Assembly (NCBI GenBank): GCA_945890485.1
Contig: CAMDCN010000016.1
Coordinates: 62,001 to 126,000 of the forward strand
From: Candidatus Sulfopaludibacter sp. SbA3
GTDB lineage: Bacteria; Acidobacteriota; Terriglobia; Bryobacterales; Bryobacteraceae
Direction: 5' to 3'
DNA length: 64,000 bases
The position numbers and the translations under genes are program-made. The notes beneath the pieces were generated by a model, which was not told where the DNA came from, did no database searches, and saw only the letters and a list, made by a program, of their open reading frames with translations. Shown piece after piece: positions 1 to 64,000 of the stretch (positions are counted from its first letter, which is position 1; each line of letters starts with the position of its first letter).

Positions 1-1094
1 AAGAGTCCGATGACGGGCTGGCCGAATTGCAGCGCTTTCAGTTCAGTCGCCGTCGTCACATAGCGATAGCCGAGCCCCTGGAGCTCGCCGATCAGGTTCC
101 GCCGGTCCGGGCGCCCTGCCGCGGTGAACGGGTCTGCGCCGCCGCCAAGGATCACATCGAACGCCGGAGCGCCGTTCAACATCGGGTTCTCCCGGTATTG
201 GCGCGCAATTTCCAGGCGCGTCTGCCGGAAGCCCGAATAGGCGCCCTGTACGGCCGGGGTTGCGTCCGTGATGGCCGCCGTCGAGACGATTCCCGTGCGG
301 TAGTTGTAGCGCCGTTTCAGATACTGCCACAGGTTCTCCACCCGCGGATTATCCAGAATAAACGGTTGCGTTGCCGCTGTCGTGATGCCGTTAAACCGCC
401 ACCGGCAATCCGTCCCGTCCTCAAACACATTCACTGCGTTCAAGAAGCTCTTGTTCCCCGAAGCCCACGATGTACCCGTATTCGCCGAGTCCGGCACAAT
501 CGAGTCCGTGCCATGCGTCATGGACATCCCGGAGATCGGCATCTTGTCCATCTCGAGCAGGTTGTCGAAGAAGCCCTCACGGAAAGAACTCTTCCCGTCG
601 GCGTCGACAATTGACCGCGAAACCAGCCGCGCCGCGTCCCGGTAGGCCGTGCCCATGGCATCGCCAATAAAGAGAACGATGTTCCGCCGCGACCGGCCCG
701 CCATGCTGAACGGCCGAACCGTAACCATCCGCTTGTCCGTCAGGTTAGCGCCGTCCGCCGTCAGTGAAAAGGAAACCTCCACTTCACCAGCGGTGTCGAG
801 CGACTGCAGATTTGCCCGGAGCACATAGTCGGACGATGCATCGCAATCCAACTCCGCTTTCACTGGGGCGGCAAACTTGGCCGTGATGTCCACGCCCCCC
901 GCCATCACCTTCAGGTTGCTGACGGAATTCGCATTCCGGACTTCGATAACCATGTCGACCAATTGGCCTTGCAGCAGCCGCAGCCGCTCCGGCAATACAA
1001 ATTTCGCTTGGGGCGTATTTCCTTGCGCCATCACGCCCACTTGCGCTAGGGTGATAATGAGAAGTAGTAATCGAATAGGGTTCTTGTAAGACAC
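1..1094 (-). CDS. Alkaline phosphatase family protein, 3' end outside window
   Basis: The frame is open from a GTG at 1094 to the left edge (about 364 residues), so the C-terminus is missing. The GTG has a good ribosome site (GGAG, about 5 bases upstream) and starts a signal peptide (basic Lys4/Arg8, then LLLLIITLA). Residues about 25-130 form a beta-rich, Ig-like N-terminal region. The alkaline phosphatase domain starts near 138 with a metal-binding FIGDAMG (Asp145). The nucleophile motif DSANTGTSWASG has Ser203 at the place of E. coli PhoA Ser102. The later zinc ligands (Asp327, His331, Asp369, His370 and His412 in PhoA numbering) fall outside the window and cannot be checked. It is probably a periplasmic phosphomonoesterase or phosphodiesterase for scavenging phosphate; the substrate is unknown. 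It reads in the same direction as the YceI gene behind it, with an 84-base gap. Confidence 0.88.
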   Translation of the reverse strand, partial: MSYKNPIRLLLLIITLAQVGVMAQGNTPQAKFVLPERLRLLQGQLVDMVIEVRNANSVSNLKVMAGGVDITAKFAAPVKAELDCDASSDYVLRANLQSLDTAGEVEVSFSLTADGANLTDKRMVTVRPFSMAGRSRRNIVLFIGDAMGTAYRDAARLVSRSIVDADGKSSFREGFFDNLLEMDKMPISGMSMTHGTDSIVPDSANTGTSWASGNKSFLNAVNVFEDGTDCRWRFNGITTAATQPFILDNPRVENLWQYLKRRYNYRTGIVSTAAITDATPAVQGAYSGFRQTRLEIARQYRENPMLNGAPAFDVILGGGADPFTAAGRPDRRNLIGELQGLGYRYVTTATELKALQFGQPVIGL

Positions 1095-1178
1095 GGGATC
1101 TCCAGGGGTGGCAAAAGTGCCACTCCCGAGCCTATGTCGCGGGTGTTACGCAGTAACAACGGAGCTATTTCAGAATGG

Positions 1179-1745
1179 TTACTTCCGTAACGCTTCCAAG
1201 TCGATTGTTACCGTCACCTCGTCGCCCACCACGATCGCACCCGTCTCCAGTACCCGGTTCCATGTCAGTCCAAATGCTTTCCGGCTGATTGTTGTTGTCG
1301 CCGAAACGCCGATCATCATCGCTCCGCTGGCATGTTTCACCTCCGGCGAAGGACCCTCCACTTCCATCACCACGGGTTGCGTTACCCCGTGCAGCGTCAA
1401 GTCGCCCGCCATCTTTAGCCCCGCGCCTTCTTTCCAGACTTTCGTGCTGCGAAATTTCATTTCCGGAAACTTGGCGACATCGAAGAACTCGTCCGATTTC
1501 AAGTCCGCGTCCCGCTTTGGCTCTCGCGTGTCAATGGTGCTGACGTCGATCGTCGCTTCCACCTTGCTCGCTTCCACCTTTGCCGGGTCATACAAGATCG
1601 TTCCCGCTACCTTCGAAAACTGCCCTCGGACGTTCGACACCATCATGTGCCGCACCGAGAACGAAGCCGAACTGTGCTTGGAATCAATGCTGTATTCCGC
1701 CGCCATCAGCGGCGCTGCCAGCGCAAGAGCCAAAACGAAACGCAT
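1179..1745 (-). CDS. YceI family periplasmic protein
   Basis: This 188-residue protein has an N-terminal signal peptide (MRFVLALALAAPLMAA, cleaved before EYSID). YceI hallmarks follow: an opening YSIDSKHSSASFSVRHMM strand pair, an I-D-V-S-T-I-D-T segment, DAKFPEM-like FDVAKFPEMKF, and the LTLHGVTQPVVMEV strand. The YceI fold is a lipocalin-like barrel that binds polyisoprenoid or other amphiphilic molecules; the ligand here is not known. Length is normal for the family. The gene lies 6 bases behind the SnoaL-like gene on the same strand, so it is probably transcribed with it and the MarR gene, which suggests that a MarR-controlled stress or lipid response includes this barrel. Confidence 0.92.
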   Translation of the reverse strand: MRFVLALALAAPLMAAEYSIDSKHSSASFSVRHMMVSNVRGQFSKVAGTILYDPAKVEASKVEATIDVSTIDTREPKRDADLKSDEFFDVAKFPEMKFRSTKVWKEGAGLKMAGDLTLHGVTQPVVMEVEGPSPEVKHASGAMMIGVSATTTISRKAFGLTWNRVLETGAIVVGDEVTVTIDLEALRK

Positions 1746-1751
1746 GGGCTG

Positions 1752-2105
1752 TTACCCCTTGTTGTAGAAGAAACGTTCGTGGACGATCTGTCCGTCCTTC
1801 CACTTTCTCACGGCCACCTGCTCGAGCGTAGTGCGGTAGCCGCCCTGGAAGGTGATGTCCATCTTCCACTGGCTGAAACTCATGTCACCGTTCACCGCCG
1901 AAGCCTCGACGCTTGCGCCATGGAACTCCTGCACACTCGCCAGAAACTTCTTCTCATTTTCCCGGTTGGCGTCCTTTCCCACCAGCGGCTCGGCCTTGTT
2001 CTCCTGCATCACCACGTCCTCGGCGTAGAACTTTTCAAACGCGCCGAGAATGTCGCCCGCCAAAACCTGGGCATTCAATTGAGCATCTAACTCTGCAATG
2101 TTCAT
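1752..2105 (-). CDS. SnoaL-like / NTF2-like protein
   Basis: This is a 117-residue protein of the SnoaL/NTF2-like cone fold. Typical features are an N-terminal helix holding FEKFYAEDVVMQ, a strand pair around FSQWKMDITFQGGYRTTLEQVAVRKW, and a closing KDGQIVHERFFYN strand. I start it at 2105 because that ATG overlaps the MarR stop codon (ATGA), the usual arrangement for coupled translation. A longer reading to 2285 would run through the MarR gene and is not credible. The family includes small hydrolases, isomerases and orphan binding proteins; function here cannot be assigned. Its coupling to MarR makes it a likely direct member of that regulon. Confidence 0.82.
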   Translation of the reverse strand: MNIAELDAQLNAQVLAGDILGAFEKFYAEDVVMQENKAEPLVGKDANRENEKKFLASVQEFHGASVEASAVNGDMSFSQWKMDITFQGGYRTTLEQVAVRKWKDGQIVHERFFYNKG

Positions 2106-2590
2106 GGGTATAACTCCGGATAACGGATTCGGTCGAGATACTCGACCAGGGTTTCTAACTCTTCGGGGCGCAAAGCCCCAAAGCTCCTCTGCGACGATTC
2201 GTTCACCGGGCCGTCCAGCGACGCCAACAGCGTCCGTCCCGGCTCGGTCAACGTACACAAAACCTGCCGCCGGTCTTCCTTGCACCGTACCCGGTGCACC
2301 AGACCCTTGGCCTCCAACTTGTCCAGCAACCGCGTTACCCCCGGCTGCCGCTCCACCATTCGCCCCGCAATCTCCAGCGTGGGCAATCCTTCAGCCCCGG
2401 CGCCTCGGAGTATCCGCAACACGTTGTACTGTTCCAGGCTCACGCCGTGCTCGGCCATCAAGGCCGACGACCGCCGCCGCAACTCGTCCACCGTCCGCAA
2501 CAACGCCAAATAGGCCTCTTGCGAACGGCTCTGAAACGGCTTCGTCTGTCGAAGCTCTTCCCGTAGCCTTTGGGTGGAATTGCGTTCCAT
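2102..2590 (-). CDS. MarR family transcriptional regulator
   Basis: This 162-residue winged-helix regulator has helices around SRSQEAYLALLRTVDELRRR. The DNA-recognition segment runs from LPTLEIAGRMVERQPGVTRLLDKLEAKGLVHR, and the wing DRRQVLCTLTEPGRTLL contains the DxRxxxxxLT pattern typical of MarR. It probably binds DNA as a dimer and is released by a phenolic or similar ligand, as is usual for MarR proteins. The gene opens an operon with the SnoaL-like and YceI genes. Nested palindromes lie over its promoter, so autorepression is likely. Only a few bases separate the predicted -10 element from the ATG, so the message may be leaderless. Confidence 0.93.
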   Translation of the reverse strand: MERNSTQRLREELRQTKPFQSRSQEAYLALLRTVDELRRRSSALMAEHGVSLEQYNVLRILRGAGAEGLPTLEIAGRMVERQPGVTRLLDKLEAKGLVHRVRCKEDRRQVLCTLTEPGRTLLASLDGPVNESSQRSFGALRPEELETLVEYLDRIRYPELYP

Positions 2591-2596
2591 GTGACT

Positions 2597-2625
2597 ACAG
2601 TACCAGTCAATGATTGACTAGTCAA
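2597..2625 (-). promoter_or_regulatory. MarR promoter with nested palindromic operator
   Basis: On the minus strand there is a -35 TTGACT (2625-2620), a 17-base spacer and a weak -10 TACTGT (2602-2597). Transcription would start about at the MarR ATG (2590). Two palindromes overlap it: TTGACTAGTCAA (2614-2625, perfect 12 bp) and AGTCAA-TGA-TTGACT (2605-2619). They share the TTGACT half-site, so two dimers could compete or bind side by side. The symmetry is seen directly; the MarR-binding role is inferred from position. Confidence 0.65.
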
Positions 2626-2673
2626 GTAAAAATAGCGCACGGCTCGCGCCTGTGGTAAAACCGGAACTCCCCC

Positions 2674-4272
2674 ATGTCCCGGTTCTCGCTCCCCGCCGCC
2701 CTCCTTCTCGCCCTTCTCTTTTTCGCCGCCAGCTTCACCTTTGTCCGCCAGGTTGGCATCCAGCAGGACGAAGTACTCTTCACCACCGCCGTCGTTCCGC
2801 CGTTCGAATACCACTACGCCATCGAACTCAACGGCCGCCCCTTCACCGCCATGATCATGCCGTATCTGGGCACTTTGAAAGGGCACCTATATGCCAAAAT
2901 CTTCGCCCTCTGGCCGGCCGACGTCTATGCCATTCGCATACCCATGATGGCCCTCAGCGCCCTCACGCTTCTGCTTTATTGGGCCATCTTCCGCCTGACC
3001 CTCGGCCACCTCGTCGCCGCTATCGTCGTCGCGCTTCTCGCCCTCGATCCGCTCTACATCCTCACCTCTACCCTCGATTGGGGGCCTGTGGTGCTGCAAC
3101 GCTTTCTTCTCGCCGCTGGCCTGTTGGCGTTGGTTTTCTATCACCGCAAACCCAGCCCTTGGCTGCTTGCTCTGGCCGGCTTTCTCTTCGGCCTGGGCGT
3201 CTGGGACAAGGCCACCTTTTTCTGGCTACTTGGCGCTTACTCCCTGGCCGGCTTCCTCATCTATCCGGCGGCCATCGTCGTTCCCTTCACGTTTCGCCGC
3301 CTCGGGCTCCTCCTGCTCGCCGGCACCCTCGGCGCCGCGCCCTTCGTCTACTACAATCTCCACCGTCCAGCGGAGACCCTCGCCTGGACCCCTCCCGCCG
3401 AGACGCTTCCCTACGCCCAGCGCGCCGTCATCATGAAACGTACTCTCGACGGCTCAGCCCTTTTCGACTACATCACCCGCCAGGACGCGCCGCCTTCGCC
3501 TCCCGCGTACACGAAGCTTGAATCCGCCGGCCTCCAGCTCAGCGCCCTAACCGGCCACTTCCACCACCATCTCCTCTTTCCCGCGCTCTTTGCCGCCCTC
3601 GCTGTAGCTCTCTATTTTCGCCGCACCGCCTACGCTCAAGCCACATTTTTCGCCGCAATTGCCCTTCTCTCCGGTTGGCTCGTGATGTTCGCCTTCGCCA
3701 TGGGGGCCCAGGGCTCCCATCATACGGTCCTGCTTTGGCCACTCCCCCACCTCATGGTGGCCTGCGCTATGGCCGAACTCGCCCGTCGCCGCCTCGCCAT
3801 CGCCGTCGGGCTTACCTCCGTGATCGCGGGCTCGGAAGCTTTCGTCACCGTTGAGTACTACGCCCAAGTTGTCCGCAATGGTCCGCAGGACTACTGGACC
3901 TCCGCCGCGGAACCCCTCCGTGCTTACCTCTCCGAGGCTGCCCCCAACGCCATTTATCCTCTCGAATGGGGCATCATTGGCCCGCTCCGCGCCCTCGGCC
4001 GTGGCAAGCTTCCAGTCGGGTTTACGCCAGAATGGCTCGACGCCGGCACAGAGTTCCAAGCCAAGGACCAGGCTGCTCTCAACCATCTTTTGACCGTCGT
4101 TAACCCCTATTTCGTCCGTTATGTCGATCGCACCGGCCGCTCGAACGCGCCAGTCGATCGTCTCATCGCCCGCTCCGCCGAACTCGGCTACCGCGAGCAG
4201 CCGATCGCTACGATCAACGACCGCCACGGCCGTCCCATGTTCTTCGTTACACAATTCCGCACCAGCCCGTAG
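2674..4272 (+). CDS. GT39/ArnT-type membrane glycosyltransferase
   Basis: This 532-residue integral membrane protein has about ten hydrophobic segments, beginning with one at residues 6-24. An acidic pair (Asp32-Glu33 in IQQDEV) sits right after the first membrane helix, where GT-C fold enzymes of the PMT/ArnT type keep their catalytic or metal-binding acid. The C-terminal 130 residues are soluble and probably periplasmic. Such enzymes move a sugar from a polyprenyl-phosphate donor to a lipid, glycan or protein; donor and acceptor cannot be told from sequence. The next gene (YfhO-type) starts 7 bases downstream, so the two are probably one transcription unit. No clear ribosome site precedes the ATG. 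Confidence 0.72.
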   Translation: MSRFSLPAALLLALLFFAASFTFVRQVGIQQDEVLFTTAVVPPFEYHYAIELNGRPFTAMIMPYLGTLKGHLYAKIFALWPADVYAIRIPMMALSALTLLLYWAIFRLTLGHLVAAIVVALLALDPLYILTSTLDWGPVVLQRFLLAAGLLALVFYHRKPSPWLLALAGFLFGLGVWDKATFFWLLGAYSLAGFLIYPAAIVVPFTFRRLGLLLLAGTLGAAPFVYYNLHRPAETLAWTPPAETLPYAQRAVIMKRTLDGSALFDYITRQDAPPSPPAYTKLESAGLQLSALTGHFHHHLLFPALFAALAVALYFRRTAYAQATFFAAIALLSGWLVMFAFAMGAQGSHHTVLLWPLPHLMVACAMAELARRRLAIAVGLTSVIAGSEAFVTVEYYAQVVRNGPQDYWTSAAEPLRAYLSEAAPNAIYPLEWGIIGPLRALGRGKLPVGFTPEWLDAGTEFQAKDQAALNHLLTVVNPYFVRYVDRTGRSNAPVDRLIARSAELGYREQPIATINDRHGRPMFFVTQFRTSP

Positions 4273-4278
4273 TCTCCG

Positions 4279-6399
4279 ATGCTCGCCCGCCTCGCCACCC
4301 CCGCCCTACTCGTCGCCCTCGTCATCCTCTTCCACTGGAAGCTGACGCTGACGTCTGAGTATGTCTGGTTCGACCACTCCGACATGGTCCATCTGGAGAT
4401 TCCGCGGATGCAGTTCCAGGCCCGTGAACTTCACAACGGCCGCTTCCCCTTATGGGATCCTTCACTCTGGGCCGGGCAACCGCTTATCGGCCAAACACAA
4501 CCCGGCCCGCTATTCCCGTTACAGCTCCTCTTCCTGCTGCTTCCTCTCGATCCCCAAGGCTACCTTCGCGCCGAAGTTCTCAACTGGTACTGGGTGACGC
4601 TTCATCTGGTAGCCGCGCTTGCTTGCTACGCTCTCTGCCGCGATTGGGGCCGCAGCCGGGTCGCCTCGCTCCTCGCCGCCCTCGGGTTCAGTTGCGGAGG
4701 CTTCCTCGCCTCGGTCGCCTGGTCCGATGTCGCCGCTGGCGGTATCTTCACTCCCCTCGTCGTCCTTTATGCCACCCGAGCCGTCCGGGGCCGCCGCCCT
4801 TGGGCCTCCGCCGCCCTTTCAGGCCTCTGCTTAGGCCTCGCCTGGCTTAGCGGCCACCACGAGGTCCCACTCCTCGTTTCGATGCTCATGATCGGCTTCT
4901 GGGCCGTCGCCGTCTGGCTCGGTCCCCGCCGTCTCCCCGTGGCCGTCGTCTCGATGCTCATCGCCGGTTGCATCGCGTCGGCCCAACTCCTCCCCACCTT
5001 AGAATTCGGCAGTCTTTCGAAGCGCTGGGTCGGTACGCCGGATCCAGTCGGTTGGTCCGACTACGTTCCCTACACCATCGTTACGATCTACTCCTTTCCG
5101 CCGCGCGGCATCCTGCAAACCTTGCTACCCAGCGCCGAACGCTTTGGTGACTGCGCCTCCTTCCTTGGCCTCGCCCTGGGCGCTCTCGGCCTGGCCGGCG
5201 CCGCCCGGGCCCACGCAGGCCGCCGCCGCTGGGTGCTTCTTGCCACCGGCGCAGCTCTGCTGTTTGCCCTCGGCGCCGCTACGCCGCTTCACGGGGTTCT
5301 CACGTCCCTCCTGCCCGGCCTCAACAAAGCCCGCCTGCCTGTCCGCGCGCTGCACGTTTTCACGCTCGGCCTCTGCCTCCTCGCCGCTTATGGCTACGAT
5401 GCTCTCCCGCGGCACGGCCTCCTCCTCCGCCGGGCTCTGCTGGCGATCGGCGGGATTCTCGCCGGCTGGGCCGTCCTGCACCCTGGCTTTGACGATCGTG
5501 TCCTCCTCTCCGGCCTGCTCGCTCTTGTCCTCGCCATCCCATTCCGGCCTCAAGTCCGCGGTGCAGTCTGGATCGGCGTCGTGATGGTCGAACTCTACGG
5601 TGTCCACACCGCTACGTACTCCTCCCGTTACCATCCCGATCAGTTCAAATTTGCCCGACGCTTCGAGGAGAACAAGGACATCGCCAATTTTCTCCGCCAA
5701 GCTGACCTCCAAGCCCCCGTCCGCATCAGTGTCCTCGAAGAAGATATCCCCCTCAATTTTGGTGATTACCATGGCGTCGACGCCATCGGCGGATATGCCG
5801 CCGGCGTGACCGAAAACCTCCTCCGTGCCGAGACCCACACCCTCCGATCGCAAGCCCTATTCTCGATTACTCACCACCTCGGCAAGCAGCCCAATCACCC
5901 TGGCCAAACGGCTCTCTTTGAGGGCGCTTCCGGGGTCAAGGTCTGGGCCAATCCGAATGTCCTACCCCGCGCCTGGGTCATCCATGAAGCCCTTGCCGTG
6001 CCCACGTTGGCGGCTCTCCGTACCGCCGTCCAGGATGGCCCCCTCGATCTCGCCCGCCAAACGGTCCTCCTTGGCGAGGCCCCGCCGCTCGAAACCTGCC
6101 CCGGCGAAAATTCCGTCCAGATCCGTAGCCGCGGTTCCAATCGCGTTCGCCTGCAGGCAACGCTGCCGTGCAGGGGGATGGTCGTCTTAGCCGACAGCTA
6201 CTATCCCGGCTGGCAAGTCACCGTTGACGGCCAACCTGCCCGCATTTGGGAGGCTTATGGCGTCCTTCGTGGAGTCGTCGTCCCCGCCGGTTCTCATGCC
6301 ATCGAATTCCACTTCCGCCCGGCCAGCGTCTACATCGGCCTTGGCTTGTTCGCCGCCGGGCTCCTGCTCACCTTGATCCTCGTCGCCCGCCGCCGTTGA
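4279..6399 (+). CDS. YfhO-type polytopic membrane protein
   Basis: This is a 706-residue protein with a dozen or so hydrophobic helices in the first two thirds. The periplasmic loop after helix 1 reads WFDHSDMVHLEIPRMQFQA, with a later FPLWDPSLWAGQPLIG, which is the pattern of the YfhO family (GT-C-like). The C-terminal third is soluble and ends with a beta domain (YYPGWQVTVDGQPARIWEAY) and a last membrane helix near 680-702. YfhO of Gram-positives takes part in glycosylating lipoteichoic acid; acidobacterial members probably glycosylate some envelope polymer, but that is inference. A second member of the family lies at the right end of the window. Confidence 0.82.
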   Translation: MLARLATPALLVALVILFHWKLTLTSEYVWFDHSDMVHLEIPRMQFQARELHNGRFPLWDPSLWAGQPLIGQTQPGPLFPLQLLFLLLPLDPQGYLRAEVLNWYWVTLHLVAALACYALCRDWGRSRVASLLAALGFSCGGFLASVAWSDVAAGGIFTPLVVLYATRAVRGRRPWASAALSGLCLGLAWLSGHHEVPLLVSMLMIGFWAVAVWLGPRRLPVAVVSMLIAGCIASAQLLPTLEFGSLSKRWVGTPDPVGWSDYVPYTIVTIYSFPPRGILQTLLPSAERFGDCASFLGLALGALGLAGAARAHAGRRRWVLLATGAALLFALGAATPLHGVLTSLLPGLNKARLPVRALHVFTLGLCLLAAYGYDALPRHGLLLRRALLAIGGILAGWAVLHPGFDDRVLLSGLLALVLAIPFRPQVRGAVWIGVVMVELYGVHTATYSSRYHPDQFKFARRFEENKDIANFLRQADLQAPVRISVLEEDIPLNFGDYHGVDAIGGYAAGVTENLLRAETHTLRSQALFSITHHLGKQPNHPGQTALFEGASGVKVWANPNVLPRAWVIHEALAVPTLAALRTAVQDGPLDLARQTVLLGEAPPLETCPGENSVQIRSRGSNRVRLQATLPCRGMVVLADSYYPGWQVTVDGQPARIWEAYGVLRGVVVPAGSHAIEFHFRPASVYIGLGLFAAGLLLTLILVARRR

Positions 6400-6422
6400 T
6401 TCAGCGTAAACTGGCAAGATAT

Positions 6423-7673
6423 ATGGTTCGCCGATCTTTCCTCGTCTCCGCCGCTGCCGCGGCCTCTCAATCCTGGGCCCAAGCGAACGACCGCCTTCGC
6501 GTCGCCATTGTCGGCGTCGGCTCCCGTGGCTCCGCCCACATTAAGGAACTGCTCCCGGTTGCGAATCTCGAAATCGCCGCCCTGGTCGAAGTTGATGGCG
6601 CGCGCGCCGAGGCAGCCTCCCAAACCATCTTCGCTAAAACCGGCAAGCGCCCCTTGATTCACACGGATATGCGCCGGGCTTTTGAGGACAAGAACATCGA
6701 CGCCGTCACCATCGCCACCACGAACCATTGGCACGCGCTGACCGCGATCTGGGCGATGCAAGCCGGCAAAGATGTGTATGTCGAAAAGCCGGTCTCCCAC
6801 AATATCTTCGAAGGCATCAAGTTAGTCGAAACCGCTCGCAAGTACAAGCGAATCGCCGCGGGCGGAACGCAGCGCCGCTGGTGGGGCCGCTATCGGAAGG
6901 CCGTCGAGTTACTGCACGCCGGCGTCATCGGCGATATCTACCAGGGGAACTTCTTCTTCCCCGGCAGCCGCGACTCGCTCGGCTTCAAACCCGTCACCCA
7001 GCCGCCGGCGAACCTGAACTGGGACCTTTGGGTTGGCCCCGCGCCCATGCAGGACTATCACGCCAACTTAGTTCCTTATAACTGGCACTGGTTCTGGGAT
7101 TTCGGCAACGGCGAACTTGGCAACAACGGCATTCATATGATCGATGTCCTTCGCTGGGGTATGAACAAGACTTACCCGGTGAAGGTCCGTTCCACCGGCG
7201 GGCGCTTTGGGTATAAGGACCAGGGCCAGACACCGAACACCCAGAACGTCACCTGGACCTACCCCGACGGCTCCGCCATTCTCGGCCAATTGCGCGGACT
7301 CTATACCACTGAGCCCATGGCTTGGGACTTCTTCGGCTCCAAGGGTCACTTGCACCTCAAGCAAAACGGCGAGTTTGTGATCACGCTCGGCCGCAATAAG
7401 CAGCCCGAACCCGCCGTCGAGTCCCCAGCCAACCTCGACCATTTTGCCAATTTTGCGGATGCCGTCCGCGCCCGGAATCCGAAACTGCTGCATGCCGAGA
7501 TCGAAGAAACCGCCATCTCCACGGCGCTTTGTCATCTCGGAAACATCTCGCACCGGCTCGACCGCGAGCTCAAATTCGATCCGGCCAAAATGCAATTCGT
7601 GAACGACCCGGCCGCCAACGCTATGTTGACCCGGAAGTACCGTGCCCCTTACGTCGTCCCAGACAAAGTATAG
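6423..7673 (+). CDS. Tat-exported Gfo/Idh/MocA family oxidoreductase
   Basis: I start this at ATG 6423 (416 residues): the product opens with MVRRSFLVSAAAAASQSWAQ, a short Tat-like export signal, followed at once by the NAD(P)-binding Rossmann motif VAIVGVGSRGSAH. Further family marks are TNHWHALTAIWAMQAGKDVYVEKPVSHN (the EKP motif holding the catalytic lysine) and NWHWFWDFGNGELGNNGIHMIDVLRWG (the histidine region of the C-terminal half). A longer frame back to 6246 overlaps the YfhO gene and lacks a signal peptide. Exported Gfo/Idh enzymes are common in Acidobacteria and Planctomycetes and probably oxidise sugars or polyols in the periplasm with a tightly bound cofactor. The substrate is unknown. 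Confidence 0.88.
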   Translation: MVRRSFLVSAAAAASQSWAQANDRLRVAIVGVGSRGSAHIKELLPVANLEIAALVEVDGARAEAASQTIFAKTGKRPLIHTDMRRAFEDKNIDAVTIATTNHWHALTAIWAMQAGKDVYVEKPVSHNIFEGIKLVETARKYKRIAAGGTQRRWWGRYRKAVELLHAGVIGDIYQGNFFFPGSRDSLGFKPVTQPPANLNWDLWVGPAPMQDYHANLVPYNWHWFWDFGNGELGNNGIHMIDVLRWGMNKTYPVKVRSTGGRFGYKDQGQTPNTQNVTWTYPDGSAILGQLRGLYTTEPMAWDFFGSKGHLHLKQNGEFVITLGRNKQPEPAVESPANLDHFANFADAVRARNPKLLHAEIEETAISTALCHLGNISHRLDRELKFDPAKMQFVNDPAANAMLTRKYRAPYVVPDKV

Positions 7674-8088
7674 TCCGGTGTTCGTCCGCTGGGGACGCCA
7701 CCTAAGCGCCGCCTTAGCCGTGGGCCTTCTGGTCCTGGGCTTGGTGCGGGGCGTCCCTCTCCTCCCATTTTGCTGGCAAGGCGAATCCGCCACTGCCAAG
7801 GTCGTTCGCCTCGACCGGCTCACGGCCACCACCTACGAAGTCACCCTCGCGTTCCCCCGTTCCGGCGACCCGACGCCCTTCCACGCCACCCGGCGACTCT
7901 TTGCCACGCGCTACGCCCGGCGACTCACCCAGGATGCCTCTGTTCAAATCCTCTTCCGCCCAGATCGTCCGGAATCCCTCATGATCCTAAGCTATCCTGG
8001 CTCCGACTGGCTTCCGCCCGCCATCCTTCTCACTTTCGGCTTGTTTTTCTCTTTGGTTTGGAGAAAAACGCCCGCAAGCCGTCGTTAA
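7642..8088 (+). CDS. DUF3592-like small membrane protein
   Basis: This 148-residue protein has one hydrophobic helix near the N-terminus (about 21-40), an extracytoplasmic beta-rich segment (TAKVVRLDRLTATTYEVTLAFP ... VQILFRPDRPESLMI) and a second helix near the C-terminus (PPAILLTFGLFFSLVW). This helix-beta-helix plan, with a conserved VxFxPxxP-like strand, is that of DUF3592 proteins of unknown role. The start is uncertain. GTG 7642 has a weak GGAAG site but overlaps the upstream gene by 32 bases. GTG 7678 would begin just after that gene. It converges with the broken gene at 8030-8614, overlapping it by 59 bases. Confidence 0.6.
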   Translation: MPLTSSQTKYSPVFVRWGRHLSAALAVGLLVLGLVRGVPLLPFCWQGESATAKVVRLDRLTATTYEVTLAFPRSGDPTPFHATRRLFATRYARRLTQDASVQILFRPDRPESLMILSYPGSDWLPPAILLTFGLFFSLVWRKTPASRR

Positions 8089-8614
8089 CCTCTGCCAATT
8101 CAAAACTCTCCGGGTCGAACCCTTCTCCGGCCCACTCCACCATGTCCTGATGCTCCTCATGTTCGGGGTCCTGGATCTTCTCGAGGAAATCCTCATAACC
8201 AAACGCACCGCCGACATCCTCCGGTGGGCACGCCCGTTTCCCCGCCACGCACACCGGAAGTTCCAGTGACGCAGTCGCCGGCAGAATCTTCTCCGCCGTC
8301 ACTCGGTGCTTCCAATCGTCGCCGAAATCGTAAACTTACGTTATCGACGACTTCTCGTTCGGCAACACCTGCGACACCGTCGCCTTCGATGCCTTCTGGG
8401 TCCCTGAATCGCCGAAAAAGTCGGCCTCCGGTTCGCCCCAGATCGCCCGGCCCACCTCGAACTGGTACAGATGGCTGTTTGTCCATCCCATCGCGATTTG
8501 AATCGCAACGTGGAGGTGGTCGAGCCGCATGGAGCCCGGAACGAGAATACGCCGCCAGACCGGCGGCGTAGTATCCCGAAGTGTGATCTTGAGCTGAAAG
8601 ACTTCGCTGACCAT
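8030..8614 (-). pseudogene. Plasmid pRiA4b ORF-3-like protein, interrupted by an in-frame stop
   Basis: Two same-frame pieces together make one normal-length (about 194 residues) member of the pRiA4b ORF-3 family. The N-part (92 residues) holds LKITLRDTTPPVWRRILVPG, LHVAIQIAMGWTNSHLYQF and VLPNEKSSI. It is followed by a TAA at 8336-8338. Reading simply continues in the same frame with VYDFGDDWKHRVTAEKILP, PVCVAGKRACPPEDVGG and DPESFELAEVN, which are the family's best conserved C-terminal motifs. There is no frameshift: a single base change, for example TAC or TAT to TAA, explains it. The gene may be freshly inactivated, the stop may be read through, or it may be a sequencing error. The function of the family is not established. 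Confidence 0.85.
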
Positions 8615-8632
8615 TGAGGCATTATGCCGTAG

Positions 8633-9493
8633 CTAGAGAGTGAGCCGCGCCGACCCGGCGAACTCCCTCCCTGACGGTCCCGCCGTCAGCCATGCTTCGA
8701 CGGTGTAGACCCCATCCTTCCACGGCCGAGGTAACTGCAAGGCCAGCGGCACATCCACGGCGTACCGCAGGCCAGCCTCCGTCACCTCCTCCTCGCGAAC
8801 CACCTGAATGAAAGCCTGCCCCTCGCTCCAACGCCACACTACGTCTCCGTCCGGGTCCCGCAACACGACGTCGTAGGTTTGTCCCGTCGGAAACATGACC
8901 TTGAACGGCGCGGGCCCGGCGTTCAGCCGCATCGTCACCGTCAGCGTGGTGGCATCCTTCCGCGCGACCTGAACCTGGAACAACGATCCGTCCTGCCCGC
9001 CGAGCGTCCACTGGCCGACCTTGGCGGCCACCAGCTTCATCGTCTTCGGCCCGGCGATCGTCTGTTCGGTGCGCTCCACCAAGCCGATGTTGGCCTGGTA
9101 AACCTCTCGATCCAACCCCGCGTCGGCGCAGGAACTTGTATAGGCGATCACCCCGCCCTTCTCCGGCTTGCCCATCGAAGTGCAATGCCGAAATTCAGCA
9201 TTGAATTCGTCCGCGAAGTCGGTCAGCATCCGGTCCCGGGTGGACTCTTCATCGAAGTAGTACAGATTGCCGTCGCCACGCACCCTCACCCACAGCGGCT
9301 CGGCAGCATAGCCGATCAGCCGATGGAACACTCGCCCGTCGGCTGCCACCAGGGGCGTTGTGGCCACCCGAATCGTGGTCGTCGCGCCGCCCGGCTCACT
9401 CCGGTACGTCCATTCGTTCCCGGGCTGCAACGGGAAAAAGTCGGCGCCGCATAACAGGGCGGCGCCCAGCAGGAAGGAAAATAAAGTCCTCAT
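8633..9493 (-). CDS. Secreted protein with BsuPI-type domain
   Basis: This 286-residue protein begins with a signal peptide (MRTLFSFLLGAALLCGA). Residues about 17-180 begin FFPLQPGNEWTYR, typical of a family of acidobacterial lipoprotein-like beta proteins. The C-terminal 100 residues (RLNAGPAPFKVMFPTGQTYD, then VVWRWSEGQAFIQVVREEEV) match the BsuPI fold, named after the Bacillus intracellular proteinase inhibitor. The domain is an Ig-like sandwich, and its inhibitor role has not been shown outside Bacillus. It stands alone between the broken pRiA4b-like gene (18-base gap) and the PhyH gene. Confidence 0.75.
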   Translation of the reverse strand: MRTLFSFLLGAALLCGADFFPLQPGNEWTYRSEPGGATTTIRVATTPLVAADGRVFHRLIGYAAEPLWVRVRGDGNLYYFDEESTRDRMLTDFADEFNAEFRHCTSMGKPEKGGVIAYTSSCADAGLDREVYQANIGLVERTEQTIAGPKTMKLVAAKVGQWTLGGQDGSLFQVQVARKDATTLTVTMRLNAGPAPFKVMFPTGQTYDVVLRDPDGDVVWRWSEGQAFIQVVREEEVTEAGLRYAVDVPLALQLPRPWKDGVYTVEAWLTAGPSGREFAGSARLTL

Positions 9494-9544
9494 ACTGCAA
9501 CAAGCGAATCCGCCCGCAGGGTTTGGCTCACCGTCCGCGAAAGT

Positions 9545-10441
9545 TTACCGCCGTCTCCCGGTAGCCAAGTACCCGTCGATCCATCCCGTCCGCTGCCCCG
9601 CGGCGCTCCACACCGTCGGAAAGAAGCTCTCATCCAATGCCGTTTCCCCCGTTCTCTGATACCGCCGGTAGATATAGCCCCCCGGCCGTTCGCTGAACTG
9701 CGCTTCTCCTGGCAGGTAGTGCACCCCGATGCTTCGCCGCATCCGGTCCCCGGTCGTGTTCGGCCCCGATCCGTGCCAGATCTCCCCAGCATGAAACACG
9801 CAACTTCCCGCTGGAACCTCCACGTAGGCAATCTCCGGCTCCCTCCCGGCTGCTGCGGCCCGCATCGGCGCCCGGTAGTCCTCGGTCGCGTGAAACTCCT
9901 TCGGAATCGGCGTCACCGGCCAGCGGTGCGAGCCAACGGCGTACTCCAGCGTCCCGGCTTCGCGGTAGGTATCGTCGAGCGCCACCCAGCAGGTTGTCGT
10001 CTGCGTCGGCTCGAGGAATTCCATAAATGAGGTGTCCTGGTGATAGCCGATCGACTTCGTCTGGGGCGGCTTCCACCAGATCGTATCTTGTCCGAGCTTC
10101 ACGCTATCCCACCCGCTCAGCTCCCCTGCCGCTTGCGCCAGGGCCTCCGCCAACACCAGCCGCGCCACCGTCAGGTCTGCCTTCCACGCATTCGCCATGT
10201 GCCGCGTGGCCTCGGGACGGCTCATCTCTTCTCTCCAGTACCACTCGTCCGGATACACCCCCGTATCGAACTCTCCCCGGAACAGCAGCGGAAAGCGCGC
10301 CCGCAGCTCCTCGACGAATCCCTTGCCAAGCACCTGGGGCTTCACCACAAATCCGCGCTCCAGGAACTCCTCCCGGTCCGTCTCTGTCACTGCTATGGTT
10401 ACCATCCCCTCATCATCCTCGAAACCGTGGTTCGCCGCCAT
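9545..10441 (-). CDS. Phytanoyl-CoA dioxygenase (PhyH) family protein
   Basis: This 298-residue protein is an Fe(II)/2-oxoglutarate dioxygenase. The metal facial triad is visible as GYHQDTSFME (His-x-Asp) and the distal His in GEIWHGSGPN, with a downstream Arg (RRSIGVHYLPGE) to bind 2-oxoglutarate. It is cytoplasmic, with no signal peptide. Bacterial PhyH proteins hydroxylate small molecules such as ectoine, amino acids or natural products; no substrate can be read from sequence. Two ATGs (10441 and 10405) are possible starts. It is divergent from an Lrp/AsnC regulator with an 18-base gap, so that regulator is a good candidate to control it. Confidence 0.88.
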   Translation of the reverse strand: MAANHGFEDDEGMVTIAVTETDREEFLERGFVVKPQVLGKGFVEELRARFPLLFRGEFDTGVYPDEWYWREEMSRPEATRHMANAWKADLTVARLVLAEALAQAAGELSGWDSVKLGQDTIWWKPPQTKSIGYHQDTSFMEFLEPTQTTTCWVALDDTYREAGTLEYAVGSHRWPVTPIPKEFHATEDYRAPMRAAAAGREPEIAYVEVPAGSCVFHAGEIWHGSGPNTTGDRMRRSIGVHYLPGEAQFSERPGGYIYRRYQRTGETALDESFFPTVWSAAGQRTGWIDGYLATGRRR

Positions 10442-10459
10442 CGAATAGAATTCAGAGAT

Positions 10460-11086
10460 ATGCCAGCATCTGCGCCACTCGACCGAATATCATTCGACCT
10501 GCTTGCTCTACTGACGAAGGATGCCCGCCTCTCCAACAAGCAGCTAGCCGCCGCGGTGGGACTGGCGCCCTCCACCTGCCACGAACGCCTGAAGCAGCTC
10601 CGCGATTCCGGTCTGCTCCGCGGAGCCCACGCTGAGGTCGATCTCAGACAACTCGGCCTCGGCATGGAAGCCCTCGTCCACATCGAACTCGCCCGCCACC
10701 AACGGGATGCCGTCGACAACTTTGTTGCCCGGCTCAATCAAGTCCCCGAGATCCGCCAAACCTTCCTGCTGGCTGGGCGCTTCGACCTGCTCGCCCACGT
10801 CGCCATCCGCGACATGGAGCATCTCAAAAACCTCGCCTACGACCACTTCACCAGCGACCACGGCGTCGTCCGCATCGAAACCTCCGTGGTGTTTGAATCC
10901 TGGGCGCAACGGGACCGCCTGCCCGCCGCGCCCCCGGACGCACTTCCTATGGCTCCCGGGCCGGCCGGAAACCGATCATCCGCCAAGCGGCCAACGACGG
11001 CCAACCCGCACTCCGGGCCGAAACTCGCTGGTCCCCCGCTTCAAAGAAAAACGCCCCGCCGCGCAGCACCCGGAACGCCCCGCTAG
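10460..11086 (+). CDS. Lrp/AsnC family regulator with long C-terminal tail
   Basis: Starting at ATG 10460, this is a 208-residue protein. Residues 1-60 are the Lrp winged helix-turn-helix (LLALLTKDARLSNKQLAAAV, PSTCHERLKQLRDSGLLRG). Residues about 75-155 form the RAM/AsnC ligand domain (ALVHIELARHQRDAVDNFV, FLLAGRFDLLAHVAIRDME). Usual members stop near 150-160. Here about 50 Pro/Ala/Arg-rich residues follow, and this tail overlaps the 3' end of the convergent FGE-like gene by 140 bases. The tail may be the result of stop-codon loss. A longer frame back to 10040 runs antisense to the PhyH gene and is rejected. It probably regulates the divergent PhyH gene in response to an amino acid or related ligand. 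Confidence 0.85.
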   Translation: MPASAPLDRISFDLLALLTKDARLSNKQLAAAVGLAPSTCHERLKQLRDSGLLRGAHAEVDLRQLGLGMEALVHIELARHQRDAVDNFVARLNQVPEIRQTFLLAGRFDLLAHVAIRDMEHLKNLAYDHFTSDHGVVRIETSVVFESWAQRDRLPAAPPDALPMAPGPAGNRSSAKRPTTANPHSGPKLAGPPLQRKTPRRAAPGTPR

Positions 11087-11780
11087 CCGGGCCTTTCGGA
11101 TTCTTCTTGGGCGACTCTTTGTAGTAGTCCCTCTGATACCAATCCTGGCACCACTCCATCACGTTGCCGGCCATGTCCAGTGCGCCGTATGGCGACGCCC
11201 CCTTCGGAAAGGAACCCACCTCCATCCCGGTATCGAAACGCTGCTTCCCGACATAGTTGGCGAACTCGTGGCTGATCTCGTTCCCCCACGGAAACTTCCG
11301 CTTGTCCGTGCCTCGCGCGGCCTTCTCCCACTCCGCCTCGGTCGGCAGCCGGTACTTCTTCCCCGTCTTCGCCGACAGCCAGTTACAGTAGGCCGTCGCC
11401 GCGTCCCAATTGACGCCCAATACCGGATAGTTGTCGCTTCCTGGAGTACCGCCGCCGTGGTTGTTGGCCTGGTTCCAATACGGGCTCTGGTCCTTCGGCA
11501 CGACCCACCCGTTCGGCCAGAATTTCTTGTCGTTGTAGCCGGGATCGTTCTGGAACTTCTTCCAATCCGCGTTGGTCACTTCGAGCTTTCCGATGTAGAA
11601 CGCATCCAGCGTCACCGTATGCACCGGCCGTTCGCGGTCCAGTCCTTCGCCCGTCGTGTCGCCCATGGTAAACGCCCCGGCCGGCACTAACAAGAACTCG
11701 CCGTGCCCGTCGTTCACCGTCTTTGGCAGTTGCTGCGCGGCCGCGATCCCAGCGGCTAAGAGAAAGATTCCAAGCTTCAC
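10947..11780 (-). CDS. Secreted FGE/SUMF1-domain protein lacking active-site cysteines
   Basis: This 277-residue protein has a signal peptide ([16 protein letters not shown]) and a complete formylglycine-generating-enzyme fold: FLLVPAGAFTMGDT, RPVHTVTLDAFYIGKLEVTNADW, PVLGVNWDAATAYCNWLSA, YRLPTEAEWEKAARG, MAGNVMEWCQDWY and the final FRVLRGGAFFF ... GFRPA. In true FGEs the C-terminal segment after the RGG motif carries two copper-binding cysteines. Here that stretch has none, so it should not oxidise sulfatase cysteines. Such proteins may bind peptides or sugars. Its start codon overlaps the esterase stop by 4 bases (ATGA), so the two are coupled. Confidence 0.88.
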   Translation of the reverse strand: MKLGIFLLAAGIAAAQQLPKTVNDGHGEFLLVPAGAFTMGDTTGEGLDRERPVHTVTLDAFYIGKLEVTNADWKKFQNDPGYNDKKFWPNGWVVPKDQSPYWNQANNHGGGTPGSDNYPVLGVNWDAATAYCNWLSAKTGKKYRLPTEAEWEKAARGTDKRKFPWGNEISHEFANYVGKQRFDTGMEVGSFPKGASPYGALDMAGNVMEWCQDWYQRDYYKESPKKNPKGPASGAFRVLRGGAFFFEAGDQRVSARSAGWPSLAAWRMIGFRPAREP

Positions 11781-12577
11781 TTACTGCTTCCCCCGAAGAA
11801 CTTATTCAAGTTCAAAAAGTGTTTCAACTGGTCCATCCATGGTCCGTATTCCGGGCTCGTCGTCGCCGCGCCGAATCCGTGCCGCCCCCGTTGGTAGAGG
11901 TGTAACTCCACCACCGTCCCGGCCTTGTTCATATCGAGGAACAACTGGGCCGATCCGTTGGCGGCGCCACGGTCATGGGCCGCCGCCAGCAGGAACACCG
12001 GCGGAAACTCCGCCAGCTTCTCGCCCGGCTGCGGCCGCCCCGCGCTGTAAACCATTACCAGGGAATGGGCCTTCGATGGCAGCCGGTCGATCGGGTCCGC
12101 CGCGCTTGGATCGCCTGCTGTCGCCGTCGCCGCCACGTTCCGCGCCATGCTCGAACCTGCCGAAAATCCCGCGAAGGAGATCCGCTCCGGGTCAATTCCG
12201 AATTCTTTTGCCCGCGACCGCACAATGCGCATCGCCCGGTTGCCGTCCAGCGCCCTTGCGGCCTCGTTGTATCGAGGACTCAGCCGGTAGGTCAGAACAA
12301 AAGCTGTCGTGCCCCAGTCGTTAAATCGCTCGGCGATATCCACACCTTCGAGGTTGTACATCAGCATGATGTTCGAACCTCCCGGGGCGATTACCACCGC
12401 CGACCCGTTCGGCTTCCCCGTTGGCCGGAAGACCGTCAAAAACGGCGCATCCAGTGGCCCATCGCCTAATGCCATCGGCACCTTCCCAGGCTCCCATAGC
12501 GGAATGTTGAAGTGCGGATCAGCCGCGAAGAGCACCGGCAGACTGGCTGCCCATAGAACCAGATTTCGAAGAAACAT
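11777..12577 (-). CDS. Secreted alpha/beta-hydrolase, carboxylesterase/acetylxylan-esterase-like
   Basis: I start this at ATG 12577 (266 residues), where a signal peptide begins ([19 protein letters not shown]). The alpha/beta-hydrolase core is clear: [12 protein letters not shown] supplies the oxyanion loop, [11 protein letters not shown] the nucleophile elbow (Gly-x-Ser-x-Gly), [11 protein letters not shown] the acid and RGRHGFG the catalytic histidine. The family, often called BD-FAE or endo-xylanase-like hydrolases, commonly removes acyl groups from polysaccharides; here that is an inference. A much longer frame back to 13129 runs antisense through the DctA gene and is not used. The gene is divergent from dctA by 27 bases and translationally coupled to the FGE-like gene downstream. 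Confidence 0.85.
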
Positions 12578-12604
12578 CGCTCCGGAGCATATCATAGAGA
12601 GTTC

Positions 12605-13840
12605 ATGCGTTCTCTCTATGTCCAGGTCCTTGTGGCCATCGCCATCGGGTGCGTTCTCGGCTCCTTCGCCCCCGAAACCGGCGCCGCCATGAAGCCCCTC
12701 GGCGACGGCTTCATCAAGCTGATCAAGATGATCATCGCCCCGATCATCTTCACGACCGTTGTCCTCGGCATAGCAGGGAGCGAGGATCTCAAACGGGTTG
12801 GCCGCACGGGCGGGCTCGCACTCCTTTACTTCGAAGTCGTCTCCACGTTCGCGCTCATCGTGGGCCTCATCGTCGTCAATACCGTTCAGCCAGGCGCCGG
12901 CATGAATGTCGATGCCGCCACGCTGAACGGCGCTTCCGTCGCTGAATATGCCAAGCCTGGGAAGATGGGTTCGACGCAGGACTTCCTGCTCCACATCATC
13001 CCGTCCACCTTCATCGACGCCTTCGCTAAAGGCGAGATCCTCCAGGTCCTCTTTCTCGCTCTCCTTTCCGGTATCGCGCTCCAACGCATCGGCGGCCGCA
13101 ATAGCGTGGTCTTTCAGGTCATTGAACAAGCCAGCGAGCTTTTCTTCAACATCGTGAAGATCATCATGTACGCCGCACCCATCGGGGCCTTCGGCGCCAT
13201 GGCTTTCACGGTCGGCGCCTACGGCCTCGCCAGCCTGCTCTCACTCGCCAAGCTCATGGCGACGTTCTACCTGACATGTGCCGTCTTCATCTTCGGAGTC
13301 CTCGGCCTCATCGCCCGCCTTCATGGATTCAACATCTTCCGCTTCCTCCGCTACATCCGGGAAGAACTGCTCATCGTCCTTGGCACCTCGTCATCGGAGG
13401 CCGCCCTTCCCCGCATGATGGCCAAGCTCGAAGCCCTCGGGGCAGGGAAGTCCACCGTCGGGCTCGTCATCCCCACCGGCTATTCGTTCAATTTGGATGG
13501 CACATCGATCTACCTCACAATGGCCGCGGTGTTTCTCGCGCAGGCCACCAACACCCCGATGACGCTCACCCAGCAGTTGACCCTGCTGGCGGTCCTCCTT
13601 CTCACTTCGAAAGGTGCCGCCGGCGTCACCGGTTCCGGCTTCGTTGTCCTCGCGGCGACCCTTTCGGCCGTGGGCAACGTCCCCGTCGCCGCGTTGGCCC
13701 TGATCCTCGGCATCGACCGGTTCATGTCGGAGGCGCGCGCTATCACGAACGTCATTGGAAATGGCGTCGCCGCTGTCGTCGTAGCGCGCTGGACAGGCGA
13801 CCTCGACCGCCAAACCCTCCACGACGAACTTCACCGTTAA
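12605..13840 (+). CDS. dctA: Dicarboxylate/amino acid:cation symporter (DAACS family)
   Basis: This 411-residue inner-membrane transporter carries all signature segments of the GltPh/DctA fold: the HP1 hairpin [20 protein letters not shown], the NMDGT-like metal site as [20 protein letters not shown], the HP2 hairpin [15 protein letters not shown], and helix 8 [16 protein letters not shown], where substrate-binding Asp/Arg/Asn residues sit. It imports C4-dicarboxylates or acidic amino acids with Na+ or H+. An Arg within [11 protein letters not shown], at the position that selects for dicarboxylate or glutamate side chains in the family, suggests an acidic substrate. The exact substrate, and hence the gene symbol, is a best guess. 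Confidence 0.88.
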
Positions 13841-14511
13841 CGGAGCGGCTGCGTACTCCACAGAGAGAACAGCAGCGTGTGATTGTCTTCCCGGACTCGT
13901 CCGTTCCGCTGCCAAACCGTCTGCAGCATGTAGCCCGTCTCCAGCCGCCAATATTGGTTCAGCGTCCTCCCCCACAGCACCATCGCCCGATTGTTGTCGA
14001 GCGGCTTCGGAAAGGTTTCGGGTGGCGTCGGGGCGAAGATCTCATTGGCCAGAATCAGCCAGTTCTTCCCCTTCAGTGGGATCATTCCCCGCAACAGATA
14101 GCGGAACCGGTTCTCATACAGATCTCCTGGCAGCCAACGGTTCTCTGTCCGGAAGCGGTGGAGAACTTTCACCTTCCCAGCATCGTGCCGCACACGCAGT
14201 TCCTGGTACAGCCGGTTTTCCTGCAAGGTCTGCGCCACTGGGTAGTTTCCATAGCGATAAGTCTCAACAAATCCATAGCCACCGCTCAGTTCCAGGGTTT
14301 TGTTGATCTTGAAGTTGATTGCAGGCCGCAGCAGCAGATTTTGCCCTCGGAGCAGCATATCGTGGCGCCGCCATTGGCCCTCCAGATGGAGTCCCCAGCG
14401 GCTATTCCCAATCGGATGATCGCCAAAATACTGATACCAACCGTGCGCATTCCGGTCCACCTGCCCCGCTGCTAACCCAGCGGTCAAGAGCCCAAGCCAA
14501 ATGAAGTGCAT
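13837..14511 (-). CDS. DUF2490 family outer-membrane-like protein
   Basis: This 224-residue protein has a signal peptide ([17 protein letters not shown]) and a beta-rich body in which aromatic-ended amphipathic strands alternate: [62 protein letters not shown] and [12 protein letters not shown]-like strands. This is the DUF2490 pattern, thought to form a small outer-membrane barrel of unknown role. Its 3' end overlaps the convergent dctA stop by 4 bases, and it is divergent from the first sulfatase gene. Nothing in the sequence tells what it binds. Confidence 0.8.
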
Positions 14512-14546
14512 CCTACGCTAGTGTATCCAGCGATAGAATTCTTTCT

Positions 14547-15857
14547 ATGCCGCCTTCCTCCCGGCGCGAGTTCCTCGCTGCCGCGCTCGCCCAATCCGTC
14601 TCCCGCCCGCCGAATTTCATCGTCCTCTTCGCCGATGACATGGGCTACGGCGACCTCGCCTGCTACGGCCATCCCACCCTCCGCACACCCAACATCGACC
14701 GACTCGCCGCCGAGGGCATGCGCTTCACCTCATTCTACGCAGCCGCCTCCGTTTGCACCCCTTCCCGCGTCGGCCTGCTTACCGGACGCCACCCCATACG
14801 CGCAGGCCAACCCGGGAACACTGGCCCCGACACCGTCGGCGGCCTCCCGCTCTCGGAGCTCCTTCTCCCCCAACTCCTCAAGGCTCGCGACTATAAGACG
14901 ATGGCCATCGGCAAATGGCACCTCGGCTTCCAGCCGGCTGCCCAGCTTCCGACCAAGCGCGGCTTCGATGGCTGGCTCGGCTTGCCCTACTCGAACGACA
15001 TGATTCCCCCGTGGGTCAAGACGGACCGGCCGCTGCATCTGTATAAGAACGAGGACTCCATCGAGCAGGTCACCGATCAGTCGAATCTGACGCCCCGCTA
15101 CACGGACGAGGCCGTCAAGTTCATCAGAGCGAACAAAACGAACCCCTTCTTCCTCTACCTGCCATACGCCATGCCCCATCTGCCGGTCAGCGCCCCGGCG
15201 AACCGGCGCGGCCGCTCCCGGGCTGGTCACTACGGCGATGTGATCGAGACGCTCGACTGGTCCGTCGGCGAGATCACCCGCACCCTCAAGGAGCTCAACC
15301 TCGACCGCAACACCTTGGTCATCTTTACCAGCGACAACGGCCCGTGGCACGACCTTCCGCCCCGCATGTTGGCAGGCGGCGTAGAGCACTGGCACACAGG
15401 CTCGAAGGGTCTCCTCCGCGGCGCGAAAGGCACGACCTATGAAGGTGGCTTCCGTGTTCCCGGCATCTTCCGCTGGCCTGGCGTCATCCGTCCCGGCGAG
15501 GTATCCATGGATATGGCCTCCACGCTCGATATCCTCCCGACGCTCCTCGCGGTCGCTGGCCTCGACTTGCCGAAGGACCGACCTTACGACGGCCACAACC
15601 TTCTTCCCCATCTCCGCGACGGCAAGCCCTCCCCGCGCCAGGAGTTTTTCTACGCGCTCGGCAAGACGCTGGATGGAGTTCGTCAAGGCCCCTGGAAGTA
15701 CCGGCAAACGAAGGGCTCCGGCCCCGAACTCTACCACCTCGACCGCGACCCCGCTGAGCAGTACAACGTAGCTACGGCAGAACCCGAAGTCGCCACTCGT
15801 CTCGCCGCGCGCCTTAAGGCCTATGCCGATGAGATACGCGCCGACCTCGCTCGCTAA
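14547..15857 (+). CDS. Sulfatase, Cys-type, Tat signal
   Basis: This 436-residue protein has an N-terminal Tat-like signal (SSRREFLAAALAQS). The metal site appears as IVLFADDMGYGDLACYG, and the formylglycine motif as CTPSRVGLLTGR with Cys70. Other marks are the GKWHLGF motif, the DNGPWHD metal motif and the final substrate-facing KGTTYEGGFRVPGIFRWPG. Members hydrolyse sulfate esters of sugars or arylsulfates in the periplasm after the cysteine has been converted to formylglycine by an FGE or anSME enzyme. The FGE-like protein encoded at 10947-11780 lacks the needed cysteines, so the activating enzyme must be elsewhere. Length is typical of arylsulfatase A-type enzymes. Confidence 0.92.
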   Translation: MPPSSRREFLAAALAQSVSRPPNFIVLFADDMGYGDLACYGHPTLRTPNIDRLAAEGMRFTSFYAAASVCTPSRVGLLTGRHPIRAGQPGNTGPDTVGGLPLSELLLPQLLKARDYKTMAIGKWHLGFQPAAQLPTKRGFDGWLGLPYSNDMIPPWVKTDRPLHLYKNEDSIEQVTDQSNLTPRYTDEAVKFIRANKTNPFFLYLPYAMPHLPVSAPANRRGRSRAGHYGDVIETLDWSVGEITRTLKELNLDRNTLVIFTSDNGPWHDLPPRMLAGGVEHWHTGSKGLLRGAKGTTYEGGFRVPGIFRWPGVIRPGEVSMDMASTLDILPTLLAVAGLDLPKDRPYDGHNLLPHLRDGKPSPRQEFFYALGKTLDGVRQGPWKYRQTKGSGPELYHLDRDPAEQYNVATAEPEVATRLAARLKAYADEIRADLAR

Positions 15858-16359
15858 CTATGTGTTGGTGCTGGCGGGCAGTTGGCTTTTCCTCGCCATT
15901 GTGGTCCAGCAACCACTCCGATTCGAATTAGACGTCGCGAATACCATAGTTGGCTGGCTCCTCGCCACGATTCCCGCCATCGCGACATGGCGATTCTATC
16001 GGCTGTCCGGTTGGGGTTGCCTGCCGGCGCTATTCTCACAGTTGATGTGGCTCTCGATGGTAGTGTCCATCCTCTCCCCTCCTCCCGAGCCGATCTATGC
16101 GGAGAAGAGGATTGCGGGCACCCGAATCTACATCGACAAGTTTCTGCGCACTCCCATCGACCCTTACCGCTTCGACGTGTGGACGACGCGGACCATTTAT
16201 CCAGGTTTCGTGGTGCAGCGCTATGCAGGCACGCTGCCCGACTGTGCCGCTCCTCGTCTGACGGCCACCCAACTGCTCCTCGACGGCTGCGGGATGTCAC
16301 CCGTCTCACTCGCGGAACTTGCCCGCACGCGCCGCCTCCCTCTGTGGTTGCTCCGCTGA
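15823..16359 (+). CDS. Hypothetical membrane protein
   Basis: This reading of up to 178 residues has three hydrophobic segments (LVLAGSWLFLAIVV, IVGWLLATIPAIATW and LPALFSQLMWLSMVVSIL) followed by a soluble C-terminal half with no motif I recognise. The start is uncertain. ATG 15823 overlaps the sulfatase by 35 bases. GTG 15862, just past the sulfatase stop, would leave 165 residues. No strong ribosome site is seen for either. I believe it is a real gene because the hydrophobic pattern is regular, the frame fills the gap between the two sulfatases, and no competing frame is better. Function unknown. Confidence 0.45.
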   Translation: MPMRYAPTSLANYVLVLAGSWLFLAIVVQQPLRFELDVANTIVGWLLATIPAIATWRFYRLSGWGCLPALFSQLMWLSMVVSILSPPPEPIYAEKRIAGTRIYIDKFLRTPIDPYRFDVWTTRTIYPGFVVQRYAGTLPDCAAPRLTATQLLLDGCGMSPVSLAELARTRRLPLWLLR

Positions 16360-16402
16360 GCTTCCGTATCGTCAACTCCCCTCCGCAAGTAAGATGTAGA
16401 GC

Positions 16403-18187
16403 ATGACATTTTCGCGCCGGCAGTTCCTGGGCGCCGCGTCGTCCGCGTTGCTGGCTCAGCCGGCCCCGCGGCCCAACGTGGTGTTTGTGATGACCGATGA
16501 CCAGGGGTATGGGGACTTGGCCTGCCACGGGAATCCCGTGCTGAAAACGCCGAACCTCGACGCCCTCTATGCGCAGTCTGTCCGATTGACAAACTACCAT
16601 GTCAGCCCGACCTGCGCCCCCACCCGCGCCGCGTTGCTCACCGGGCGGTATTCGAACCTGGCCGGCCCCTGGCATACGATTCAGGGGCGCAGTATTCTCC
16701 ATCACAACGAACGGACCGTAGCGGAGAGCCTCCGGACCGCCGGCTACCGCACCGGAATCTTCGGGAAATGGCACCTGGGGGATAACTACCCGAGCCGCCC
16801 GCAGGACAAGGGATTCGACGAAGTCCTCAGCCACGGCGGCGGAGGCATCTGGCAAACTCCGGACCACTTCGGCAACGACTACTTCGACGACACCTACCGG
16901 CACAACGGGAAGCTGAAGAAGTTCAACGGCTTCTGCACCGACGTGTTTTTCCGCGAGGCCCAGCGGTTCATCGATCAAGCTTCAAGGGCGAAACAACCCT
17001 TCTTCTGTTACCTGCCAACGAACGCGCCGCATGGGCCCATGTGGGCTCCGGCAGAGAATGAGGCCCACTATCAAAACGTGAAAGGCCTGAAGGAAGCCGG
17101 CTTCTACGGAATGATCGAGAACATCGACGAGAACGTCGGACGGCTCCGGCGGCATCTGGAGGCGGCCGGTCTGGCGGCCAACACGATCTTCATCTTCACG
17201 ACCGACAACGGTACGGCGTCCGGCGCCCAGGTCTTCAATGCAGGAATGCGCGGCGCGAAGGGGTCGGCGTATGAGGGCGGTCATCGGGTGCCATTCTTCT
17301 TGCACTGGCCGGCGGGCGGTTACACAAAGGGCCGGGATGTGAAGCAGTTGACGGCCCACATCGACGTGTTGCCAACGTTGCTCGAACTGACCGGCGTGGC
17401 GCGTGAGGCGGCGGCCCTGCCGCTGCACGGACGTTCGATGGTCCCGCTGCTGCGCGGACAAGTTTTGACCGAGCGGTCGGTGGTCGTCGACTCCCAGCGG
17501 GAGGAGGAGTTACTGCCGTGGAGGCAGGCGGCGGTGATGACGGAGCGGTGGCGATTAGTCAGCCCGGGTCCAGGTGGCGCCGCCGGCGAACCGCGGAAGT
17601 TGGAGCTGTACGACGTGCTGGCGGACCCCGGGCAGAAGACGGATTTGGCGGCAGCGGAACCGGCGGTTGTGGCGCGGTTGAAGAGCGACTATGAAAGCTG
17701 GTGGGCGACGGTGGCAGCGCGGGCCCGGGAATACGCGCGGATCGTGATCGGCGATCCGAAAGAGAATCCGGTCCGGCTAACGGCGCACGATTGGCACGGG
17801 GCGGGGGCCTTGGCGACGTGGAATCAGAAGTCGATTCTGCAGGGGCCGGTCGCGAACGGGTTTTGGGCTTTGGAAGCGCGGGCGGGCCGCTACCGGTTTG
17901 CGCTACGCCGGTGGCCGGCCGAGTTGGGTTTGGCTTTGGGGACGGGATATACGCCGGAGCCGGGGAACCGGGAGCAAACGCCGGGCAAAGCAATCGCAGG
18001 GCTGCAGCTAGCGCGGATTAAGATCGGAGGCATCGAGCGAGAGATGAAGGTGGATCCCGGCAAAGCGTCGGTCGAGTTCGAAGTGCGCCTGCCGCCTGGC
18101 CCGATGGAGTTGCGGACTTGGCTGATTGCCAAAGATGGGACCGAGCGCGGGGCCTACTACGTAGATGTGAAACGGGTGGGGCAGTGA
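16403..18187 (+). CDS. Arylsulfatase, Cys-type, Tat signal
   Basis: This 594-residue exported enzyme has a Tat-like signal (FSRRQFLGAASSALLAQ), a metal site NVVFVMTDDQGYGDLACHG, and the formylglycine motif CAPTRAALLTGR with Cys71. Thr replaces the more common Ser, which the sulfatase signature allows. Further marks are FGKWHLGDNYPSRPQDKGFD and TTDNGTASG (metal ligands). About 120 extra C-terminal residues after the sulfatase core form a beta-sandwich-like tail (WALEARAGRYRFALRRWPAE). Base use differs from the first sulfatase: this gene is markedly G-rich at third positions, while 14547-15857 is C-rich. The two are therefore not a simple tandem duplicate. The substrate is probably a sulfated polysaccharide, by inference. 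Confidence 0.92.
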   Translation: MTFSRRQFLGAASSALLAQPAPRPNVVFVMTDDQGYGDLACHGNPVLKTPNLDALYAQSVRLTNYHVSPTCAPTRAALLTGRYSNLAGPWHTIQGRSILHHNERTVAESLRTAGYRTGIFGKWHLGDNYPSRPQDKGFDEVLSHGGGGIWQTPDHFGNDYFDDTYRHNGKLKKFNGFCTDVFFREAQRFIDQASRAKQPFFCYLPTNAPHGPMWAPAENEAHYQNVKGLKEAGFYGMIENIDENVGRLRRHLEAAGLAANTIFIFTTDNGTASGAQVFNAGMRGAKGSAYEGGHRVPFFLHWPAGGYTKGRDVKQLTAHIDVLPTLLELTGVAREAAALPLHGRSMVPLLRGQVLTERSVVVDSQREEELLPWRQAAVMTERWRLVSPGPGGAAGEPRKLELYDVLADPGQKTDLAAAEPAVVARLKSDYESWWATVAARAREYARIVIGDPKENPVRLTAHDWHGAGALATWNQKSILQGPVANGFWALEARAGRYRFALRRWPAELGLALGTGYTPEPGNREQTPGKAIAGLQLARIKIGGIEREMKVDPGKASVEFEVRLPPGPMELRTWLIAKDGTERGAYYVDVKRVGQ

Positions 18188-18192
18188 GGGGG

Positions 18193-18222
18193 TTGCGCTC
18201 TGAGTATTACGGAAAGTAGAAT
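18193..18222 (+). promoter_or_regulatory. Promoter of the higBA pair
   Basis: A -35 TTGCGC (18193-18198), an 18-base spacer and a -10 TAGAAT (18217-18222, five of six to consensus) lie just upstream. The predicted start of transcription falls at or next to the GTG of higB (18229), so the toxin message may be leaderless. Toxin-antitoxin promoters are normally repressed by the antitoxin or the complex; no obvious palindrome is seen here. Confidence 0.55.
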
Positions 18223-18228
18223 AGTTTC

Positions 18229-18507
18229 GTGATTCGGTCATTTCGGGACCGCGAGACCACGGATTTATTCGACCGCTATGCGTCGAGGCGATGGAGCTCG
18301 ATAGCGCGGCCGGCCTTACGGAAATTACAGATTTTGCATCGGGCGAAGGACCTGATTGACCTTCGCGTCCCGCCGGGAAATCGGTTGGAGGCACTGGAAG
18401 GCGATCGGGTCGGCCAGTACAGCATTAGGATCAATGATCAATATCGGCTTTGCTTCCGGTGGGACGAAGGCGATGCGTTTGACGTGGAATTGACGGACTA
18501 CCACTGA
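18229..18507 (+). CDS. higB: HigB-type toxin (RelE superfamily)
   Basis: This 92-residue protein starts at GTG 18229. It matches host-inhibition toxin HigB: MIRSFRDRETTDLFDR at the N-terminus, ALRKLQILHRAKDLIDLRVPPGNRLEALEGDR in the middle, and the C-terminal strands GQYSIRINDQYRLCFRW followed by VELTDYH. HigB is a ribosome-dependent mRNA endonuclease of the RelE fold; the C-terminal strand residues and the final His are the usual active-site positions. The toxin gene comes before the antitoxin gene, as is characteristic of higBA. The stop codon is 12 bases before the antitoxin ATG, so the two are co-translated. Confidence 0.92.
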   Translation: MIRSFRDRETTDLFDRYASRRWSSIARPALRKLQILHRAKDLIDLRVPPGNRLEALEGDRVGQYSIRINDQYRLCFRWDEGDAFDVELTDYH

Positions 18508-18519
18508 TTGGAGGTACCA

Positions 18520-18822
18520 ATGGAACGGAAGCGAAATTTGAGTCCGGTGCACCCGGGAGAGATCTTGCGGGAGGAGTTTCTGGCCCCAATGGGCATATCG
18601 ATCAATGCACTGGCACGAGCACTACGGGTGCCTCCGAGCCAGGTTTCGGGGATTGTAAACGAGAAGCGTGGCATCAGTGCCTTGATGGCTCTGCGGTTGT
18701 CCCGCTACTTCGGCTGCTCCGCTGAACTCTGGCTGGGATTGCAGCAGGATTATGAGTTAGCGCGGGCGCTTGATCAGTCGGGGAGCCAAATTGCGGTCGA
18801 AGTACTGCCTCGGGCGAGCTGA
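18520..18822 (+). CDS. higA: HigA-type antitoxin (XRE helix-turn-helix)
   Basis: I start this at ATG 18520, which follows a strong GGAGGT ribosome site by 4-5 bases; an upstream TTG at 18508 would put that site inside the gene. The 100-residue product begins with the HigA mark NLSPVHPGEILREEFL and has a helix-turn-helix (SINALARALRVPPSQVSGIVNEKRGISALMALRLSRYF compressed into residues 30-70), then ELWLGLQQDYELARA. It should bind and neutralise HigB and repress the shared promoter. The strong ribosome site, against the probably leaderless toxin message, would favour antitoxin excess. Confidence 0.92.
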   Translation: MERKRNLSPVHPGEILREEFLAPMGISINALARALRVPPSQVSGIVNEKRGISALMALRLSRYFGCSAELWLGLQQDYELARALDQSGSQIAVEVLPRAS

Positions 18823-18845
18823 AGCGGGCCAACTGCCATAACCCT

Positions 18846-20150
18846 ATGCGAGCTTTCAATGTTGGACTTCTCGGTTGGGTGACGTTGGCGCTGGCGGCGG
18901 ACTGGCCGGAGTGGCGCGGAGCGGGGCGGCAGGGCGTCTGGACGGAGCGCGGGGTGTTGGAACGGGTCCCGGCCGAGGGGCTTAAAGTCAAGTGGCGCGT
19001 CCCCATAGGCGCCGGCTACTCCGGCCCAGCCATCGCGGGGGGACAGGTGTTCCTGCTCGATCATACGCCGCGCACCGGGAGCAGCCGGGTGACGGAGCGG
19101 GTGGTTTGCCTGGACGAAAAAACCGGCAGGCAGTTATGGACTCGTGAGTGGGAGGCCGACTATCGCGGACTTGACTACAACAACGGGCCGCGGGCGACTC
19201 CGACAGTGGACGGCGACCGGGTGTATGTTTTGGGGGCCAAGGGTTCACTCCGTTGTTTGCGCGTGAAGGACGGCCAGGAAATCTGGAGCGTCGATTTTGT
19301 GCGGGACTTCGGGACAGTCGTCCCGGGATGGGGGATGTCGAGCGCGCCGTTAGTCGTGGGGGAGAAGCTGATTGCGGTAGTTGGCGGCAAGGGGGACGGG
19401 AAGGTGGTGGCGTTCGCCAAGCGGACGGGCAAGGAGGTATGGCGGGCGCTATCGAGCGAGATCTCCGAGCCTGGATATTCGCAGCCGGTGCTGATTCAAC
19501 GGAGGAGACCGGAGGTGGTGATCTGGCATGCGGGGGCGCTGGAGGCGCTCGATCCAGAGACGGGCACGGTGAACTGGTCACACCCGTTCCGCGTGACGAT
19601 GAACACCCCGATTGCGACACCGGCTTGGAGCGGGAACAGTCTTCTGGTTTCTGGTTTCTTTGACGGGGCCCGCATGATGCGGCTGGACGGCGGGACGCCG
19701 GAATTAGTCTGGCGGAGTAACGAAGGCAATGAGATCCGGAGCGATAAGTTACACGCGCTGATGAGTCAGCCGCTAATCATGGGCGAGTATGTCTATGGCA
19801 TCTGCAGTTATGGGCAATTGCGCTGTCTCCGGCGGGATACGGGGGAGCGGGTATGGGAGTCGCAGGCCGCGACCGTGGAGCGCACGCGGAATGTTTCGGC
19901 TTGGCTGGTGCCAAACGGAGACCGTGTGCTGATTCTGAATGACCGGGGGGAGTTGGTAATGGCTCGCTTGTCACCGGCCGGGTATAGCGAGATTGGGAGA
20001 ACGAAGGTGATTGCGCCGACTTCGGCGGCCGGGGGAAGGCGCGAGTTCGGAGCCGTCGTCTGGTCCCACCCGGCGTTTGCAAACCGGCATATGGTGTGGC
20101 GGAACGACCGGGAAGTCGTGCGCGTCTCGCTCGACGCATCCGAGTATTAA
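18846..20150 (+). CDS. Secreted PQQ-type beta-propeller protein
   Basis: This 434-residue protein has a signal peptide (MRAFNVGLLGWVTLALA) and starts with DWPEWRGAGRQGVW, the usual opening of the outer-membrane-biogenesis/PQQ-like propeller family in Acidobacteria and Planctomycetes. Repeated blades show the pattern of a strand, then D-x-x-T-G-x-x-x-W: CLDEKTGRQLWTREW, LRVKDGQEIWSVDF, FAKRTGKEVWRALS, LDPETGTVNWSHPF and RRDTGERVWESQA. It probably folds as an eight-bladed propeller. No quinoprotein dehydrogenase catalytic residues or CxxCH are visible, so a binding or scaffolding role is more likely than oxidation. Confidence 0.85.
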   Translation: MRAFNVGLLGWVTLALAADWPEWRGAGRQGVWTERGVLERVPAEGLKVKWRVPIGAGYSGPAIAGGQVFLLDHTPRTGSSRVTERVVCLDEKTGRQLWTREWEADYRGLDYNNGPRATPTVDGDRVYVLGAKGSLRCLRVKDGQEIWSVDFVRDFGTVVPGWGMSSAPLVVGEKLIAVVGGKGDGKVVAFAKRTGKEVWRALSSEISEPGYSQPVLIQRRRPEVVIWHAGALEALDPETGTVNWSHPFRVTMNTPIATPAWSGNSLLVSGFFDGARMMRLDGGTPELVWRSNEGNEIRSDKLHALMSQPLIMGEYVYGICSYGQLRCLRRDTGERVWESQAATVERTRNVSAWLVPNGDRVLILNDRGELVMARLSPAGYSEIGRTKVIAPTSAAGGRREFGAVVWSHPAFANRHMVWRNDREVVRVSLDASEY

Positions 20151-20174
20151 ACTGGCCGGTGCGATACTGGCAGG

Positions 20175-22439
20175 ATGATACGGTTACTCGCCATTTTGCT
20201 TGTTAGTTCTGCCTTGGCCGCCGGGGCAACGATTGCGGAAAAGACGGCCGGGATGACAAAGTTGGACGGGCTGTTCCCTCTCTACTGGGACGGGAAGTCG
20301 GGAAACCTGTATCTCGAGATCTCACGATGGGGTGAAGAGGTTCTGCTTTACACGTCGTTGCCCGCCGGATTGGGCTCGAACGACATCGGGCTGGACCGCG
20401 GGCAGACCGGTCGGGCGCGGGTGGTTCGGTTTGAACGCGTGGGGCCGAAGGTGATGCTCATCGAGGGGAACCGTCGGTTCCGTTCGTCATCGGCGGACGC
20501 GGCAGAGCAGAAGGCGGTAGCAGATTCGTTTGCGAGCACCGTGCATTGGGGATTTGCCCCAGCAGCGGAGGAAGGACAGCGGGTGCTGATCGACGCGACC
20601 CCGTTCTTCGTACGCGACGGCCATGAGGCGGCGGCGACCGTGCGGCGGGCTCGGGCGGGAACCTATCGGGTGGATGCGTCCCGGAGCGCGGTGTGGATGG
20701 AACGTACAAAATCGTTTCCGCGCAATACGGAAGTGGAGGTGATGCTGACGTTCACCGGCGAGCCGCAGGGAGGCCTGGTCGGCAGCGTTTCGCCTTCAAC
20801 GGAGGCGTTTACCGTAAGGGAGCACTACAGCTTGGTGGCGTTGCCCGGCTCTGGATTCACGCCGAAGGCGCTCGACCCGCGGTCGAGCTTCAATGCGGTG
20901 ACCTACATGGATTATTCGACGCCCCTTGGAGAGCCAATGACGAAGCGGTGGGCCGTACGGCATCGGTTGCCGATCCGGTATTATCTCGATCCCGGCACGC
21001 CGGAACCGGTGCGGACGGCGCTACTTGAAGGCGCTCGATGGTGGGCACAAGCGTTTCCGGCCGGGCAGTATACGGTGGAGATGTTACCAGACGGAGCGGA
21101 CCCGATGGACGTCCGGTACAACATGATCAACTGGGTCCACAGGTCGACGAGAGGATGGAGCTATGGAGCGTCGATTGTGGACCCGCGGACGGGGGAGATT
21201 CTTAAAGGAAACGTGACGCTGGGGTCGCTGCGCGTCCGGCAGGACTACCTGATTGCCGAGGGGGTGTTGGCTCCCTATGAACGAGGCAAGGCGGTGAGCC
21301 CGGCGATGAAGGAAATGGGTTTGGCGCGGCTGCGGCAATTGTCGGCCCATGAGGTGGGGCATACCCTCGGCCTGGCCCATAACTTCGCGGCAAGCGTAAA
21401 CGGCAAGGCCAGCGTGATGGACTATCCGCATCCACAGATCGATCTCGACGCGAGTGGAAAGCCGACGCTCGCGAACGCCTACGCGACGGGGTTGGGAGAG
21501 TGGGACAAGATGGCGATTGGGTGGGGGTATCTGGGCGGAGCGTTGACGCTGGACCGCTTGCGTTTCTTAAGCGACCAGGACGCGCGGGACGAAGGCGGGG
21601 CCAGCCCCGTGGCGCACCTATGGGATAACGGGGCCGATGCGGTGGACGAACTGAACCGCGTGATGCTGGTGCGCCGAAAAATTCTGGCGCGGTTTGGCGA
21701 AGACAACCTGCCGATGAGCGAGCCGATGTCCTCTCTGGGCGATACCTTGGTTCCGATGTACCTCCTGCATCGCTATCAGACCGAAGCCGCGTCGAAAGTG
21801 ATTGGCGGAGTGGACTACACCTACGCGCTCCGGGGCGACGGACAGAAGATTGCAGAGCCGGTGAAACCGGCTGAACAGCGGCGGGCGTTGGCGGCTGTGC
21901 TGGCCACCATCGATCCCGCGGAGTTGGAGATTGCAGAGCGAATTCTTGCGCTCTTGCCGCCGCGAGCCTTTGGGTACGGAACCACGCGGGAGCAGTTCCG
22001 GAGCCGAACGGGGCTGACGTTCGATCCCGTGGGCGCGGCGGAAGCGGCGGCCAACCATACCGTGGGGCTCTTGTTTCATGCAGAGCGGGCCGGACGGCTG
22101 GAACAGTTGGCGGCGCGAGTGGCGGGGAGCCCGGGGTTCGGTGAGGTGATGCGCGCGGTGCTGGCGAAGACGGGAGTGAAGCGCCCCGGGATGCAGGGAG
22201 AGATCCAGAAGGCCGTGCGAACGGTGGTGATGCAGCATCTGATGGCGCTGGCTGCCAATGAGGAGGCCCAGGCCTCCGCGCGAGCGTTGGCGATGGACGG
22301 GTTATTGCAGATGAAAGCGGACGGGGCGTTGACGGCGGCGGCGATCGACCGGTTCGTCCGGGAAGGGAAGCCGCCAGCCATGGCGAAGCCGCTGGAGGCT
22401 CCGCCGGGCCAGCCGATCGGATGTGAGGATTGGTTCTGA
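20175..22439 (+). CDS. Secreted zinc metalloprotease, DUF5117/DUF4953 type
   Basis: This 754-residue protein has a signal peptide (MIRLLAILLVSSALAAGA). An N-terminal DUF5117-like beta domain comes first (KLDGLFPLYWDGKSGNLYLE, ASTVHWGFAPAAEEGQRVLID). A metzincin-like catalytic core follows, with zinc motif HEVGHTLGLAHNF: His392, Glu393, His396 and His402. A downstream SVMDYPHPQ supplies the Met-turn, and the C-terminal DUF4953 region has GLGEWDKMAIGWGYL. It should be a periplasmic or secreted endopeptidase; targets are unknown. It follows the PQQ-type gene by 24 bases, suggesting a shared message. Confidence 0.9.
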   Translation: MIRLLAILLVSSALAAGATIAEKTAGMTKLDGLFPLYWDGKSGNLYLEISRWGEEVLLYTSLPAGLGSNDIGLDRGQTGRARVVRFERVGPKVMLIEGNRRFRSSSADAAEQKAVADSFASTVHWGFAPAAEEGQRVLIDATPFFVRDGHEAAATVRRARAGTYRVDASRSAVWMERTKSFPRNTEVEVMLTFTGEPQGGLVGSVSPSTEAFTVREHYSLVALPGSGFTPKALDPRSSFNAVTYMDYSTPLGEPMTKRWAVRHRLPIRYYLDPGTPEPVRTALLEGARWWAQAFPAGQYTVEMLPDGADPMDVRYNMINWVHRSTRGWSYGASIVDPRTGEILKGNVTLGSLRVRQDYLIAEGVLAPYERGKAVSPAMKEMGLARLRQLSAHEVGHTLGLAHNFAASVNGKASVMDYPHPQIDLDASGKPTLANAYATGLGEWDKMAIGWGYLGGALTLDRLRFLSDQDARDEGGASPVAHLWDNGADAVDELNRVMLVRRKILARFGEDNLPMSEPMSSLGDTLVPMYLLHRYQTEAASKVIGGVDYTYALRGDGQKIAEPVKPAEQRRALAAVLATIDPAELEIAERILALLPPRAFGYGTTREQFRSRTGLTFDPVGAAEAAANHTVGLLFHAERAGRLEQLAARVAGSPGFGEVMRAVLAKTGVKRPGMQGEIQKAVRTVVMQHLMALAANEEAQASARALAMDGLLQMKADGALTAAAIDRFVREGKPPAMAKPLEAPPGQPIGCEDWF

Positions 22440-22453
22440 GTGGTGGGCGCTCG

Positions 22454-23326
22454 CTACCGCGCCCACAAGCCGATTTCGTTCTCGCCAGCCGCCATCGCCA
22501 CCCATTTGCCATTGGGCGAAAACGCAAGCGAAGCCACCCGGTGCGGAGCGCGTAGCGTCCTCAAGATCTTGCCCGTAGCCAAGTCCCAGAACACGACCTT
22601 CACGGGATTCTTTTCCGCCAGCACATCAAACCCGCCAGTGACGATGGTCTTGCTGTCGGGCGAGATCGCCAAAGCCGAAATGGTTTCGCCGTGGCCGCCG
22701 AGTTTCTTAATTAGCGCGAAGGTCTTGGTGTCCCAAATGTAGACGGTCTCGTCCAGCCCGGCCATCACCAGCCGCTGACCGTCCGGGGTAAACTCCGCGG
22801 CGAACATGGCGCCCGTGAGGTCCTCCATCTTCTTAACCAGCTCTCCGCTCGCTGTCCGCCACACTCGTACGTCGTTGTCGTAATTGGTGCTGACCAGCAG
22901 GCCCCCGTCGGGCGAGAACCGCAGCGCCGCGGTGCCGCCGATGCCATCGGCAAGCACGTGACGCTGCTTGCCGGTGGCGACTTCGCGGATCTCAACCCGC
23001 TGGTCGGCGGTGCTGGCCGCAGCCAACCAGCGGCCGTCGCTCGACAGGGAGGCCCGGTTCATCGCGACGTTGTTCATGATCTGGACCTGGCGGTCGGCCG
23101 TGAGGTCCCAGACCCGCATGTTAGCTTTGTCTACCCGTTCCGCCCACCGGTCGGCGGAGAGCAGCGAACTACGGGGCGGAACCTTCTTTTCATGGGTGAG
23201 TTTACCGGTCTCGACGGTCCACGTCCGGATGGTGTTATCCCGGCACAGGGCCGAAATAGTAAGTCCATCCTTCGAGAATTCGAGGGTGCCGGGAATAGCG
23301 GCTGCCGTCAAGCTGCGGTCGGCCAT
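22454..23326 (-). CDS. WD40-repeat protein
   Basis: This 290-residue protein lacks a signal peptide and is built of about seven WD40-like repeats. Visible blade ends are IRTWTVETGKL, MRVWDLTADRQV, VEIREVATGKQ, VRVWRTASGEL, VYIWDTKTFAL, VVFWDLATGKI and IGLWAR, each preceded by an S-x-D/N-G-K/R-x-L/V turn such as FSPDGGLLVS. It should form one seven-bladed propeller for protein-protein contacts. The start directly abuts the stop of the dioxygenase gene, so it is the second cistron of that pair. WD40 scaffolds next to exported enzymes are common in this phylum; the partner is unknown. Confidence 0.85.
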   Translation of the reverse strand: MADRSLTAAAIPGTLEFSKDGLTISALCRDNTIRTWTVETGKLTHEKKVPPRSSLLSADRWAERVDKANMRVWDLTADRQVQIMNNVAMNRASLSSDGRWLAAASTADQRVEIREVATGKQRHVLADGIGGTAALRFSPDGGLLVSTNYDNDVRVWRTASGELVKKMEDLTGAMFAAEFTPDGQRLVMAGLDETVYIWDTKTFALIKKLGGHGETISALAISPDSKTIVTGGFDVLAEKNPVKVVFWDLATGKILRTLRAPHRVASLAFSPNGKWVAMAAGENEIGLWAR

Positions 23327-23965
23327 CTACGCTTTCTCCAGGACGATGTCGAAGCGAATTTCGGCGCGCGGAGCGGCAGGGCCCTCGAAGAGTTTGACCG
23401 GCATAATGAGCTCGCGATTGGCGGCCAAATTGCGCTTGTTCCAGTTTTTTACCGGGTCGCCTTCGAAGAAAGGGTCAGTGGCGAAGTAAGCTTGCGTGAT
23501 GAGCGACTTGTGGCCAGGAGCGGCAATCAGATAGTGGATGTGCTGAGCGGGACGGTCGCCATAGTGCCCAGGCATAACGGTTTCCACCGCGTAGTCGCCC
23601 TTGGCATCGGGCGTTACTTTCGTACGGAATTTGTACCCGCGGGTGTCGTAGCGTCCGGCGTGGTCGGCGTGCCAGAAGTCGACCGTGGCGCCTTCTACAA
23701 GTTGCCCTTTTACGTTCACGACGCGGCCCGAGACGAGCAGTGGAAAGCCGGGATCTTTGGGTCCGCGCAGGGTGCGCAGATTGGGAGCGCCCTTGCGGAA
23801 GAAGGGTCCGAGGACGTCCGCGGCGGTTGGTTTCATTGCCTGCTTCTCGGCTTCCTCCCAGTACGCCAGCAATTGAGTTTGGGATAGGGCGCCGGAGCCC
23901 GCGATAAGGCCTCCGGTGATGCAGCGCTCCATAATTTCACGGCGGCTGAGCTTGGCAAGTTTCAT
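23327..23965 (-). CDS. Intradiol ring-cleavage dioxygenase-like protein with export signal
   Basis: I start this at ATG 23965 (212 residues), behind a good GAGGA ribosome site; a GTG at 23983 is also possible. The N-terminus has a Tat-like SRREIMERCITGGLIAGSGAL. The body is the intradiol dioxygenase beta-sandwich: VSGRVVNVKGQLVEGATVDFW, HADHAGRYDTRGYKFRT and the MPGHYGDRPAQHIHYLIAA segment. The two Tyr (in GRYD and PGHY) and two His (HIH) correspond to the Fe(III) ligands of protocatechuate 3,4-dioxygenase and catechol 1,2-dioxygenase. It may cleave catechol-type aromatics outside the cytoplasm. Substrate unknown. Confidence 0.87.
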   Translation of the reverse strand: MKLAKLSRREIMERCITGGLIAGSGALSQTQLLAYWEEAEKQAMKPTAADVLGPFFRKGAPNLRTLRGPKDPGFPLLVSGRVVNVKGQLVEGATVDFWHADHAGRYDTRGYKFRTKVTPDAKGDYAVETVMPGHYGDRPAQHIHYLIAAPGHKSLITQAYFATDPFFEGDPVKNWNKRNLAANRELIMPVKLFEGPAAPRAEIRFDIVLEKA

Positions 23966-24140
23966 GTATCGGTCCTCGTTCACTCGCTGAGCTTACTCGA
24001 CCTGGAATCGGGCTGCAAGCGGTGAGCCTCAAGATACCCGGTTCTTCGATCAGGATTCTGGTGCCGAGTTCACACGAGCGCTCCTTCGCCAGCCCTACGC
24101 TGCATCCGGTATCAAGCCGACAGTCGCTCTTGATGCTGTG

Positions 24141-27100
24141 TCATGGGCAAGGATCGTCGGTTCGAGGCCGCTCGAGGGCGGTTCGCAGTGCTTCCAGCCA
24201 AACCCGGGCATCGGCTTCCCGCTGGTATGGGTCGTAGCGCAGTGCTCTGGCGAAGACGGCGGCCGCCGGTATCCCGGCCTCACGGAAATGCTCGTGGAGC
24301 GATTGTTCCCATTGATCGTTCATCGGCAGTTCGAGATCGGCGTAGCGGAGGTTCTTGAGCATCTCGAGCGCAATCACCGCCAAGGAATAGACGTCACTGG
24401 CGGCCGATGATCGCCCTAGCATCTGTTCCGGCGCCATATATAGGAAAGAGCCTGCCGGATGGGTCGTCGTCGAGAGATCTTCCCGCTGCAAGTGAAGCAC
24501 GGACGCGCCAAAGTCGATGACGATCGGCTGGTAACCACCTTCCGCGCAGGGCTCCAGTAAGACGTTTTCCGGCTTGAGATCACAGTGAACGATTCCCTGA
24601 GAGTGGGCCGCGGCCAAGGTACGGGCCATGCCGTCGAGTATTGCCAGCGCCTCCTGCTGGGGCACCGGCGCACGCACGGTCAGGAATTCTCGCAGCGTCG
24701 GCCCCTCAACAAAGCGCATAACCATGTGGGGCAGTCCCGCGGGGTCAACCCAGCTATCGAGGATCGGGAGCACGCCGGCGTCCCGCACCAGCGCGACGGC
24801 GGCGACCTCCTGAGCGAATCGCCGTCGCAACCACGATTCGCTCTGGGCGCTCCGCGTGGGCGGCGGCCGCAGTTGTTTGATGACGACCGAGGCTCCGCTG
24901 GACTCGTCGTCGGCGCTGTAGACATCGGCGAACCCTCCCTGATTCAGCAGCCGTGTAATTCGGTAGCGATCGCGCACCAGAACGCCAGGCGTCCAACGAG
25001 CGATCGGAGCAACTCGCAGGTTGCGCTGCCGCGTTTGCTGCGCTTGGAAAAACCGTCGCTTTTTCCAAGCGTAGCTCTGGCGTAAGAGGGCCGGCCACGC
25101 AAGCCAGCCGCAGATCAGTACCCCAACGGCCAGGAACACCGTGGCGCTCAGTGTCTGCCACCACTGGAGCTCAACTTCGGTCTTTACGGTCAGGGTTTCG
25201 GCCGAACCGGCGTAGCGAAGTTGCAATAGGCGCTCTCCGCCGCCCACCTCAGCGAGGGGGATGGCGTGCTGGGAGGCAGCCTGCCAAAGCTCGTCGCCAA
25301 AGCGGTATTCGATGGGCGCGGGCGCGATCAGCGCTGCTTCCGGAAGCGCCGACAGTTCCAATACCGCCGATTCGCCCTTCTGCCAGCGAAGGGTTCGATT
25401 CGATTCGGCCAGGGTGACCGACTGGGCTCGCCGGAGCACGCTCACCTGCGGAGGGGCGCCCGGGTCTTCCGCCAAGGCCTGATGGGGAATCTGATACAGG
25501 CGACTGTTCACGACCGTAAGAATCGACCCATCCGCTTCTTCCCGAAACACCTGCCCCATCTCTCCCGGTTCGATGCCCAGATTGGCGCTGACCGGGTTCC
25601 AGTCAGCAATCCGCGTGGGCGGGTTCCGGAGAGCGTTCCGGGCAAACGACAGGCCGCTGTCCGAGCCTCGCCAAAGGCGCGCCTGGCTGTCAAAAACCAG
25701 GAACTGTGTGTCGTTGGCGAAGCCGTTTCGGGTGCCGAAATGCTCACAGGTCCATGGTTGCTCCGGTGTAGCCCGCGTTGTACGGGTAAATCCATCCTGA
25801 TCCCGGTAGCCGATCCAGTATTCGTCGCTGGAGGAAATGGCGACCGTACGCATACGGGGCGATAGCAGGCAGGCGGGCGCCGGCAATTCTAGCCAATTGC
25901 CGGCTTCGTATCGGAGCAGAGCCCCTTCGGTGATGGCGTATAGCTGGTTTCGAGTGTCACGCACGAATTTCCCGAAGTATCGTTTGGTCGAGCTCAGAAA
26001 GCGGTAATGGAGCTGGGGCTGCTTCACGATCTCAATCAGGTTGTCCTTGGATGCCGCCCACAGGCGCCCGTCGGAGGTATGCGCGAGGTCCCAAATGTTT
26101 CGTACGAACTGACCGGGTTCGCCTCCATCGGGGTTTCGGGGGACCCGCGCCAAGAGCCGGCCCGTCCTGTCCAGGTGGACTACGTCTTTGTGGCGCTGCA
26201 CCGCCCAAAATGTTCCGTCCGGGTCCGCCACAATGGCGAGATAGGCGCCTCCCGGCGGGGCGTTCGGCAAGGCGCGCGGAACCACGGTGTTCACGGTGGC
26301 GCCGTTACAGAATGTGTATGGCGAAGGGCTGGCTCCAGTCAGATCGATGAGTTCCTGCTCCGTCGCCGCCAGCAACTGGTGGCCGATCCGGATGACATCG
26401 TGGATCGGGCTCTGCGGCGATTGGAAGCCATAAAGGATGCGGAGGCGTCCGTTCGGCGGAACCAGTGAAATCTCTTCCAGCCCTTCCGTCGCCCACACGC
26501 CGCCTCTTCTGTCCATCCCGAACCCGACGCTGTCGGTGGATGGCCTCGGGATCACCGTCGCAGCCAGGTTCGTTAACCACTGCCATTGATTGCACTGGTA
26601 GGCGAGGGCTTCGCCGTCGCGGGAAGCAATGGCCGTTCGGTTGGCCAGGATGGGCGGCGCTCGTAGCGACGATATCCATTGGCCGCCGCTTCGCCGCAAC
26701 TGGTGCAGCCTGCCTTGCGCCACGACGGCCAGGGCATCAGACCCAACTGGCACGACCTCCTCCGGCCAAAGGTCCGCGGGAAGGTTTTCGACGCCCTTTT
26801 CGATACCTGCCCCATTCCAGCGAACCCATTTCGCGACACCCGCCGCGCCGAACCATACCCGGCCCGCTGCATCGCCCCGAATCGTTCCGCGGCTTGGCGA
26901 TTCTGCAACCGGAATGGCTGCATTCTTGTCCCATACCGCGATGTGCTGTCCGGCGGCATAAAGGTAGTCCCCGGCCGCCGATATCGATGTCCACCGGGAA
27001 GATCCCGATAGCTTGCGGAATCGCCCGTCCTCGAGGCGCCAGACTGCGCCGTCCGAGAGCACCCAAACGGCGCCGTCGTTTGTCACCTCGACCCGGTCCC

Positions 27101-27317
27101 CGCTGCGGGCTGGTAACCCAAACTCGATAGCCGGCACGAGCCGAACACCGTCGAATCGAAACGTTCCGTTTGGCCCGGTCGCCCACGGAAATCCGGCCCG
27201 GTCAATCGTCACGCTATGGATCTTAGCGCCCAAAGTAGGATAACGGCGGACTCCATAGTGGAATGGTTGACTCCAAAGAAGCCATCCAGCGCCGAGCATG
27301 AGGGCCAAGGTGCGCAC
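24141..27317 (-). CDS. Membrane sensor Ser/Thr kinase: periplasmic propeller + Y_Y_Y-like domain + TM + C-terminal kinase
   Basis: This is about 1058 residues from GTG 27317; TTG 27347 gives 1068. Coordinates below follow the longer form. A signal or anchor (VRTLALMLGAGWLLW) is followed by some 600 residues of Reg_prop-like propeller blades (IDRAGFPWATGPNGTFRFDG, VTNDGAVWVLSDG, RDTRNQLYAITEGALLRYE). A Y_Y_Y-like Ig domain (about 640-725) and one TM helix (about 727-752) come next. The Ser/Thr kinase domain (about 787-1068) has the glycine loop LLNQGGFADVYSA, a VVIK lysine, HCDLKPENV (Cys in place of the Arg of HRD) and VIDFGAS. This is the layout of hybrid two-component sensors but with a Ser/Thr kinase as output. 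It is divergent from an ECF sigma gene. Confidence 0.88.
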   Translation of the reverse strand: MRTLALMLGAGWLLWSQPFHYGVRRYPTLGAKIHSVTIDRAGFPWATGPNGTFRFDGVRLVPAIEFGLPARSGDRVEVTNDGAVWVLSDGAVWRLEDGRFRKLSGSSRWTSISAAGDYLYAAGQHIAVWDKNAAIPVAESPSRGTIRGDAAGRVWFGAAGVAKWVRWNGAGIEKGVENLPADLWPEEVVPVGSDALAVVAQGRLHQLRRSGGQWISSLRAPPILANRTAIASRDGEALAYQCNQWQWLTNLAATVIPRPSTDSVGFGMDRRGGVWATEGLEEISLVPPNGRLRILYGFQSPQSPIHDVIRIGHQLLAATEQELIDLTGASPSPYTFCNGATVNTVVPRALPNAPPGGAYLAIVADPDGTFWAVQRHKDVVHLDRTGRLLARVPRNPDGGEPGQFVRNIWDLAHTSDGRLWAASKDNLIEIVKQPQLHYRFLSSTKRYFGKFVRDTRNQLYAITEGALLRYEAGNWLELPAPACLLSPRMRTVAISSSDEYWIGYRDQDGFTRTTRATPEQPWTCEHFGTRNGFANDTQFLVFDSQARLWRGSDSGLSFARNALRNPPTRIADWNPVSANLGIEPGEMGQVFREEADGSILTVVNSRLYQIPHQALAEDPGAPPQVSVLRRAQSVTLAESNRTLRWQKGESAVLELSALPEAALIAPAPIEYRFGDELWQAASQHAIPLAEVGGGERLLQLRYAGSAETLTVKTEVELQWWQTLSATVFLAVGVLICGWLAWPALLRQSYAWKKRRFFQAQQTRQRNLRVAPIARWTPGVLVRDRYRITRLLNQGGFADVYSADDESSGASVVIKQLRPPPTRSAQSESWLRRRFAQEVAAVALVRDAGVLPILDSWVDPAGLPHMVMRFVEGPTLREFLTVRAPVPQQEALAILDGMARTLAAAHSQGIVHCDLKPENVLLEPCAEGGYQPIVIDFGASVLHLQREDLSTTTHPAGSFLYMAPEQMLGRSSAASDVYSLAVIALEMLKNLRYADLELPMNDQWEQSLHEHFREAGIPAAAVFARALRYDPYQREADARVWLEALRTALERPRTDDPCP

Positions 27318-27337
27318 TTCTCTAGTATGCGAAGGAT

Positions 27338-27352
27338 TCCGATTCAATCGGA
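27338..27352. promoter_or_regulatory. 15-bp perfect palindrome in kinase/ECF divergent control region
   Basis: TCCGATTCAATCGGA has 7-bp arms around a single central C. It lies between the divergent Ser/Thr kinase and ECF sigma genes. A TATGCT at 27356-27361 is a candidate -10 for the sigma gene, whose ATG follows at 27368. A dimeric regulator bound here could control both genes. The symmetry is seen in the sequence; the role is inferred from position. Confidence 0.5.
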
Positions 27353-27367
27353 TGTTATGCTTTTGTC

Positions 27368-27916
27368 ATGGCAGCTACGGGGTCACTGACGGAACTGATT
27401 CGGAGAATGCAGGACGGTGACCGGGAAGCGGCCGGCTCTGTCTTTGCACAGGCGGCGGGAAGGCTGCGGGCGATGTCGAAAGCGATGGTAGCGCGGGATA
27501 CGCCCACGGCTGGATTTAACGCTTCCGACTTGGTTCAGGAAGCATTCGCCCGGAAGGTGCTGGGTCTGGACCGGCGGATGCGCATCAACGATTCGAGCCA
27601 TTTCTTCTCGGTCGTGGCGAATGGCATGCGACAGATTCTTACCGATCGCGCGCGGGGCCGTCGAGCGCAGAAGCGGCAGATGCCTTCGCTGCAAGAGTGG
27701 CTGGAGATCCACCGGCCGAATCGTCTGCGCGGAGATCTCGTGAGGGCGATGCAGAAGTTGGAACGGCTGGATCCGACAGCGCACCGTGTCGTGCAATTGA
27801 AGAATGACCACGGACTCACTTGGGACGAGGTGTCAATGGCGACCGGGTTGCAGGTAAAGGCGGCTCGGGCGGAGTTTGAGTACGCGATCCACTGGCTTCG
27901 GCGGGAGATCGCCTAA
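27368..27916 (+). CDS. ECF-type sigma factor, TIGR02999-like
   Basis: This 182-residue protein fits the ECF group common in Acidobacteria and Planctomycetes (TIGR02999). Region 2 is FNASDLVQEAFARKVLGLDRR followed by HFFSVVANGMRQILTDRARGRRAQKR. Region 4 has LDPTAHRVVQLKNDHGLTWDEVSMATGL, then a final YAIHWLRREIA. No anti-sigma gene is adjacent. Instead a Ser/Thr kinase gene is divergent from it. Related ECF43 factors such as Vibrio EcfP are activated by phosphorylation by the neighbouring kinase PknT, which suggests the same logic here. Predicted transcription starts so close to the ATG that the message may be leaderless. The 3' end overlaps the convergent gene by 4 bases. Confidence 0.88.
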   Translation: MAATGSLTELIRRMQDGDREAAGSVFAQAAGRLRAMSKAMVARDTPTAGFNASDLVQEAFARKVLGLDRRMRINDSSHFFSVVANGMRQILTDRARGRRAQKRQMPSLQEWLEIHRPNRLRGDLVRAMQKLERLDPTAHRVVQLKNDHGLTWDEVSMATGLQVKAARAEFEYAIHWLRREIA

Positions 27917-28701
27917 GCGTTCCACCCGGCTTTGGCACTAACCAGCAGGGTGTCCGCTTCCTGCGCCAGCCAGCGGCGGCCCGAGTCGGAAACCTGAGTG
28001 GCGATCGAGAAGGGGAACGCGGCCACCAGCGTATCGACGGCATAGCGGCGTCGGACGGGAGTCCCACCGACCAGGAGCGAGTGCGTAATTCCGTCTGGCC
28101 TGAGTTCGAAGCCTTCGAGGCTCCAGCCGGGATCTGCGCGGTCTAGGCTAAGGACGGTCTCGACTTCGCCGGTCACCTGGCGGACGCCGTAGGCCGCGGA
28201 GAAACGGGAACCGCCGCGGACGATGGCGATGTGCCGGTCACAAACGAGAAGGCCTCCGCCAATGTGACGGACTTGCCCGGTTTCGGCGTCCGTTTCTTCG
28301 AGAAGACGAAGTCCCGCCAGCAGGCCGGGTTCATGCGGTTGCAGCCGCCAATCTTCCACATAGGCGCCGCTAGGGGCGAACTCGATCAGGGCGTTCCCGA
28401 CCCGCCGGAGATCCGCGGGTTCGGGCCACTTATCGCGGTCGGCGAGGGCTGTCCAATCGGACCAGCGCATCTGGCGCCCATCCCAGGATGCGTTTGCGAC
28501 GCCCGCTTCGACATGGCCGGGGAGGCCGAAACGGAAGTCGGCGCAGAGCCGGCCGGATTGGAGCCAGTAGACCTGAGTTTCTGTATCGGTTTCCCCGGAG
28601 AAGAAGGTGATGGAGCGGCGGCGGAAGCAGCCGATTGTCCAGTCGGGCACTACCGGCGACGGCATTACCGGGTGGCGATGGGCGAGTTCGAGGAGGGTCA
28701 T
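27913..28701 (-). CDS. Unrecognised protein, possibly HRI1/lipocalin-like
   Basis: This 262-residue cytoplasmic protein has no signal peptide or membrane helix and is rich in beta strands. Landmarks are a Trp/Phe-rich opening TIGCFRRRSITFFSGETDTE, TQVYWLQSGRLCADFRFGLP, the acidic GNALIEFAPSGAYVEDWRLQ, and GGGLLVCDRHIAIVRG. The VYWLQ plus YVEDW segments loosely recall HRI1-like proteins, small beta-barrels of unknown biochemical role, but I would not assign that with confidence. Its ATG overlaps the stop of the IPNS-like oxygenase (ATGA), so the two are translated together and probably work on the same small molecule. The last 4 bases overlap the convergent ECF gene. Confidence 0.65.
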   Translation of the reverse strand: MTLLELAHRHPVMPSPVVPDWTIGCFRRRSITFFSGETDTETQVYWLQSGRLCADFRFGLPGHVEAGVANASWDGRQMRWSDWTALADRDKWPEPADLRRVGNALIEFAPSGAYVEDWRLQPHEPGLLAGLRLLEETDAETGQVRHIGGGLLVCDRHIAIVRGGSRFSAAYGVRQVTGEVETVLSLDRADPGWSLEGFELRPDGITHSLLVGGTPVRRRYAVDTLVAAFPFSIATQVSDSGRRWLAQEADTLLVSAKAGWNA

Positions 28702-29729
28702 TTTGCGCGAGCTTCCTGGCCGAAGGACGAGAGGGCCCGTGCGCCGTCGGGCAGGCGGAGATCACCGCGCTGAAGGCGCTGCTTAAGGTAGGTGAAGCTT
28801 TGGGCGGTTTGAGCGTAGAGGTGGTCGCCCGCGACGAGGGCAGGATAGCGGGCCGGGCGGGTGGGTGAGACAAACGGGGAGAGGGGTTCGACGACCGTGT
28901 GGTAGTCGCAGGTATAGAAAAGCGGAAAGGAGAAGCGTTCCTCCTGAACTTTGCGGACGCGATGGGACGTGGCGACGAGTTCGCCATTCGTGAAAATCTC
29001 CATCATGTCGCCGATGTTGACGACGACGGCTCCGGGGATGGGCGGCGCGTCGATCCAGGCTCCGGCGCCGTTCATGACTTCAAGGCCGGGAGCGGTAGGC
29101 AGGAGGATAGTGAAACACTCGTAGTCGGTGTGGGCTCCGATGCCGGGTGCGTCGACAGCTTCTGGCAGGTAGGGATAGTGGACGAGGCGGAGTTGTGAAG
29201 GAGGCTTTGAAACGTAGCGGTCGAAATAGGTTTCCTCGAGACCGAGGGCGAGGGCAAAGCCGTGGAGGAGGGTGTGGCCGAGGGCGAGTGCCGCGTCGTA
29301 GTAGGCGCTGACGGCGGGTTGGAATCCGGGTAGATCGGGCCAGACGTTGGGGCCGAGGGTGGGGGTCCCGGCGAGGACGGCGGGGTCGTCGGCGGGAAGG
29401 TCGAAGCTGAGGTCGAAGGCTTCTTTACGGTCATACGTGCCGGAAGCGAAGGTTTCTTCGCCTTCGGGGACATAACCGCGGTGATTGGGGGAAAGGCCAA
29501 TATACCAACGCATCTTTTCTTCGGCAGGGAGCGCGAAGAACGACTTTGCTTGCAGGATCAGCGCGGTGGTGAGGTCTTCGGGAAGGCCATGCCCAGTGGC
29601 GTAGAAGAAGCCGCACTCCCGGGCTGCTCGGCCAAGAGCTTGAGCCGAGGCGGAGCGGGCTGTCGGTTCGGGGGAACGGAGTCCGGAAATATCGACGACG
29701 GGAAGAGCGTCGAAGTTCGTGTGGGTCAT
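28698..29729 (-). CDS. Isopenicillin N synthase-like Fe(II)/2OG oxygenase
   Basis: This is 343 residues from ATG 29729, chosen because it has a CAGGAG ribosome site about 8 bases upstream and starts the family opening FDALPVVDISGL. An N-terminal DIOX_N region (ARECGFFYATGHGLPEDL) precedes the jelly-roll core, with PSQLRLVHYPYL. The metal motif GAHTDYECFTILL gives His-x-Asp, NIGDMMEIFTNGELVATSHRVR gives the distal His, and the Arg-x-Ser cosubstrate motif appears as RFSFPLFY. These enzymes oxidise a small molecule with Fe(II), mostly using 2-oxoglutarate. A longer start at 29849 would run through the hairpins of the leader. The gene is coupled to the unknown gene downstream. Confidence 0.88.
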   Translation of the reverse strand: MTHTNFDALPVVDISGLRSPEPTARSASAQALGRAARECGFFYATGHGLPEDLTTALILQAKSFFALPAEEKMRWYIGLSPNHRGYVPEGEETFASGTYDRKEAFDLSFDLPADDPAVLAGTPTLGPNVWPDLPGFQPAVSAYYDAALALGHTLLHGFALALGLEETYFDRYVSKPPSQLRLVHYPYLPEAVDAPGIGAHTDYECFTILLPTAPGLEVMNGAGAWIDAPPIPGAVVVNIGDMMEIFTNGELVATSHRVRKVQEERFSFPLFYTCDYHTVVEPLSPFVSPTRPARYPALVAGDHLYAQTAQSFTYLKQRLQRGDLRLPDGARALSSFGQEARAK

Positions 29730-29791
29730 GGCATCAACTCCTGAGGAAGAGGTCTGATGCCAAGTCGTCCTGGCTAAGCCTACTACGGGGT

Positions 29792-29840
29792 GCCGGGTCG
29801 TCCCGGCGGGGCTACCCCTTATTGTAAAAGGAGCCCCGCC
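29792..29840 (-). terminator. Overlapping hairpins between nagA and the oxygenase gene
   Basis: Two stems share bases 29805-29807. One is GCCGGG/CCCGGC (29792-29797 with 29802-29807, 4-base loop). The other is GGCGGGGCT/AGCCCCGCC (29805-29813 with 29832-29840). Because of the shared bases they cannot form fully at the same time. They lie after the nagA stop and before the oxygenase start. There is no long U-tract, so this could be a nagA terminator or an attenuator-like leader. Confidence 0.45.
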
Positions 29841-29855
29841 GAGGTACAAGCGGAT

Positions 29856-31001
29856 TTAATCGGCCTGGTACACGCGCTGGCCGCTGATCCAGGTCTCCTC
29901 CACTTGGATACTACCGTTGGTCATCGAGAACACCACGAAATCGGCGCGTTCGCCGGTGACGATGCCGCGCTGGCGGCCGCTAATCCGGCCCACGCGGGCG
30001 GCATTGCGGGTGGCCATCGTCACGGCTTCCGACAGCGTGACGCCAGTCATGCGCATTACGTTTTCAATTGATTTGTGCATCTTCAGCGCGCTGCCGGCTA
30101 GACGGGTCTGGCCGGCGAGTACCACCCGGTCGTCCTCGGTCAGGTCCACCCATTGGTCTCCCAATTGGTAGCGCCCGGGGGCGGCGCCGGCTGGCGCGCT
30201 GGCGTCCGTCACCAGGATGGATCGCTCGATGCCTTTCGCCCGGAGGGCGACGCGTAGGAAGGCCTCTCCAATATGGATTCCGTCGACGATGAAATCGGCG
30301 GCGAGACGATCCTCGGCCATCTGCTCCCACAAGTAATTAGGATGGCGGGCCATCATGCCATGCGCTCCATTGCCAAGGTGCGTCGACAGCGTCGCGCCAG
30401 CCGACACCGCGTCCTGAATCTGTTGGCGGTTGGCGCCGGTGTGGCCGATGGCGACGACCACGCCCTCGCGGACAAGCGCTTCAATGTAGGCGGGTGCTTC
30501 AGGCCACTCGGGAGAGAGAGTGACCAACTTCACCAAACCACCCGTAACCTCTTGCCAGCCCTTGTATTCGTCGACGTCCGGCTTGCGCACGCACTGAATC
30601 GGATGCGCGCCGCGGGGGCCCTCTTCGGCCGAAATATGCGGGCCTTCGACGTGGAACCCTTCGATGGCAACGCCCTCCGGCAGGGCTTGCTTGGCAGCGT
30701 AAAGATTGGCCAAGGAGCCGCGCATCCCTTCATAGGTCCCAGTGATCACGGTTGGCAACAGACGGGTTGTGCCGCAGGCGAACTGTACGCGCAGACTGCG
30801 GGCGATGTCTTCGTGGCTGGTCGTAGGTGAGTTGTAGTCGACGCCGGCGTATCCGTTCACTTGGAGGTCGATGAAGCCGGGCGAAACGTAGTCCAGCTCC
30901 TGCACGGAGGGGTCGAGGAGTTCCGTAACGCCGGTGATAACGGCGCCGAAGTCGATAATGACGCGTTCCTGGCGGACGGCGTCCAAGCCGATAATTTTCA
31001 T
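29856..31001 (-). CDS. nagA: N-acetylglucosamine-6-phosphate deacetylase
   Basis: This 381-residue amidohydrolase is of typical length. Family motifs are PGFIDLQVNGYAGVDYN (the metal HxD replaced by QVN, as in many NagA), GFHVEGPHISAEEGPRGAHP (metal-binding Glu), VVAIGHTGA and STHLGNGAHGMMARHPN (metal His residues), FIVDGIHIG and ILVTDASAPAG (catalytic Asp), ending with GERADFVVF. It removes acetate from GlcNAc-6-phosphate to give GlcN-6-phosphate in chitin or peptidoglycan sugar recycling. No other nag gene is adjacent. The nearest upstream gene on this strand is ilvE, separated by a terminator. Confidence 0.93.
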   Translation of the reverse strand: MKIIGLDAVRQERVIIDFGAVITGVTELLDPSVQELDYVSPGFIDLQVNGYAGVDYNSPTTSHEDIARSLRVQFACGTTRLLPTVITGTYEGMRGSLANLYAAKQALPEGVAIEGFHVEGPHISAEEGPRGAHPIQCVRKPDVDEYKGWQEVTGGLVKLVTLSPEWPEAPAYIEALVREGVVVAIGHTGANRQQIQDAVSAGATLSTHLGNGAHGMMARHPNYLWEQMAEDRLAADFIVDGIHIGEAFLRVALRAKGIERSILVTDASAPAGAAPGRYQLGDQWVDLTEDDRVVLAGQTRLAGSALKMHKSIENVMRMTGVTLSEAVTMATRNAARVGRISGRQRGIVTGERADFVVFSMTNGSIQVEETWISGQRVYQAD

Positions 31002-31287
31002 ACAGTTAAAACAAGTCCTTCTAGTTTTGTTTTATGCACAGCATCTTCACAACCTTGCCGTCCTAAGCTGATGATTCTAAGACGCTAAAAACCTGTGGAC
31101 CGAAGTCATTTTCTGCTGGCATCCGGATCCTACTCCTGGTACAACAATAGGGTACCGCGGGTGATGTTGCACGAGGCTAATCTCGGGGGAGGTGGCCGGA
31201 GCGATTCGCCCGCGGAACTCTCCGAAAAGGGAAAGGGCGTCTGGGAAACCAGACGCCCTTTTTAACTTTCCCGCTGCCCTTTGACCG
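31002..31287. other. 286-base intergenic region between ilvE and nagA
   Basis: This is the longest gene-free stretch. It holds the ilvE terminator hairpin (31232-31261) and a structured patch: CCGCGGG (31155-31161) can pair with CCCGCGG (31209-31215), enclosing a small CGAG/CTCG hairpin. GGTAC/GTACC also pair just outside. I compared it by eye with 6S, SRP, RNase P and tmRNA motifs and saw no match. It could be a small RNA or the nagA leader; no ORF with coding character was seen. Confidence 0.4.
31232..31261. terminator. Strong hairpin terminator after ilvE
   Basis: A perfect 13-bp stem AAAGGGCGTCTGG / CCAGACGCCCTTT closes a GAAA tetraloop (31245-31248 on the plus strand). It sits 26 bases past the ilvE stop. 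On the minus strand the stem is followed by CCCTTTT; on the plus strand by a run of Ts (to 31263). It can therefore stop transcription in either direction, possibly including a plus-strand transcript from the structured region to the left. Confidence 0.8.
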
Positions 31288-32214
31288 CTACTTGCGGACC
31301 GGCGTGAGCCAGCCTTCAGTATCGGGGGTCTCGCCATTGATGACGCTGAAGAACTCCTTTTGGAGTTTCTCAGTGATAGGGCCGCGGCTGCCGGAGCCGA
31401 TGGTGATGCGGTCAACCGAGCGGATGGGGCTAACTTCAGCCGCCGTGCCGGTGAAAAACACCTCGTCGGCGATGTAGAGCGCTTCGCGAGGAATGGGGGT
31501 CTCGATCACTTCGAGGCCCATGCGCTTGGCAAGGAATGTGATCGTCGCACGGGTGATGCCCGGCAGGGCGCTGTTGCCGAGCGGCGGCGTGGTAATCTTG
31601 CCGTCGCGGACGACGAAGATGTTCTCGCCGGAGCCTTCCGAGATGTAGCCGTTGGTATCGAGAGCGATGCCTTCGGCGAAGCCATTGAAGTGCGCTTCCA
31701 TCCGGATCAACTGCGAATTCATGTAGTTGGCGCCAGCCTTGGCGAGGGCGGGCAGGGTGTTGGGCGCAATGCGATTCCAGCTCGAAATGCAGACGTCGAC
31801 GCCCTGGGCCAGGGCTTCGGCGCCGAGATATTGGCCCCAGGACCAGCAGGCCAGGTAGAGGTCATTCGGATTGTTGATGCCGAGGACGCCGAGCTCGTAA
31901 TAGCCGCGGAGGAGGATGGGACGGACGTAGCAGGCCTCAAGCTTGTTGACGCGAATGAGGTCGAGTACGGCTTCACACATCTGGTCGATCGTGAAATCGA
32001 CTTTGTCCATCCGGTAGATCTTGGCCGAGTCCATGAGCCGGCGCATGTGATCCCGAAGCCGGAACACCTGCGGACCGGCGGGCGTGTCATAGCAGCGGAT
32101 TCCTTCGAATACCGAGCTGCCGTAGCTGACGACGTGACTCAAAACATGGATCTTCGCGTCGTCCCAATCAATGAACTTACCGTTACACCAAATCTTATCT
32201 GTGGGCGTCAACAT
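31288..32214 (-). CDS. ilvE: Branched-chain amino acid aminotransferase
   Basis: This 308-residue PLP enzyme is of fold type IV. Landmarks are SHVVSYGSSVFEGIRCYDTP near the N-terminus and the catalytic lysine Lys159 in PALAKAGANYMNSQL. FAEGIALDTNGYISEGSGEN forms the PLP phosphate and Glu region, and EVFFTGTAAEVSPI is the substrate loop. It interconverts leucine, isoleucine and valine with their 2-oxo acids, using 2-oxoglutarate. No other ilv or leu gene is nearby, so it is a stand-alone unit with its own terminator. The C-terminus runs about 15 residues past the core (INGETPDTEGWLTPV), as is normal for the group. Confidence 0.95.
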   Translation of the reverse strand: MLTPTDKIWCNGKFIDWDDAKIHVLSHVVSYGSSVFEGIRCYDTPAGPQVFRLRDHMRRLMDSAKIYRMDKVDFTIDQMCEAVLDLIRVNKLEACYVRPILLRGYYELGVLGINNPNDLYLACWSWGQYLGAEALAQGVDVCISSWNRIAPNTLPALAKAGANYMNSQLIRMEAHFNGFAEGIALDTNGYISEGSGENIFVVRDGKITTPPLGNSALPGITRATITFLAKRMGLEVIETPIPREALYIADEVFFTGTAAEVSPIRSVDRITIGSGSRGPITEKLQKEFFSVINGETPDTEGWLTPVRK

Positions 32215-32238
32215 CCAGATATTATAGCGCTATAAGGC

Positions 32239-33318
32239 CTATTCGATGGGCGGCAGAGGCCGAAAAGCGGGCAAAAGAAGGGGATTCCAGCCGGGCGCCA
32301 GGTTGATTTGAAAGCCAGTGCCGATTTCGGGGTCCGGGACATAGTAGTCGGTGGAGATGAGTTGGGCGCCGGATTCGAGGGCGGCTTCGAAACGGGTTTT
32401 GTCATTGGCGCGTGCTTCCCGGGTGTCGGCGTCGCTACGGGTGCGGACGAAGTAGCCGGAGCGGACCAGGCGCTGGATGTACCCGACGTTCTTGCGGGGC
32501 TCATTAACGATGCGGACGGCCGCCTCGGGGTGCCCTTCGGGTACGTTTACAAACATCACGCGATCGGCGCGGCCTTGGAGGTAGAGCTCCCATTGGGGCT
32601 TGGCTTCGTCGAGGACAAAGAGGAACTTGCCGCGGCTGGCTTCGACTGTGGGCCAGGCATGGGCGCGGGCGGCGGCTTCGAGGGTGGGGTAACCTGATTG
32701 GACCGATTTGGGGGTGATGAGTTTCCCGGCCGGGAGGGCCGTGCGGATTTCGGCGTCCCAGGCGTCGTAGGCGGCGCGGTCGAAGGGAAGCGGCTTGACG
32801 AAGCCGGGACGGTCGACTCCGCTCTGCTTGGCGTTCATGGTGATCACAATGGGCAGGTGGCGCGGGTGCTTTTCGCTCCAGGCGCGGAGCTGGCTGAGGG
32901 CTTGCTGAAAGGTGTAGGCGTGGGTGCGGAAATCAATGTCCGGTACGTGGAGTACTTTGAAGCCGGGCAGCCGCATCAGGCCTTGGGGATCGTAGCTGGG
33001 GCCGGACGGAGCTGGCCTTTCCCGCACCATGGCGAGACCGGCGGGGCGAGCGTACCGGCCGCCTTCAGGATCATAGACAACGTCGATTTCCAAGCCGCGG
33101 AGACCTCGGTCGAGCTGGTCAGCGAAAGGGAGGTGATTATATTCGAGGCCCTTCAGCCGGTCGCCCATGCTCTCGCGCAGGATCGTACGGAGCGCGGGAT
33201 CAATCGCCTGTTTGTAGCTGTTGTGGCTCGCTAAGACCTGCACCTGATTGATCCGGATCTCTTCCGGTCGTGTCTGGGCCGCGGCTACGGCCGCCACCAA
33301 AAATAGAAACTTTCTCAT
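32239..33318 (-). CDS. Secreted PI-specific phospholipase C1-like protein
   Basis: I start this at ATG 33318 (359 residues) because a signal peptide begins there (MRKFLFLVAAVAAAQ); an upstream reading adds 10 residues with no signal. The TIM-barrel-like body shows the PI-PLC-C1 pattern: QVLASHNSYKQAIDP (first active-site His), QLDRGLRGLEIDVVYD (Glu and Asp of the Ca2+ site), FKVLHVPDIDFRTH (second His), LPIVITMNAK and GAQLISTDYYVPD. Members are Ca2+-dependent and cleave phosphoinositides or related phosphodiesters. In a soil bacterium the real substrate may be a glycerophosphodiester. It is secreted or periplasmic and stands alone, divergent from the M48 protease gene. Confidence 0.85.
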   Translation of the reverse strand: MRKFLFLVAAVAAAQTRPEEIRINQVQVLASHNSYKQAIDPALRTILRESMGDRLKGLEYNHLPFADQLDRGLRGLEIDVVYDPEGGRYARPAGLAMVRERPAPSGPSYDPQGLMRLPGFKVLHVPDIDFRTHAYTFQQALSQLRAWSEKHPRHLPIVITMNAKQSGVDRPGFVKPLPFDRAAYDAWDAEIRTALPAGKLITPKSVQSGYPTLEAAARAHAWPTVEASRGKFLFVLDEAKPQWELYLQGRADRVMFVNVPEGHPEAAVRIVNEPRKNVGYIQRLVRSGYFVRTRSDADTREARANDKTRFEAALESGAQLISTDYYVPDPEIGTGFQINLAPGWNPLLLPAFRPLPPIE

Positions 33319-33411
33319 CTCTCGCAGTCTAGCGAGCGAACGTTGCATTCCTATGACGTTGAAACAGAGAGGGCAACTCCTGCATCATAGCTAGCGGAGA
33401 ACCTGTTCCCT

Positions 33412-34788
33412 ATGATCTTGCGCCGCGTAGTTCCACAACTCATTCTGACTGCCGCTCTACTTTTTGCCCAAAAGCAGAAGAACGTGAAGCCGGGCTTCAA
33501 TATGTTCTCGATTGAGCAGGACATCCAGCTCGGCAAAGAGTCTGCCGCGCAGATCGAACGGGAGATGCAGATCGTCAACGATCCGAAGCTGACGCGGCTA
33601 ATCGATGGGATCGGGCGGAAGCTGATGGCTGCCAATGCTGCGGACAAGAAGAACGCGCAGTTTCCATTCACCTTTAAGGTGGTCAACGACCCCTCGATCA
33701 ACGCATTCGCGCTGCCGGGCGGCCCGATGTTCATCCAGACCGGTTTGATTGCCGCGGCGGATAACGAAGGGCAGGTGGCCGGCGTGATGGGCCACGAGAT
33801 GGCGCACGTCATTCTGCGGCACGGCACGAACCAGGCGTCGAAGGCCAACCTGATTCAGTTGCCTCTCGCCTTGGCTGGCGGGATGATCGGTGAGGGCGGC
33901 ATGATGGGGACGCTGGCGCAACTGGGCATCGGCTTGGGCGCGAACTCCGTTCTGATGAAGTTCTCCCGCAATGCGGAATCGGACGCCGACCTGCTGGGGG
34001 CTCGTTTGCTGCATGCCGCCGGCTACAATCCGGTGGAGTTGGCCCGGTTTTTTGAAAAGTTGGAAGCGCAGTCCGGCAAAGGCAACGCGATGACGCAATT
34101 CTTCGCTTCGCACCCCAATCCGGGCAACCGCGTGAAAAACATTCAGGCCGACATGCAGTTTTACCCGCGGGCGAACTACCAGGCCGCGACGCCTACCTCC
34201 GACTTCCTGGCCGCGAAGGCCGTTGCCAAGGGCCTACCTGCTCCGGCGAAGCGGCCGGCTCAGGGTGCGGTCGCCGCGCCCCAGAACGGCGGGCAAATGC
34301 CGAACACCCAGGCGCCGCGCGGCTACAAAGTGCAGCAGAGCCCGCTCTACGCGATCGCTTATCCGGACGATTGGCAGAGCCAGTTGGCACAGGATCAGGT
34401 GTCGTTGACCATGGCGGCTTCCGACGGCATCATCCGCGGACAGAACGGCCAGAACGATATTGGCCACGGGGTGCTGGTAGCGATTAACCAGGCGCAGAGC
34501 CAGAACCTCGATGCGGAGACGGAAGCCTTTATGAAGGGATTGCTGCAGGGGAATACTGGGGTTCGCCAGACGGGGAATGCGCAGCGCATTCAAGTGAACG
34601 GGCAGCAAGCGATTCTGATTTCGCTCGAAGGACAGAGCGGTATGAAGCGGGGCGAGAAGGAGATCATCCGCGTGCTCACGATTCTGCACCCGAAGGGCCT
34701 GTTCAACGCCGTGTTCGTGTCGCCGGAGAGCCGGTGGCGGATCGCGGAAGGCGAGTATCAGGAGATGATGCGCAGCATCCGGTTCTAA
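33412..34788 (+). CDS. M48 family periplasmic metalloprotease, BepA-like
   Basis: This 458-residue protein has a signal peptide (MILRRVVPQLILTAALLFAQ). The Peptidase_M48 domain follows (SIEQDIQLGKESAAQIERE, then NDPSINAFALPGGPMFIQTGLI), with zinc motif HEMAHVILRHG: His128, Glu129 and His132. NAESDADLLGARLLHAAGY supplies the third ligand Glu, and FFASHPNPGNRV closes the domain. Instead of the TPR repeats of E. coli BepA, the C-terminal 160 residues form another domain (YKVQQSPLYAIAYPDDWQS, ILISLEGQSGMKRGEKEIIRV). It probably degrades misfolded outer-membrane proteins, by analogy with BepA and LoiP. Confidence 0.9.
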   Translation: MILRRVVPQLILTAALLFAQKQKNVKPGFNMFSIEQDIQLGKESAAQIEREMQIVNDPKLTRLIDGIGRKLMAANAADKKNAQFPFTFKVVNDPSINAFALPGGPMFIQTGLIAAADNEGQVAGVMGHEMAHVILRHGTNQASKANLIQLPLALAGGMIGEGGMMGTLAQLGIGLGANSVLMKFSRNAESDADLLGARLLHAAGYNPVELARFFEKLEAQSGKGNAMTQFFASHPNPGNRVKNIQADMQFYPRANYQAATPTSDFLAAKAVAKGLPAPAKRPAQGAVAAPQNGGQMPNTQAPRGYKVQQSPLYAIAYPDDWQSQLAQDQVSLTMAASDGIIRGQNGQNDIGHGVLVAINQAQSQNLDAETEAFMKGLLQGNTGVRQTGNAQRIQVNGQQAILISLEGQSGMKRGEKEIIRVLTILHPKGLFNAVFVSPESRWRIAEGEYQEMMRSIRF

Positions 34789-34791
34789 CGC

Positions 34792-35769
34792 GTGGGCGAC
34801 TACACCGCTGCCTTGTTCGATGGGCCCGGGCTGCCACTGCGGTTGGCTTCGTTTCGTAATTCCGTGTTTCAGCCCGGCGAAACTCTGGTCCGCGTGACCG
34901 CCTGCACCATTTGCGGCAGCGACTTGCATACGTTGGCGGGGAGAAGGGCGGCGCCGGCGCCCTCCATCCTCGGGCATGAGGCGGTCGGCATCGAGGTGGC
35001 GACCGGGCGGCGGGTGACGTGGTCCATCATGGCTTGCTGCGGCGAGTGCGACCGCTGCCGCCGGGGCATGGAACAGAAGTGCGAACGGCTGTTCAAGTAC
35101 GGCCACGCGGCGCATACCGGGGCGCCGTCGGGCGGGTTGAGCGAGTTGATCGTACTGCGGCCGGGGACGACGGTGCTGGAGGTGCCCGAGGGGTTGGCGG
35201 ATGAGGTGGTGTGCCCGGCCAACTGCGCGACGGCAACTGTGGCGGCCTGTCTCCGCGTGGCGGGTTCGGTGCGGGGGCGAACGGTTTTAGTGCAGGGGGT
35301 GGGGCTGCTGGGGTTGACCGCGGCGGCGATGGCGTCCGCGGCCGGCGCGGCAGAGGTACACGTGGTGGACCCGGACGCGGAGCGGCGGGCGCTGGCGCTA
35401 CGGTTTGGGGCGACGGCGACCTACGCAGATGCCCCCCCTGCCGTAGATGTCGCGTTCGAGTTTTCGGGCCGGTCGACGATGATGCCAGCGCTGCGGGTGG
35501 GCGGCGTGTGGGTGCTGGCTGGGGCCGTGTTTGCCGTTCCGCCAATCGCGATCGACCCGGAGGCGATGGTGCGGGGGCTGTGGCGCATTGAGGGCGTCCA
35601 CAACTACCGGCCAGAGGATCTGGCGGCGGCGCTCGCGTTTCTGGCTGGGGAGGGGCGGCGGTTTCCGTTCGCGGAACTCGTTCCGCGGAGCTTCGCGTTA
35701 GCGGATGTGAACGCAGCGCTGGAGTACGCGGCGGCGGCGCGGCCGCCACGGGTGATGATCCGGCCCTAG
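34792..35769 (+). CDS. Zinc-dependent alcohol dehydrogenase family protein
   Basis: This 325-residue medium-chain dehydrogenase starts at GTG 34792, three bases after the M48 stop. The catalytic zinc site is TICGSDLHTLAGRR with GHEAVG. The structural zinc site has four cysteines (ACCGECDRCRRGMEQKC). The Rossmann motif is VLVQGVGLLGLTAAAMASAAGA, then VHVVDPDAERR. The pattern resembles the HpnZ-like alcohol dehydrogenases found in some phosphonate gene clusters, but no phosphonate gene is present here, so the substrate stays open. The tight spacing to the protease gene suggests co-transcription. Its 3' end overlaps the DUF1501 gene by 4 bases, convergently. Confidence 0.82.
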   Translation: MGDYTAALFDGPGLPLRLASFRNSVFQPGETLVRVTACTICGSDLHTLAGRRAAPAPSILGHEAVGIEVATGRRVTWSIMACCGECDRCRRGMEQKCERLFKYGHAAHTGAPSGGLSELIVLRPGTTVLEVPEGLADEVVCPANCATATVAACLRVAGSVRGRTVLVQGVGLLGLTAAAMASAAGAAEVHVVDPDAERRALALRFGATATYADAPPAVDVAFEFSGRSTMMPALRVGGVWVLAGAVFAVPPIAIDPEAMVRGLWRIEGVHNYRPEDLAAALAFLAGEGRRFPFAELVPRSFALADVNAALEYAAAARPPRVMIRP

Positions 35770-37181
35770 GCGATCAGCTCTTTCATGACGCGAGCCTCCT
35801 CGGTGGGGCCGATAAGACGCTGATTGAGCCCGAGGTAGGGATAGTGCAGTGTGTGCGGATTCAGGCCGAGCTGATGGAGAATCGTCGCCTGGAGGTCGCG
35901 GGGCGACATCTTGTCCTTGGTGACGTAGTAGCCGATTTCGTCGGTCTCGCCGAAGTTGAGCCCCTTCTTGATGCCGCCGCCGGCCATCCACATGGTGTAG
36001 GCGTACGGGTGATGATCGCGGCCGACGAACGCGCCTTCCGTGCCGCCGCGGTTCTCGCGCATCGGCGTGCGGCCGAACTCGCCACCCCAGACAACGAGAG
36101 TCTGGTCGAGCAAGCCGCGCTGCTTTAGATCTTTGATGAGCGCGGTGACGGCCTGGTCGGCGGAGCGGATGTGGGGGCGGAGCGCGAATTGAATATCGTC
36201 GCGTTTGCTGGTGCCGTGGTGGTCCCAGCCCCAGTCGAAGATCTGCACGAAGCGGACGCCGTTTTCAACCAGGCGCCGGGCGAGCAAGCAGTTGTTGGCG
36301 AGGCTCGTCTTGCCGGGTTCGGTGCCGTAGGCTTCGTGAACGGCGGCGGGTTCCTTCGAGATGTCCATCACCTTCGGCACGGAGATCTGCATTCGGTAGG
36401 CGAGTTCGTACTGGCCCATGCGCGCATCGATTTCCGGGTCGCCGGCCTGCTTGGCCTGGAGGCTGTTGAGGTCCTTCATGGCGTCGAGGGTTTTGCGGCG
36501 GAGCGAGCGGGTCATGCCGTCGGGGTCGGAGAGGAAGAGCACGGGGTCGCCGTGGGAGCGGCAGTGGACGCCCTGGTGGACGCTGGGAAGGAAGGCGCTG
36601 CCCCAGAGGCTTTTCCCACCGTCGGGATTGTTGCCACCGCTCGTGAGCACGACGAAGCCGGGGAGGTCTTCGTTCTCGGTGCCGAGGCCGTAGGTGGCCC
36701 AGGCGCCCATGGAGGCGAAGCCGAAGCGCGGGTTGCCGGTGTGGACGAAGAGCTGGGCGGGGGCGTGGTTGAACTGGTCGGTGCTCATCGACCGGATGAT
36801 GGAGACATCGTCGACGATCGTCGAAAATTGGGGCAGCAGTTCGCTGAGCCAGGCGCCGGATTGGCCATACTGCTTGAATTTATACGGCGTGCCGAGCATC
36901 CGGGGTACGCCCTTGATAAACGCGAAGCGCTTGCCTTTCAGTAATTCGTCCGGGCACGGCTTGCCGTCGTACTTGACCAACTCGGGCTTGTAATCGAAAA
37001 GTTCAAGTTGGCTGGGAGCGCCGGCCATATGAAGGAAGATGACCGACTTGGCCTTTGCCGGATGGTCCGGCTTTTTCGCGCCCTGCGCTTCGGCGAGGAA
37101 CAGGTTGGCCAGGCCGACGCCGCAGCCGGAGAGGAAGTGGCGGCGAGTGGCCGCGAGAGCCGTTTGGAGTTTGGGGTTCAT
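35766..37181 (-). CDS. DUF1501 domain-containing protein, Tat signal
   Basis: This 471-residue exported protein has a Tat-like ATRRHFLSGCGVGLANLFLAEA signal. It carries the DUF1501 marks: AKSVIFLHMAGAPSQLELFDYKPELVKYDG, RSMSTDQFNHAPAQLFVHTG, DWGWDHHGTSKRDDI, LVVWGGEFGRTPMRENRGGTEG and DHHPYAYTMWMAGGGIKKG. The fold is alkaline phosphatase/sulfatase-like, with conserved Asp/His metal residues, but no activity has been shown to my knowledge. The ATG overlaps the stop of the PSD1 gene (ATGA), the usual paired arrangement in Acidobacteria and Planctomycetes. The pair probably acts as an exported complex, perhaps on polysaccharides. Confidence 0.93.
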   Translation of the reverse strand: MNPKLQTALAATRRHFLSGCGVGLANLFLAEAQGAKKPDHPAKAKSVIFLHMAGAPSQLELFDYKPELVKYDGKPCPDELLKGKRFAFIKGVPRMLGTPYKFKQYGQSGAWLSELLPQFSTIVDDVSIIRSMSTDQFNHAPAQLFVHTGNPRFGFASMGAWATYGLGTENEDLPGFVVLTSGGNNPDGGKSLWGSAFLPSVHQGVHCRSHGDPVLFLSDPDGMTRSLRRKTLDAMKDLNSLQAKQAGDPEIDARMGQYELAYRMQISVPKVMDISKEPAAVHEAYGTEPGKTSLANNCLLARRLVENGVRFVQIFDWGWDHHGTSKRDDIQFALRPHIRSADQAVTALIKDLKQRGLLDQTLVVWGGEFGRTPMRENRGGTEGAFVGRDHHPYAYTMWMAGGGIKKGLNFGETDEIGYYVTKDKMSPRDLQATILHQLGLNPHTLHYPYLGLNQRLIGPTEEARVMKELIA

Positions 37182-39730
37182 CGACGGGTCACCGTTTCAT
37201 CGAGGTTGAGAATCGTGTTGGCCACGACCACCCAGGCGGCTTTGGCGGCGTCGCCGGGCTTGGGTTTGCCGAGGTTGAGAGGGACGGAGCCGACAAGGCC
37301 CGCGTCGAAGACCTGGCCCGTACCGCGGATGCCGTTGCGCGCGATGCGGATGGCGATCGTGTTTTTGCCCGGCTTGAAGGCTCGTTGGCCGTCGTCGTTG
37401 ATGGGGTAGTCGTAGTGGCCGCTGCGTTCGAAGATGTTGCTGATGGCGAGGACGCCGTTCACCCAGACGTCGAATTGGGCGTTCGTCCGGGCGGGCAGCT
37501 TGAAGTTCGTCGGGACGGCGGCGGGGAGGTCGAGTTCGTAGCGGAGCCAGAGGACGTCGGTATCCCACAGGGTCTTGATCGGCGTGGTTTCGCTGGGCTT
37601 GGTGAAGTAGCCGAAGTAGCCAGGGCCGGCGGACCATTTCGAGGCGTCGAATGCGGGCTTCATCCAATCGGGGCTACCGGGGTCCGTGGTGAGGTAGCGC
37701 CATTCGCGGGGTGTGGTGCGGGCGTCCGGGATGAGAGTGGATTGGCGGTCTTCGCTGTACAGCACCTCGCCGTAGTGGAGAAGTTTGCTCGTGTTTTCGG
37801 GCTGGCGGGCGAGTTCGGCCGTCGTGGCCGTGTGGAGAGCAGCGACGCGCTTGCGTTCGGCGGGGGTGGGGGCGCGGAGGAGGGCGAGTTCGTAGAGTTT
37901 GCCGAGCGGGTCGGTGGGAGACTCCTTGCGGGCGCGTTCGGCGAGGCGCTGGGCGGCTTCCATGAACGCGGGGTCGTTCATGGCGGTGAGTGCCTGCAGC
38001 GGTGTGTTCGTGCGGATCCGTTTAATGGTGCAGATTTCGCCGTTGGGAGCGTCGAAGTTCATCATTGACGGGTAGGCGCTGGTGCGGCGCATAAACGTAT
38101 AGAGCGCGCGGCGGTAGCGGTCTTCGCCAGGGGAGGTGACCCAGCTATCACCGTTGTAGACGACCAGCCAGACGCCGTCCGGCTGCCAGGGCATTACGGG
38201 CGGGCCATACATTTTCTTGCTGAGCAGACCGGCGGAAGCGAGGGCCTGGTCGCGCACCATCTCCGCATCGACGCGGAAGCGCCCTCCGCGGGCGTAGTAC
38301 TTATTTTGCGGATCCTTTTCCAATAACGCGGGCGTGACATCGGACGACTGCTTGTAAGTCGCGCTGGTCACGATCGTTTTGAGCAGTTTCTTTACGTCCC
38401 AATCCTTTTGGAACTCGAGGGCGAGGTAATCGAGAAGTTCGGGATGCGTGGGCGGGACGCCTTGCGTGCCGAAGTCCTCCTCGCTGTCGACGAGTCCGCG
38501 TCCCATGAGGCGGCTCCAGAACCGGTTGACGGTGACGCGGGCGGTAAGCGGATTGTCCTCACTGACGAGCCACTGCGCGAAGCCGAGGCGGTTGCGCGGC
38601 GCCTTCGGGGGCAGGGGAGGGAAGGCTGCGGGGATGCCGGCTTCTACGGCTTCGCCAGGCGTAAGGAAGTTGCCGCGCTCGTAGATGCGGGTCTTGCGCT
38701 GCTTATCGGCGGGCAGTTCCTTCAGGATGAGCGTTGAAGCCTTATCGGTGAGCTTCAGCGTCGGCCGGTCGGAGGGGTGGTCGTCGTCGGCCGTTTGGTT
38801 GAAGAAGGCGTAGAGCTGGAAGAACTCTTTGTGCGTCAACGGATCGTACTTATGGGTATGGCACTGGGCGCAGCCCCAGGTCTGGCCCATCCAGACTTGG
38901 CCAGTGGTGGCGAGGCGGTCGCGGATGGCGATGTCGCGGTACTCTTCGTCGTCGGTGCCGCCTTCAGTATTGGTCATCGTGTTGCGATGGAAACCGGTGG
39001 CGATCAGATCATCAACGGAAGGGTCGGGCAGGAGGTCGCCGGCAAGTTGGCGGATCGTGAATTCATTGAAAGGCAGGTTGTCGTTGTAGGCACGGACGAC
39101 CCAATCGCGGTAAGGCCAAATGGTGCGTTTGCTGTCTTTTTCGTAGCCTTGGGTATCGGCGTAGCGGGCGAGGTCGAGCCAGATTTTGGCCCAGCGTTCG
39201 CCGAACTGGGGATTGGCGAGGAGGGCGTCAATGTACTTGGGATAGTCGCCGGTGCGGAGGAATTCGGCGGCGACAGCGGGTTCAGGGGGAACGCCGATCA
39301 GGTCGAGCGCGGTGCGGCGGGCCAGAGTGGGGCGGTCGGCTTCTTTAGAGGGGGTCAGTTTCTTTTCGGCGAGTTTGTTGAGAATGAAGGCGTCGATGCC
39401 CGTGGCTTGGGTTCGTTTCGGTTTTTGATAGGCCCAGTGAGCGGTGTACGGAGCGCCGGCGTCTATCCAATCCTTGAGGGTTTTGATTTCGGTGTCGGTG
39501 AGGCGGGGCCCGGAGGGGGGCATGGGGCGGGTGGCGTGAGAAACGCGGGCGAGGATGCGGGCGCCTTTGGCGTTCGGCTGATCGAGGCGGACGCCACCTT
39601 GGCGGGCGTGCTCGTCGGGACCGTGGCAGGCGATGCACTTTTTGCTGAGCAACGGGCGAACGTCCCGTTGAAAATCTGGTACTTCGGCCCAGAGGGCCAT
39701 CCCGCAAAACGCAAGAGGCAACCAACGCAT
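37178..39730 (-). CDS. PSD1 and planctomycete cytochrome C domain protein (PSCyt1-DUF1549-DUF1553)
   Basis: This 850-residue protein has a signal peptide (MRWLPLAFCGMALWAEV). A PSCyt1 haem motif CIACHGPDEH lies near residue 33, followed by RQGGVRLDQPNAKG. The DUF1549 segment has IDAFILNKLAEKKLTPS and FGERWAKIWLDLARYADTQG, with a second CxxCH (CAQCHTHKYDPLTHKEFFQ). The DUF1553 segment follows: RLGFAQWLVSEDNPLTARVTVNRFW, TQGVPPTHPELLDYLALEF. The C-terminal third has a carbohydrate-binding-like sandwich (RTNAQFDVWVNGVLAISNIFERS). It is probably an exported c-type cytochrome that works with the DUF1501 protein it is coupled to. Two haems are predicted. Confidence 0.93.
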   Translation of the reverse strand: MRWLPLAFCGMALWAEVPDFQRDVRPLLSKKCIACHGPDEHARQGGVRLDQPNAKGARILARVSHATRPMPPSGPRLTDTEIKTLKDWIDAGAPYTAHWAYQKPKRTQATGIDAFILNKLAEKKLTPSKEADRPTLARRTALDLIGVPPEPAVAAEFLRTGDYPKYIDALLANPQFGERWAKIWLDLARYADTQGYEKDSKRTIWPYRDWVVRAYNDNLPFNEFTIRQLAGDLLPDPSVDDLIATGFHRNTMTNTEGGTDDEEYRDIAIRDRLATTGQVWMGQTWGCAQCHTHKYDPLTHKEFFQLYAFFNQTADDDHPSDRPTLKLTDKASTLILKELPADKQRKTRIYERGNFLTPGEAVEAGIPAAFPPLPPKAPRNRLGFAQWLVSEDNPLTARVTVNRFWSRLMGRGLVDSEEDFGTQGVPPTHPELLDYLALEFQKDWDVKKLLKTIVTSATYKQSSDVTPALLEKDPQNKYYARGGRFRVDAEMVRDQALASAGLLSKKMYGPPVMPWQPDGVWLVVYNGDSWVTSPGEDRYRRALYTFMRRTSAYPSMMNFDAPNGEICTIKRIRTNTPLQALTAMNDPAFMEAAQRLAERARKESPTDPLGKLYELALLRAPTPAERKRVAALHTATTAELARQPENTSKLLHYGEVLYSEDRQSTLIPDARTTPREWRYLTTDPGSPDWMKPAFDASKWSAGPGYFGYFTKPSETTPIKTLWDTDVLWLRYELDLPAAVPTNFKLPARTNAQFDVWVNGVLAISNIFERSGHYDYPINDDGQRAFKPGKNTIAIRIARNGIRGTGQVFDAGLVGSVPLNLGKPKPGDAAKAAWVVVANTILNLDETVTRR

Positions 39731-39780
39731 GAACTTGAGCTTAGCGCATGGCCGTATTAGGGTTAGGCTAGAGAGACGTT

Positions 39781-40626
39781 ATGCGCCACATTCTGTTCCC
39801 CGTCGACTTTTCCACTCCCTGCGAGAATCTGGTTCCCGCTGTTGCGGCATGGACCAAACGATACGAGGCTGACTTGACGTTGCTTCACGTTTACGAGACG
39901 CCAGTGGTGGCCGTCGATCAGCCGAATCTGGCGGCGGAATTGGCGACGTTGCGCGAAGCGTCGCACAGGCGGCTGAACGAATTCTTGCCGGCCGCGTTTC
40001 CGGGATTGACCGTCCGCCGGATTCAGGTGGATGGGCGGGCAGGGTCCGCCATCGTCGACTACGCGGCAGCGAATGGGATCGACATGATCATGTTGCCCAC
40101 GCATGGATATACCCGGTTCCGGCAATTGATGCTGGGTTCTGTGGTGGCGAGTGTACTGCACGATTGCGAACTGCCGGTGTGGACGAGTGCGCATGCCGAT
40201 GCACCGTTGACCGCGCCCTCGCCCAAACATATCCTGTGCGCGATCGACTGCGGGCCGCAGACGCGGCACGTTTTGGAAGCGGCCGTGGCGGCGTCGACGC
40301 GCTTTGAAGCGCCATTGCGGATTGTTTATTCGCACCCGGCTCTCGACACGCGGTTTCCGAGCGCGACGGTGGAGCGGGCGCACAAGTTGCTGCACGATGA
40401 GGCGTTGGCGGCGTACCAAGCCGTGGCGGCGGATTTAGACCTGCCGGAGTATCTGGAGATATTGGAAGAAGCGACGCTGGTGGAAGGGGTGACGAACGCG
40501 ATTGCAACCCACAAGGCTGATTTGTTGGTCATTGGCCGTGGGCGCATTCAGGGTCTCCTGGGCCGGCTCCGGTCGAATGCTCACGATTTGATTCGCATGT
40601 CGCCGTGCCCGGTGCTGAGCGTCTAG
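39781..40626 (+). CDS. Tandem universal stress protein (UspA family)
   Basis: This 281-residue cytoplasmic protein is made of two Usp domains. The first (1-145) starts RHILFPVDFSTPCENLVPAV and has GIDMIMLPTHGYTRFRQLMLGSVVASVL, a degenerate form of the ATP-binding G-2x-G-9x-G(S/T) motif. The second (about 148-281) starts PKHILCAIDCGPQTRHVLEAA and ends ADLLVIGRGRIQGLLGRLRSNAHDLIRMSPCPVLSV, with the same motif plan. The ATP loop is better kept in the second half. Usp proteins help cells survive stress and starvation. Stops of this gene and the convergent MgtC gene overlap by 4 bases. Confidence 0.92.
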   Translation: MRHILFPVDFSTPCENLVPAVAAWTKRYEADLTLLHVYETPVVAVDQPNLAAELATLREASHRRLNEFLPAAFPGLTVRRIQVDGRAGSAIVDYAAANGIDMIMLPTHGYTRFRQLMLGSVVASVLHDCELPVWTSAHADAPLTAPSPKHILCAIDCGPQTRHVLEAAVAASTRFEAPLRIVYSHPALDTRFPSATVERAHKLLHDEALAAYQAVAADLDLPEYLEILEEATLVEGVTNAIATHKADLLVIGRGRIQGLLGRLRSNAHDLIRMSPCPVLSV

Positions 40627-41870
40627 CTGCGCCAAGCGAGAAAGAAGCCCGCGGCGATGCCGAGCAGAAGCATCGCGAAGCCGGCCGCCGCGGCAGGCCG
40701 GAAGGACCCTCGGCCGACCGTGAGGACGATGGCCAGCTTAACCAGCGTGTTGGCGAGGCATCCGACGCCGACGGCCATGGCGGCTTGGCTGGCGGCAACG
40801 TCGGCCTTGGCCATGGCGATGGTGAGAGCGTCCACGTCGGTCAGGCCGAGGATCGCGCCGGAGACAACGAGCCCGGCGCCGCCCCACCAATCTTTCACCG
40901 CCTGCAGCGCGAACAGGACGGCCTGGAAGAGAACAGCCATCTGAAGCGCTGCGCCGACCTGGAGGGGATTGGTCGCTTCCGTGAACGCCTCGGCGCCTTC
41001 GTGGTTGCGGGTGAGCCCCCAAACGGCGAAGCCCGTGCCGATGAGGGCCGGTACGCCAACATAGGGCAGGATGACGAGGCCTAGTGTGGGGTTGAGCAAC
41101 GAGGTTGCGACGCCGACGCGGACGAACATCACCGTGCACGCAGTGATGACCCCGAGCGCCAACGGGCCGCCAGACTGAGGTTCGACGCGGCTGGTGCGGG
41201 CGAAAGAGAGGGTGACGTTGGTGGAAGAGATGAGTCCGCCCAAGAGGCCCGAAAGCACAGAGCCCTTGCCGGGACCGACCATGGCCCGTGCGGCATAGCC
41301 GAGAAAGCTAAGGCCGGAGATGAGCAGGACGACGATCCACAGTTCCCGGGGCCGGACGCCTCCCCAAGGGCCGAACGGGCCTTCGGGAACCAACGGGAGG
41401 ACGACGAGCGCCATGAGCGCGAAGCGGAAACCGGAACGAACGCCCTTTTCCGGCACCCGCTCGACCCAATGGTGCAGCTGTGATTTCTCGGCGAGCAGAA
41501 CCGCGGTGATGGCGACGATGCCGCTGGCCAGACGCCAATGCCCGGAGCCAGCGAAGACGCCGGCGGCGAGAACTACGAAGGCTGCGACCTCTGTCGTGCT
41601 GCCGACGTCCTTCTTGCTCGCCATGACATACGCCGCAACTACCAACGCGGAAGCGCCGGCCAGTAGGGTGGTGGCCAGGGCTTCGTAGCCCAGGCTCCAG
41701 AGGAGGCCGGCCGCGCCGCCCAGACCACCGAGAAGGGTGAAAGTACGCACCCCGGCGAAAAGCGCATGGGCGCTGTCGGGCCGGCTGGAGCGTTCTCGCT
41801 CTACCCCGACCGCGGCGCCCCCGACGGCGGCGACGAGAAGCCCCGCCACGTTCTCCCAATTCATATCCAT
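40623..41870 (-). CDS. MgtC/SapB + DUF4010 membrane protein
   Basis: This 415-residue inner-membrane protein has about twelve hydrophobic helices. The first 140 residues are MgtC/SapB-like (VGGAAVGVERERSSRPDSAHALFAGVRTFTLLGGLGGAAGL), with the conserved Glu-Arg pair and R-T-F segment. The remainder is DUF4010 (GYAARAMVGPGKGSVLSGLLGGLISSTNVTLSFAR, GAILGLTDVDALTIAMAK). MgtC proteins modulate ATP synthase or Mg2+ homeostasis, but the DUF4010 fusions are likely transporters of unknown substrate. A two-residue MDM start allows ATG 41870 or 41864. It is divergent from tpx with a 49-base gap. Confidence 0.88.
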   Translation of the reverse strand: MDMNWENVAGLLVAAVGGAAVGVERERSSRPDSAHALFAGVRTFTLLGGLGGAAGLLWSLGYEALATTLLAGASALVVAAYVMASKKDVGSTTEVAAFVVLAAGVFAGSGHWRLASGIVAITAVLLAEKSQLHHWVERVPEKGVRSGFRFALMALVVLPLVPEGPFGPWGGVRPRELWIVVLLISGLSFLGYAARAMVGPGKGSVLSGLLGGLISSTNVTLSFARTSRVEPQSGGPLALGVITACTVMFVRVGVATSLLNPTLGLVILPYVGVPALIGTGFAVWGLTRNHEGAEAFTEATNPLQVGAALQMAVLFQAVLFALQAVKDWWGGAGLVVSGAILGLTDVDALTIAMAKADVAASQAAMAVGVGCLANTLVKLAIVLTVGRGSFRPAAAAGFAMLLLGIAAGFFLAWRS

Positions 41871-41919
41871 ATCTCGTCCGTTTACCGGCCCTTCAGTCTA
41901 CATCGGCTATAGTGAAAGC

Positions 41920-42435
41920 ATGACCCGACCTGGCGCGATTACGATGCGCGGCAACCCCAAAGACCTTGCCGGACCGGAACTGAAAGTTGGCGATGCCGCC
42001 CCCGCCTTTGAGGCGGTGGATTCGACGATGAAGCCGATCACGCTGTCCGACACTTCGGGCACCGTGCGAATCTTTTCCGTTGTTCCTTCGCTGGACACCC
42101 CGGTATGCGATATGCAGACCAAGCGGTTCAACGATGTGGCCTCCACGCTGCCTAACATCAAGTTTTATACGATTTCGATGGACCTGCCGTTTGCGATGAA
42201 ACGGTGGTGCGGCGCGATGGGCGTCGACAACATGGCAATGATTTCGGATCATCGGAACGCCTCCTTCGGCGAGGCCTACGGAACGCTGATTCCGGATTTG
42301 CGGATTGAGTGCCGGGCGATTTTCGTTGTCGACGAAAACGACACGATTCGGCATGCCGAGTACGTGAAGGAAGTCGCGGATCATCCCGATTACGATGCGA
42401 CGCTCACGGTGGCCAAAGCGCTCGCCGAGAAGTAA
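41920..42435 (+). CDS. tpx: Thiol peroxidase (atypical 2-Cys peroxiredoxin)
   Basis: This is 171 residues from ATG 41920, just past the divergent control region; a longer frame to 41737 would be antisense to the MgtC gene. It has the Tpx opening TMRGNPKDLAGPELKVGDAAPAF. The peroxidatic Cys63 lies in VVPSLDTPVCDMQTKRFN, and the resolving Cys97 in MDLPFAMKRWCGAMG, which form the Tpx disulfide. It closes with IECRAIFVVDENDTIRHAEYV. It reduces H2O2 and organic peroxides with thioredoxin. An ATG at 41944 (MRGNPK) is the alternative start and would match the usual family length better. Confidence 0.93.
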   Translation: MTRPGAITMRGNPKDLAGPELKVGDAAPAFEAVDSTMKPITLSDTSGTVRIFSVVPSLDTPVCDMQTKRFNDVASTLPNIKFYTISMDLPFAMKRWCGAMGVDNMAMISDHRNASFGEAYGTLIPDLRIECRAIFVVDENDTIRHAEYVKEVADHPDYDATLTVAKALAEK

Positions 42436-42446
42436 GAATTCCAACA

Positions 42447-42488
42447 GCCGGGAACGAACTACTATTTCTGGAAGATTTCTTTCCCGGC
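42447..42488. repeat. Inverted repeat GCCGGGAA / TTCCCGGC upstream of sigma-54-type promoter
   Basis: Perfect 8-bp arms (42447-42454 and 42481-42488) are separated by 26 bases. The pair sits about 80-120 bases upstream of the -24 element at 42568, where NtrC-type activators usually bind. It could instead be a weak terminator after tpx, but the loop is long and there is no T-tract. The pairing is seen directly; the enhancer role is inferred. Confidence 0.4.
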
Positions 42489-42567
42489 ATTCGCCTACAG
42501 ACCTGGCAACTTCCTTAAATTTCTGATAGATTGTGCCCTAATCGGTTTGCCAGAGTCGGTTTCTGTT

Positions 42568-42584
42568 TTGGCCCGAGAATTGCT
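42568..42584 (+). promoter_or_regulatory. Sigma-54-type (-24/-12) promoter
   Basis: TTGGCCCGAGAATTGCT matches the sigma-54 consensus TGGCACG-N4-TTGC with a single mismatch. The invariant GG (42570-42571) and GC (42582-42583) are exactly 10 bases apart. Transcription would start near 42595, about 35 bases before the histidine-kinase GTG at 42631. The second gene of the unit is itself a sigma-54 activator, so positive autoregulation is the likely design. Confidence 0.75.
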
Positions 42585-42630
42585 CGCACTTGAATCGGCG
42601 TAGTGTCTTTGTGCTTCTGGATGCCCAGCC

Positions 42631-45546
42631 GTGACTGAACTTAAACGACAACTGATTGGTGCCTTCATCGTCATTCTGACGGTGGCGGCTGTCGTTGCGG
42701 CAGCGATTAATTTTCAGCAGCAGAACAAGTACGAGCTGCCCGAAGACGGCGTGACTTGGGTGGATCGGGCCACGCCATTGCACCCCCAAGCGGTGGTGGC
42801 GCTGCATGTGGCGCCTGGCAGCGCTGGCGACAAGTTCGGCATCCACGAGGGCGATGTGTTGCGCCGGATCGGGACGCTGCAGGTTGAAAAGTCGACCGAT
42901 GTCGCGCAGATCCTGGTGGGCTCCGGCGCCTGGAAGAAACTGGACTATTTCGTCGAGCGGAAGGTGACACGGCAAGGTGTGTCTGTGGCGCTGGAGACGA
43001 AACTGGCGGTGGTGGTGGAGGCACGGACGGCTGGTTCGGCGGTGCTCTACCAGTACGTCGTCGGGGCGGCGTACCTGTTCATCGGGCTGTTCGTTTTCTT
43101 CCGGCGCGGCTCAGCGCACCGCGCGGTTCATTTTTACCTCCTGTGTTTGGCTAGCTTCGTGTTGAACACGTTCCACTACACGGGAAAGTTGAACAACTTC
43201 GATAAGGTCGTCTACTATTCGAACGTCGTGGCGGGGCTTTATCTGCCGACGCTGTTCTTCCATTTTGCCGTGGCGTTTCCGGAGCCGGCGCGGCCATTCC
43301 GGGCGCGGTGGACGCGGGTTCTGTTATATCTGCCGGCGACCATTTTGGCTGTGCTTTGGATGATGATCACGTCTGGCACATTGCGGCTGGAGACATCGCT
43401 GATCGAACTGCGATGGATGATGGACCGGGTTTGGCTGCTCTTTGTGGTTTCGGGGCAGATGGCTGGGGCGATCGTCTTGGCGCTACGGTATCCACGCGCC
43501 GAGGACCCGATCGTCCGGCAGCAATTGAAGTGGCTGCGGAACGGAGCGGTGCTGGGCGTTCTTCCGTTCACGGTGCTGTATGCGCTGCCCTATGCTTTAG
43601 GGTCGGTCCCGACGCCGCGGATGGAGATGGCGGTCCTGGCACTGGTATTAGTACCGATAACGTGGGCGTACGCAATCTTCCGCTACCGTCTGATGGACGT
43701 CGATGTGATCTTTCAGCAGGGCTACGTCTATACGCTGGCCACGTTGGGGGTGTTGGCGGTTTTCTACGGCTTGCTGGTTTCGATCACCACCGGTCGAACG
43801 ACTGGTCCGGAAGGATCGGAGCATTCGTCGCGGTTTGACGATCTTTCGCCGGCCGCGCTCGTCGTGCTGATCCTCGTGGCGGCGTTTGTGTTCCAGCCGA
43901 TCCGGAATTGGCTGCAGGAGGTGCTCGACCGGTATGTCTTCTATCGGGACCGATATGACTATCGCCGTACCCTGATCGAGTTTGCGAGGGAGTTGAGCGC
44001 GGAGACCGATTTGAACCGGATGTTAAGCTCGGTGTCCGACCGGTTGTTGCGGACGCTCTCAATCCAGCACCTGGCGTTCTTCCTGTCCGACGAGAAGCAG
44101 GCGGACACGTTCCGGCTGTATATGACGGCCGGGTTGACGCGGCCTGTTCCGGACGTCATGGACCTTTCCTTCCTATCGTCGGCGCAATCGGGACAGACGC
44201 CGTATCTGTTCTTTGAGCGGACGCGCAACTTCGTCGACGTGTTGGCGCGGGAATGGCCGGCGAGTGTGAAACACACGATCGCCGATTTTGGATTGACCTA
44301 CTATATACCCTGCACGGCACGCGGGAGAGTGATCGCTTGGCTGGGAGTTTCACGGACAGATAAGGGCGACTTTCTGTCGTCGGATGACGTGGAACTGCTG
44401 GTTACCCTCTGTGGCTACGTTGGCATTGCGATTGAGAACGCGCGGCTTTACCGCTCGCTCGAACGGAAGGCAGAGGAAGTGGAGCGGTTGAAGGAGTTCA
44501 GCGAGAATATCGTTGAGTCGATCAACGTTGGGATTCTGGCGGTGGATCTCGAAGACCGGGTGGAGAGCTGGAATTCGCAGATGGAACAATTGACGGGCAT
44601 TCGCCGGCAGGACGCGATTGACCGCCGGCTTCGGGAGCTGTTGCCGAGTGCGCTAAGTGAAGAGCTAATCCGGACGCGGGGAGAGCAGGGAATTCACCAC
44701 ATTTACAAGGCCTCGTTAACGGACCGCACAGTGAATATTGCCGTGGCACCCTTGATCTCGAAAGAGCAGGAGCAGATCGGCCGCCTAATTATTTTTGACG
44801 ATATTACAGAGCGGGCCGAACTGGAGACCCGGTTGGTGCAGGCCGACAAGCTGAGCTCGATCGGGCTACTTGCGGCAGGAGTTGCGCATGAGGTGAATAC
44901 GCCGCTCGCCGTGATTTCCACCTACGCTCAGATGCTGGCCAAGCAGGTGAACGGCGATGAGGCGAAGAGCCGATTGCTCGAAAAGATCGCCAAGCAGACT
45001 TTCCGTGCGAGTGAGATCGTCAACAGTCTGCTGAATTTCTCACGGACGGGTTCCACCGAGTTCGAGGAAGTAGACATGAACCGGGTTCTCCGGGAGACCT
45101 TGTCCCTAATCGAACCACAGTTGCAGAAGGCGCAGATTCGGGTGATTCAGCATCTGGATGCTGAGTTAGGGCCGATCCGCGGGAACGGCAGCAAGCTGCA
45201 GCAGGTTTTCCTGAACCTGTTCCTGAACGCGCGGGACGCCATGGAGTCTGGCGGCATTTTGGAGGTTCGCACGTCGACCGAAGGCGAGAGCGTGCGCATC
45301 GAAGTGGCGGACTCCGGGCAGGGGATTCCGGCGGAGCTTCTCAACCGGATTTACGATCCGTTCTTCACAACGAAAGGGGCCAAGAAGGGCACAGGCCTCG
45401 GGTTGTCGATCACCTACGGTATCGTAAAGGAACACGGCGGTTCGATTGCGGCGGATTCCAACCCTGGACAAGGGACGCGGTTTACGCTCGCCTTCCCGCT
45501 GGTCTTGAAACCCGTTGAGGAACCCGTGAATGCCCACCGCCCCTAA
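42631..45546 (+). CDS. Large membrane histidine kinase (PDZ-like, multi-TM, GAF, PAS, HisKA, HATPase)
   Basis: This is 971 residues from GTG 42631. Layout: TM at about 8-26; a periplasmic PDZ-like region (45-110, LHVAPGSAGDKFGIHEGDVLRRIG); six to eight TM helices from about 135 to 430; a GAF-like domain (about 470-610, SIQHLAFFLSD); a PAS domain (about 635-735, NIVESINVGILAVDLEDRVESWN); HisKA with phospho-acceptor His753 in GVAHEVNTPLAVI; and HATPase_c (N box NLFLNARDAM, G boxes DSGQGIP and GTGLGLSI). It signals to the NtrC-type regulator whose gene overlaps its end by 17 bases. Its ligand is unknown. Confidence 0.92.
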   Translation: MTELKRQLIGAFIVILTVAAVVAAAINFQQQNKYELPEDGVTWVDRATPLHPQAVVALHVAPGSAGDKFGIHEGDVLRRIGTLQVEKSTDVAQILVGSGAWKKLDYFVERKVTRQGVSVALETKLAVVVEARTAGSAVLYQYVVGAAYLFIGLFVFFRRGSAHRAVHFYLLCLASFVLNTFHYTGKLNNFDKVVYYSNVVAGLYLPTLFFHFAVAFPEPARPFRARWTRVLLYLPATILAVLWMMITSGTLRLETSLIELRWMMDRVWLLFVVSGQMAGAIVLALRYPRAEDPIVRQQLKWLRNGAVLGVLPFTVLYALPYALGSVPTPRMEMAVLALVLVPITWAYAIFRYRLMDVDVIFQQGYVYTLATLGVLAVFYGLLVSITTGRTTGPEGSEHSSRFDDLSPAALVVLILVAAFVFQPIRNWLQEVLDRYVFYRDRYDYRRTLIEFARELSAETDLNRMLSSVSDRLLRTLSIQHLAFFLSDEKQADTFRLYMTAGLTRPVPDVMDLSFLSSAQSGQTPYLFFERTRNFVDVLAREWPASVKHTIADFGLTYYIPCTARGRVIAWLGVSRTDKGDFLSSDDVELLVTLCGYVGIAIENARLYRSLERKAEEVERLKEFSENIVESINVGILAVDLEDRVESWNSQMEQLTGIRRQDAIDRRLRELLPSALSEELIRTRGEQGIHHIYKASLTDRTVNIAVAPLISKEQEQIGRLIIFDDITERAELETRLVQADKLSSIGLLAAGVAHEVNTPLAVISTYAQMLAKQVNGDEAKSRLLEKIAKQTFRASEIVNSLLNFSRTGSTEFEEVDMNRVLRETLSLIEPQLQKAQIRVIQHLDAELGPIRGNGSKLQQVFLNLFLNARDAMESGGILEVRTSTEGESVRIEVADSGQGIPAELLNRIYDPFFTTKGAKKGTGLGLSITYGIVKEHGGSIAADSNPGQGTRFTLAFPLVLKPVEEPVNAHRP

Positions 45547-46960
45547 GGGCCGTATTTTAATCATCGACGACGAAGAAGATATCCGCGAATCGCTTGAAAC
45601 GCTGCTAACTTTGGAAGGTTATACCGTCGAACTGGCCCCGCTGGCCAATGCCGGCTTGCGCCGTATGGAGCAAGCCACTTACGACTTAGTCCTGCTCGAT
45701 CTGATGATGCCGGACAAGTCGGGTATGGAAGTGCTGGCTGAGGTGCGGCAGCGAGACCGGTTAACGCCGATCTTCCTGATAACCGCCTATGGCTCCATTG
45801 ACGTGGCCGTACAGGCCCTGAAGTCCGGCGCCAACGACTACTTCTCCAAACCATGGGACAACGAAAAGCTGCTCATCGAAATCGATAGGCAGATCGCCAA
45901 GAACCACTTGGAGCGGGAGAACACGGAGCTGAAGCGGGCGCTGAAGCAGCGCTACTCGTTCCCGAATATTGTCGGCAAAAGTGAGCGGATGTTGAAGGTG
46001 CTCGATCTCGTGGCCCAGGTGGCGCCATCGCGGGCGACGATTCTGATCACGGGCGAGACGGGGACGGGTAAGGAGCTGATCGCCAAGTCGATTCACACGA
46101 ATTCGACGCGATCCGAGCAGCCGTTTATCGCCGTGAATTCTGGCGGCCTGCCGCCCGACCTGCTGGAGTCGACGCTTTTCGGCCATGTGAAGGGCGCCTT
46201 CACTGGAGCGATCGCCTCGCATAAGGGTGTCTTCGAGATCGCCAACCGGGGGACGATTTTCTTCGACGAGATTGGGAACATTTCGCTGGAGACCCAGGCA
46301 AAGTTGCTGCGCGTGATTCAAGAGCGGGAGTTTATGCCGCTGGGATCCACCGACGTGATGCAGGTGGACGTCCGTCTCGTCGCTGCGACCAACGAAGACC
46401 TGAAGAAGCTGGTGGAGGAAAAGAAGTTCCGCGAAGACCTCTACTACCGGCTCAACGTAATCAACATCCCTTTGCCTCCGCTGCGCGAGCGGAAGGAGGA
46501 TATTCCGCTACTGACGCAGCACTTTTTTGATCGATTCTGCAGGGAAAATGGGAAGTTCCTCAATCCCGAGGGCAAGTCGACGTTGGTGTTCGAACCGGAT
46601 GCTTTGCAATTGTTGATGGAACACAATTGGCCTGGAAACGTCAGGGAGCTCGAAAACGCGGTTGAGCGGGCGGTTGTCCTGGCGAACGAGACGGTGGTGC
46701 CGGTGACGGTCCTGCCGGATTCCTTACTGCATGCGGGTGGCATCAAGATCCGGACGGATGATACCGGAAATGTGCCGGCGGACGCTTCCTTGTATGAAAT
46801 TGTGGCGGCGTTCGAGCGGAAGCGAATTATTCAAGTTTTGGAGACGGTGAACTTCTCGCAGACAGAGGCGGCGGAGATGTTGCGGATTCCGCTGTCGACG
46901 CTCAACCAGAAGATTAAGCGGCTCTCCATCGACATCAAGAAGGCTGGGCGGGGCTCCTAA
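45530..46960 (+). CDS. NtrC-family sigma-54-dependent response regulator
   Basis: This 476-residue protein has three parts. The receiver domain (about 8-120) has acidic Asp13/Asp14 and phospho-acceptor Asp57 in LVLLDLMMPDKSG. The AAA+ domain (about 145-385) has Walker A GETGTGKELIAKS, the sigma-54-contacting GAFTGA loop in HVKGAFTGAIASHKG, Walker B IFFDEIGNI and the sensor region. The Fis-type helix-turn-helix at the C-terminus has SQTEAAEMLRIPLSTLNQKIKR. It is the cognate regulator of the preceding kinase: the ATG lies inside the kinase gene, 17 bases before its end. It should activate sigma-54 promoters, most plausibly the one at 42568 first. Confidence 0.95.
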   Translation: MPTAPKGRILIIDDEEDIRESLETLLTLEGYTVELAPLANAGLRRMEQATYDLVLLDLMMPDKSGMEVLAEVRQRDRLTPIFLITAYGSIDVAVQALKSGANDYFSKPWDNEKLLIEIDRQIAKNHLERENTELKRALKQRYSFPNIVGKSERMLKVLDLVAQVAPSRATILITGETGTGKELIAKSIHTNSTRSEQPFIAVNSGGLPPDLLESTLFGHVKGAFTGAIASHKGVFEIANRGTIFFDEIGNISLETQAKLLRVIQEREFMPLGSTDVMQVDVRLVAATNEDLKKLVEEKKFREDLYYRLNVINIPLPPLRERKEDIPLLTQHFFDRFCRENGKFLNPEGKSTLVFEPDALQLLMEHNWPGNVRELENAVERAVVLANETVVPVTVLPDSLLHAGGIKIRTDDTGNVPADASLYEIVAAFERKRIIQVLETVNFSQTEAAEMLRIPLSTLNQKIKRLSIDIKKAGRGS

Positions 46961-46981
46961 GGCGATTCGCGCCATGGTTCC

Positions 46982-47009
46982 GTGACACAATGTAGGCACT
47001 TTACAGAAT
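46982..47009 (+). promoter_or_regulatory. Possible sigma-70 promoter of the Ser/Thr kinase gene
   Basis: GTGACA (46982-46987, five of six to the -35 consensus), a 16-base spacer and CAGAAT (47004-47009, four of six to the -10) precede the ATG at 47021. The kinase gene could therefore be transcribed apart from the two-component operon. Read-through from that operon is also possible, since the gap is only 60 bases. Confidence 0.4.
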
Positions 47010-47020
47010 AGTTTCCGGAC

Positions 47021-50000
47021 ATGAAGACGATTGGGCGGTATGAGGTCCTAGGTGAGATCGGTCGTGGCGGCTTTGGTGTTGTCTACCAAGCCCGTGATCC
47101 ACTTATGGACCGGACCGTTGCCATCAAGCTGATGTTGCGGGATGCGAGCGACGATCCGGCCGGCGCCGAGGCGCAGTTGGCTCGTTTCCGGCGAGAGGCG
47201 CAGATTACGGGTAATTTGAACCACCCGAATCTGGTCACCATTTTTGAGCTGGGTTCGCTCGAAGGGCAGCCCTACCTGGTGATGGAGTACATGCGGGGTT
47301 CTGACCTCGCCCAGGTGATCGAGTCCAAACGCCCGTTGACATTGGTCGATCGGCTGGATGCCTTGACGCAGGCGGCCACAGGATTGGCCCGTGCGCATCA
47401 GGAAGAGGTAGTGCACCGGGACATCAAGCCGCACAACATCTTCCTGCTTGAAGATCGCCGCGTCAAGGTGATGGACTTCGGGATTGCGCGCATCACAGGT
47501 GGATCGAATAAGACGCTGACGCGGACGGGATATCAACTGGGCAGTTTTCCGTGGATGGCTCCGGAGCAGTTTGATGGCGTGGCCGATTTCCAAACCGACA
47601 TCTGGGCCTTCGGGGTGACCGCCTATGAGCTGTTGACCGGGGCACACCCGTTCCTGACCGCGAAGTCCGGCTTCAGCACGGAAGAGATCTTCAGCCGCAT
47701 CGTATTCGCGCGATTTGCGCATCCTTCTGAGGTAGCCCCAGCGTTACCTCCCGCGGTTTCGGACGTGCTGGTCCGCACGATGAAGAAGGATCGGACGCAG
47801 CGGTATGTTTCGATGGATGAAGTGCTGCTCGATCTGGAGGCTTTGCTGGGTGGAGAACGGCAAAGATTGGCGAGCACGCTGGTCCGCCAAGCAGATGTTC
47901 ACCGTCTTGAGGGGAACGCGGACAGGGCGCTAGAGCTGGTTCGAGAGGCGTTGCAGTTGGACAATACCAACCGCGAGGGCCACCAACTGAGACGCCATTT
48001 GCAGACAGAGGTCCGGTCCCGCCAGACGGGACGGCAGGTCGCTCAGGCGCTGCAGGAGGCCAATGAACTGGTGGGGCGGCAGCAGTTGGGCGGCGCCATG
48101 GAAGTGCTTGAAAAGGCGCTGGCCCTCGATTCCGAGAATCAGGCCTTGCGGCAGCGGCTTGGCGAACTCGACGCGGAGCGGCAACGGGTTGCTCAGGTTG
48201 GGCGTTTGGTGGAGGCGTCGGAAAAGGCACTCGCGGAGCACGACCTTCTGGTGGCGCGAAACCTTGCCCAACAAGCCTTGACCTTGGATGGTGGGGATCG
48301 AGCCGCCCGAGCAATCCTCGGCCGAGTTGAAGCTGCGGAGAAGCGCGTTGCATCATTGCAATCGCTCTCTGCTTCGCTGGAGGCGACGCGCGCAACGCTG
48401 GCGCTCGGAGAGGTCTCCCCCGCCCGGCAGCAGCTAGCGGAGTTCGACCGGAAGGCACAACAGATCGATATTCCGGGGCATCTTCAGCAGTTGCGCGGAG
48501 AGGTCGGCGAGGAGTTGAAGCAGGCTCAGCGGGCTGCGCAGACGATGGAGGCCGCTGGCGTTGCGCTGCAGCGCCAGGACTTCCGAGGCGCGTTAGGACT
48601 GCTCGAAGCGCTACAGGGCGTACCTCAGCAGGGGGTCGTGCAGGCGATGATTCTGCAGGCCCGTTCGCAGTTGGCGGCGTGGGCGAGCAGCTTTAGCTCC
48701 AATGCGATTCTGCCGCGGGTGAAGGAGCTGCGGGCCGCGGGAAGCCACGCCGAAGCGCTGGCTGAACTGCGCCGGGCGATTGAAATCAACCCGAGCGACG
48801 ATCGGCTGAGGCAGATGGCGGAGTGGGTGGAGCGCGAGTGTCAGGAGCAGGAGGCGCTGACGGCAATTCTCCCGTTTGAGCAGGAGATCCGGAGCCGATT
48901 TGTCGCGGACGTGGGTGGATCGTTCGATCGGATCGACGAGGTTCTGGTACGCTACGCCGGACTGCCCGGTCCCATCGCGAAGCTGCAGGAGCTGCGGTCG
49001 AGCCTGTTATCGGTATTGTCGAGCTCCGCCGAACGCGCCTTGAATGAAGGTGATTTGGCGGCGCAGCAGAATCTGGCCCCGGCATTGCTACTGGCGACAC
49101 AACGGTTTCCTGCCGCCTTGGACTTGCAGTCCCTTACCGGTCGCGTGCACCGGAACTTGGAAAGAATGCGCGCCGAAGAGGCCATCCGGATGGTTGAAGC
49201 CGGACTGCAGACCGGCCAGGCCACGGTGGCCGAATCAGCATGCGCAGCCCTCGCGGACGTTCCGGGAGTCTCGGAGTCGGCTCAAGGAAGGCTGGGGCAA
49301 TTGGCGTGGACCACCTCGCAATCGATGGCACGGGGCGCTGAGCGGGGCACAGAGCAGGAGTTGCGGCAATTGGATGAAGCTTTACGCTTCGCGCAGATTG
49401 CGGTGCGATTGCGCGGGGTTTCATCCCAAGAATTGGCCCGGTGGATTGAAGGGCTGGAGGCCCGGCGGCGTCTGTGTTCGCGGCGGAAGGCGTTGCTCGA
49501 GAGCGCTCAGAAAGGAGTGCAGTCCGGAAGCGCGAAGAAACAGTTTGAGCGGGAGTTGACTCTGTTTGCCGCCGATACGCAAGGCGACGTCGCGGAACTG
49601 GCGTTTTTCGTAGACGCCGTCCGAATTGCCAGTCAGCCGTTACGCGAGGCCGGGAAACAGGGGCAGGTCCGGGCGATGATCGATAAAGCGATCGAGTTGC
49701 GGCCAGATTCCCGCGCGGCATTCGTTGCCGATTTAACGCAACCGATCGCCGTTCCGGCGCAGCGCGCGGCGGGCGATCTGCGGATGTGGATTGTGTTGGG
49801 TACGGTGGTGCTGGTTGCAAGTGGAGGCCTCTTTTACTGGATGAATCGGCCCCAGGCGGTTACGAACGAAGCTCCACCGTTAGAGATTGCCAAATCGGTG
49901 GTAGCTCCGCCCGCGACCAAGGAACCGGTTCCGGCTCCGCGCGAAGAGCCGGCGCGTCCAATCGCCACGCCGCCGGCCGTTCCGCCCCCAACTTTGCCGG

Positions 50001-50476
50001 TTGCGGCGCCGAAAGTCGCAAAGGAACCGGGCCCGACTGCTCCAGTCTTGCGTCCCCCGGTCGCCGTGCCGGCGCAGCAGTCACCACCCGTCGTGGTAGC
50101 TGAAAAGCCCGCGCCCTCACCGGCGAAACCGGAACCAGTCGCGGCGAATGTGCCGGCGACGCCTGCTCCGACTGTGGTGGAGCCGCCCCGGCCATCGATG
50201 ATGGGCCTGGACGGCCTTCGATATAGCGAGATTACTTGGGTCGGGTCGTTGGCGACGGGAGGGGAACTCGGCATTACGGGGAATCGTCCGACGTTAGGGA
50301 GTATTTCGGCGGGGGGCCTTCAGCCTCGTCCAGGCCGGATCGTCATTCAGGAGCCGGCATCCGGGTTGGAGCTGATCGCCGCTCCTTCGGCGGCTGGCGG
50401 CTGGAGTTCGATCAAGCTGCGGAACATGTCGGGACGAGAGATCAGACGTATCCGTCTGCGATGGCAGCCGCAATAG
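47021..50476 (+). CDS. Membrane Ser/Thr protein kinase with long helical repeat region
   Basis: This 1151-residue protein starts with a complete kinase domain (about 5-275): glycine loop IGRGGFGVVYQA, Lys36 in VAIK, catalytic HRDIKPHN (His132, Asp134), MDFGIARI and a GTx-like LGSFPWMAPEQ. Some 640 residues of TPR-like and coiled-coil helices follow (NADRALELVREALQLDNTNREGHQL, GAMEVLEKALALDSENQALRQRL). One TM helix lies at about 922-940 (MWIVLGTVVLVASGGLFYW), followed by a Pro/Ala-rich linker and a small C-terminal beta domain (IVIQEPASGLELIAAPSAAGGW) outside the membrane. The caspase/FGE gene starts 24 bases downstream, so the two probably act together. Confidence 0.92.
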   Translation: MKTIGRYEVLGEIGRGGFGVVYQARDPLMDRTVAIKLMLRDASDDPAGAEAQLARFRREAQITGNLNHPNLVTIFELGSLEGQPYLVMEYMRGSDLAQVIESKRPLTLVDRLDALTQAATGLARAHQEEVVHRDIKPHNIFLLEDRRVKVMDFGIARITGGSNKTLTRTGYQLGSFPWMAPEQFDGVADFQTDIWAFGVTAYELLTGAHPFLTAKSGFSTEEIFSRIVFARFAHPSEVAPALPPAVSDVLVRTMKKDRTQRYVSMDEVLLDLEALLGGERQRLASTLVRQADVHRLEGNADRALELVREALQLDNTNREGHQLRRHLQTEVRSRQTGRQVAQALQEANELVGRQQLGGAMEVLEKALALDSENQALRQRLGELDAERQRVAQVGRLVEASEKALAEHDLLVARNLAQQALTLDGGDRAARAILGRVEAAEKRVASLQSLSASLEATRATLALGEVSPARQQLAEFDRKAQQIDIPGHLQQLRGEVGEELKQAQRAAQTMEAAGVALQRQDFRGALGLLEALQGVPQQGVVQAMILQARSQLAAWASSFSSNAILPRVKELRAAGSHAEALAELRRAIEINPSDDRLRQMAEWVERECQEQEALTAILPFEQEIRSRFVADVGGSFDRIDEVLVRYAGLPGPIAKLQELRSSLLSVLSSSAERALNEGDLAAQQNLAPALLLATQRFPAALDLQSLTGRVHRNLERMRAEEAIRMVEAGLQTGQATVAESACAALADVPGVSESAQGRLGQLAWTTSQSMARGAERGTEQELRQLDEALRFAQIAVRLRGVSSQELARWIEGLEARRRLCSRRKALLESAQKGVQSGSAKKQFERELTLFAADTQGDVAELAFFVDAVRIASQPLREAGKQGQVRAMIDKAIELRPDSRAAFVADLTQPIAVPAQRAAGDLRMWIVLGTVVLVASGGLFYWMNRPQAVTNEAPPLEIAKSVVAPPATKEPVPAPREEPARPIATPPAVPPPTLPVAAPKVAKEPGPTAPVLRPPVAVPAQQSPPVVVAEKPAPSPAKPEPVAANVPATPAPTVVEPPRPSMMGLDGLRYSEITWVGSLATGGELGITGNRPTLGSISAGGLQPRPGRIVIQEPASGLELIAAPSAAGGWSSIKLRNMSGREIRRIRLRWQPQ

Positions 50477-50500
50477 ACGCCACTGCCGGGGCGCGTTAAC

Positions 50501-52036
50501 ATGAATCGCAACGTGCCATTTCGAATTCTTATTGTCGTGATTGTTTTCATGGCAACCGCCATGGGTCAGTCCCCACGCCGCCGGGCGCTTGTGCTGGGCA
50601 ACGGTAGCTATCGTCACTTACCGGCGGCGGTAGCCAGTCAGGCCGACGCCGAGTTAGTGGCCCGGAGTCTATCGGATCCGAGTCTGTCCGTAACAACCTC
50701 GCTCCAAGTGAACCTGGATCGGGAGGCGTTGAGAAACGCCATTAGTTCGTTTGTCGAAACGGTGCAACAGGGGGATACCGTTATCGTCTTCTACAGCGGG
50801 TACGCCGCGATGGTGGAAGGTGAGAACTATCTGCTCGCGATTGACCACAGCGCCGCGGAGGCGCGGGGCTCGTCGCTCACGGGGCTGCTGCAGGATCTGG
50901 AGGCGAAGAAAGCGGGATCGGTGTTGGCGCTAATTGACGGCAGCCGCGAGTGTCCGACACTGGCGGAATTGGCGGGGCTAACCCGAATGCAGCGCGTGGA
51001 CCGGTCGCTCGTGCTCTTTGCTCATCAGTTTGACCGGTCGATTCCCGCGCCGGCGACACCCGTGAGTCCCTTCGCGGAAGCGATACGGATGGCGTTGGCC
51101 GTGCCGGGGTTGACGCTTTCGGGCATGGCGGAACGGGTGATCGTAGAGACGCAACGGAGTTCGAAGGGCGAGCAGACGCCGATTTTTGCGTTGAATAGTT
51201 TGGAAGAGATCAAGGTCCTGCGGGATCCGCCACCGGTTGTGGCCTCGAAACCGGAGCCTCAGCCAGTAAAGTCTCCGGCTTTGACGGCGGGCCAACTGCG
51301 AGAGTTGAAACGAGATTTGTTGACGTACGCGTGGATCCCGCCCGGGGAGGCCGAATTGGGGTGCGTGGCGTCGGATGGGGATTGCGAAGCGGCGGAACGG
51401 ACGCGCCGCCAAGTGCGCCTGAAACAGGGCTTTTGGATGACCCGGGGGGAGGTCCCGATCCGTGCGTTTGAGCGCTTTGCACGCGAGACATCGCATCCGT
51501 TGCCGAAACGTTCGCAAACCAACGCGGAGGGGCAGCAGGCCGCCAATCCAGTAGCCGGAGTGAGTTGGGAGGATGCACAGAAATACTGTGCCTGGGCTGG
51601 TGGCCGGCTTCCAACGTTCTCTGAATGGGAGTATGCGGCAAGAGGTGGCGCCGCCGGAATGGTCTATCCCTGGGGTAATCGGTTGACGCGCGACCAGGCG
51701 AACTACCATGGCCGCGATAAGAGATCTCGCGACAAGTGGGATGAGTCGAACTCGGCGCCAGGGGGCTCGTTTGACCCGAACGGATTCAACTTGTTCGACG
51801 TTGTTGGCAATGTGCGGGAGTGGGTGGCGGAGGACTCTCTCTACCCGGCCAATGCGGCCAATCCGCCTGGACCGGCGACAGCGGGCCAGCACTATCTACG
51901 AGGAGGCGATTTCGCCGGCGCGTTAAAGGCACTACGGTTATCGGCCTTCGAGATGCGCCCGGCAGAGGAGCGGGACAACCGTACTGGTTTTCGGTGCGTG
52001 TTGCCGGTTTGGCCCGCTGGTGATGCTCAATTGTGA
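50501..52036 (+). CDS. Caspase-fold (degenerate) + FGE-domain fusion protein
   Basis: This 511-residue protein has a signal or anchor segment (RILIVVIVFMATAMGQ). Residues 26-240 form a caspase-like (peptidase C14) domain: RRALVLGNGSYRHLP, then VIVFYSGYAAM where the catalytic His of the SGHG motif is Tyr101, and ALIDGSRECP where the Cys of the DACR motif is Ser148. The dyad is therefore lost. Residues about 285-505 are an FGE/SUMF1 domain (YAWIPPGEAELGC, RLPTFSEWEYAARGG, DVVGNVREWV, YLRGGDFAG ... FRC) without the paired catalytic cysteines after the RGG motif. Neither half should be an active enzyme. It is probably a binding or scaffold protein working with the upstream Ser/Thr kinase. Confidence 0.88.
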   Translation: MNRNVPFRILIVVIVFMATAMGQSPRRRALVLGNGSYRHLPAAVASQADAELVARSLSDPSLSVTTSLQVNLDREALRNAISSFVETVQQGDTVIVFYSGYAAMVEGENYLLAIDHSAAEARGSSLTGLLQDLEAKKAGSVLALIDGSRECPTLAELAGLTRMQRVDRSLVLFAHQFDRSIPAPATPVSPFAEAIRMALAVPGLTLSGMAERVIVETQRSSKGEQTPIFALNSLEEIKVLRDPPPVVASKPEPQPVKSPALTAGQLRELKRDLLTYAWIPPGEAELGCVASDGDCEAAERTRRQVRLKQGFWMTRGEVPIRAFERFARETSHPLPKRSQTNAEGQQAANPVAGVSWEDAQKYCAWAGGRLPTFSEWEYAARGGAAGMVYPWGNRLTRDQANYHGRDKRSRDKWDESNSAPGGSFDPNGFNLFDVVGNVREWVAEDSLYPANAANPPGPATAGQHYLRGGDFAGALKALRLSAFEMRPAEERDNRTGFRCVLPVWPAGDAQL

Positions 52037-52108
52037 TTGAATTCGCGTAATGTAGTGTTCGGGGATACGCCCGAGATCAAATTGCCACTTCGTATGTAGG
52101 ATCAGCCC

Positions 52109-55100
52109 ATGAAACGCAACGTCGCCTCGATCGCCTTCGCTTTGGTTTGTGCAGGAGTCTGTTCGGCGCAGACGGCAGGCACGATTACAACGGTCGCCGG
52201 GAGCGGCGCGCGGGGCTACGGGGGAGATGGCGGCCCGGCGTTGAACGCTTCCTTCGCCCAGCCCTATGGCGTTACGACGGCCCGGGAAGCCGATGGTTCG
52301 GTGTCGTTGTACGTGTCGGACTCGTTCAACAACCGGGTGCGCAAGATCACCGCGGATGGGCGCATTACGACTTTCGCGGGCAGTGCCGTGGCGGGATTTG
52401 CCGGCGATGGCGGGCCGGCCACTTCGGCTTCCCTCAATATCAACACCGGTGCGGCGATCGGGCCGGATGGCAATCTCTACATCGCGGACTTTAACAATCA
52501 GCGAATCCGGAGAGTGGACGCAACGGGCCGGATTACGACGATCGCCGGAACGGGCGTGAGCGGATACTCCGGCGACGGCGGCCCGGCGACCGCAGCCAGA
52601 TTGTCGATGCCGATGAATCTGGCCTTCGCATCCGACGGGACGATCTACTTCGCCGATCGTGACAACCACCGGATTCGTCGCATCAGCCCAACCGGAGTGA
52701 TTTCGACGTTTGCCGGGACCGGCACCGTTGGTTCCGCGGGGGATGGCGGTCCGGCCGCGTCGGCTCAACTTCGTTTCCCGACGGGCATAACGGTGGCCTC
52801 GGACGGCGTCTACATTTGCGACTGGGGGAATGCGAAAATTCGGCGGGTAGGCCTGGATGGCCGAATCTCGACGATCGCGGGCACTGGAATTATTGGCTAT
52901 TCGGGAGACAATGGGCCAGCGGTCCAAGCTGCGCTCAACGAGCCTCGCAATATGATCGTGGTGGGAGATCTGCTGTTCATCGCCGATTCGGGAAATCATC
53001 GAATTCGCCGGGTGACGCTGAGCGATGGCCGCATCACAACTTTTGCCGGCACGGGTACAGCAGGATTTTCGGGAGACGGCGGACCTGCCTCGGCGGCCCA
53101 GATTACCTTCCCGCAGTCGATCGCATTGGGTTCCGATGGTGCCCTATATGTCGCGGATACCGATAACAACCGGATTCGCCGCATCGCCAGTGCTACGGCT
53201 GTTACCGGAGGAACGGTATCGCTGTCGTCCAACCAGCTGACGCTGAGCACACCGGTGAATGGCCCGGCGCTGCCTGCCTACTCTGTTCGAGTCCTATCTT
53301 CGGACCAAGCACTTTCTTTCGCCGCGACCGCGAGCACCAGTTCCGGGGGCGATTGGCTCCGCGTGAACGCCGATGCTTCCGTAACGCCGGCCGTGCTGGC
53401 GATTCAAATTGATCCATCGACGTTGGAACCTGGATCCTATGCCGGCGTGGTCACGGTAGCCGCGCCACAGGCCGGAAATGGGCCCCAACAGCTCACGGTG
53501 AATCTGCGTGTCACTGGGCCGCGCCCATCGGGCCGTCCGGATACGGCAGTGATCGTGACGGTGGCGGGGAATAATGTCCGTGCCTTTGCTGGCGATGGAG
53601 GGGCGGCTACCGCTGCGTCGTTGAACCAGCCTCATGGGGTTGCGGTGGGTCTGCCGCCGGACTTTACGCCGATCCTGTTTGTCTCCGACACCTTCAATCA
53701 CCGAATCCGCCGGATTGATTTGGGAAACGGCCGCATCGAGACGGTGGCGGGAAGGGCAATCGCGGGATTCCAACTGGAGACGGAAGGCGCGATTGCAACA
53801 ACGACATCGTTCAACGTGCCGGCTGGTTTGGGAACCGCAGCGGACGGCCAACTTCTCATCGCCGATTTGAACAACAACCGGCTGCGCAAATTGGATACGG
53901 TAAACCGCATCACGACGGCGGCCGGTACTGGCGCGGCTGGCTATTCCGGCGAAGGAAATGCGATTGAGAAAGACCTCTTTCTCCCGATTGCGGTGGCGGT
54001 GGCGCCCGATGGAAGCCGCTACATTGCGGATCGAAACAATCATCGGATCCGGCGAGTAGACGCCACGGGCGTGATGTCGACAGTTGCCGGGAATGGGAGC
54101 ATCGGCTTCAGCGGAGACGGTGGTCCGGCCACGGAAGCGCAGCTGAACTATCCCTCTGGAATCGCAGTCGGTCCTGACGGATCGCTCTACGTCGCGGATT
54201 GGCAGAATCACCGGGTTCGGCGGATCGTTCCCGACGGGACGATTTCGACGGTAGCGGGAACCGGCAATCCCGGGTTCTCCGGCGATGGGCCGGGGACCGA
54301 ATGTGATTTGAACGAGCCGAACTCCCTGGCGCTGGATGGACAGTGGCTCTACATTTCGGAGTTGAAAAGCCAGCGAATCCGGCGGCTGGATCTGGCTAGC
54401 GGCGCGTTGGTAACGATTGCGGGAACTGGGGCGGCCGGATTTGGTGGCGACGGCGGACCCGCAACCGAGGCGCGCCTGAACGGTCCGAATGCCCTGGCGG
54501 TTGGGCCGGATGGGAGCGTCTACGTCGCCGATACCGGCAATAACCGGATTCGTCAAATCGTGTTTGCCGATCGCGAAATCCAGGGTGCTACGGCCTCCCT
54601 TCGCCTTTCCAGCCCGCAACTGCAGTTTCGAGCGGTTTCCGGCGCGCCGGATCCCGCGCCGCAGAGTGCGTTGATAACGAGTTCGGAAGGCATCCTCAAC
54701 TTTGCGGCATCCTCCCCTGGCTCGCCGGGTTGGCTGAGCTTTTCGAGCGAAATTGGTCAGACACCGGCCAACTTTGAAATCCGGACGTCCGCACAGGGTC
54801 TGGCGCCCGGAACCTATCGCGCCACTCTCGAATTCGTATCGGGGTCGGCCATCAACTCGCCACAGAACATGGAGATCGTGTTGGTGGTGGCGCCCCCGCC
54901 GACGCTCTTAACGGCCGCGCCGGCCAGTCTGGACTTCCTCTCCATGCAGGGTGCTGATGATCCACCCGCGCAGCAGATTCGGATTTCGGCATCCCAGCCT
55001 GCGCCTGCCTTGGTAATTCAGGTTTCCGGTGGCGCCTCGTGGCTGGTTGTCGAACGGGTTTCCGGATCAGAGCCGTGGGACGTGGTGATTCGCGTTCGTT

Positions 55101-57424
55101 CGCTCGGCTTGGCGCCCGGATTCTATGCGACGACACTTTCGCTTTCCGGTACGGAGGTGGCCAGCCCGCTGTCGGTCCCTGTGACACTGCGGGTGAGCCC
55201 GGCGCCAGTGGCGCCCACGCTGGCCTTCGATCCCTCGTCGCTGCAGTTCCGGGCATTGACGGAGGTGGCGTCCCCCGCAGAGCAGTCAGTGAGTTTGGCG
55301 ACGACCGCAGGTGAAATCAGCTATTCGGTAGCGGCTAGCTCCCCAGGGAACTGGCTGTCGGTTTCTCCCGCGACCATTTCGCCCCGGCCGGGTGCTCCGG
55401 CGACTTTAGCGGTCCGAGTCAACACGGCTGAGCTTTTGGCAAGCAACTATGAGGGAGAGGTGACGGTAAGCAGCGGTGGCTCCGTGCGTGCGCGCCTCCC
55501 GGTCCAGTTGCTTCTGGCCCAGAACATTAGTCCGGAGCTGACGGTGGATACGCCGCTGGTCCAGCTTTCAGCGCCTAGCGGCGTGGAAGTCGCCCAGGGG
55601 CAGGTAATTGTCCGCAATCCCAGTCCGTCCGTACTTCCGTTCCGCATTGTGGCCAAAACGGCGGACGGGTCCGATTGGCTCGCCGCGACGCCAGGAGATT
55701 TCGACTCGGCCAGTAATGGAAAGCCGACGATGCTGAATATTCGAGCGGACGCGAGCAATCTTCCGCCGGGTACCTATACCGGCACCATCGAGTTGGCCGC
55801 GGAGCAGGGAGGCCTGACCTCTCAAGTCGTCACAGTACCGGTCGTGTTTGCGGTGACGGGTCAGGCGACCGAACTGCTCGCCTCGCAATCGGCGATCGGC
55901 TTCAGCACGCGGCCGGGAAGCTCTCAGATTATGGATGTGAGCCTTGTCGCGGTCGGCAACGCCCCGTTGCCCTGGACGGCGCAGGTAACCCGTGGTGGTG
56001 GATTCCTGCGGCTCTCGCAGACCAGCGGCACCGCCGTGCCGAAGACGCCGGCGCAAGCCCTCGATGTGACTTTCAACCCGGCTGGTCTCAGCGCGGGAGA
56101 GCATCATGGCGAGATTCAGATTCAAGCGGCGGGGGCTGCCCGTCCGCTCGTAATCTCCGTAATCGGCCGGGTTAGTTCCGGGCCGGCGGACCCGCTTCCG
56201 AGGCCGTCGAGCCTGGCATTCGTGCCGCGTCCGGACGGATCGAACCCAGAAAGGCGCGGCGTCATAATCGGCAATGTGGCGGGGGCGTCGTCGTTTAACA
56301 CTCTGGCGGCTCCAGACAATCCGGCGCCGGGTACGAATTGGCTGGTGGTGGAACAGCTCGGCGGGGCGGTATCGAATTTCGGCGTGTCTGTGGCTTTCGA
56401 CGGGCTGCCTCCAGGTACCTATCGAGCGAACATCAATTTCAGTTTCGCGGGCAACGCCGCGACGCAGGTGCAGGTGCTGGCGGTGAAACCAGCGGCAGTG
56501 GCCGGCGATGCGGGTACCGGGCAGCGGTTGGCCGAGTGCACTCCCAGTCGGATGTTCCCCGTGTTTGCATCCGCGCAGCCGCGCTTTACCGTGGCCCTTG
56601 GCCAACCACTGCAGACCGAGATCGTCGTGGTGGATGATTGTGGCCGGTTGGCGAACGAGGCCGCCGCCGCCAGTTATTTCAGCAATGGGGAACCATCGAT
56701 GTCCCTGGCGGCGGTTGGTGACGGGCGTTGGGCGGCTACATGGGTCCCGAAGATCAATGAATCGGGCGAGGTGCTGCTCGAAACCTTGGCATCAGACTCG
56801 GCCAGGACAATTGCGCCAGCTTCTGTCGTCGTACGTGCGTTTCTGGCTGGGTCGATTGCCGGACCGGTTTTGGCGCCGACCGGGGCGGTCAGGTCAATCG
56901 ATGGAAAACCGGCGGAGGCCATCGCTCCTGGGTCGCGGATTGAGATCCACGGTGTGCGGCTGGTGTCCGAAAACCGCGCGGCGAGCGCCACCCTGGGCGG
57001 GGTCCCGCTCGAGATTCTGTCCGCTGAAGCGGGCCGGATTGTGGCGGTCGTTCCGGCGGGTTTTGATGGGCGAGGGATGCAGCCGCTGGTGGTGCAGACC
57101 GGCGAATTCCAGTCTGCGCCCTGGCCCATCATCGTCGCGGAGGTTTGGCCGGTGGTCGCGTCGGCAGGCGTCAGCGCGGATGGCTCGATAAAGCTTTCGG
57201 TCTCGGGGATTGCCGAAGCCGTGGCGGGAGGGAGCTTCGATCAGCTTCGCTTCGATATCGATTCGAAACGCTGCGCGGTGGGCGAGGCGAGTGCAGACGG
57301 TTCTGGTGTATGGAACCTGACGCTGGCCAATTGTCTGGGTGATGGAAGTGCCTCAATGCAGGTTACGAGCGGGACTGGTCGAGCGCGAACGCACCGGTTC
57401 GTTCGCGCGGCGGGAAAGGAGTAA
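52109..57424 (+). CDS. Giant secreted NHL-repeat protein with C-terminal TIGR03437-type domain
   Basis: This 1771-residue protein has a signal peptide (MKRNVASIAFALVCAGVCSAQ). Two NHL propellers (about 25-370 and 480-835) are made of blades reading ITTVAGSG, (Y/F)(S/A)GDGGPA, LYVADxxNxRIRRI; the GDGG-type turn occurs about eleven times. The propellers are joined by a BACON/Ig-like domain (about 375-475). A row of six to seven similar domains (about 840-1480) carries LAPGTYR and LPPGTYTG ends. The last 170 residues (SIDGKPAEAIAPGSRIEIHG, VPAGFDGRGMQPLVVQTG, LTLANCLGDG) match TIGR03437, found mainly in Solibacter-type bacteria and perhaps an outer-surface sorting or attachment domain. It is probably a surface binding protein. 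A terminator hairpin spans its stop codon. Confidence 0.9.
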   Translation: MKRNVASIAFALVCAGVCSAQTAGTITTVAGSGARGYGGDGGPALNASFAQPYGVTTAREADGSVSLYVSDSFNNRVRKITADGRITTFAGSAVAGFAGDGGPATSASLNINTGAAIGPDGNLYIADFNNQRIRRVDATGRITTIAGTGVSGYSGDGGPATAARLSMPMNLAFASDGTIYFADRDNHRIRRISPTGVISTFAGTGTVGSAGDGGPAASAQLRFPTGITVASDGVYICDWGNAKIRRVGLDGRISTIAGTGIIGYSGDNGPAVQAALNEPRNMIVVGDLLFIADSGNHRIRRVTLSDGRITTFAGTGTAGFSGDGGPASAAQITFPQSIALGSDGALYVADTDNNRIRRIASATAVTGGTVSLSSNQLTLSTPVNGPALPAYSVRVLSSDQALSFAATASTSSGGDWLRVNADASVTPAVLAIQIDPSTLEPGSYAGVVTVAAPQAGNGPQQLTVNLRVTGPRPSGRPDTAVIVTVAGNNVRAFAGDGGAATAASLNQPHGVAVGLPPDFTPILFVSDTFNHRIRRIDLGNGRIETVAGRAIAGFQLETEGAIATTTSFNVPAGLGTAADGQLLIADLNNNRLRKLDTVNRITTAAGTGAAGYSGEGNAIEKDLFLPIAVAVAPDGSRYIADRNNHRIRRVDATGVMSTVAGNGSIGFSGDGGPATEAQLNYPSGIAVGPDGSLYVADWQNHRVRRIVPDGTISTVAGTGNPGFSGDGPGTECDLNEPNSLALDGQWLYISELKSQRIRRLDLASGALVTIAGTGAAGFGGDGGPATEARLNGPNALAVGPDGSVYVADTGNNRIRQIVFADREIQGATASLRLSSPQLQFRAVSGAPDPAPQSALITSSEGILNFAASSPGSPGWLSFSSEIGQTPANFEIRTSAQGLAPGTYRATLEFVSGSAINSPQNMEIVLVVAPPPTLLTAAPASLDFLSMQGADDPPAQQIRISASQPAPALVIQVSGGASWLVVERVSGSEPWDVVIRVRSLGLAPGFYATTLSLSGTEVASPLSVPVTLRVSPAPVAPTLAFDPSSLQFRALTEVASPAEQSVSLATTAGEISYSVAASSPGNWLSVSPATISPRPGAPATLAVRVNTAELLASNYEGEVTVSSGGSVRARLPVQLLLAQNISPELTVDTPLVQLSAPSGVEVAQGQVIVRNPSPSVLPFRIVAKTADGSDWLAATPGDFDSASNGKPTMLNIRADASNLPPGTYTGTIELAAEQGGLTSQVVTVPVVFAVTGQATELLASQSAIGFSTRPGSSQIMDVSLVAVGNAPLPWTAQVTRGGGFLRLSQTSGTAVPKTPAQALDVTFNPAGLSAGEHHGEIQIQAAGAARPLVISVIGRVSSGPADPLPRPSSLAFVPRPDGSNPERRGVIIGNVAGASSFNTLAAPDNPAPGTNWLVVEQLGGAVSNFGVSVAFDGLPPGTYRANINFSFAGNAATQVQVLAVKPAAVAGDAGTGQRLAECTPSRMFPVFASAQPRFTVALGQPLQTEIVVVDDCGRLANEAAAASYFSNGEPSMSLAAVGDGRWAATWVPKINESGEVLLETLASDSARTIAPASVVVRAFLAGSIAGPVLAPTGAVRSIDGKPAEAIAPGSRIEIHGVRLVSENRAASATLGGVPLEILSAEAGRIVAVVPAGFDGRGMQPLVVQTGEFQSAPWPIIVAEVWPVVASAGVSADGSIKLSVSGIAEAVAGGSFDQLRFDIDSKRCAVGEASADGSGVWNLTLANCLGDGSASMQVTSGTGRARTHRFVRAAGKE

Positions 57425-57440
57425 GCTCGCTTACTCCTTT
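57415..57440. terminator. Bidirectional hairpin terminator spanning the stop codon
   Basis: A perfect 11-bp stem AAAGGAGTAAG / CTTACTCCTTT with a CTCG loop is followed on the plus strand by further Ts. The TAA stop of the giant gene (57422-57424) lies within the stem. The convergent permease gene of the B12 operon ends 7 bases beyond it, so the same hairpin probably serves both genes. Confidence 0.85.
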
Positions 57441-57446
57441 TTCGAG

Positions 57447-58427
57447 CTATCGGTTCCAGAGTAGCCAGACGAAAAAGGGTCCGCCGAGTAGAGCAGTGGT
57501 GACGCCGACCGGGATTTCCACCGGCGCCATAACGCTGCGGGAGATGGCATCGCAGACGACCAGAAACGCGCCGCCGCCCAGCCAACAGGCGGGAATCAGC
57601 AAACGGTAATCGGGTCCCAGCATGCGGCGGAGGAGATGGGGAACAATCAGGCCGACAAAACCAATGGGACCGGTGACCGCGGTGACCGTGCCAACCAGCA
57701 TCGCCCCAACCGCGAAAGCCTGCCACGTGATGCGCCGGCAATCGACGCCGCGGCCCGTTGCCCACGCCTCCCCCAGCATGAGTACGTTTAAAACGCGCGC
57801 CTGGCGGATACTCCACCACGTTCCGAGTCCGATGGCCCCAGCTAGCCACCCGAGCACCGAATATTCAACGGCGTCAATGCCACCCATTAACCAATGTGCG
57901 ATCTGGAACGACCGGGTGATTCCAGCAAGGCTATGGAGCAGCAGGATCAGCGCGGTGCAAATGCCGCTCAGGGCGATACCGGTGAGGAGCAGCGTGAACG
58001 CGGTGAACCGCTGAACGCGACCGAGCGCGGCGACGAGTGCGATGACCACGGCAGAGCCGGCCAAAGCAGCGGCCCACACGAGCGGGAAGCCGGTCTCCTC
58101 GCCGTTCCCCAGGGCGATGGCTGCCACAGCTCCCAACGCAGCGGCTGACGTCACTCCGAGGCTGGAGGGCGTTGCCAGGGCCTCGCGGAGCACCGCCTGA
58201 TAGAGGGCCCCGGCTACCGAAAGCGCGGCGCCGGCCAAAAAGGCCAGCAGGGTGCGCGGGACGCGGAGATTGATGAAGATCTCCCAGTCGGGCGACTCAC
58301 CGCGCCACAGCCTGCCGTAGTCCATTCCCGAGCCGCCGAGTAACGGACTGATTGCCGCGATCACCAGTGCGGCGAGGGTGGCCACGATAACGACGGAGCC
58401 GATCTTTTGGCGTGGATCAACGGCCAT
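57447..58427 (-). CDS. btuC: Vitamin B12 ABC transporter permease (FecCD family)
   Basis: This is 326 residues from ATG 58427, which lies 11 bases inside the ATPase gene; an upstream start at 58493 would overlap more. About nine to ten TM helices are seen, with the FecCD marks LRVPRTLLAFLAGAALSVAGALYQAVLREALATPSSLGVTSAAALG compressed in helices 2-3, the LTGIALSG segment, and GPIGFVGLIVPHLLRRMLGPDYRLLIP (the coupling helix to the ATPase). The family serves iron-siderophore or cobalamin uptake. The cobalamin riboswitch at the head of this operon makes B12 the likely substrate. It is the last gene of the operon. Confidence 0.9.
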   Translation of the reverse strand: MAVDPRQKIGSVVIVATLAALVIAAISPLLGGSGMDYGRLWRGESPDWEIFINLRVPRTLLAFLAGAALSVAGALYQAVLREALATPSSLGVTSAAALGAVAAIALGNGEETGFPLVWAAALAGSAVVIALVAALGRVQRFTAFTLLLTGIALSGICTALILLLHSLAGITRSFQIAHWLMGGIDAVEYSVLGWLAGAIGLGTWWSIRQARVLNVLMLGEAWATGRGVDCRRITWQAFAVGAMLVGTVTAVTGPIGFVGLIVPHLLRRMLGPDYRLLIPACWLGGGAFLVVCDAISRSVMAPVEIPVGVTTALLGGPFFVWLLWNR

Positions 58428-59187
58428 AGGTGAGGAACACTCTTCCGTCCGTGCTCTGATGCCAGTGAAATGGCACGTGGAAAACGCGTTCAAGGCGCGC
58501 TGGCTCCAGTGCTTCGCAGGGGATGGCGTCCGCCGCGAGGCGACCCTGCTCGAGCAGCCAGATCCGGTCGCAATGTTGGGCGGCGAGCCCCAAGTGGTGG
58601 GTGACGACGATTACCAGATGTCCTGCCTGCTGGAGCTCGCGGAACAGCTCCCACATCGCGGCTTCGTTTTCTGGATCGAGGTGGGCGCTGGGCTCATCGA
58701 GCAGCACGATCGGTGCTCCCTGGCAGATGGCGGCGGCGAGCAGGACACGTTGCTTTTCGCCGCCGCTGAGGTTTCCAAAGGCCCGGCCGCGGAAGGCCTC
58801 TAGGCGCGTCCGGAGGATGGCTTGCTCCATGGCCTTATGATCCTCGCCGTTCTCAAATAGGCCGCGGCCGTAAGGAAGCCGGCCGGTGAGGATGACCTCT
58901 TCGACGGTTAGCGGTACGTCGGCGGGAACGAATTGTGGGACGTGCGCTATTTGTTGGCAGAGGGCTTCGCGCGGCATTCTGTGGACGGCCTGCCCGCCGA
59001 GAGTGCATTGTCCGGCGCTGGGAGTTCGCTGTCCGGCAATCAGGTCGAGGAGTGTCGATTTACCGGCGCCGTTCGGGCCGACGATCCCGATGACGGCGGG
59101 CGCATCCGCGACGGCGTGGATACCGTGGAGAACCGGTTTGCCGCCGGAATAGGCAAACTGGAGGCCGTCGAGGACGAGGCGGGTCAC
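58417..59187 (-). CDS. btuD: Vitamin B12 ABC transporter ATP-binding protein
   Basis: This 256-residue ATPase has Walker A GPNGAGKSTLLDL, the Q-loop in CQQIAHVPQF, signature LSGGEKQRVLLAAAI, Walker B PIVLLDEPSAHLD and H-loop VIVVTHHLGLA. The closest pattern is the FecE/BtuD/HmuV group. Its start overlaps the stop of the binding-protein gene by 4 bases and its end overlaps the permease by 11, so the transporter is translated as a coupled unit. The role in cobalamin import rests on the riboswitch and the gene set. Confidence 0.92.
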   Translation of the reverse strand: MTRLVLDGLQFAYSGGKPVLHGIHAVADAPAVIGIVGPNGAGKSTLLDLIAGQRTPSAGQCTLGGQAVHRMPREALCQQIAHVPQFVPADVPLTVEEVILTGRLPYGRGLFENGEDHKAMEQAILRTRLEAFRGRAFGNLSGGEKQRVLLAAAICQGAPIVLLDEPSAHLDPENEAAMWELFRELQQAGHLVIVVTHHLGLAAQHCDRIWLLEQGRLAADAIPCEALEPARLERVFHVPFHWHQSTDGRVFLTYGR

Positions 59188-59999
59188 TCGAGCATCCTTC
59201 GAAAGGCCTCCGCGGCCTCGACGACGCGCGGTCCGGGGACGACATAGATATCAGAGGCGACGGCGAAAACCTTTCTCAGCTGGACGGCGCGGAGCCCGGG
59301 GACTGTTTCCCAAAGACGGACGACCGAGGCGGTATGCGCCGGTGTCACCCCTTTGGTCTCGGTCATGTCGCCCATGTCGACGATCACATCGGGGTTGAGG
59401 CGAAGGATGCCTTCGACGGAGATTTTGGGATAGGAGACGGGGGAATCGGCGAGGACGTTGCGACCGCCGGCAGCAATGATGAGGTCGTTGAGATAGGAGC
59501 CTTTTCCGACGGCCAGCATGCCGTCGAGGCGGCCGGGCGTGCGGCCGACTATAAAGAGCAACGTTCGGGGCGTGGGGCTTGCGGTCTGCTTCCGCATTTC
59601 GGCAAGGCCGTTGCGGAGCCTGGCTTCGAGAGCGATGCCTTCGTGCTCACGGCCTACGGCGCGGCCCACCTCCGCCGCGGAGCGAAGGGTTTCGTCTAAG
59701 CCAGTGTTGCGCAGGGCCAGGGTCCGTATGCCGACGGCCTTCAGTTGACGTACGATTTGCGGGTGTTCGGCGTGGACCAGGACGAGGTCCGGGCGGAGGC
59801 GAATGATCGCCTCCACGTTTGGTTCGAGGTAAGTGCCGATGCGGGGCAGGCGTTCCACCGGGGCGGGGAAGTGGCAATATGTGGACACCGCCACCACCTT
59901 CGGCCCGGCGCCGACGGCAAAGAGCATTTCCGTGAAGCTGGGCGCCGTCGAGACGATTCGCTCCGGAATTGCCGCCGCTAGCAGGAACAGCCAGATCAT
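59184..59999 (-). CDS. btuF: Periplasmic cobalamin-binding protein, BtuF-like
   Basis: This 271-residue protein has a short signal peptide (MIWLFLLAAAIPE). It has the cluster A-II binding-protein fold: RIVSTAPSFTEMLFAVGAGPKVVAVSTYCHFP at the start, LPRIGTYLEPNVEAIIRLRPDLVLVH, a long central helix, LLFIVGRTPGRLDGMLAVGKGSYLNDLIIAAGG and a closing RVVEAAEAFRRML. This matches BtuF (also FecB) well. The gene overlaps the receptor gene before it and the ATPase gene after it by 4 bases each. Ligand specificity (B12 rather than haem or siderophore) is inferred from the riboswitch. Confidence 0.9.
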   Translation of the reverse strand: MIWLFLLAAAIPERIVSTAPSFTEMLFAVGAGPKVVAVSTYCHFPAPVERLPRIGTYLEPNVEAIIRLRPDLVLVHAEHPQIVRQLKAVGIRTLALRNTGLDETLRSAAEVGRAVGREHEGIALEARLRNGLAEMRKQTASPTPRTLLFIVGRTPGRLDGMLAVGKGSYLNDLIIAAGGRNVLADSPVSYPKISVEGILRLNPDVIVDMGDMTETKGVTPAHTASVVRLWETVPGLRAVQLRKVFAVASDIYVVPGPRVVEAAEAFRRMLE

Positions 60000-62314
60000 C
60001 GGAATTGCACCTGCATCCCGATGAGCCCGGTGGCGCCAGCGGCGCGGAAACCGTTCTCATAGTAAGTGCGGTTCAGGATCTGGTCGCCTTTGCCGTAGAG
60101 CCGCACCGAGTAAGTATCGGTACGGAGTAACTCATGGCTGAGTACGACGTCGATCTTGGTGGCGCCATCGAAGTGGAACGCCCGGCTGCCGGACCCGGCG
60201 AAGAAGGCGTTGTAGTATCCCGAAGACCGGAACAGGTCAACCGTCAACTCGGTTCTGCGGCCGAGCTGTTGGACGGCGACGGCGCTCCAGGAGTGCCGCG
60301 GGATTCCGAGTGCATCCCAGAGGCCCCGGACGGTGAGGTCCTGATCGGTATCGGAGTTGATGAACCAGTACGATGAGCGAAGCATGGTGCCGCGCACAGG
60401 GCGCAATTCGACCGACGTTTCGATGCCGCGCGAGATCCCGCCGGAGCCGTTGTAGTAGCCGGAGTTTCGGCGGAACGGGTCGGTAGCGGGGCGGACGTAA
60501 CTGGCTGAGGAGTCGAATTGTGTATTGGACACGGTGCGCGTGTAGAACAGGGTTCCGCTCAGCCGCAGTTTATCGCGGAACAGGTACTGGTCGATGCCGC
60601 CGTCGGCGGAGTTGTAGCGGTCCGGGGCGAGGCGCGGGTCGCCGTAGGGGCTGTAGACAACGCCGCCGATGGCGGAGCTGAAGAAGAAGCCCGAGCCGTA
60701 GCGTTCATAGAGCCCGGGGGCGCGGTAGGCGTTGCCGGCATGAGCGCGGAGCTTAGTTCCGGAGCGGGGGAAGAAATAGGCGAGGGCCACGTCGCCGGTC
60801 CAGGCGCGGGGTGCGGTGGCGACGGCGGCGTTCTCATAGTTGTTGGCGTTGCCGGTGTAGACGAAGCGCGGCCGGTCCAGCTTGAAGTCCTGGGTGCGGC
60901 CGGATACCGACAGAATCAGCCGCCGGGCGGCGAAGGCCATTTGGCTTGCGAAATAGAGCGAGTTCGATCGTTGGGCGGCGCGGGTTTCGACGGCCACGCG
61001 CGTGGCGCCGGCGACCCGATTGTCGTCCGCGTTCAGATAGTTTTCGTTCTCGTACTCGTAGCCTCCGGTAACGGTCCACCACGCGGTGGGCCGCCAGTTC
61101 AGGCGGGCGTCGACGGTGTCGATGTTGCCGTCGAAGTCGCTGAGGTTGGGTACGGCGGGCTGGAAGCCGACACCGGCCGGACCATTTTGAAAGTTGCGGG
61201 CGGTATTGAGGCGTTGATAGCTGATCTGCGTATCGACCGTGGGCGCCAGGATTTGGCGGTAGATCAACGCGGTGCTCCAGAAGCGGCCCGAGCGGCGGCT
61301 GTCGGGATCGTCACGTCCGGGGAAGTACGTAACGCCGGGCACCGCCGGAATGATGCCGGTGGCCGGCCAGTTGGCGGCGGGAATGCCGCTGGTGGTGGGG
61401 CTGGCGTTGGTCTGGACGAAGTCGTCGGAGACAAACAGCCGGCCGGAAAGCGAGGCCGAAGAGGCGATCGTGTATTTGGCGAAAGCCTGGGCGCCCGAAC
61501 TGCGGGAAGGGTCGTTGCCATCAATGCCGTTCCGGACGTTGATGTGCAGTAGACCGGCACTATAGGCCAGTTTCTTCCAGGCTCCACCGGCGTTAGCGCG
61601 GGCGCGGAGGAGGCCGAGGCCGCCGCCCTCCACCAAAATGCCGCCATGGGCGGGACCGCCGCCGGTATCCGAGACCAGGTTGATGGCGCCACCTGCGGCG
61701 TTAGTGCCGTAGAGCGAAGATCCGGAACCGCGAAGGACTTCCACGCGGCTGAGGTTGATGATGTTCAGGTTTCCCACGAAGCCGCTGGCGTCGGCCTGGA
61801 TGGCGGCGACATCGCGGAAACGGAGACCGTCGATAAGGACGGCGGTGGCTTCGGCGCGTAGGCCGCGGGTGCGGATGGTGGAAAGTTGGCCGGGACCGCC
61901 CAAATTGCGGATGAGCAGGCCGGGAACGTCGCGGAGAGCTTCGGCGACGTTGTTTTCATTGCGGCGGGAAAGATCGGCGGCGTCGAGCACGCTGGTGGAT
62001 TTAGCGGCTTCGTCGAGTGTTTGGGCGGCGCCTTCGGCGGTAATCACAATGCGTTGATCGACTCCGGCGATTTCGAGTCGAATCTCCTGGTTGTCCTCCA
62101 CTTCCCGCGAGACGCGACGGAAGCCTTCGGCTGAGATTTCCACAAGGGCCCGGCCTTCGACGTTGGGAAACTCAAAGCGACCCATTTGGGTGCGGGTTCG
62201 TTCGATGGAGGTGCCCCGATAAAGCAGCACTTCGGCGCCGTCCACGGGTTTCCCCTGCGGATCCGCCACGAGACCGTGGAGTCCGGCAAAACAAATCAAG
62301 AATAGAGAAATCAT
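59996..62314 (-). CDS. btuB: TonB-dependent outer-membrane receptor, BtuB-like role
   Basis: This 772-residue protein begins with a signal peptide (MISLFLICFAGLHG), then a carboxypeptidase-regulatory-like domain (about 14-85, GLVADPQGKPVDGAEVLLYRG). The plug domain (about 100-220) has NNVAEALRDVPGLLIRNLGG, TIRTRGLRAEATAVLIDGLRF and LSRVEVLRGSGSSLYGTNAAGGAINLV. The barrel ends with the aromatic GLIGMQVQFR. A good AGGAG site precedes ATG 62314. It should take up cobalamin across the outer membrane with TonB energy. The name btuB rests on the riboswitch just upstream and on the coupled BtuF/D/C-like genes rather than on sequence identity. It is the first gene of the operon. Confidence 0.9.
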   Translation of the reverse strand: MISLFLICFAGLHGLVADPQGKPVDGAEVLLYRGTSIERTRTQMGRFEFPNVEGRALVEISAEGFRRVSREVEDNQEIRLEIAGVDQRIVITAEGAAQTLDEAAKSTSVLDAADLSRRNENNVAEALRDVPGLLIRNLGGPGQLSTIRTRGLRAEATAVLIDGLRFRDVAAIQADASGFVGNLNIINLSRVEVLRGSGSSLYGTNAAGGAINLVSDTGGGPAHGGILVEGGGLGLLRARANAGGAWKKLAYSAGLLHINVRNGIDGNDPSRSSGAQAFAKYTIASSASLSGRLFVSDDFVQTNASPTTSGIPAANWPATGIIPAVPGVTYFPGRDDPDSRRSGRFWSTALIYRQILAPTVDTQISYQRLNTARNFQNGPAGVGFQPAVPNLSDFDGNIDTVDARLNWRPTAWWTVTGGYEYENENYLNADDNRVAGATRVAVETRAAQRSNSLYFASQMAFAARRLILSVSGRTQDFKLDRPRFVYTGNANNYENAAVATAPRAWTGDVALAYFFPRSGTKLRAHAGNAYRAPGLYERYGSGFFFSSAIGGVVYSPYGDPRLAPDRYNSADGGIDQYLFRDKLRLSGTLFYTRTVSNTQFDSSASYVRPATDPFRRNSGYYNGSGGISRGIETSVELRPVRGTMLRSSYWFINSDTDQDLTVRGLWDALGIPRHSWSAVAVQQLGRRTELTVDLFRSSGYYNAFFAGSGSRAFHFDGATKIDVVLSHELLRTDTYSVRLYGKGDQILNRTYYENGFRAAGATGLIGMQVQFR

Positions 62315-62371
62315 TACGCTCCTGCCCCTCCCTCGAGGGCATAGTGAAATCAGCCATGGTTGGCTGTTCCG

Positions 62372-62538
62372 GGCAGGTTTTCGGACTTCAGGGCGCTTTC
62401 GCCTACCGGCGGCTACTTCCCAACTCGAAGGTAAGAGTCAGTGTGTGGATGCCGCTTTCGTTCCCTGTTACCGCTGCGGGGCAGTCCTGGATTCTCACCA
62501 GGTTCCCTTTTAATCCCCGGCCGCGAAGCCGGAGCACC
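62372..62538 (-). promoter_or_regulatory. Cobalamin (B12) riboswitch
   Basis: Reading the minus strand from 62538 there is GGTGCTCCGG, then GGGAACCTGGTGAGAATCCA, ACTGCCCCGCAGCGGTAACA, GTAGCCGCCGGTAGG and finally GTCCGAAAACCTGCC, the B12 box. These are the ordered conserved blocks of an adenosyl- or methylcobalamin aptamer. Downstream, CAGCCA/TGGCTG and CCCTCGAGGG hairpins lie before the receptor ribosome site, so translation is probably switched off when B12 is plentiful. It begins about 9 bases after the stop of the upstream YfhO-type gene. Confidence 0.95.
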
Positions 62539-62546
62539 TCAGAAGT

Positions 62547-64000
62547 CTAGAGAATAGCACGGCGAAGGCGCCAGACCAGCAAAACGGCGATGAGTGAGGA
62601 GAGGGCAAGTAGAACGGCGCCGGCGAGAACGCTGCGGGGCCGGTAGACGAAGTTGACAGTGTGGGTGCCGCCGGGCACGACGATGCCGCGGACGAGTGTG
62701 TAGGCTTCGTAGATCGGTGCATCCTTCTGGTCGACGGTGGCGGTCCAGCCGGGGGCGTAGGTGTCCGTGAGGATCACCATGCCGCGACAGGCCATGTTCA
62801 CGTCAAGGACGACTCGTCCGGGCGTGTGGCTGCGGACGGTAACGGTGTCCGGGCCGGGGCAGCGTTCGAGGGCGGGTGGGTCGACATCGAGAAAGGTCTT
62901 CTGCGCCAGTTCCAGTTCCATCTGGTTGAGATGGTCCCCGGCGCCGCGGCGGTCGGCGATGCGAAAGGCGTCGTGGACGGCAAAGGCTCGCGGCAGGACA
63001 TCAGGGTTGGCGAAGACTTTTAACGTGGAAGCGCCAGTGAAAACCTCCTGTTTGTGGAATTCAGTCGGTTGGCTGCCGACGGCGAAGCCGACGCCCAGCA
63101 AGCGCTTCAGAGCCGGGGTGTGGAACCCGTGCTGACGGACATTGAGCGGCAGGCTCGCCAGATAGCCGGCGTCCTGATGGAGGCCGTGCCAGTCGCCGAA
63201 GTTGTAGGAGATCTGCTTCTCATCCACCTGAACGCGGCGAAGGCCTGGCTGCTGCCGAAGGAACTGGGCGATGTCTCGGTGCTGATCCAACGAATTGAGC
63301 AGGGCCATAGCGGGTTCAAAGGAGCGGTGGGGCAGCATCGAGGTACCTCCGTTGCTGATTTCCACCATCGCCAGCAACATGGCTCCGGCACAGAGGGAAG
63401 GCCAGGTGATACTGCGGGATTTCCATCCATGCAGCAGGAGGCCAAACAGCAGGGCGGCGAAGGCGCTCATCAGCTCGCCGTCGTCTGTACGGCGTTCGAA
63501 CTCTTTGGCCTTAACCATTCCGAACCGGAGGAGGAACACCAGGGTGCCGAAGGCCAAGGCGGCATTGCGGATCCGGGCGATCCATGGGCTGTCGGGCTGC
63601 TCGCGGAGACGATCGAGACCGAGAGCGGCCAGCATGCCTGCGCCCAGTGAAAAGAGCACGATGGCCATCGAAGGGCTGCGAGCCTTGTCGACTTCCGGCA
63701 GCAGGCTGTAGAGGATACCGTGGAATGCGGTGTATCCCGAAAGCGAGTAGATCAGTCCGCCGAGGGCGACGGCCGCCATGGCGCGCGCCGGCCAATGCCG
63801 CCACGCCAAGGCCACCCCGGCAAGAGCGAGCGAAAAGAGTGTGGCGCCCAGGAACGGGTCGGAGTTGATGAATAGGCCGGGGAACAAAATGCCGAGGAGC
63901 GAAGCGGGTTGCAGCCCGAAATCGCTGAGGACGGTGTACGGAACCTTTTGGCCCCAAGTGAGCGGCTCGGAAGCGCCAACCCAGCGGACCGACAGCCGGC
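62547..64000 (-). CDS. YfhO-type membrane protein, 5' end outside window
   Basis: The frame is open to the right edge: before the TTG at 63887 it continues with RWVGASEPLTWGQKVPYTVL, which lines up with KRWVGTPDPVGWSDYVPYTI in the YfhO-type protein at 4279-6399. About 484 C-terminal residues are visible. They include several membrane helices (ALAGVALAWRHWPARAMAAVALG, IRNAALAFGTLVFLLRFG), a soluble domain with IAQFLRQQPGLRRVQVDEKQISYNFGDWHG, and the closing beta domain TYAPGWTATVDQKDAPIYEAYTLV with a last TM helix. It is probably a glycosyltransferase-like protein of the envelope. The B12 riboswitch follows directly. Confidence 0.85.
   Translation of the reverse strand, partial: RLSVRWVGASEPLTWGQKVPYTVLSDFGLQPASLLGILFPGLFINSDPFLGATLFSLALAGVALAWRHWPARAMAAVALGGLIYSLSGYTAFHGILYSLLPEVDKARSPSMAIVLFSLGAGMLAALGLDRLREQPDSPWIARIRNAALAFGTLVFLLRFGMVKAKEFERRTDDGELMSAFAALLFGLLLHGWKSRSITWPSLCAGAMLLAMVEISNGGTSMLPHRSFEPAMALLNSLDQHRDIAQFLRQQPGLRRVQVDEKQISYNFGDWHGLHQDAGYLASLPLNVRQHGFHTPALKRLLGVGFAVGSQPTEFHKQEVFTGASTLKVFANPDVLPRAFAVHDAFRIADRRGAGDHLNQMELELAQKTFLDVDPPALERCPGPDTVTVRSHTPGRVVLDVNMACRGMVILTDTYAPGWTATVDQKDAPIYEAYTLVRGIVVPGGTHTVNFVYRPRSVLAGAVLLALSSLIAVLLVWRLRRAIL

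Follow-up and report, generated by a model that had tools for sequence, protein, structure and literature searches.

A Hanks-type kinase with a hybrid-two-component-type sensor, encoded beside an ECF sigma factor that it probably switches on

Activation of a sigma factor by Ser/Thr phosphorylation has been established for a few pairs, namely EcfP, EcfK and a Hyphomonas pair (review), and in these pairs the signal sensed by the kinase is not defined. In the ECF43-type pairs PknT/EcfP from Vibrio parahaemolyticus and PknS/EcfK from Xanthomonas citri, the kinase gene lies beside the ECF sigma gene with no anti-sigma factor, and region 2.2 of both sigma factors lacks DAED and carries a Ser/Thr at its third position. 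In X. citri EcfK, both T51 and residues of the linker become phosphorylated, T51 or T106 on its own being enough: T51A alone is tolerated, and function is abolished only when it is combined with the linker substitution T106A (PMC13147305). Its kinase PknS already has a periplasmic domain (PMC13147305). ECF59-type sigma factors are described as Ser-phosphorylated with a kinase gene nearby (PMC8103513); by this description they resemble the sigma factor studied here.

A different group of proteins, the sensors of the Bacteroides hybrid two-component systems BT4663, BT4673 and BT3049, shares its periplasmic double propeller and Y_Y_Y domain with the kinase studied here, which differs by having a Hanks kinase output and no HisKA, HATPase or response-regulator domains. 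In sensors of this type, the periplasmic part is followed by one transmembrane helix.

The window, i.e. the whole analysed stretch of 64,000 nucleotides from Candidatus Sulfopaludibacter sp. SbA3, encodes such a kinase next to an ECF sigma factor (Table 1). The sensory part of a receptor of the sugar-sensor type seems to be joined to a Ser/Thr kinase which probably switches on its adjoining sigma factor. The locus is most likely a switch of the EcfP/PknT or EcfK/PknS type, in which a hybrid-two-component-type sensor precedes a C-terminal kinase, and we assign a probability of about 0.7 to the one-kinase, one-sigma transmembrane switch as a whole. Such a switch would provide a one-step route from the outside of the membrane to gene expression.

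Table 1. Coordinates in the window of the kinase and sigma factor genes and of their features
Feature	Position	Strand	Evidence
Transmembrane sensor Ser/Thr kinase gene	24141..27347	-	ORF, Pkinase and Reg_prop profile matches, family alignment
N-terminal hydrophobic segment, residues 1-30, likely signal peptide (inferred function)	27258..27347	-	Sequence and model helix 5-25
Periplasmic Reg_prop double beta-propeller, residues about 33-640	25428..27251	-	Pfam, PDB profile, fold matches
Y_Y_Y-like beta domain ahead of the membrane, residues about 640-729	25161..25430	-	4a2l_B fold alignment
Single transmembrane helix, residues 731-756	25080..25157	-	Hydropathy 2.24; model helix 730-749, low pLDDT
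Cytoplasmic Hanks-type kinase domain, residues about 793-1059	24171..24971	-	Pkinase, PknB/PknA fold matches, invariant catalytic residues
Catalytic HCD of the kinase	24579-24587	-	HCDLKPEN, residues 921-928
Gap between divergent start codons, 20 bp (50 bp with the GTG 27317 start)	27348..27367	.	ORF coordinates
ECF-type sigma factor, PF07638 Sigma70_ECF, 182 aa	27368..27916	+	ORF, Pfam, NCBIfam
N51-A52-S53-D54, counterpart of the DAED motif, sigma region 2.2	27518..27529	+	Alignments of STK-linked sigmas, close relatives
Ser53 codon, proposed phospho-acceptor	27524-27526	+	Alignment

The kinase protein comprises 1068 aa from TTG 27347 or 1058 aa from the in-frame GTG 27317, either start being possible. 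It displays one strong hydrophobic segment (731-756) in addition to a shorter N-terminal hydrophobic stretch. Pfam analysis revealed a Pkinase domain at residues 795-999 (E 1.5e-27) and a single weak Reg_prop match (26.3 bits). In the family of proteins combining this sensor with a C-terminal kinase, Reg_prop was matched in 14/14 aligned members and Y_Y_Y in only one, the window protein not being matched. Profile search against the PDB matched the sensor region with 4a2l at E 2.6e-40. Since a Foldseek search with the full-length model gave kinase chains only among the 50 matches listed, the sensor was modelled separately, the structure models being of moderate confidence (pLDDT 70.9 and 77.0). 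The best PDB matches of the modelled sensor were the BT4663, BT4673 and BT3049 sensors, and the fold alignment with BT4663 (4a2l) spans residues 1-697 of the model, which correspond to residues 33-729 of the protein. As this alignment reaches residue 729, the fold supports the Y_Y_Y-like region despite the missing Pfam match. The sensor thus contains a Reg_prop double propeller and, by fold, a Y_Y_Y domain, while no HisKA/HATPase or receiver/HTH output was found in the window protein or among the 12 Pfam families matched by the 14 members. Profile and modelled fold therefore support a sensor of the hybrid two-component type. ORF, domain search and fold model agree on the layout given in the original prediction, with Reg_prop blades followed by a Y_Y_Y-like domain, a single membrane-spanning helix and, at the C-terminal end, a Ser/Thr kinase.

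This kinase had also been proposed to add direct periplasmic sensing to the known systems. Its sensor is indeed of a periplasmic type, but sensing in the periplasm is already known from PknS and is not new in itself. PknS has an N-terminal kinase and a C-terminal periplasmic TPR region, whereas the window kinase has the reversed order and a double-propeller sensor; the difference lies in this choice of sensor and in the domain order. No report of a propeller sensor combined with a Ser/Thr kinase was found among the open-access literature matches listed, although a survey of the sensors of ECF43-linked kinases may include one. The Reg_prop diguanylate cyclases L088, L091, L092 and L101 combine a sensor of this type with a different output, GGDEF, and neither a kinase nor a PF07638-type sigma factor was found in their fetched flanks. 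One sensor class feeds diguanylate cyclases and histidine kinases and, with the present family, also Hanks kinases, which suggests that unrelated output domains are able to respond to the signal it passes across the membrane. As this class is structurally understood, the question of the ligand and the transmembrane step become testable.

Regarding the active site, Lys824, Glu847, Asp923, Asp945 and the APE motif are invariant in the 14 aligned members, as in Hanks-type kinases. The window kinase has a Cys in place of the Arg of HRD, and this HCD, correctly read in the original prediction, had been called unusual. Among 29 family kinases the motif is HRD in 23, HCD in 2, HLD in 2, HSD in 1 and HGD in 1, so that the position is variable, and one further kinase of the same genome, L061, also reads HCD. 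HCD was thus rejected as the sign of a special or dead kinase, the catalytic Asp being kept. A catalytically dead kinase serving only as a docking protein, which the loss of this Arg might suggest, is very improbable: all 14/14 members retain the catalytic Asp, the Lys, the Glu and the Asp of DFG, and L033 and L032 also carry HCD or HSD with their remaining kinase motifs kept.

The protein encoded divergently matched PF07638 (E 3.8e-21) and TIGR02999 with 99.8 bits, under the cut-off of 126.15. None of the flanking proteins scanned (8 by NCBIfam, 6 by Pfam) was named as an anti-sigma factor, one of them (27913-28701) being without any match, in agreement with the predicted ECF sigma factor lacking an anti-sigma neighbour. 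With its PF07638 domain, a kinase gene 20-50 bp away and a replaced DAED motif, it resembles the sigma factors linked to Ser/Thr kinases; we call it ECF43-like by domain, neighbour and region 2.2 motif. Between the two genes, the promoter scan found no sigma-70 promoter-like site, and the one terminator-like site equals the number expected by chance.

Ser53 aligns with the position phosphorylated in Vibrio EcfP, which strengthens the proposed analogy with this system. The third position of region 2.2 is Ser/Thr in 24/29 partner sigma factors of the family. Where EcfP and EcfK have a Thr acceptor, the ECF43 consensus, the window sigma reads NASD, with a Ser and with Asp54 kept; EcfK (QATE) is also acidic there. 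The periplasmic double propeller and Y_Y_Y-like domain would bind a ligand, by analogy a poly- or oligosaccharide, and the signal, transmitted by one transmembrane helix, would alter how two Hanks kinase domains pair in the cytoplasm and activate them. The active kinase would then phosphorylate the neighbouring sigma factor at Ser53, restoring a negative charge at the site that DAED occupies in ordinary sigma factors. In this form the sigma factor would be able to associate with RNA polymerase and activate its target genes. As Asp54 is kept and the sigma factor of one same-genus relative reads DASD, the unphosphorylated form may not be fully inactive.

It is unlikely, though conceivable, that the kinase phosphorylates the sigma factor with the decisive site elsewhere, for example at Ser107 in the sigma2-sigma4 linker, like Thr106 of EcfK, or that phosphorylation inactivates it. 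Since EcfK tolerates T51A alone, a second phosphosite could suffice; the retained Asp54 and the five family sigma factors without a third-position Ser/Thr (ETKS three times, SAQD and YSGD) also point this way. However, the residue aligned to Ser107 is Ser in L033 and Pro in L032, while the window sigma and all four of its closest relatives retain Ser53, which argues against this reading.

Kinase-sigma pairing is in itself ordinary in this genome, because all 25 strong PF07638 sigma factors have a kinase domain no more than 3.5 kb away, compared with 2 of the 40 other sigma-70-type domains; pairing as an unusual trait was rejected on this basis. The sensor and C-terminal kinase architecture defines a family of at least 30 genes in 26 of the 237 genomes of the window's taxonomic family, a lower bound as three candidates were scored per genome. 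A PF07638-type sigma gene adjoins 29 of the 30, so the finding that would have spoken against the pair, kinase homologues never lying beside an ECF gene, did not emerge from this search.

That the kinase has other substrates, and that the neighbouring sigma factor is either not the principal one or serves the genome's many kinases in common, is doubtful and slightly less probable than a decisive site elsewhere. The genome contains 50 Pkinase matches for its 25 strong PF07638 sigma factors, kinase and sigma distances correlate weakly among its 24 other pairs (r 0.14, p 0.11), and L031, a paralogous kinase of the family encoded in the same genome, has no sigma gene within about 5 kb. Linkage in 29/30 cases despite rearranged gene order and a within-family correlation of kinase and sigma distances (Mantel r 0.90) argue for a dedicated partner, although this correlation may reflect the shared descent of neighbours.

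We consider it somewhat better than an even chance that these proteins form a distinct, lineage-bound class of bacterial receptor kinases, which arose when a Hanks kinase was placed on a sensor of the hybrid two-component type and which directly activate a dedicated ECF sigma factor through one region 2.2 Ser/Thr; absence outside the window's taxonomic family is to be read in light of another search that scored two candidates per genome. With the sensor outside at the N-terminus, a single membrane-spanning helix and the kinase at the C-terminus, their domains follow the order seen in receptor kinases of animals and plants. Such a class would carry a signal, probably a glycan, to RNA polymerase in a single phosphotransfer.

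The search for conserved divergent pairs sustained the pairing and not the divergence: 22 of the 29 pairs are convergent, 5 tandem and 2 divergent, tail-to-tail arrangement prevailing, and divergence was rejected as the usual layout. In the same-genus relative L210, a kinase gene fragment is likewise divergent from the sigma gene.

Both genes of the original prediction, a kinase and a divergent ECF sigma factor, are present as described in the window, which covers positions 62001-126000 of contig C16 in an assembly of 7.1 Mb. Pfam analysis placed a Pkinase domain at residues 795-999 of the kinase (E 1.5e-27), gave one weak Reg_prop match in the same protein (26.3 bits) and assigned the sigma factor to Sigma70_ECF PF07638 (E 3.8e-21). 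Read from a TTG start, the kinase comprises 1068 aa and lies 20 bp from the sigma gene, while an alternative in-frame GTG start ten codons on would give 1058 aa and a gap of 50 bp; the choice between them is uncertain.

Genes and loci discussed (window positions unless a locus is named)
Feature	Position	Strand	Basis
Kinase ORF	24141-27347	minus	ORF reading
Divergent sigma ORF	27368-27916	plus	ORF reading
Neighbour gene, 262-aa protein	27913-28701		
Second gene shared with L210	31288-32214		
Second Pkinase match	47039-47809		
HigA-type antitoxin gene	18508-18822		TIGR02607, 109 bits
Paralogue in the window's genome, contig C13	L031:5442-8615		
Same-genus relative	L210:5587-6713		
Interrupted family member	L086:4261-12644		

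The best Foldseek matches of the full-length kinase model, among the matches listed, were PknB- and PknA-type kinases. Lys824, Glu847, Asp923, Asp945 and the APE motif are unchanged in 14/14 aligned family members, as is Thr961 of the activation segment. The HCD motif, previously regarded as unusual, is indeed present, but it occupies a position that varies across 29 family kinases (HRD in 23, HCD in the window and relative L033, HLD in two, HSD and HGD in one each). The longer motif of the window kinase, HCDLKPEN, is one that eukaryotic DYRK kinases typically carry too.

The 14-member alignment, searched against 237 genomes from the window's family (threshold E 1e-120), returned 31 matches in 26 genomes. 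Since G113:C48 and G113:C175, two contigs of one genome, look like a single gene cut by contig ends, 30 genes were counted, a lower bound with three candidates scored per genome. Whether homologues of the kinase lie next to an ECF gene at all was examined in this set, and a PF07638-type sigma gene adjoins 29 of the 30. The sole orphan is L031, the second propeller-sensor kinase of the window's genome, with no PF07638-type sigma in the ~5 kb searched on each side. The proposed search for conserved divergent pairs bore out the linkage but not the orientation: 22 pairs are convergent (15 overlapping or at most 10 bp apart, by match ends), four are tandem with sigma upstream, one is tandem with sigma downstream, and only those of the window and L033 are divergent. 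This varied gene order argues that the kinase-sigma linkage is maintained by selection.

Kinase-domain and sigma distances correlated across the 29 pairs (r 0.90, Mantel p 0.0005), a value to which the shared descent of neighbouring genes contributes, and the two trees concur on a clade of the window, L032 and L033. The same comparison for the 24 further pairs that the window's genome contains gave r 0.14 (p 0.11). In L210, a kinase-gene fragment (residues 37-185) cut by the contig end is divergent from a sigma gene whose coding region is split over two frames, by either decay or assembly error. The sigma relative L209 (41% identity) sits at the start of its contig, where 8 kb of sequence revealed no kinase.

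In a phylum-wide sample of 396 genomes (threshold E 1e-60, two candidates scored per genome), at least 29 genomes gave a match. The only full-length matches were the two kinases in the window's genome itself, one same-family genome had a sensor-only match, and all the others covered the kinase part. A species-genome collection scanned with one peptide pattern yielded 31 loci, 13 of which combine sensor and C-terminal kinase, all 13 with a convergent sigma; these duplicate 13 of the 30 genes and are not independent cases. They come from MAGs labelled Bryobacterales, Bryobacteraceae, Bryobacter, Terriglobia, Acidobacteriia or Acidobacteria. Seventeen other loci showed no kinase and no PF07638-type sigma in the fetched flanks; one of those outside the Pfam scan, L089, is probably a cut family member, the same gene as G113:C48. 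The eight scanned with Pfam carried GGDEF (four), HisKA/HATPase/receiver (three) or HATPase alone (one) as outputs, the Reg_prop sensors with GGDEF being L088, L091, L092 and L101 (Rhodanobacter, Terriglobus and two Proteobacteria MAGs). In the one remaining locus of the 31, L086 from an Acidobacteria MAG, a family member is interrupted at the start of the kinase domain by a ~4 kb insert that looks like a mobile element. The insert encodes a serine recombinase, a protein resembling alpha/beta hydrolases and two proteins that, by names assigned by eye, look like a TniB-type ATPase and a TniA-type transposase; beyond the interrupted gene lies a convergent sigma ORF (206 aa).

Kinase and sigma genes are generally paired in the window's genome, since all 25 PF07638 sigmas above 75 bits (of 32 matches) have one of its 50 Pkinase matches within 3.5 kb, against 2/40 other sigma-70 region-2 matches (40 of the 42 found). 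Most kinases of the 24 other pairs carry their kinase domain at the N-terminus, as does PknS of Xanthomonas citri according to a passage of PMC13147305. The window's other Pkinase match, in an open frame of 1154 aa, has no PF07638 sigma match nearby.

At the DAED position of ordinary sigmas, the window sigma aligns as N51-A52-S53-D54. EcfP of Vibrio parahaemolyticus has STTA, the second Thr being phosphorylated (PMC8999054, section 3.4); passages of PMC13147305 give QATE with phosphorylated T51 for EcfK, the partner of PknS, and state that 88% of ECF43 members have Thr at the phospho-acceptor position and 15.8% an acidic residue at the one after. For ECF59, Ser is given in an excerpt of PMC8103513. 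The Ser53 position holds Ser or Thr in 24/29 family sigmas (the rest being ETKS in three, SAQD and YSGD) and in 24/24 other kinase-linked sigmas of the window's genome. The window sigma and the four relatives closest to it all have Ser here (NASD, HASD, HPSD, QASD, DASD), the QASD and DASD relatives ranking close by identity, not by tree. The motif was readable by pattern in 20/40 ordinary sigmas of this genome, with position 3 acidic in 15, position 4 acidic in 20, and Ser or Thr at position 3 in none. Two reservations apply to a Ser53 switch: the window sigma retains Asp54, and EcfK needs only one of T51 and linker T106, T51A by itself being tolerated (PMC13147305). Linker Ser107 of the window sigma aligns with Ser in L033 and with Pro in L032.

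The propeller-sensor kinase and its sigma factor are a real, conserved system. In the best reading, drawn beyond the anatomy from hybrid two-component sensors, PknT/EcfP and PknS/EcfK, the sensor would bind a ligand in the periplasm and alter the dimer through the single TM helix; the altered dimer would activate the kinase, which would phosphorylate sigma Ser53, and the sigma factor would then join RNA polymerase. The switch would be of the same kind as in EcfP and EcfK. The propeller sensor and the reversed domain order are the features for which no prior description was found; none of the open-access papers listed in the literature searches reports a propeller sensor combined with a Ser/Thr kinase, though a survey of ECF43-linked kinase sensors may include it.

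Ten neighbour genes in the window were compared with 32 family loci; they include the gene of the 262-aa protein and genes for an intradiol dioxygenase, a WD40 protein, a 2OG-Fe(II) oxygenase and a NagA-like deacetylase. None recurs in the flanks covered, apart from NagA and one other gene, both shared with L210 in addition to its sigma gene and kinase fragment, so within these flanks the neighbours indicate no conserved target. The neighbour encoding the 262-aa protein, which has no Pfam match at E 0.01, is tail-to-tail with the sigma gene, their stops overlapping by 4 bp. The window also carries a HigA-type antitoxin gene.
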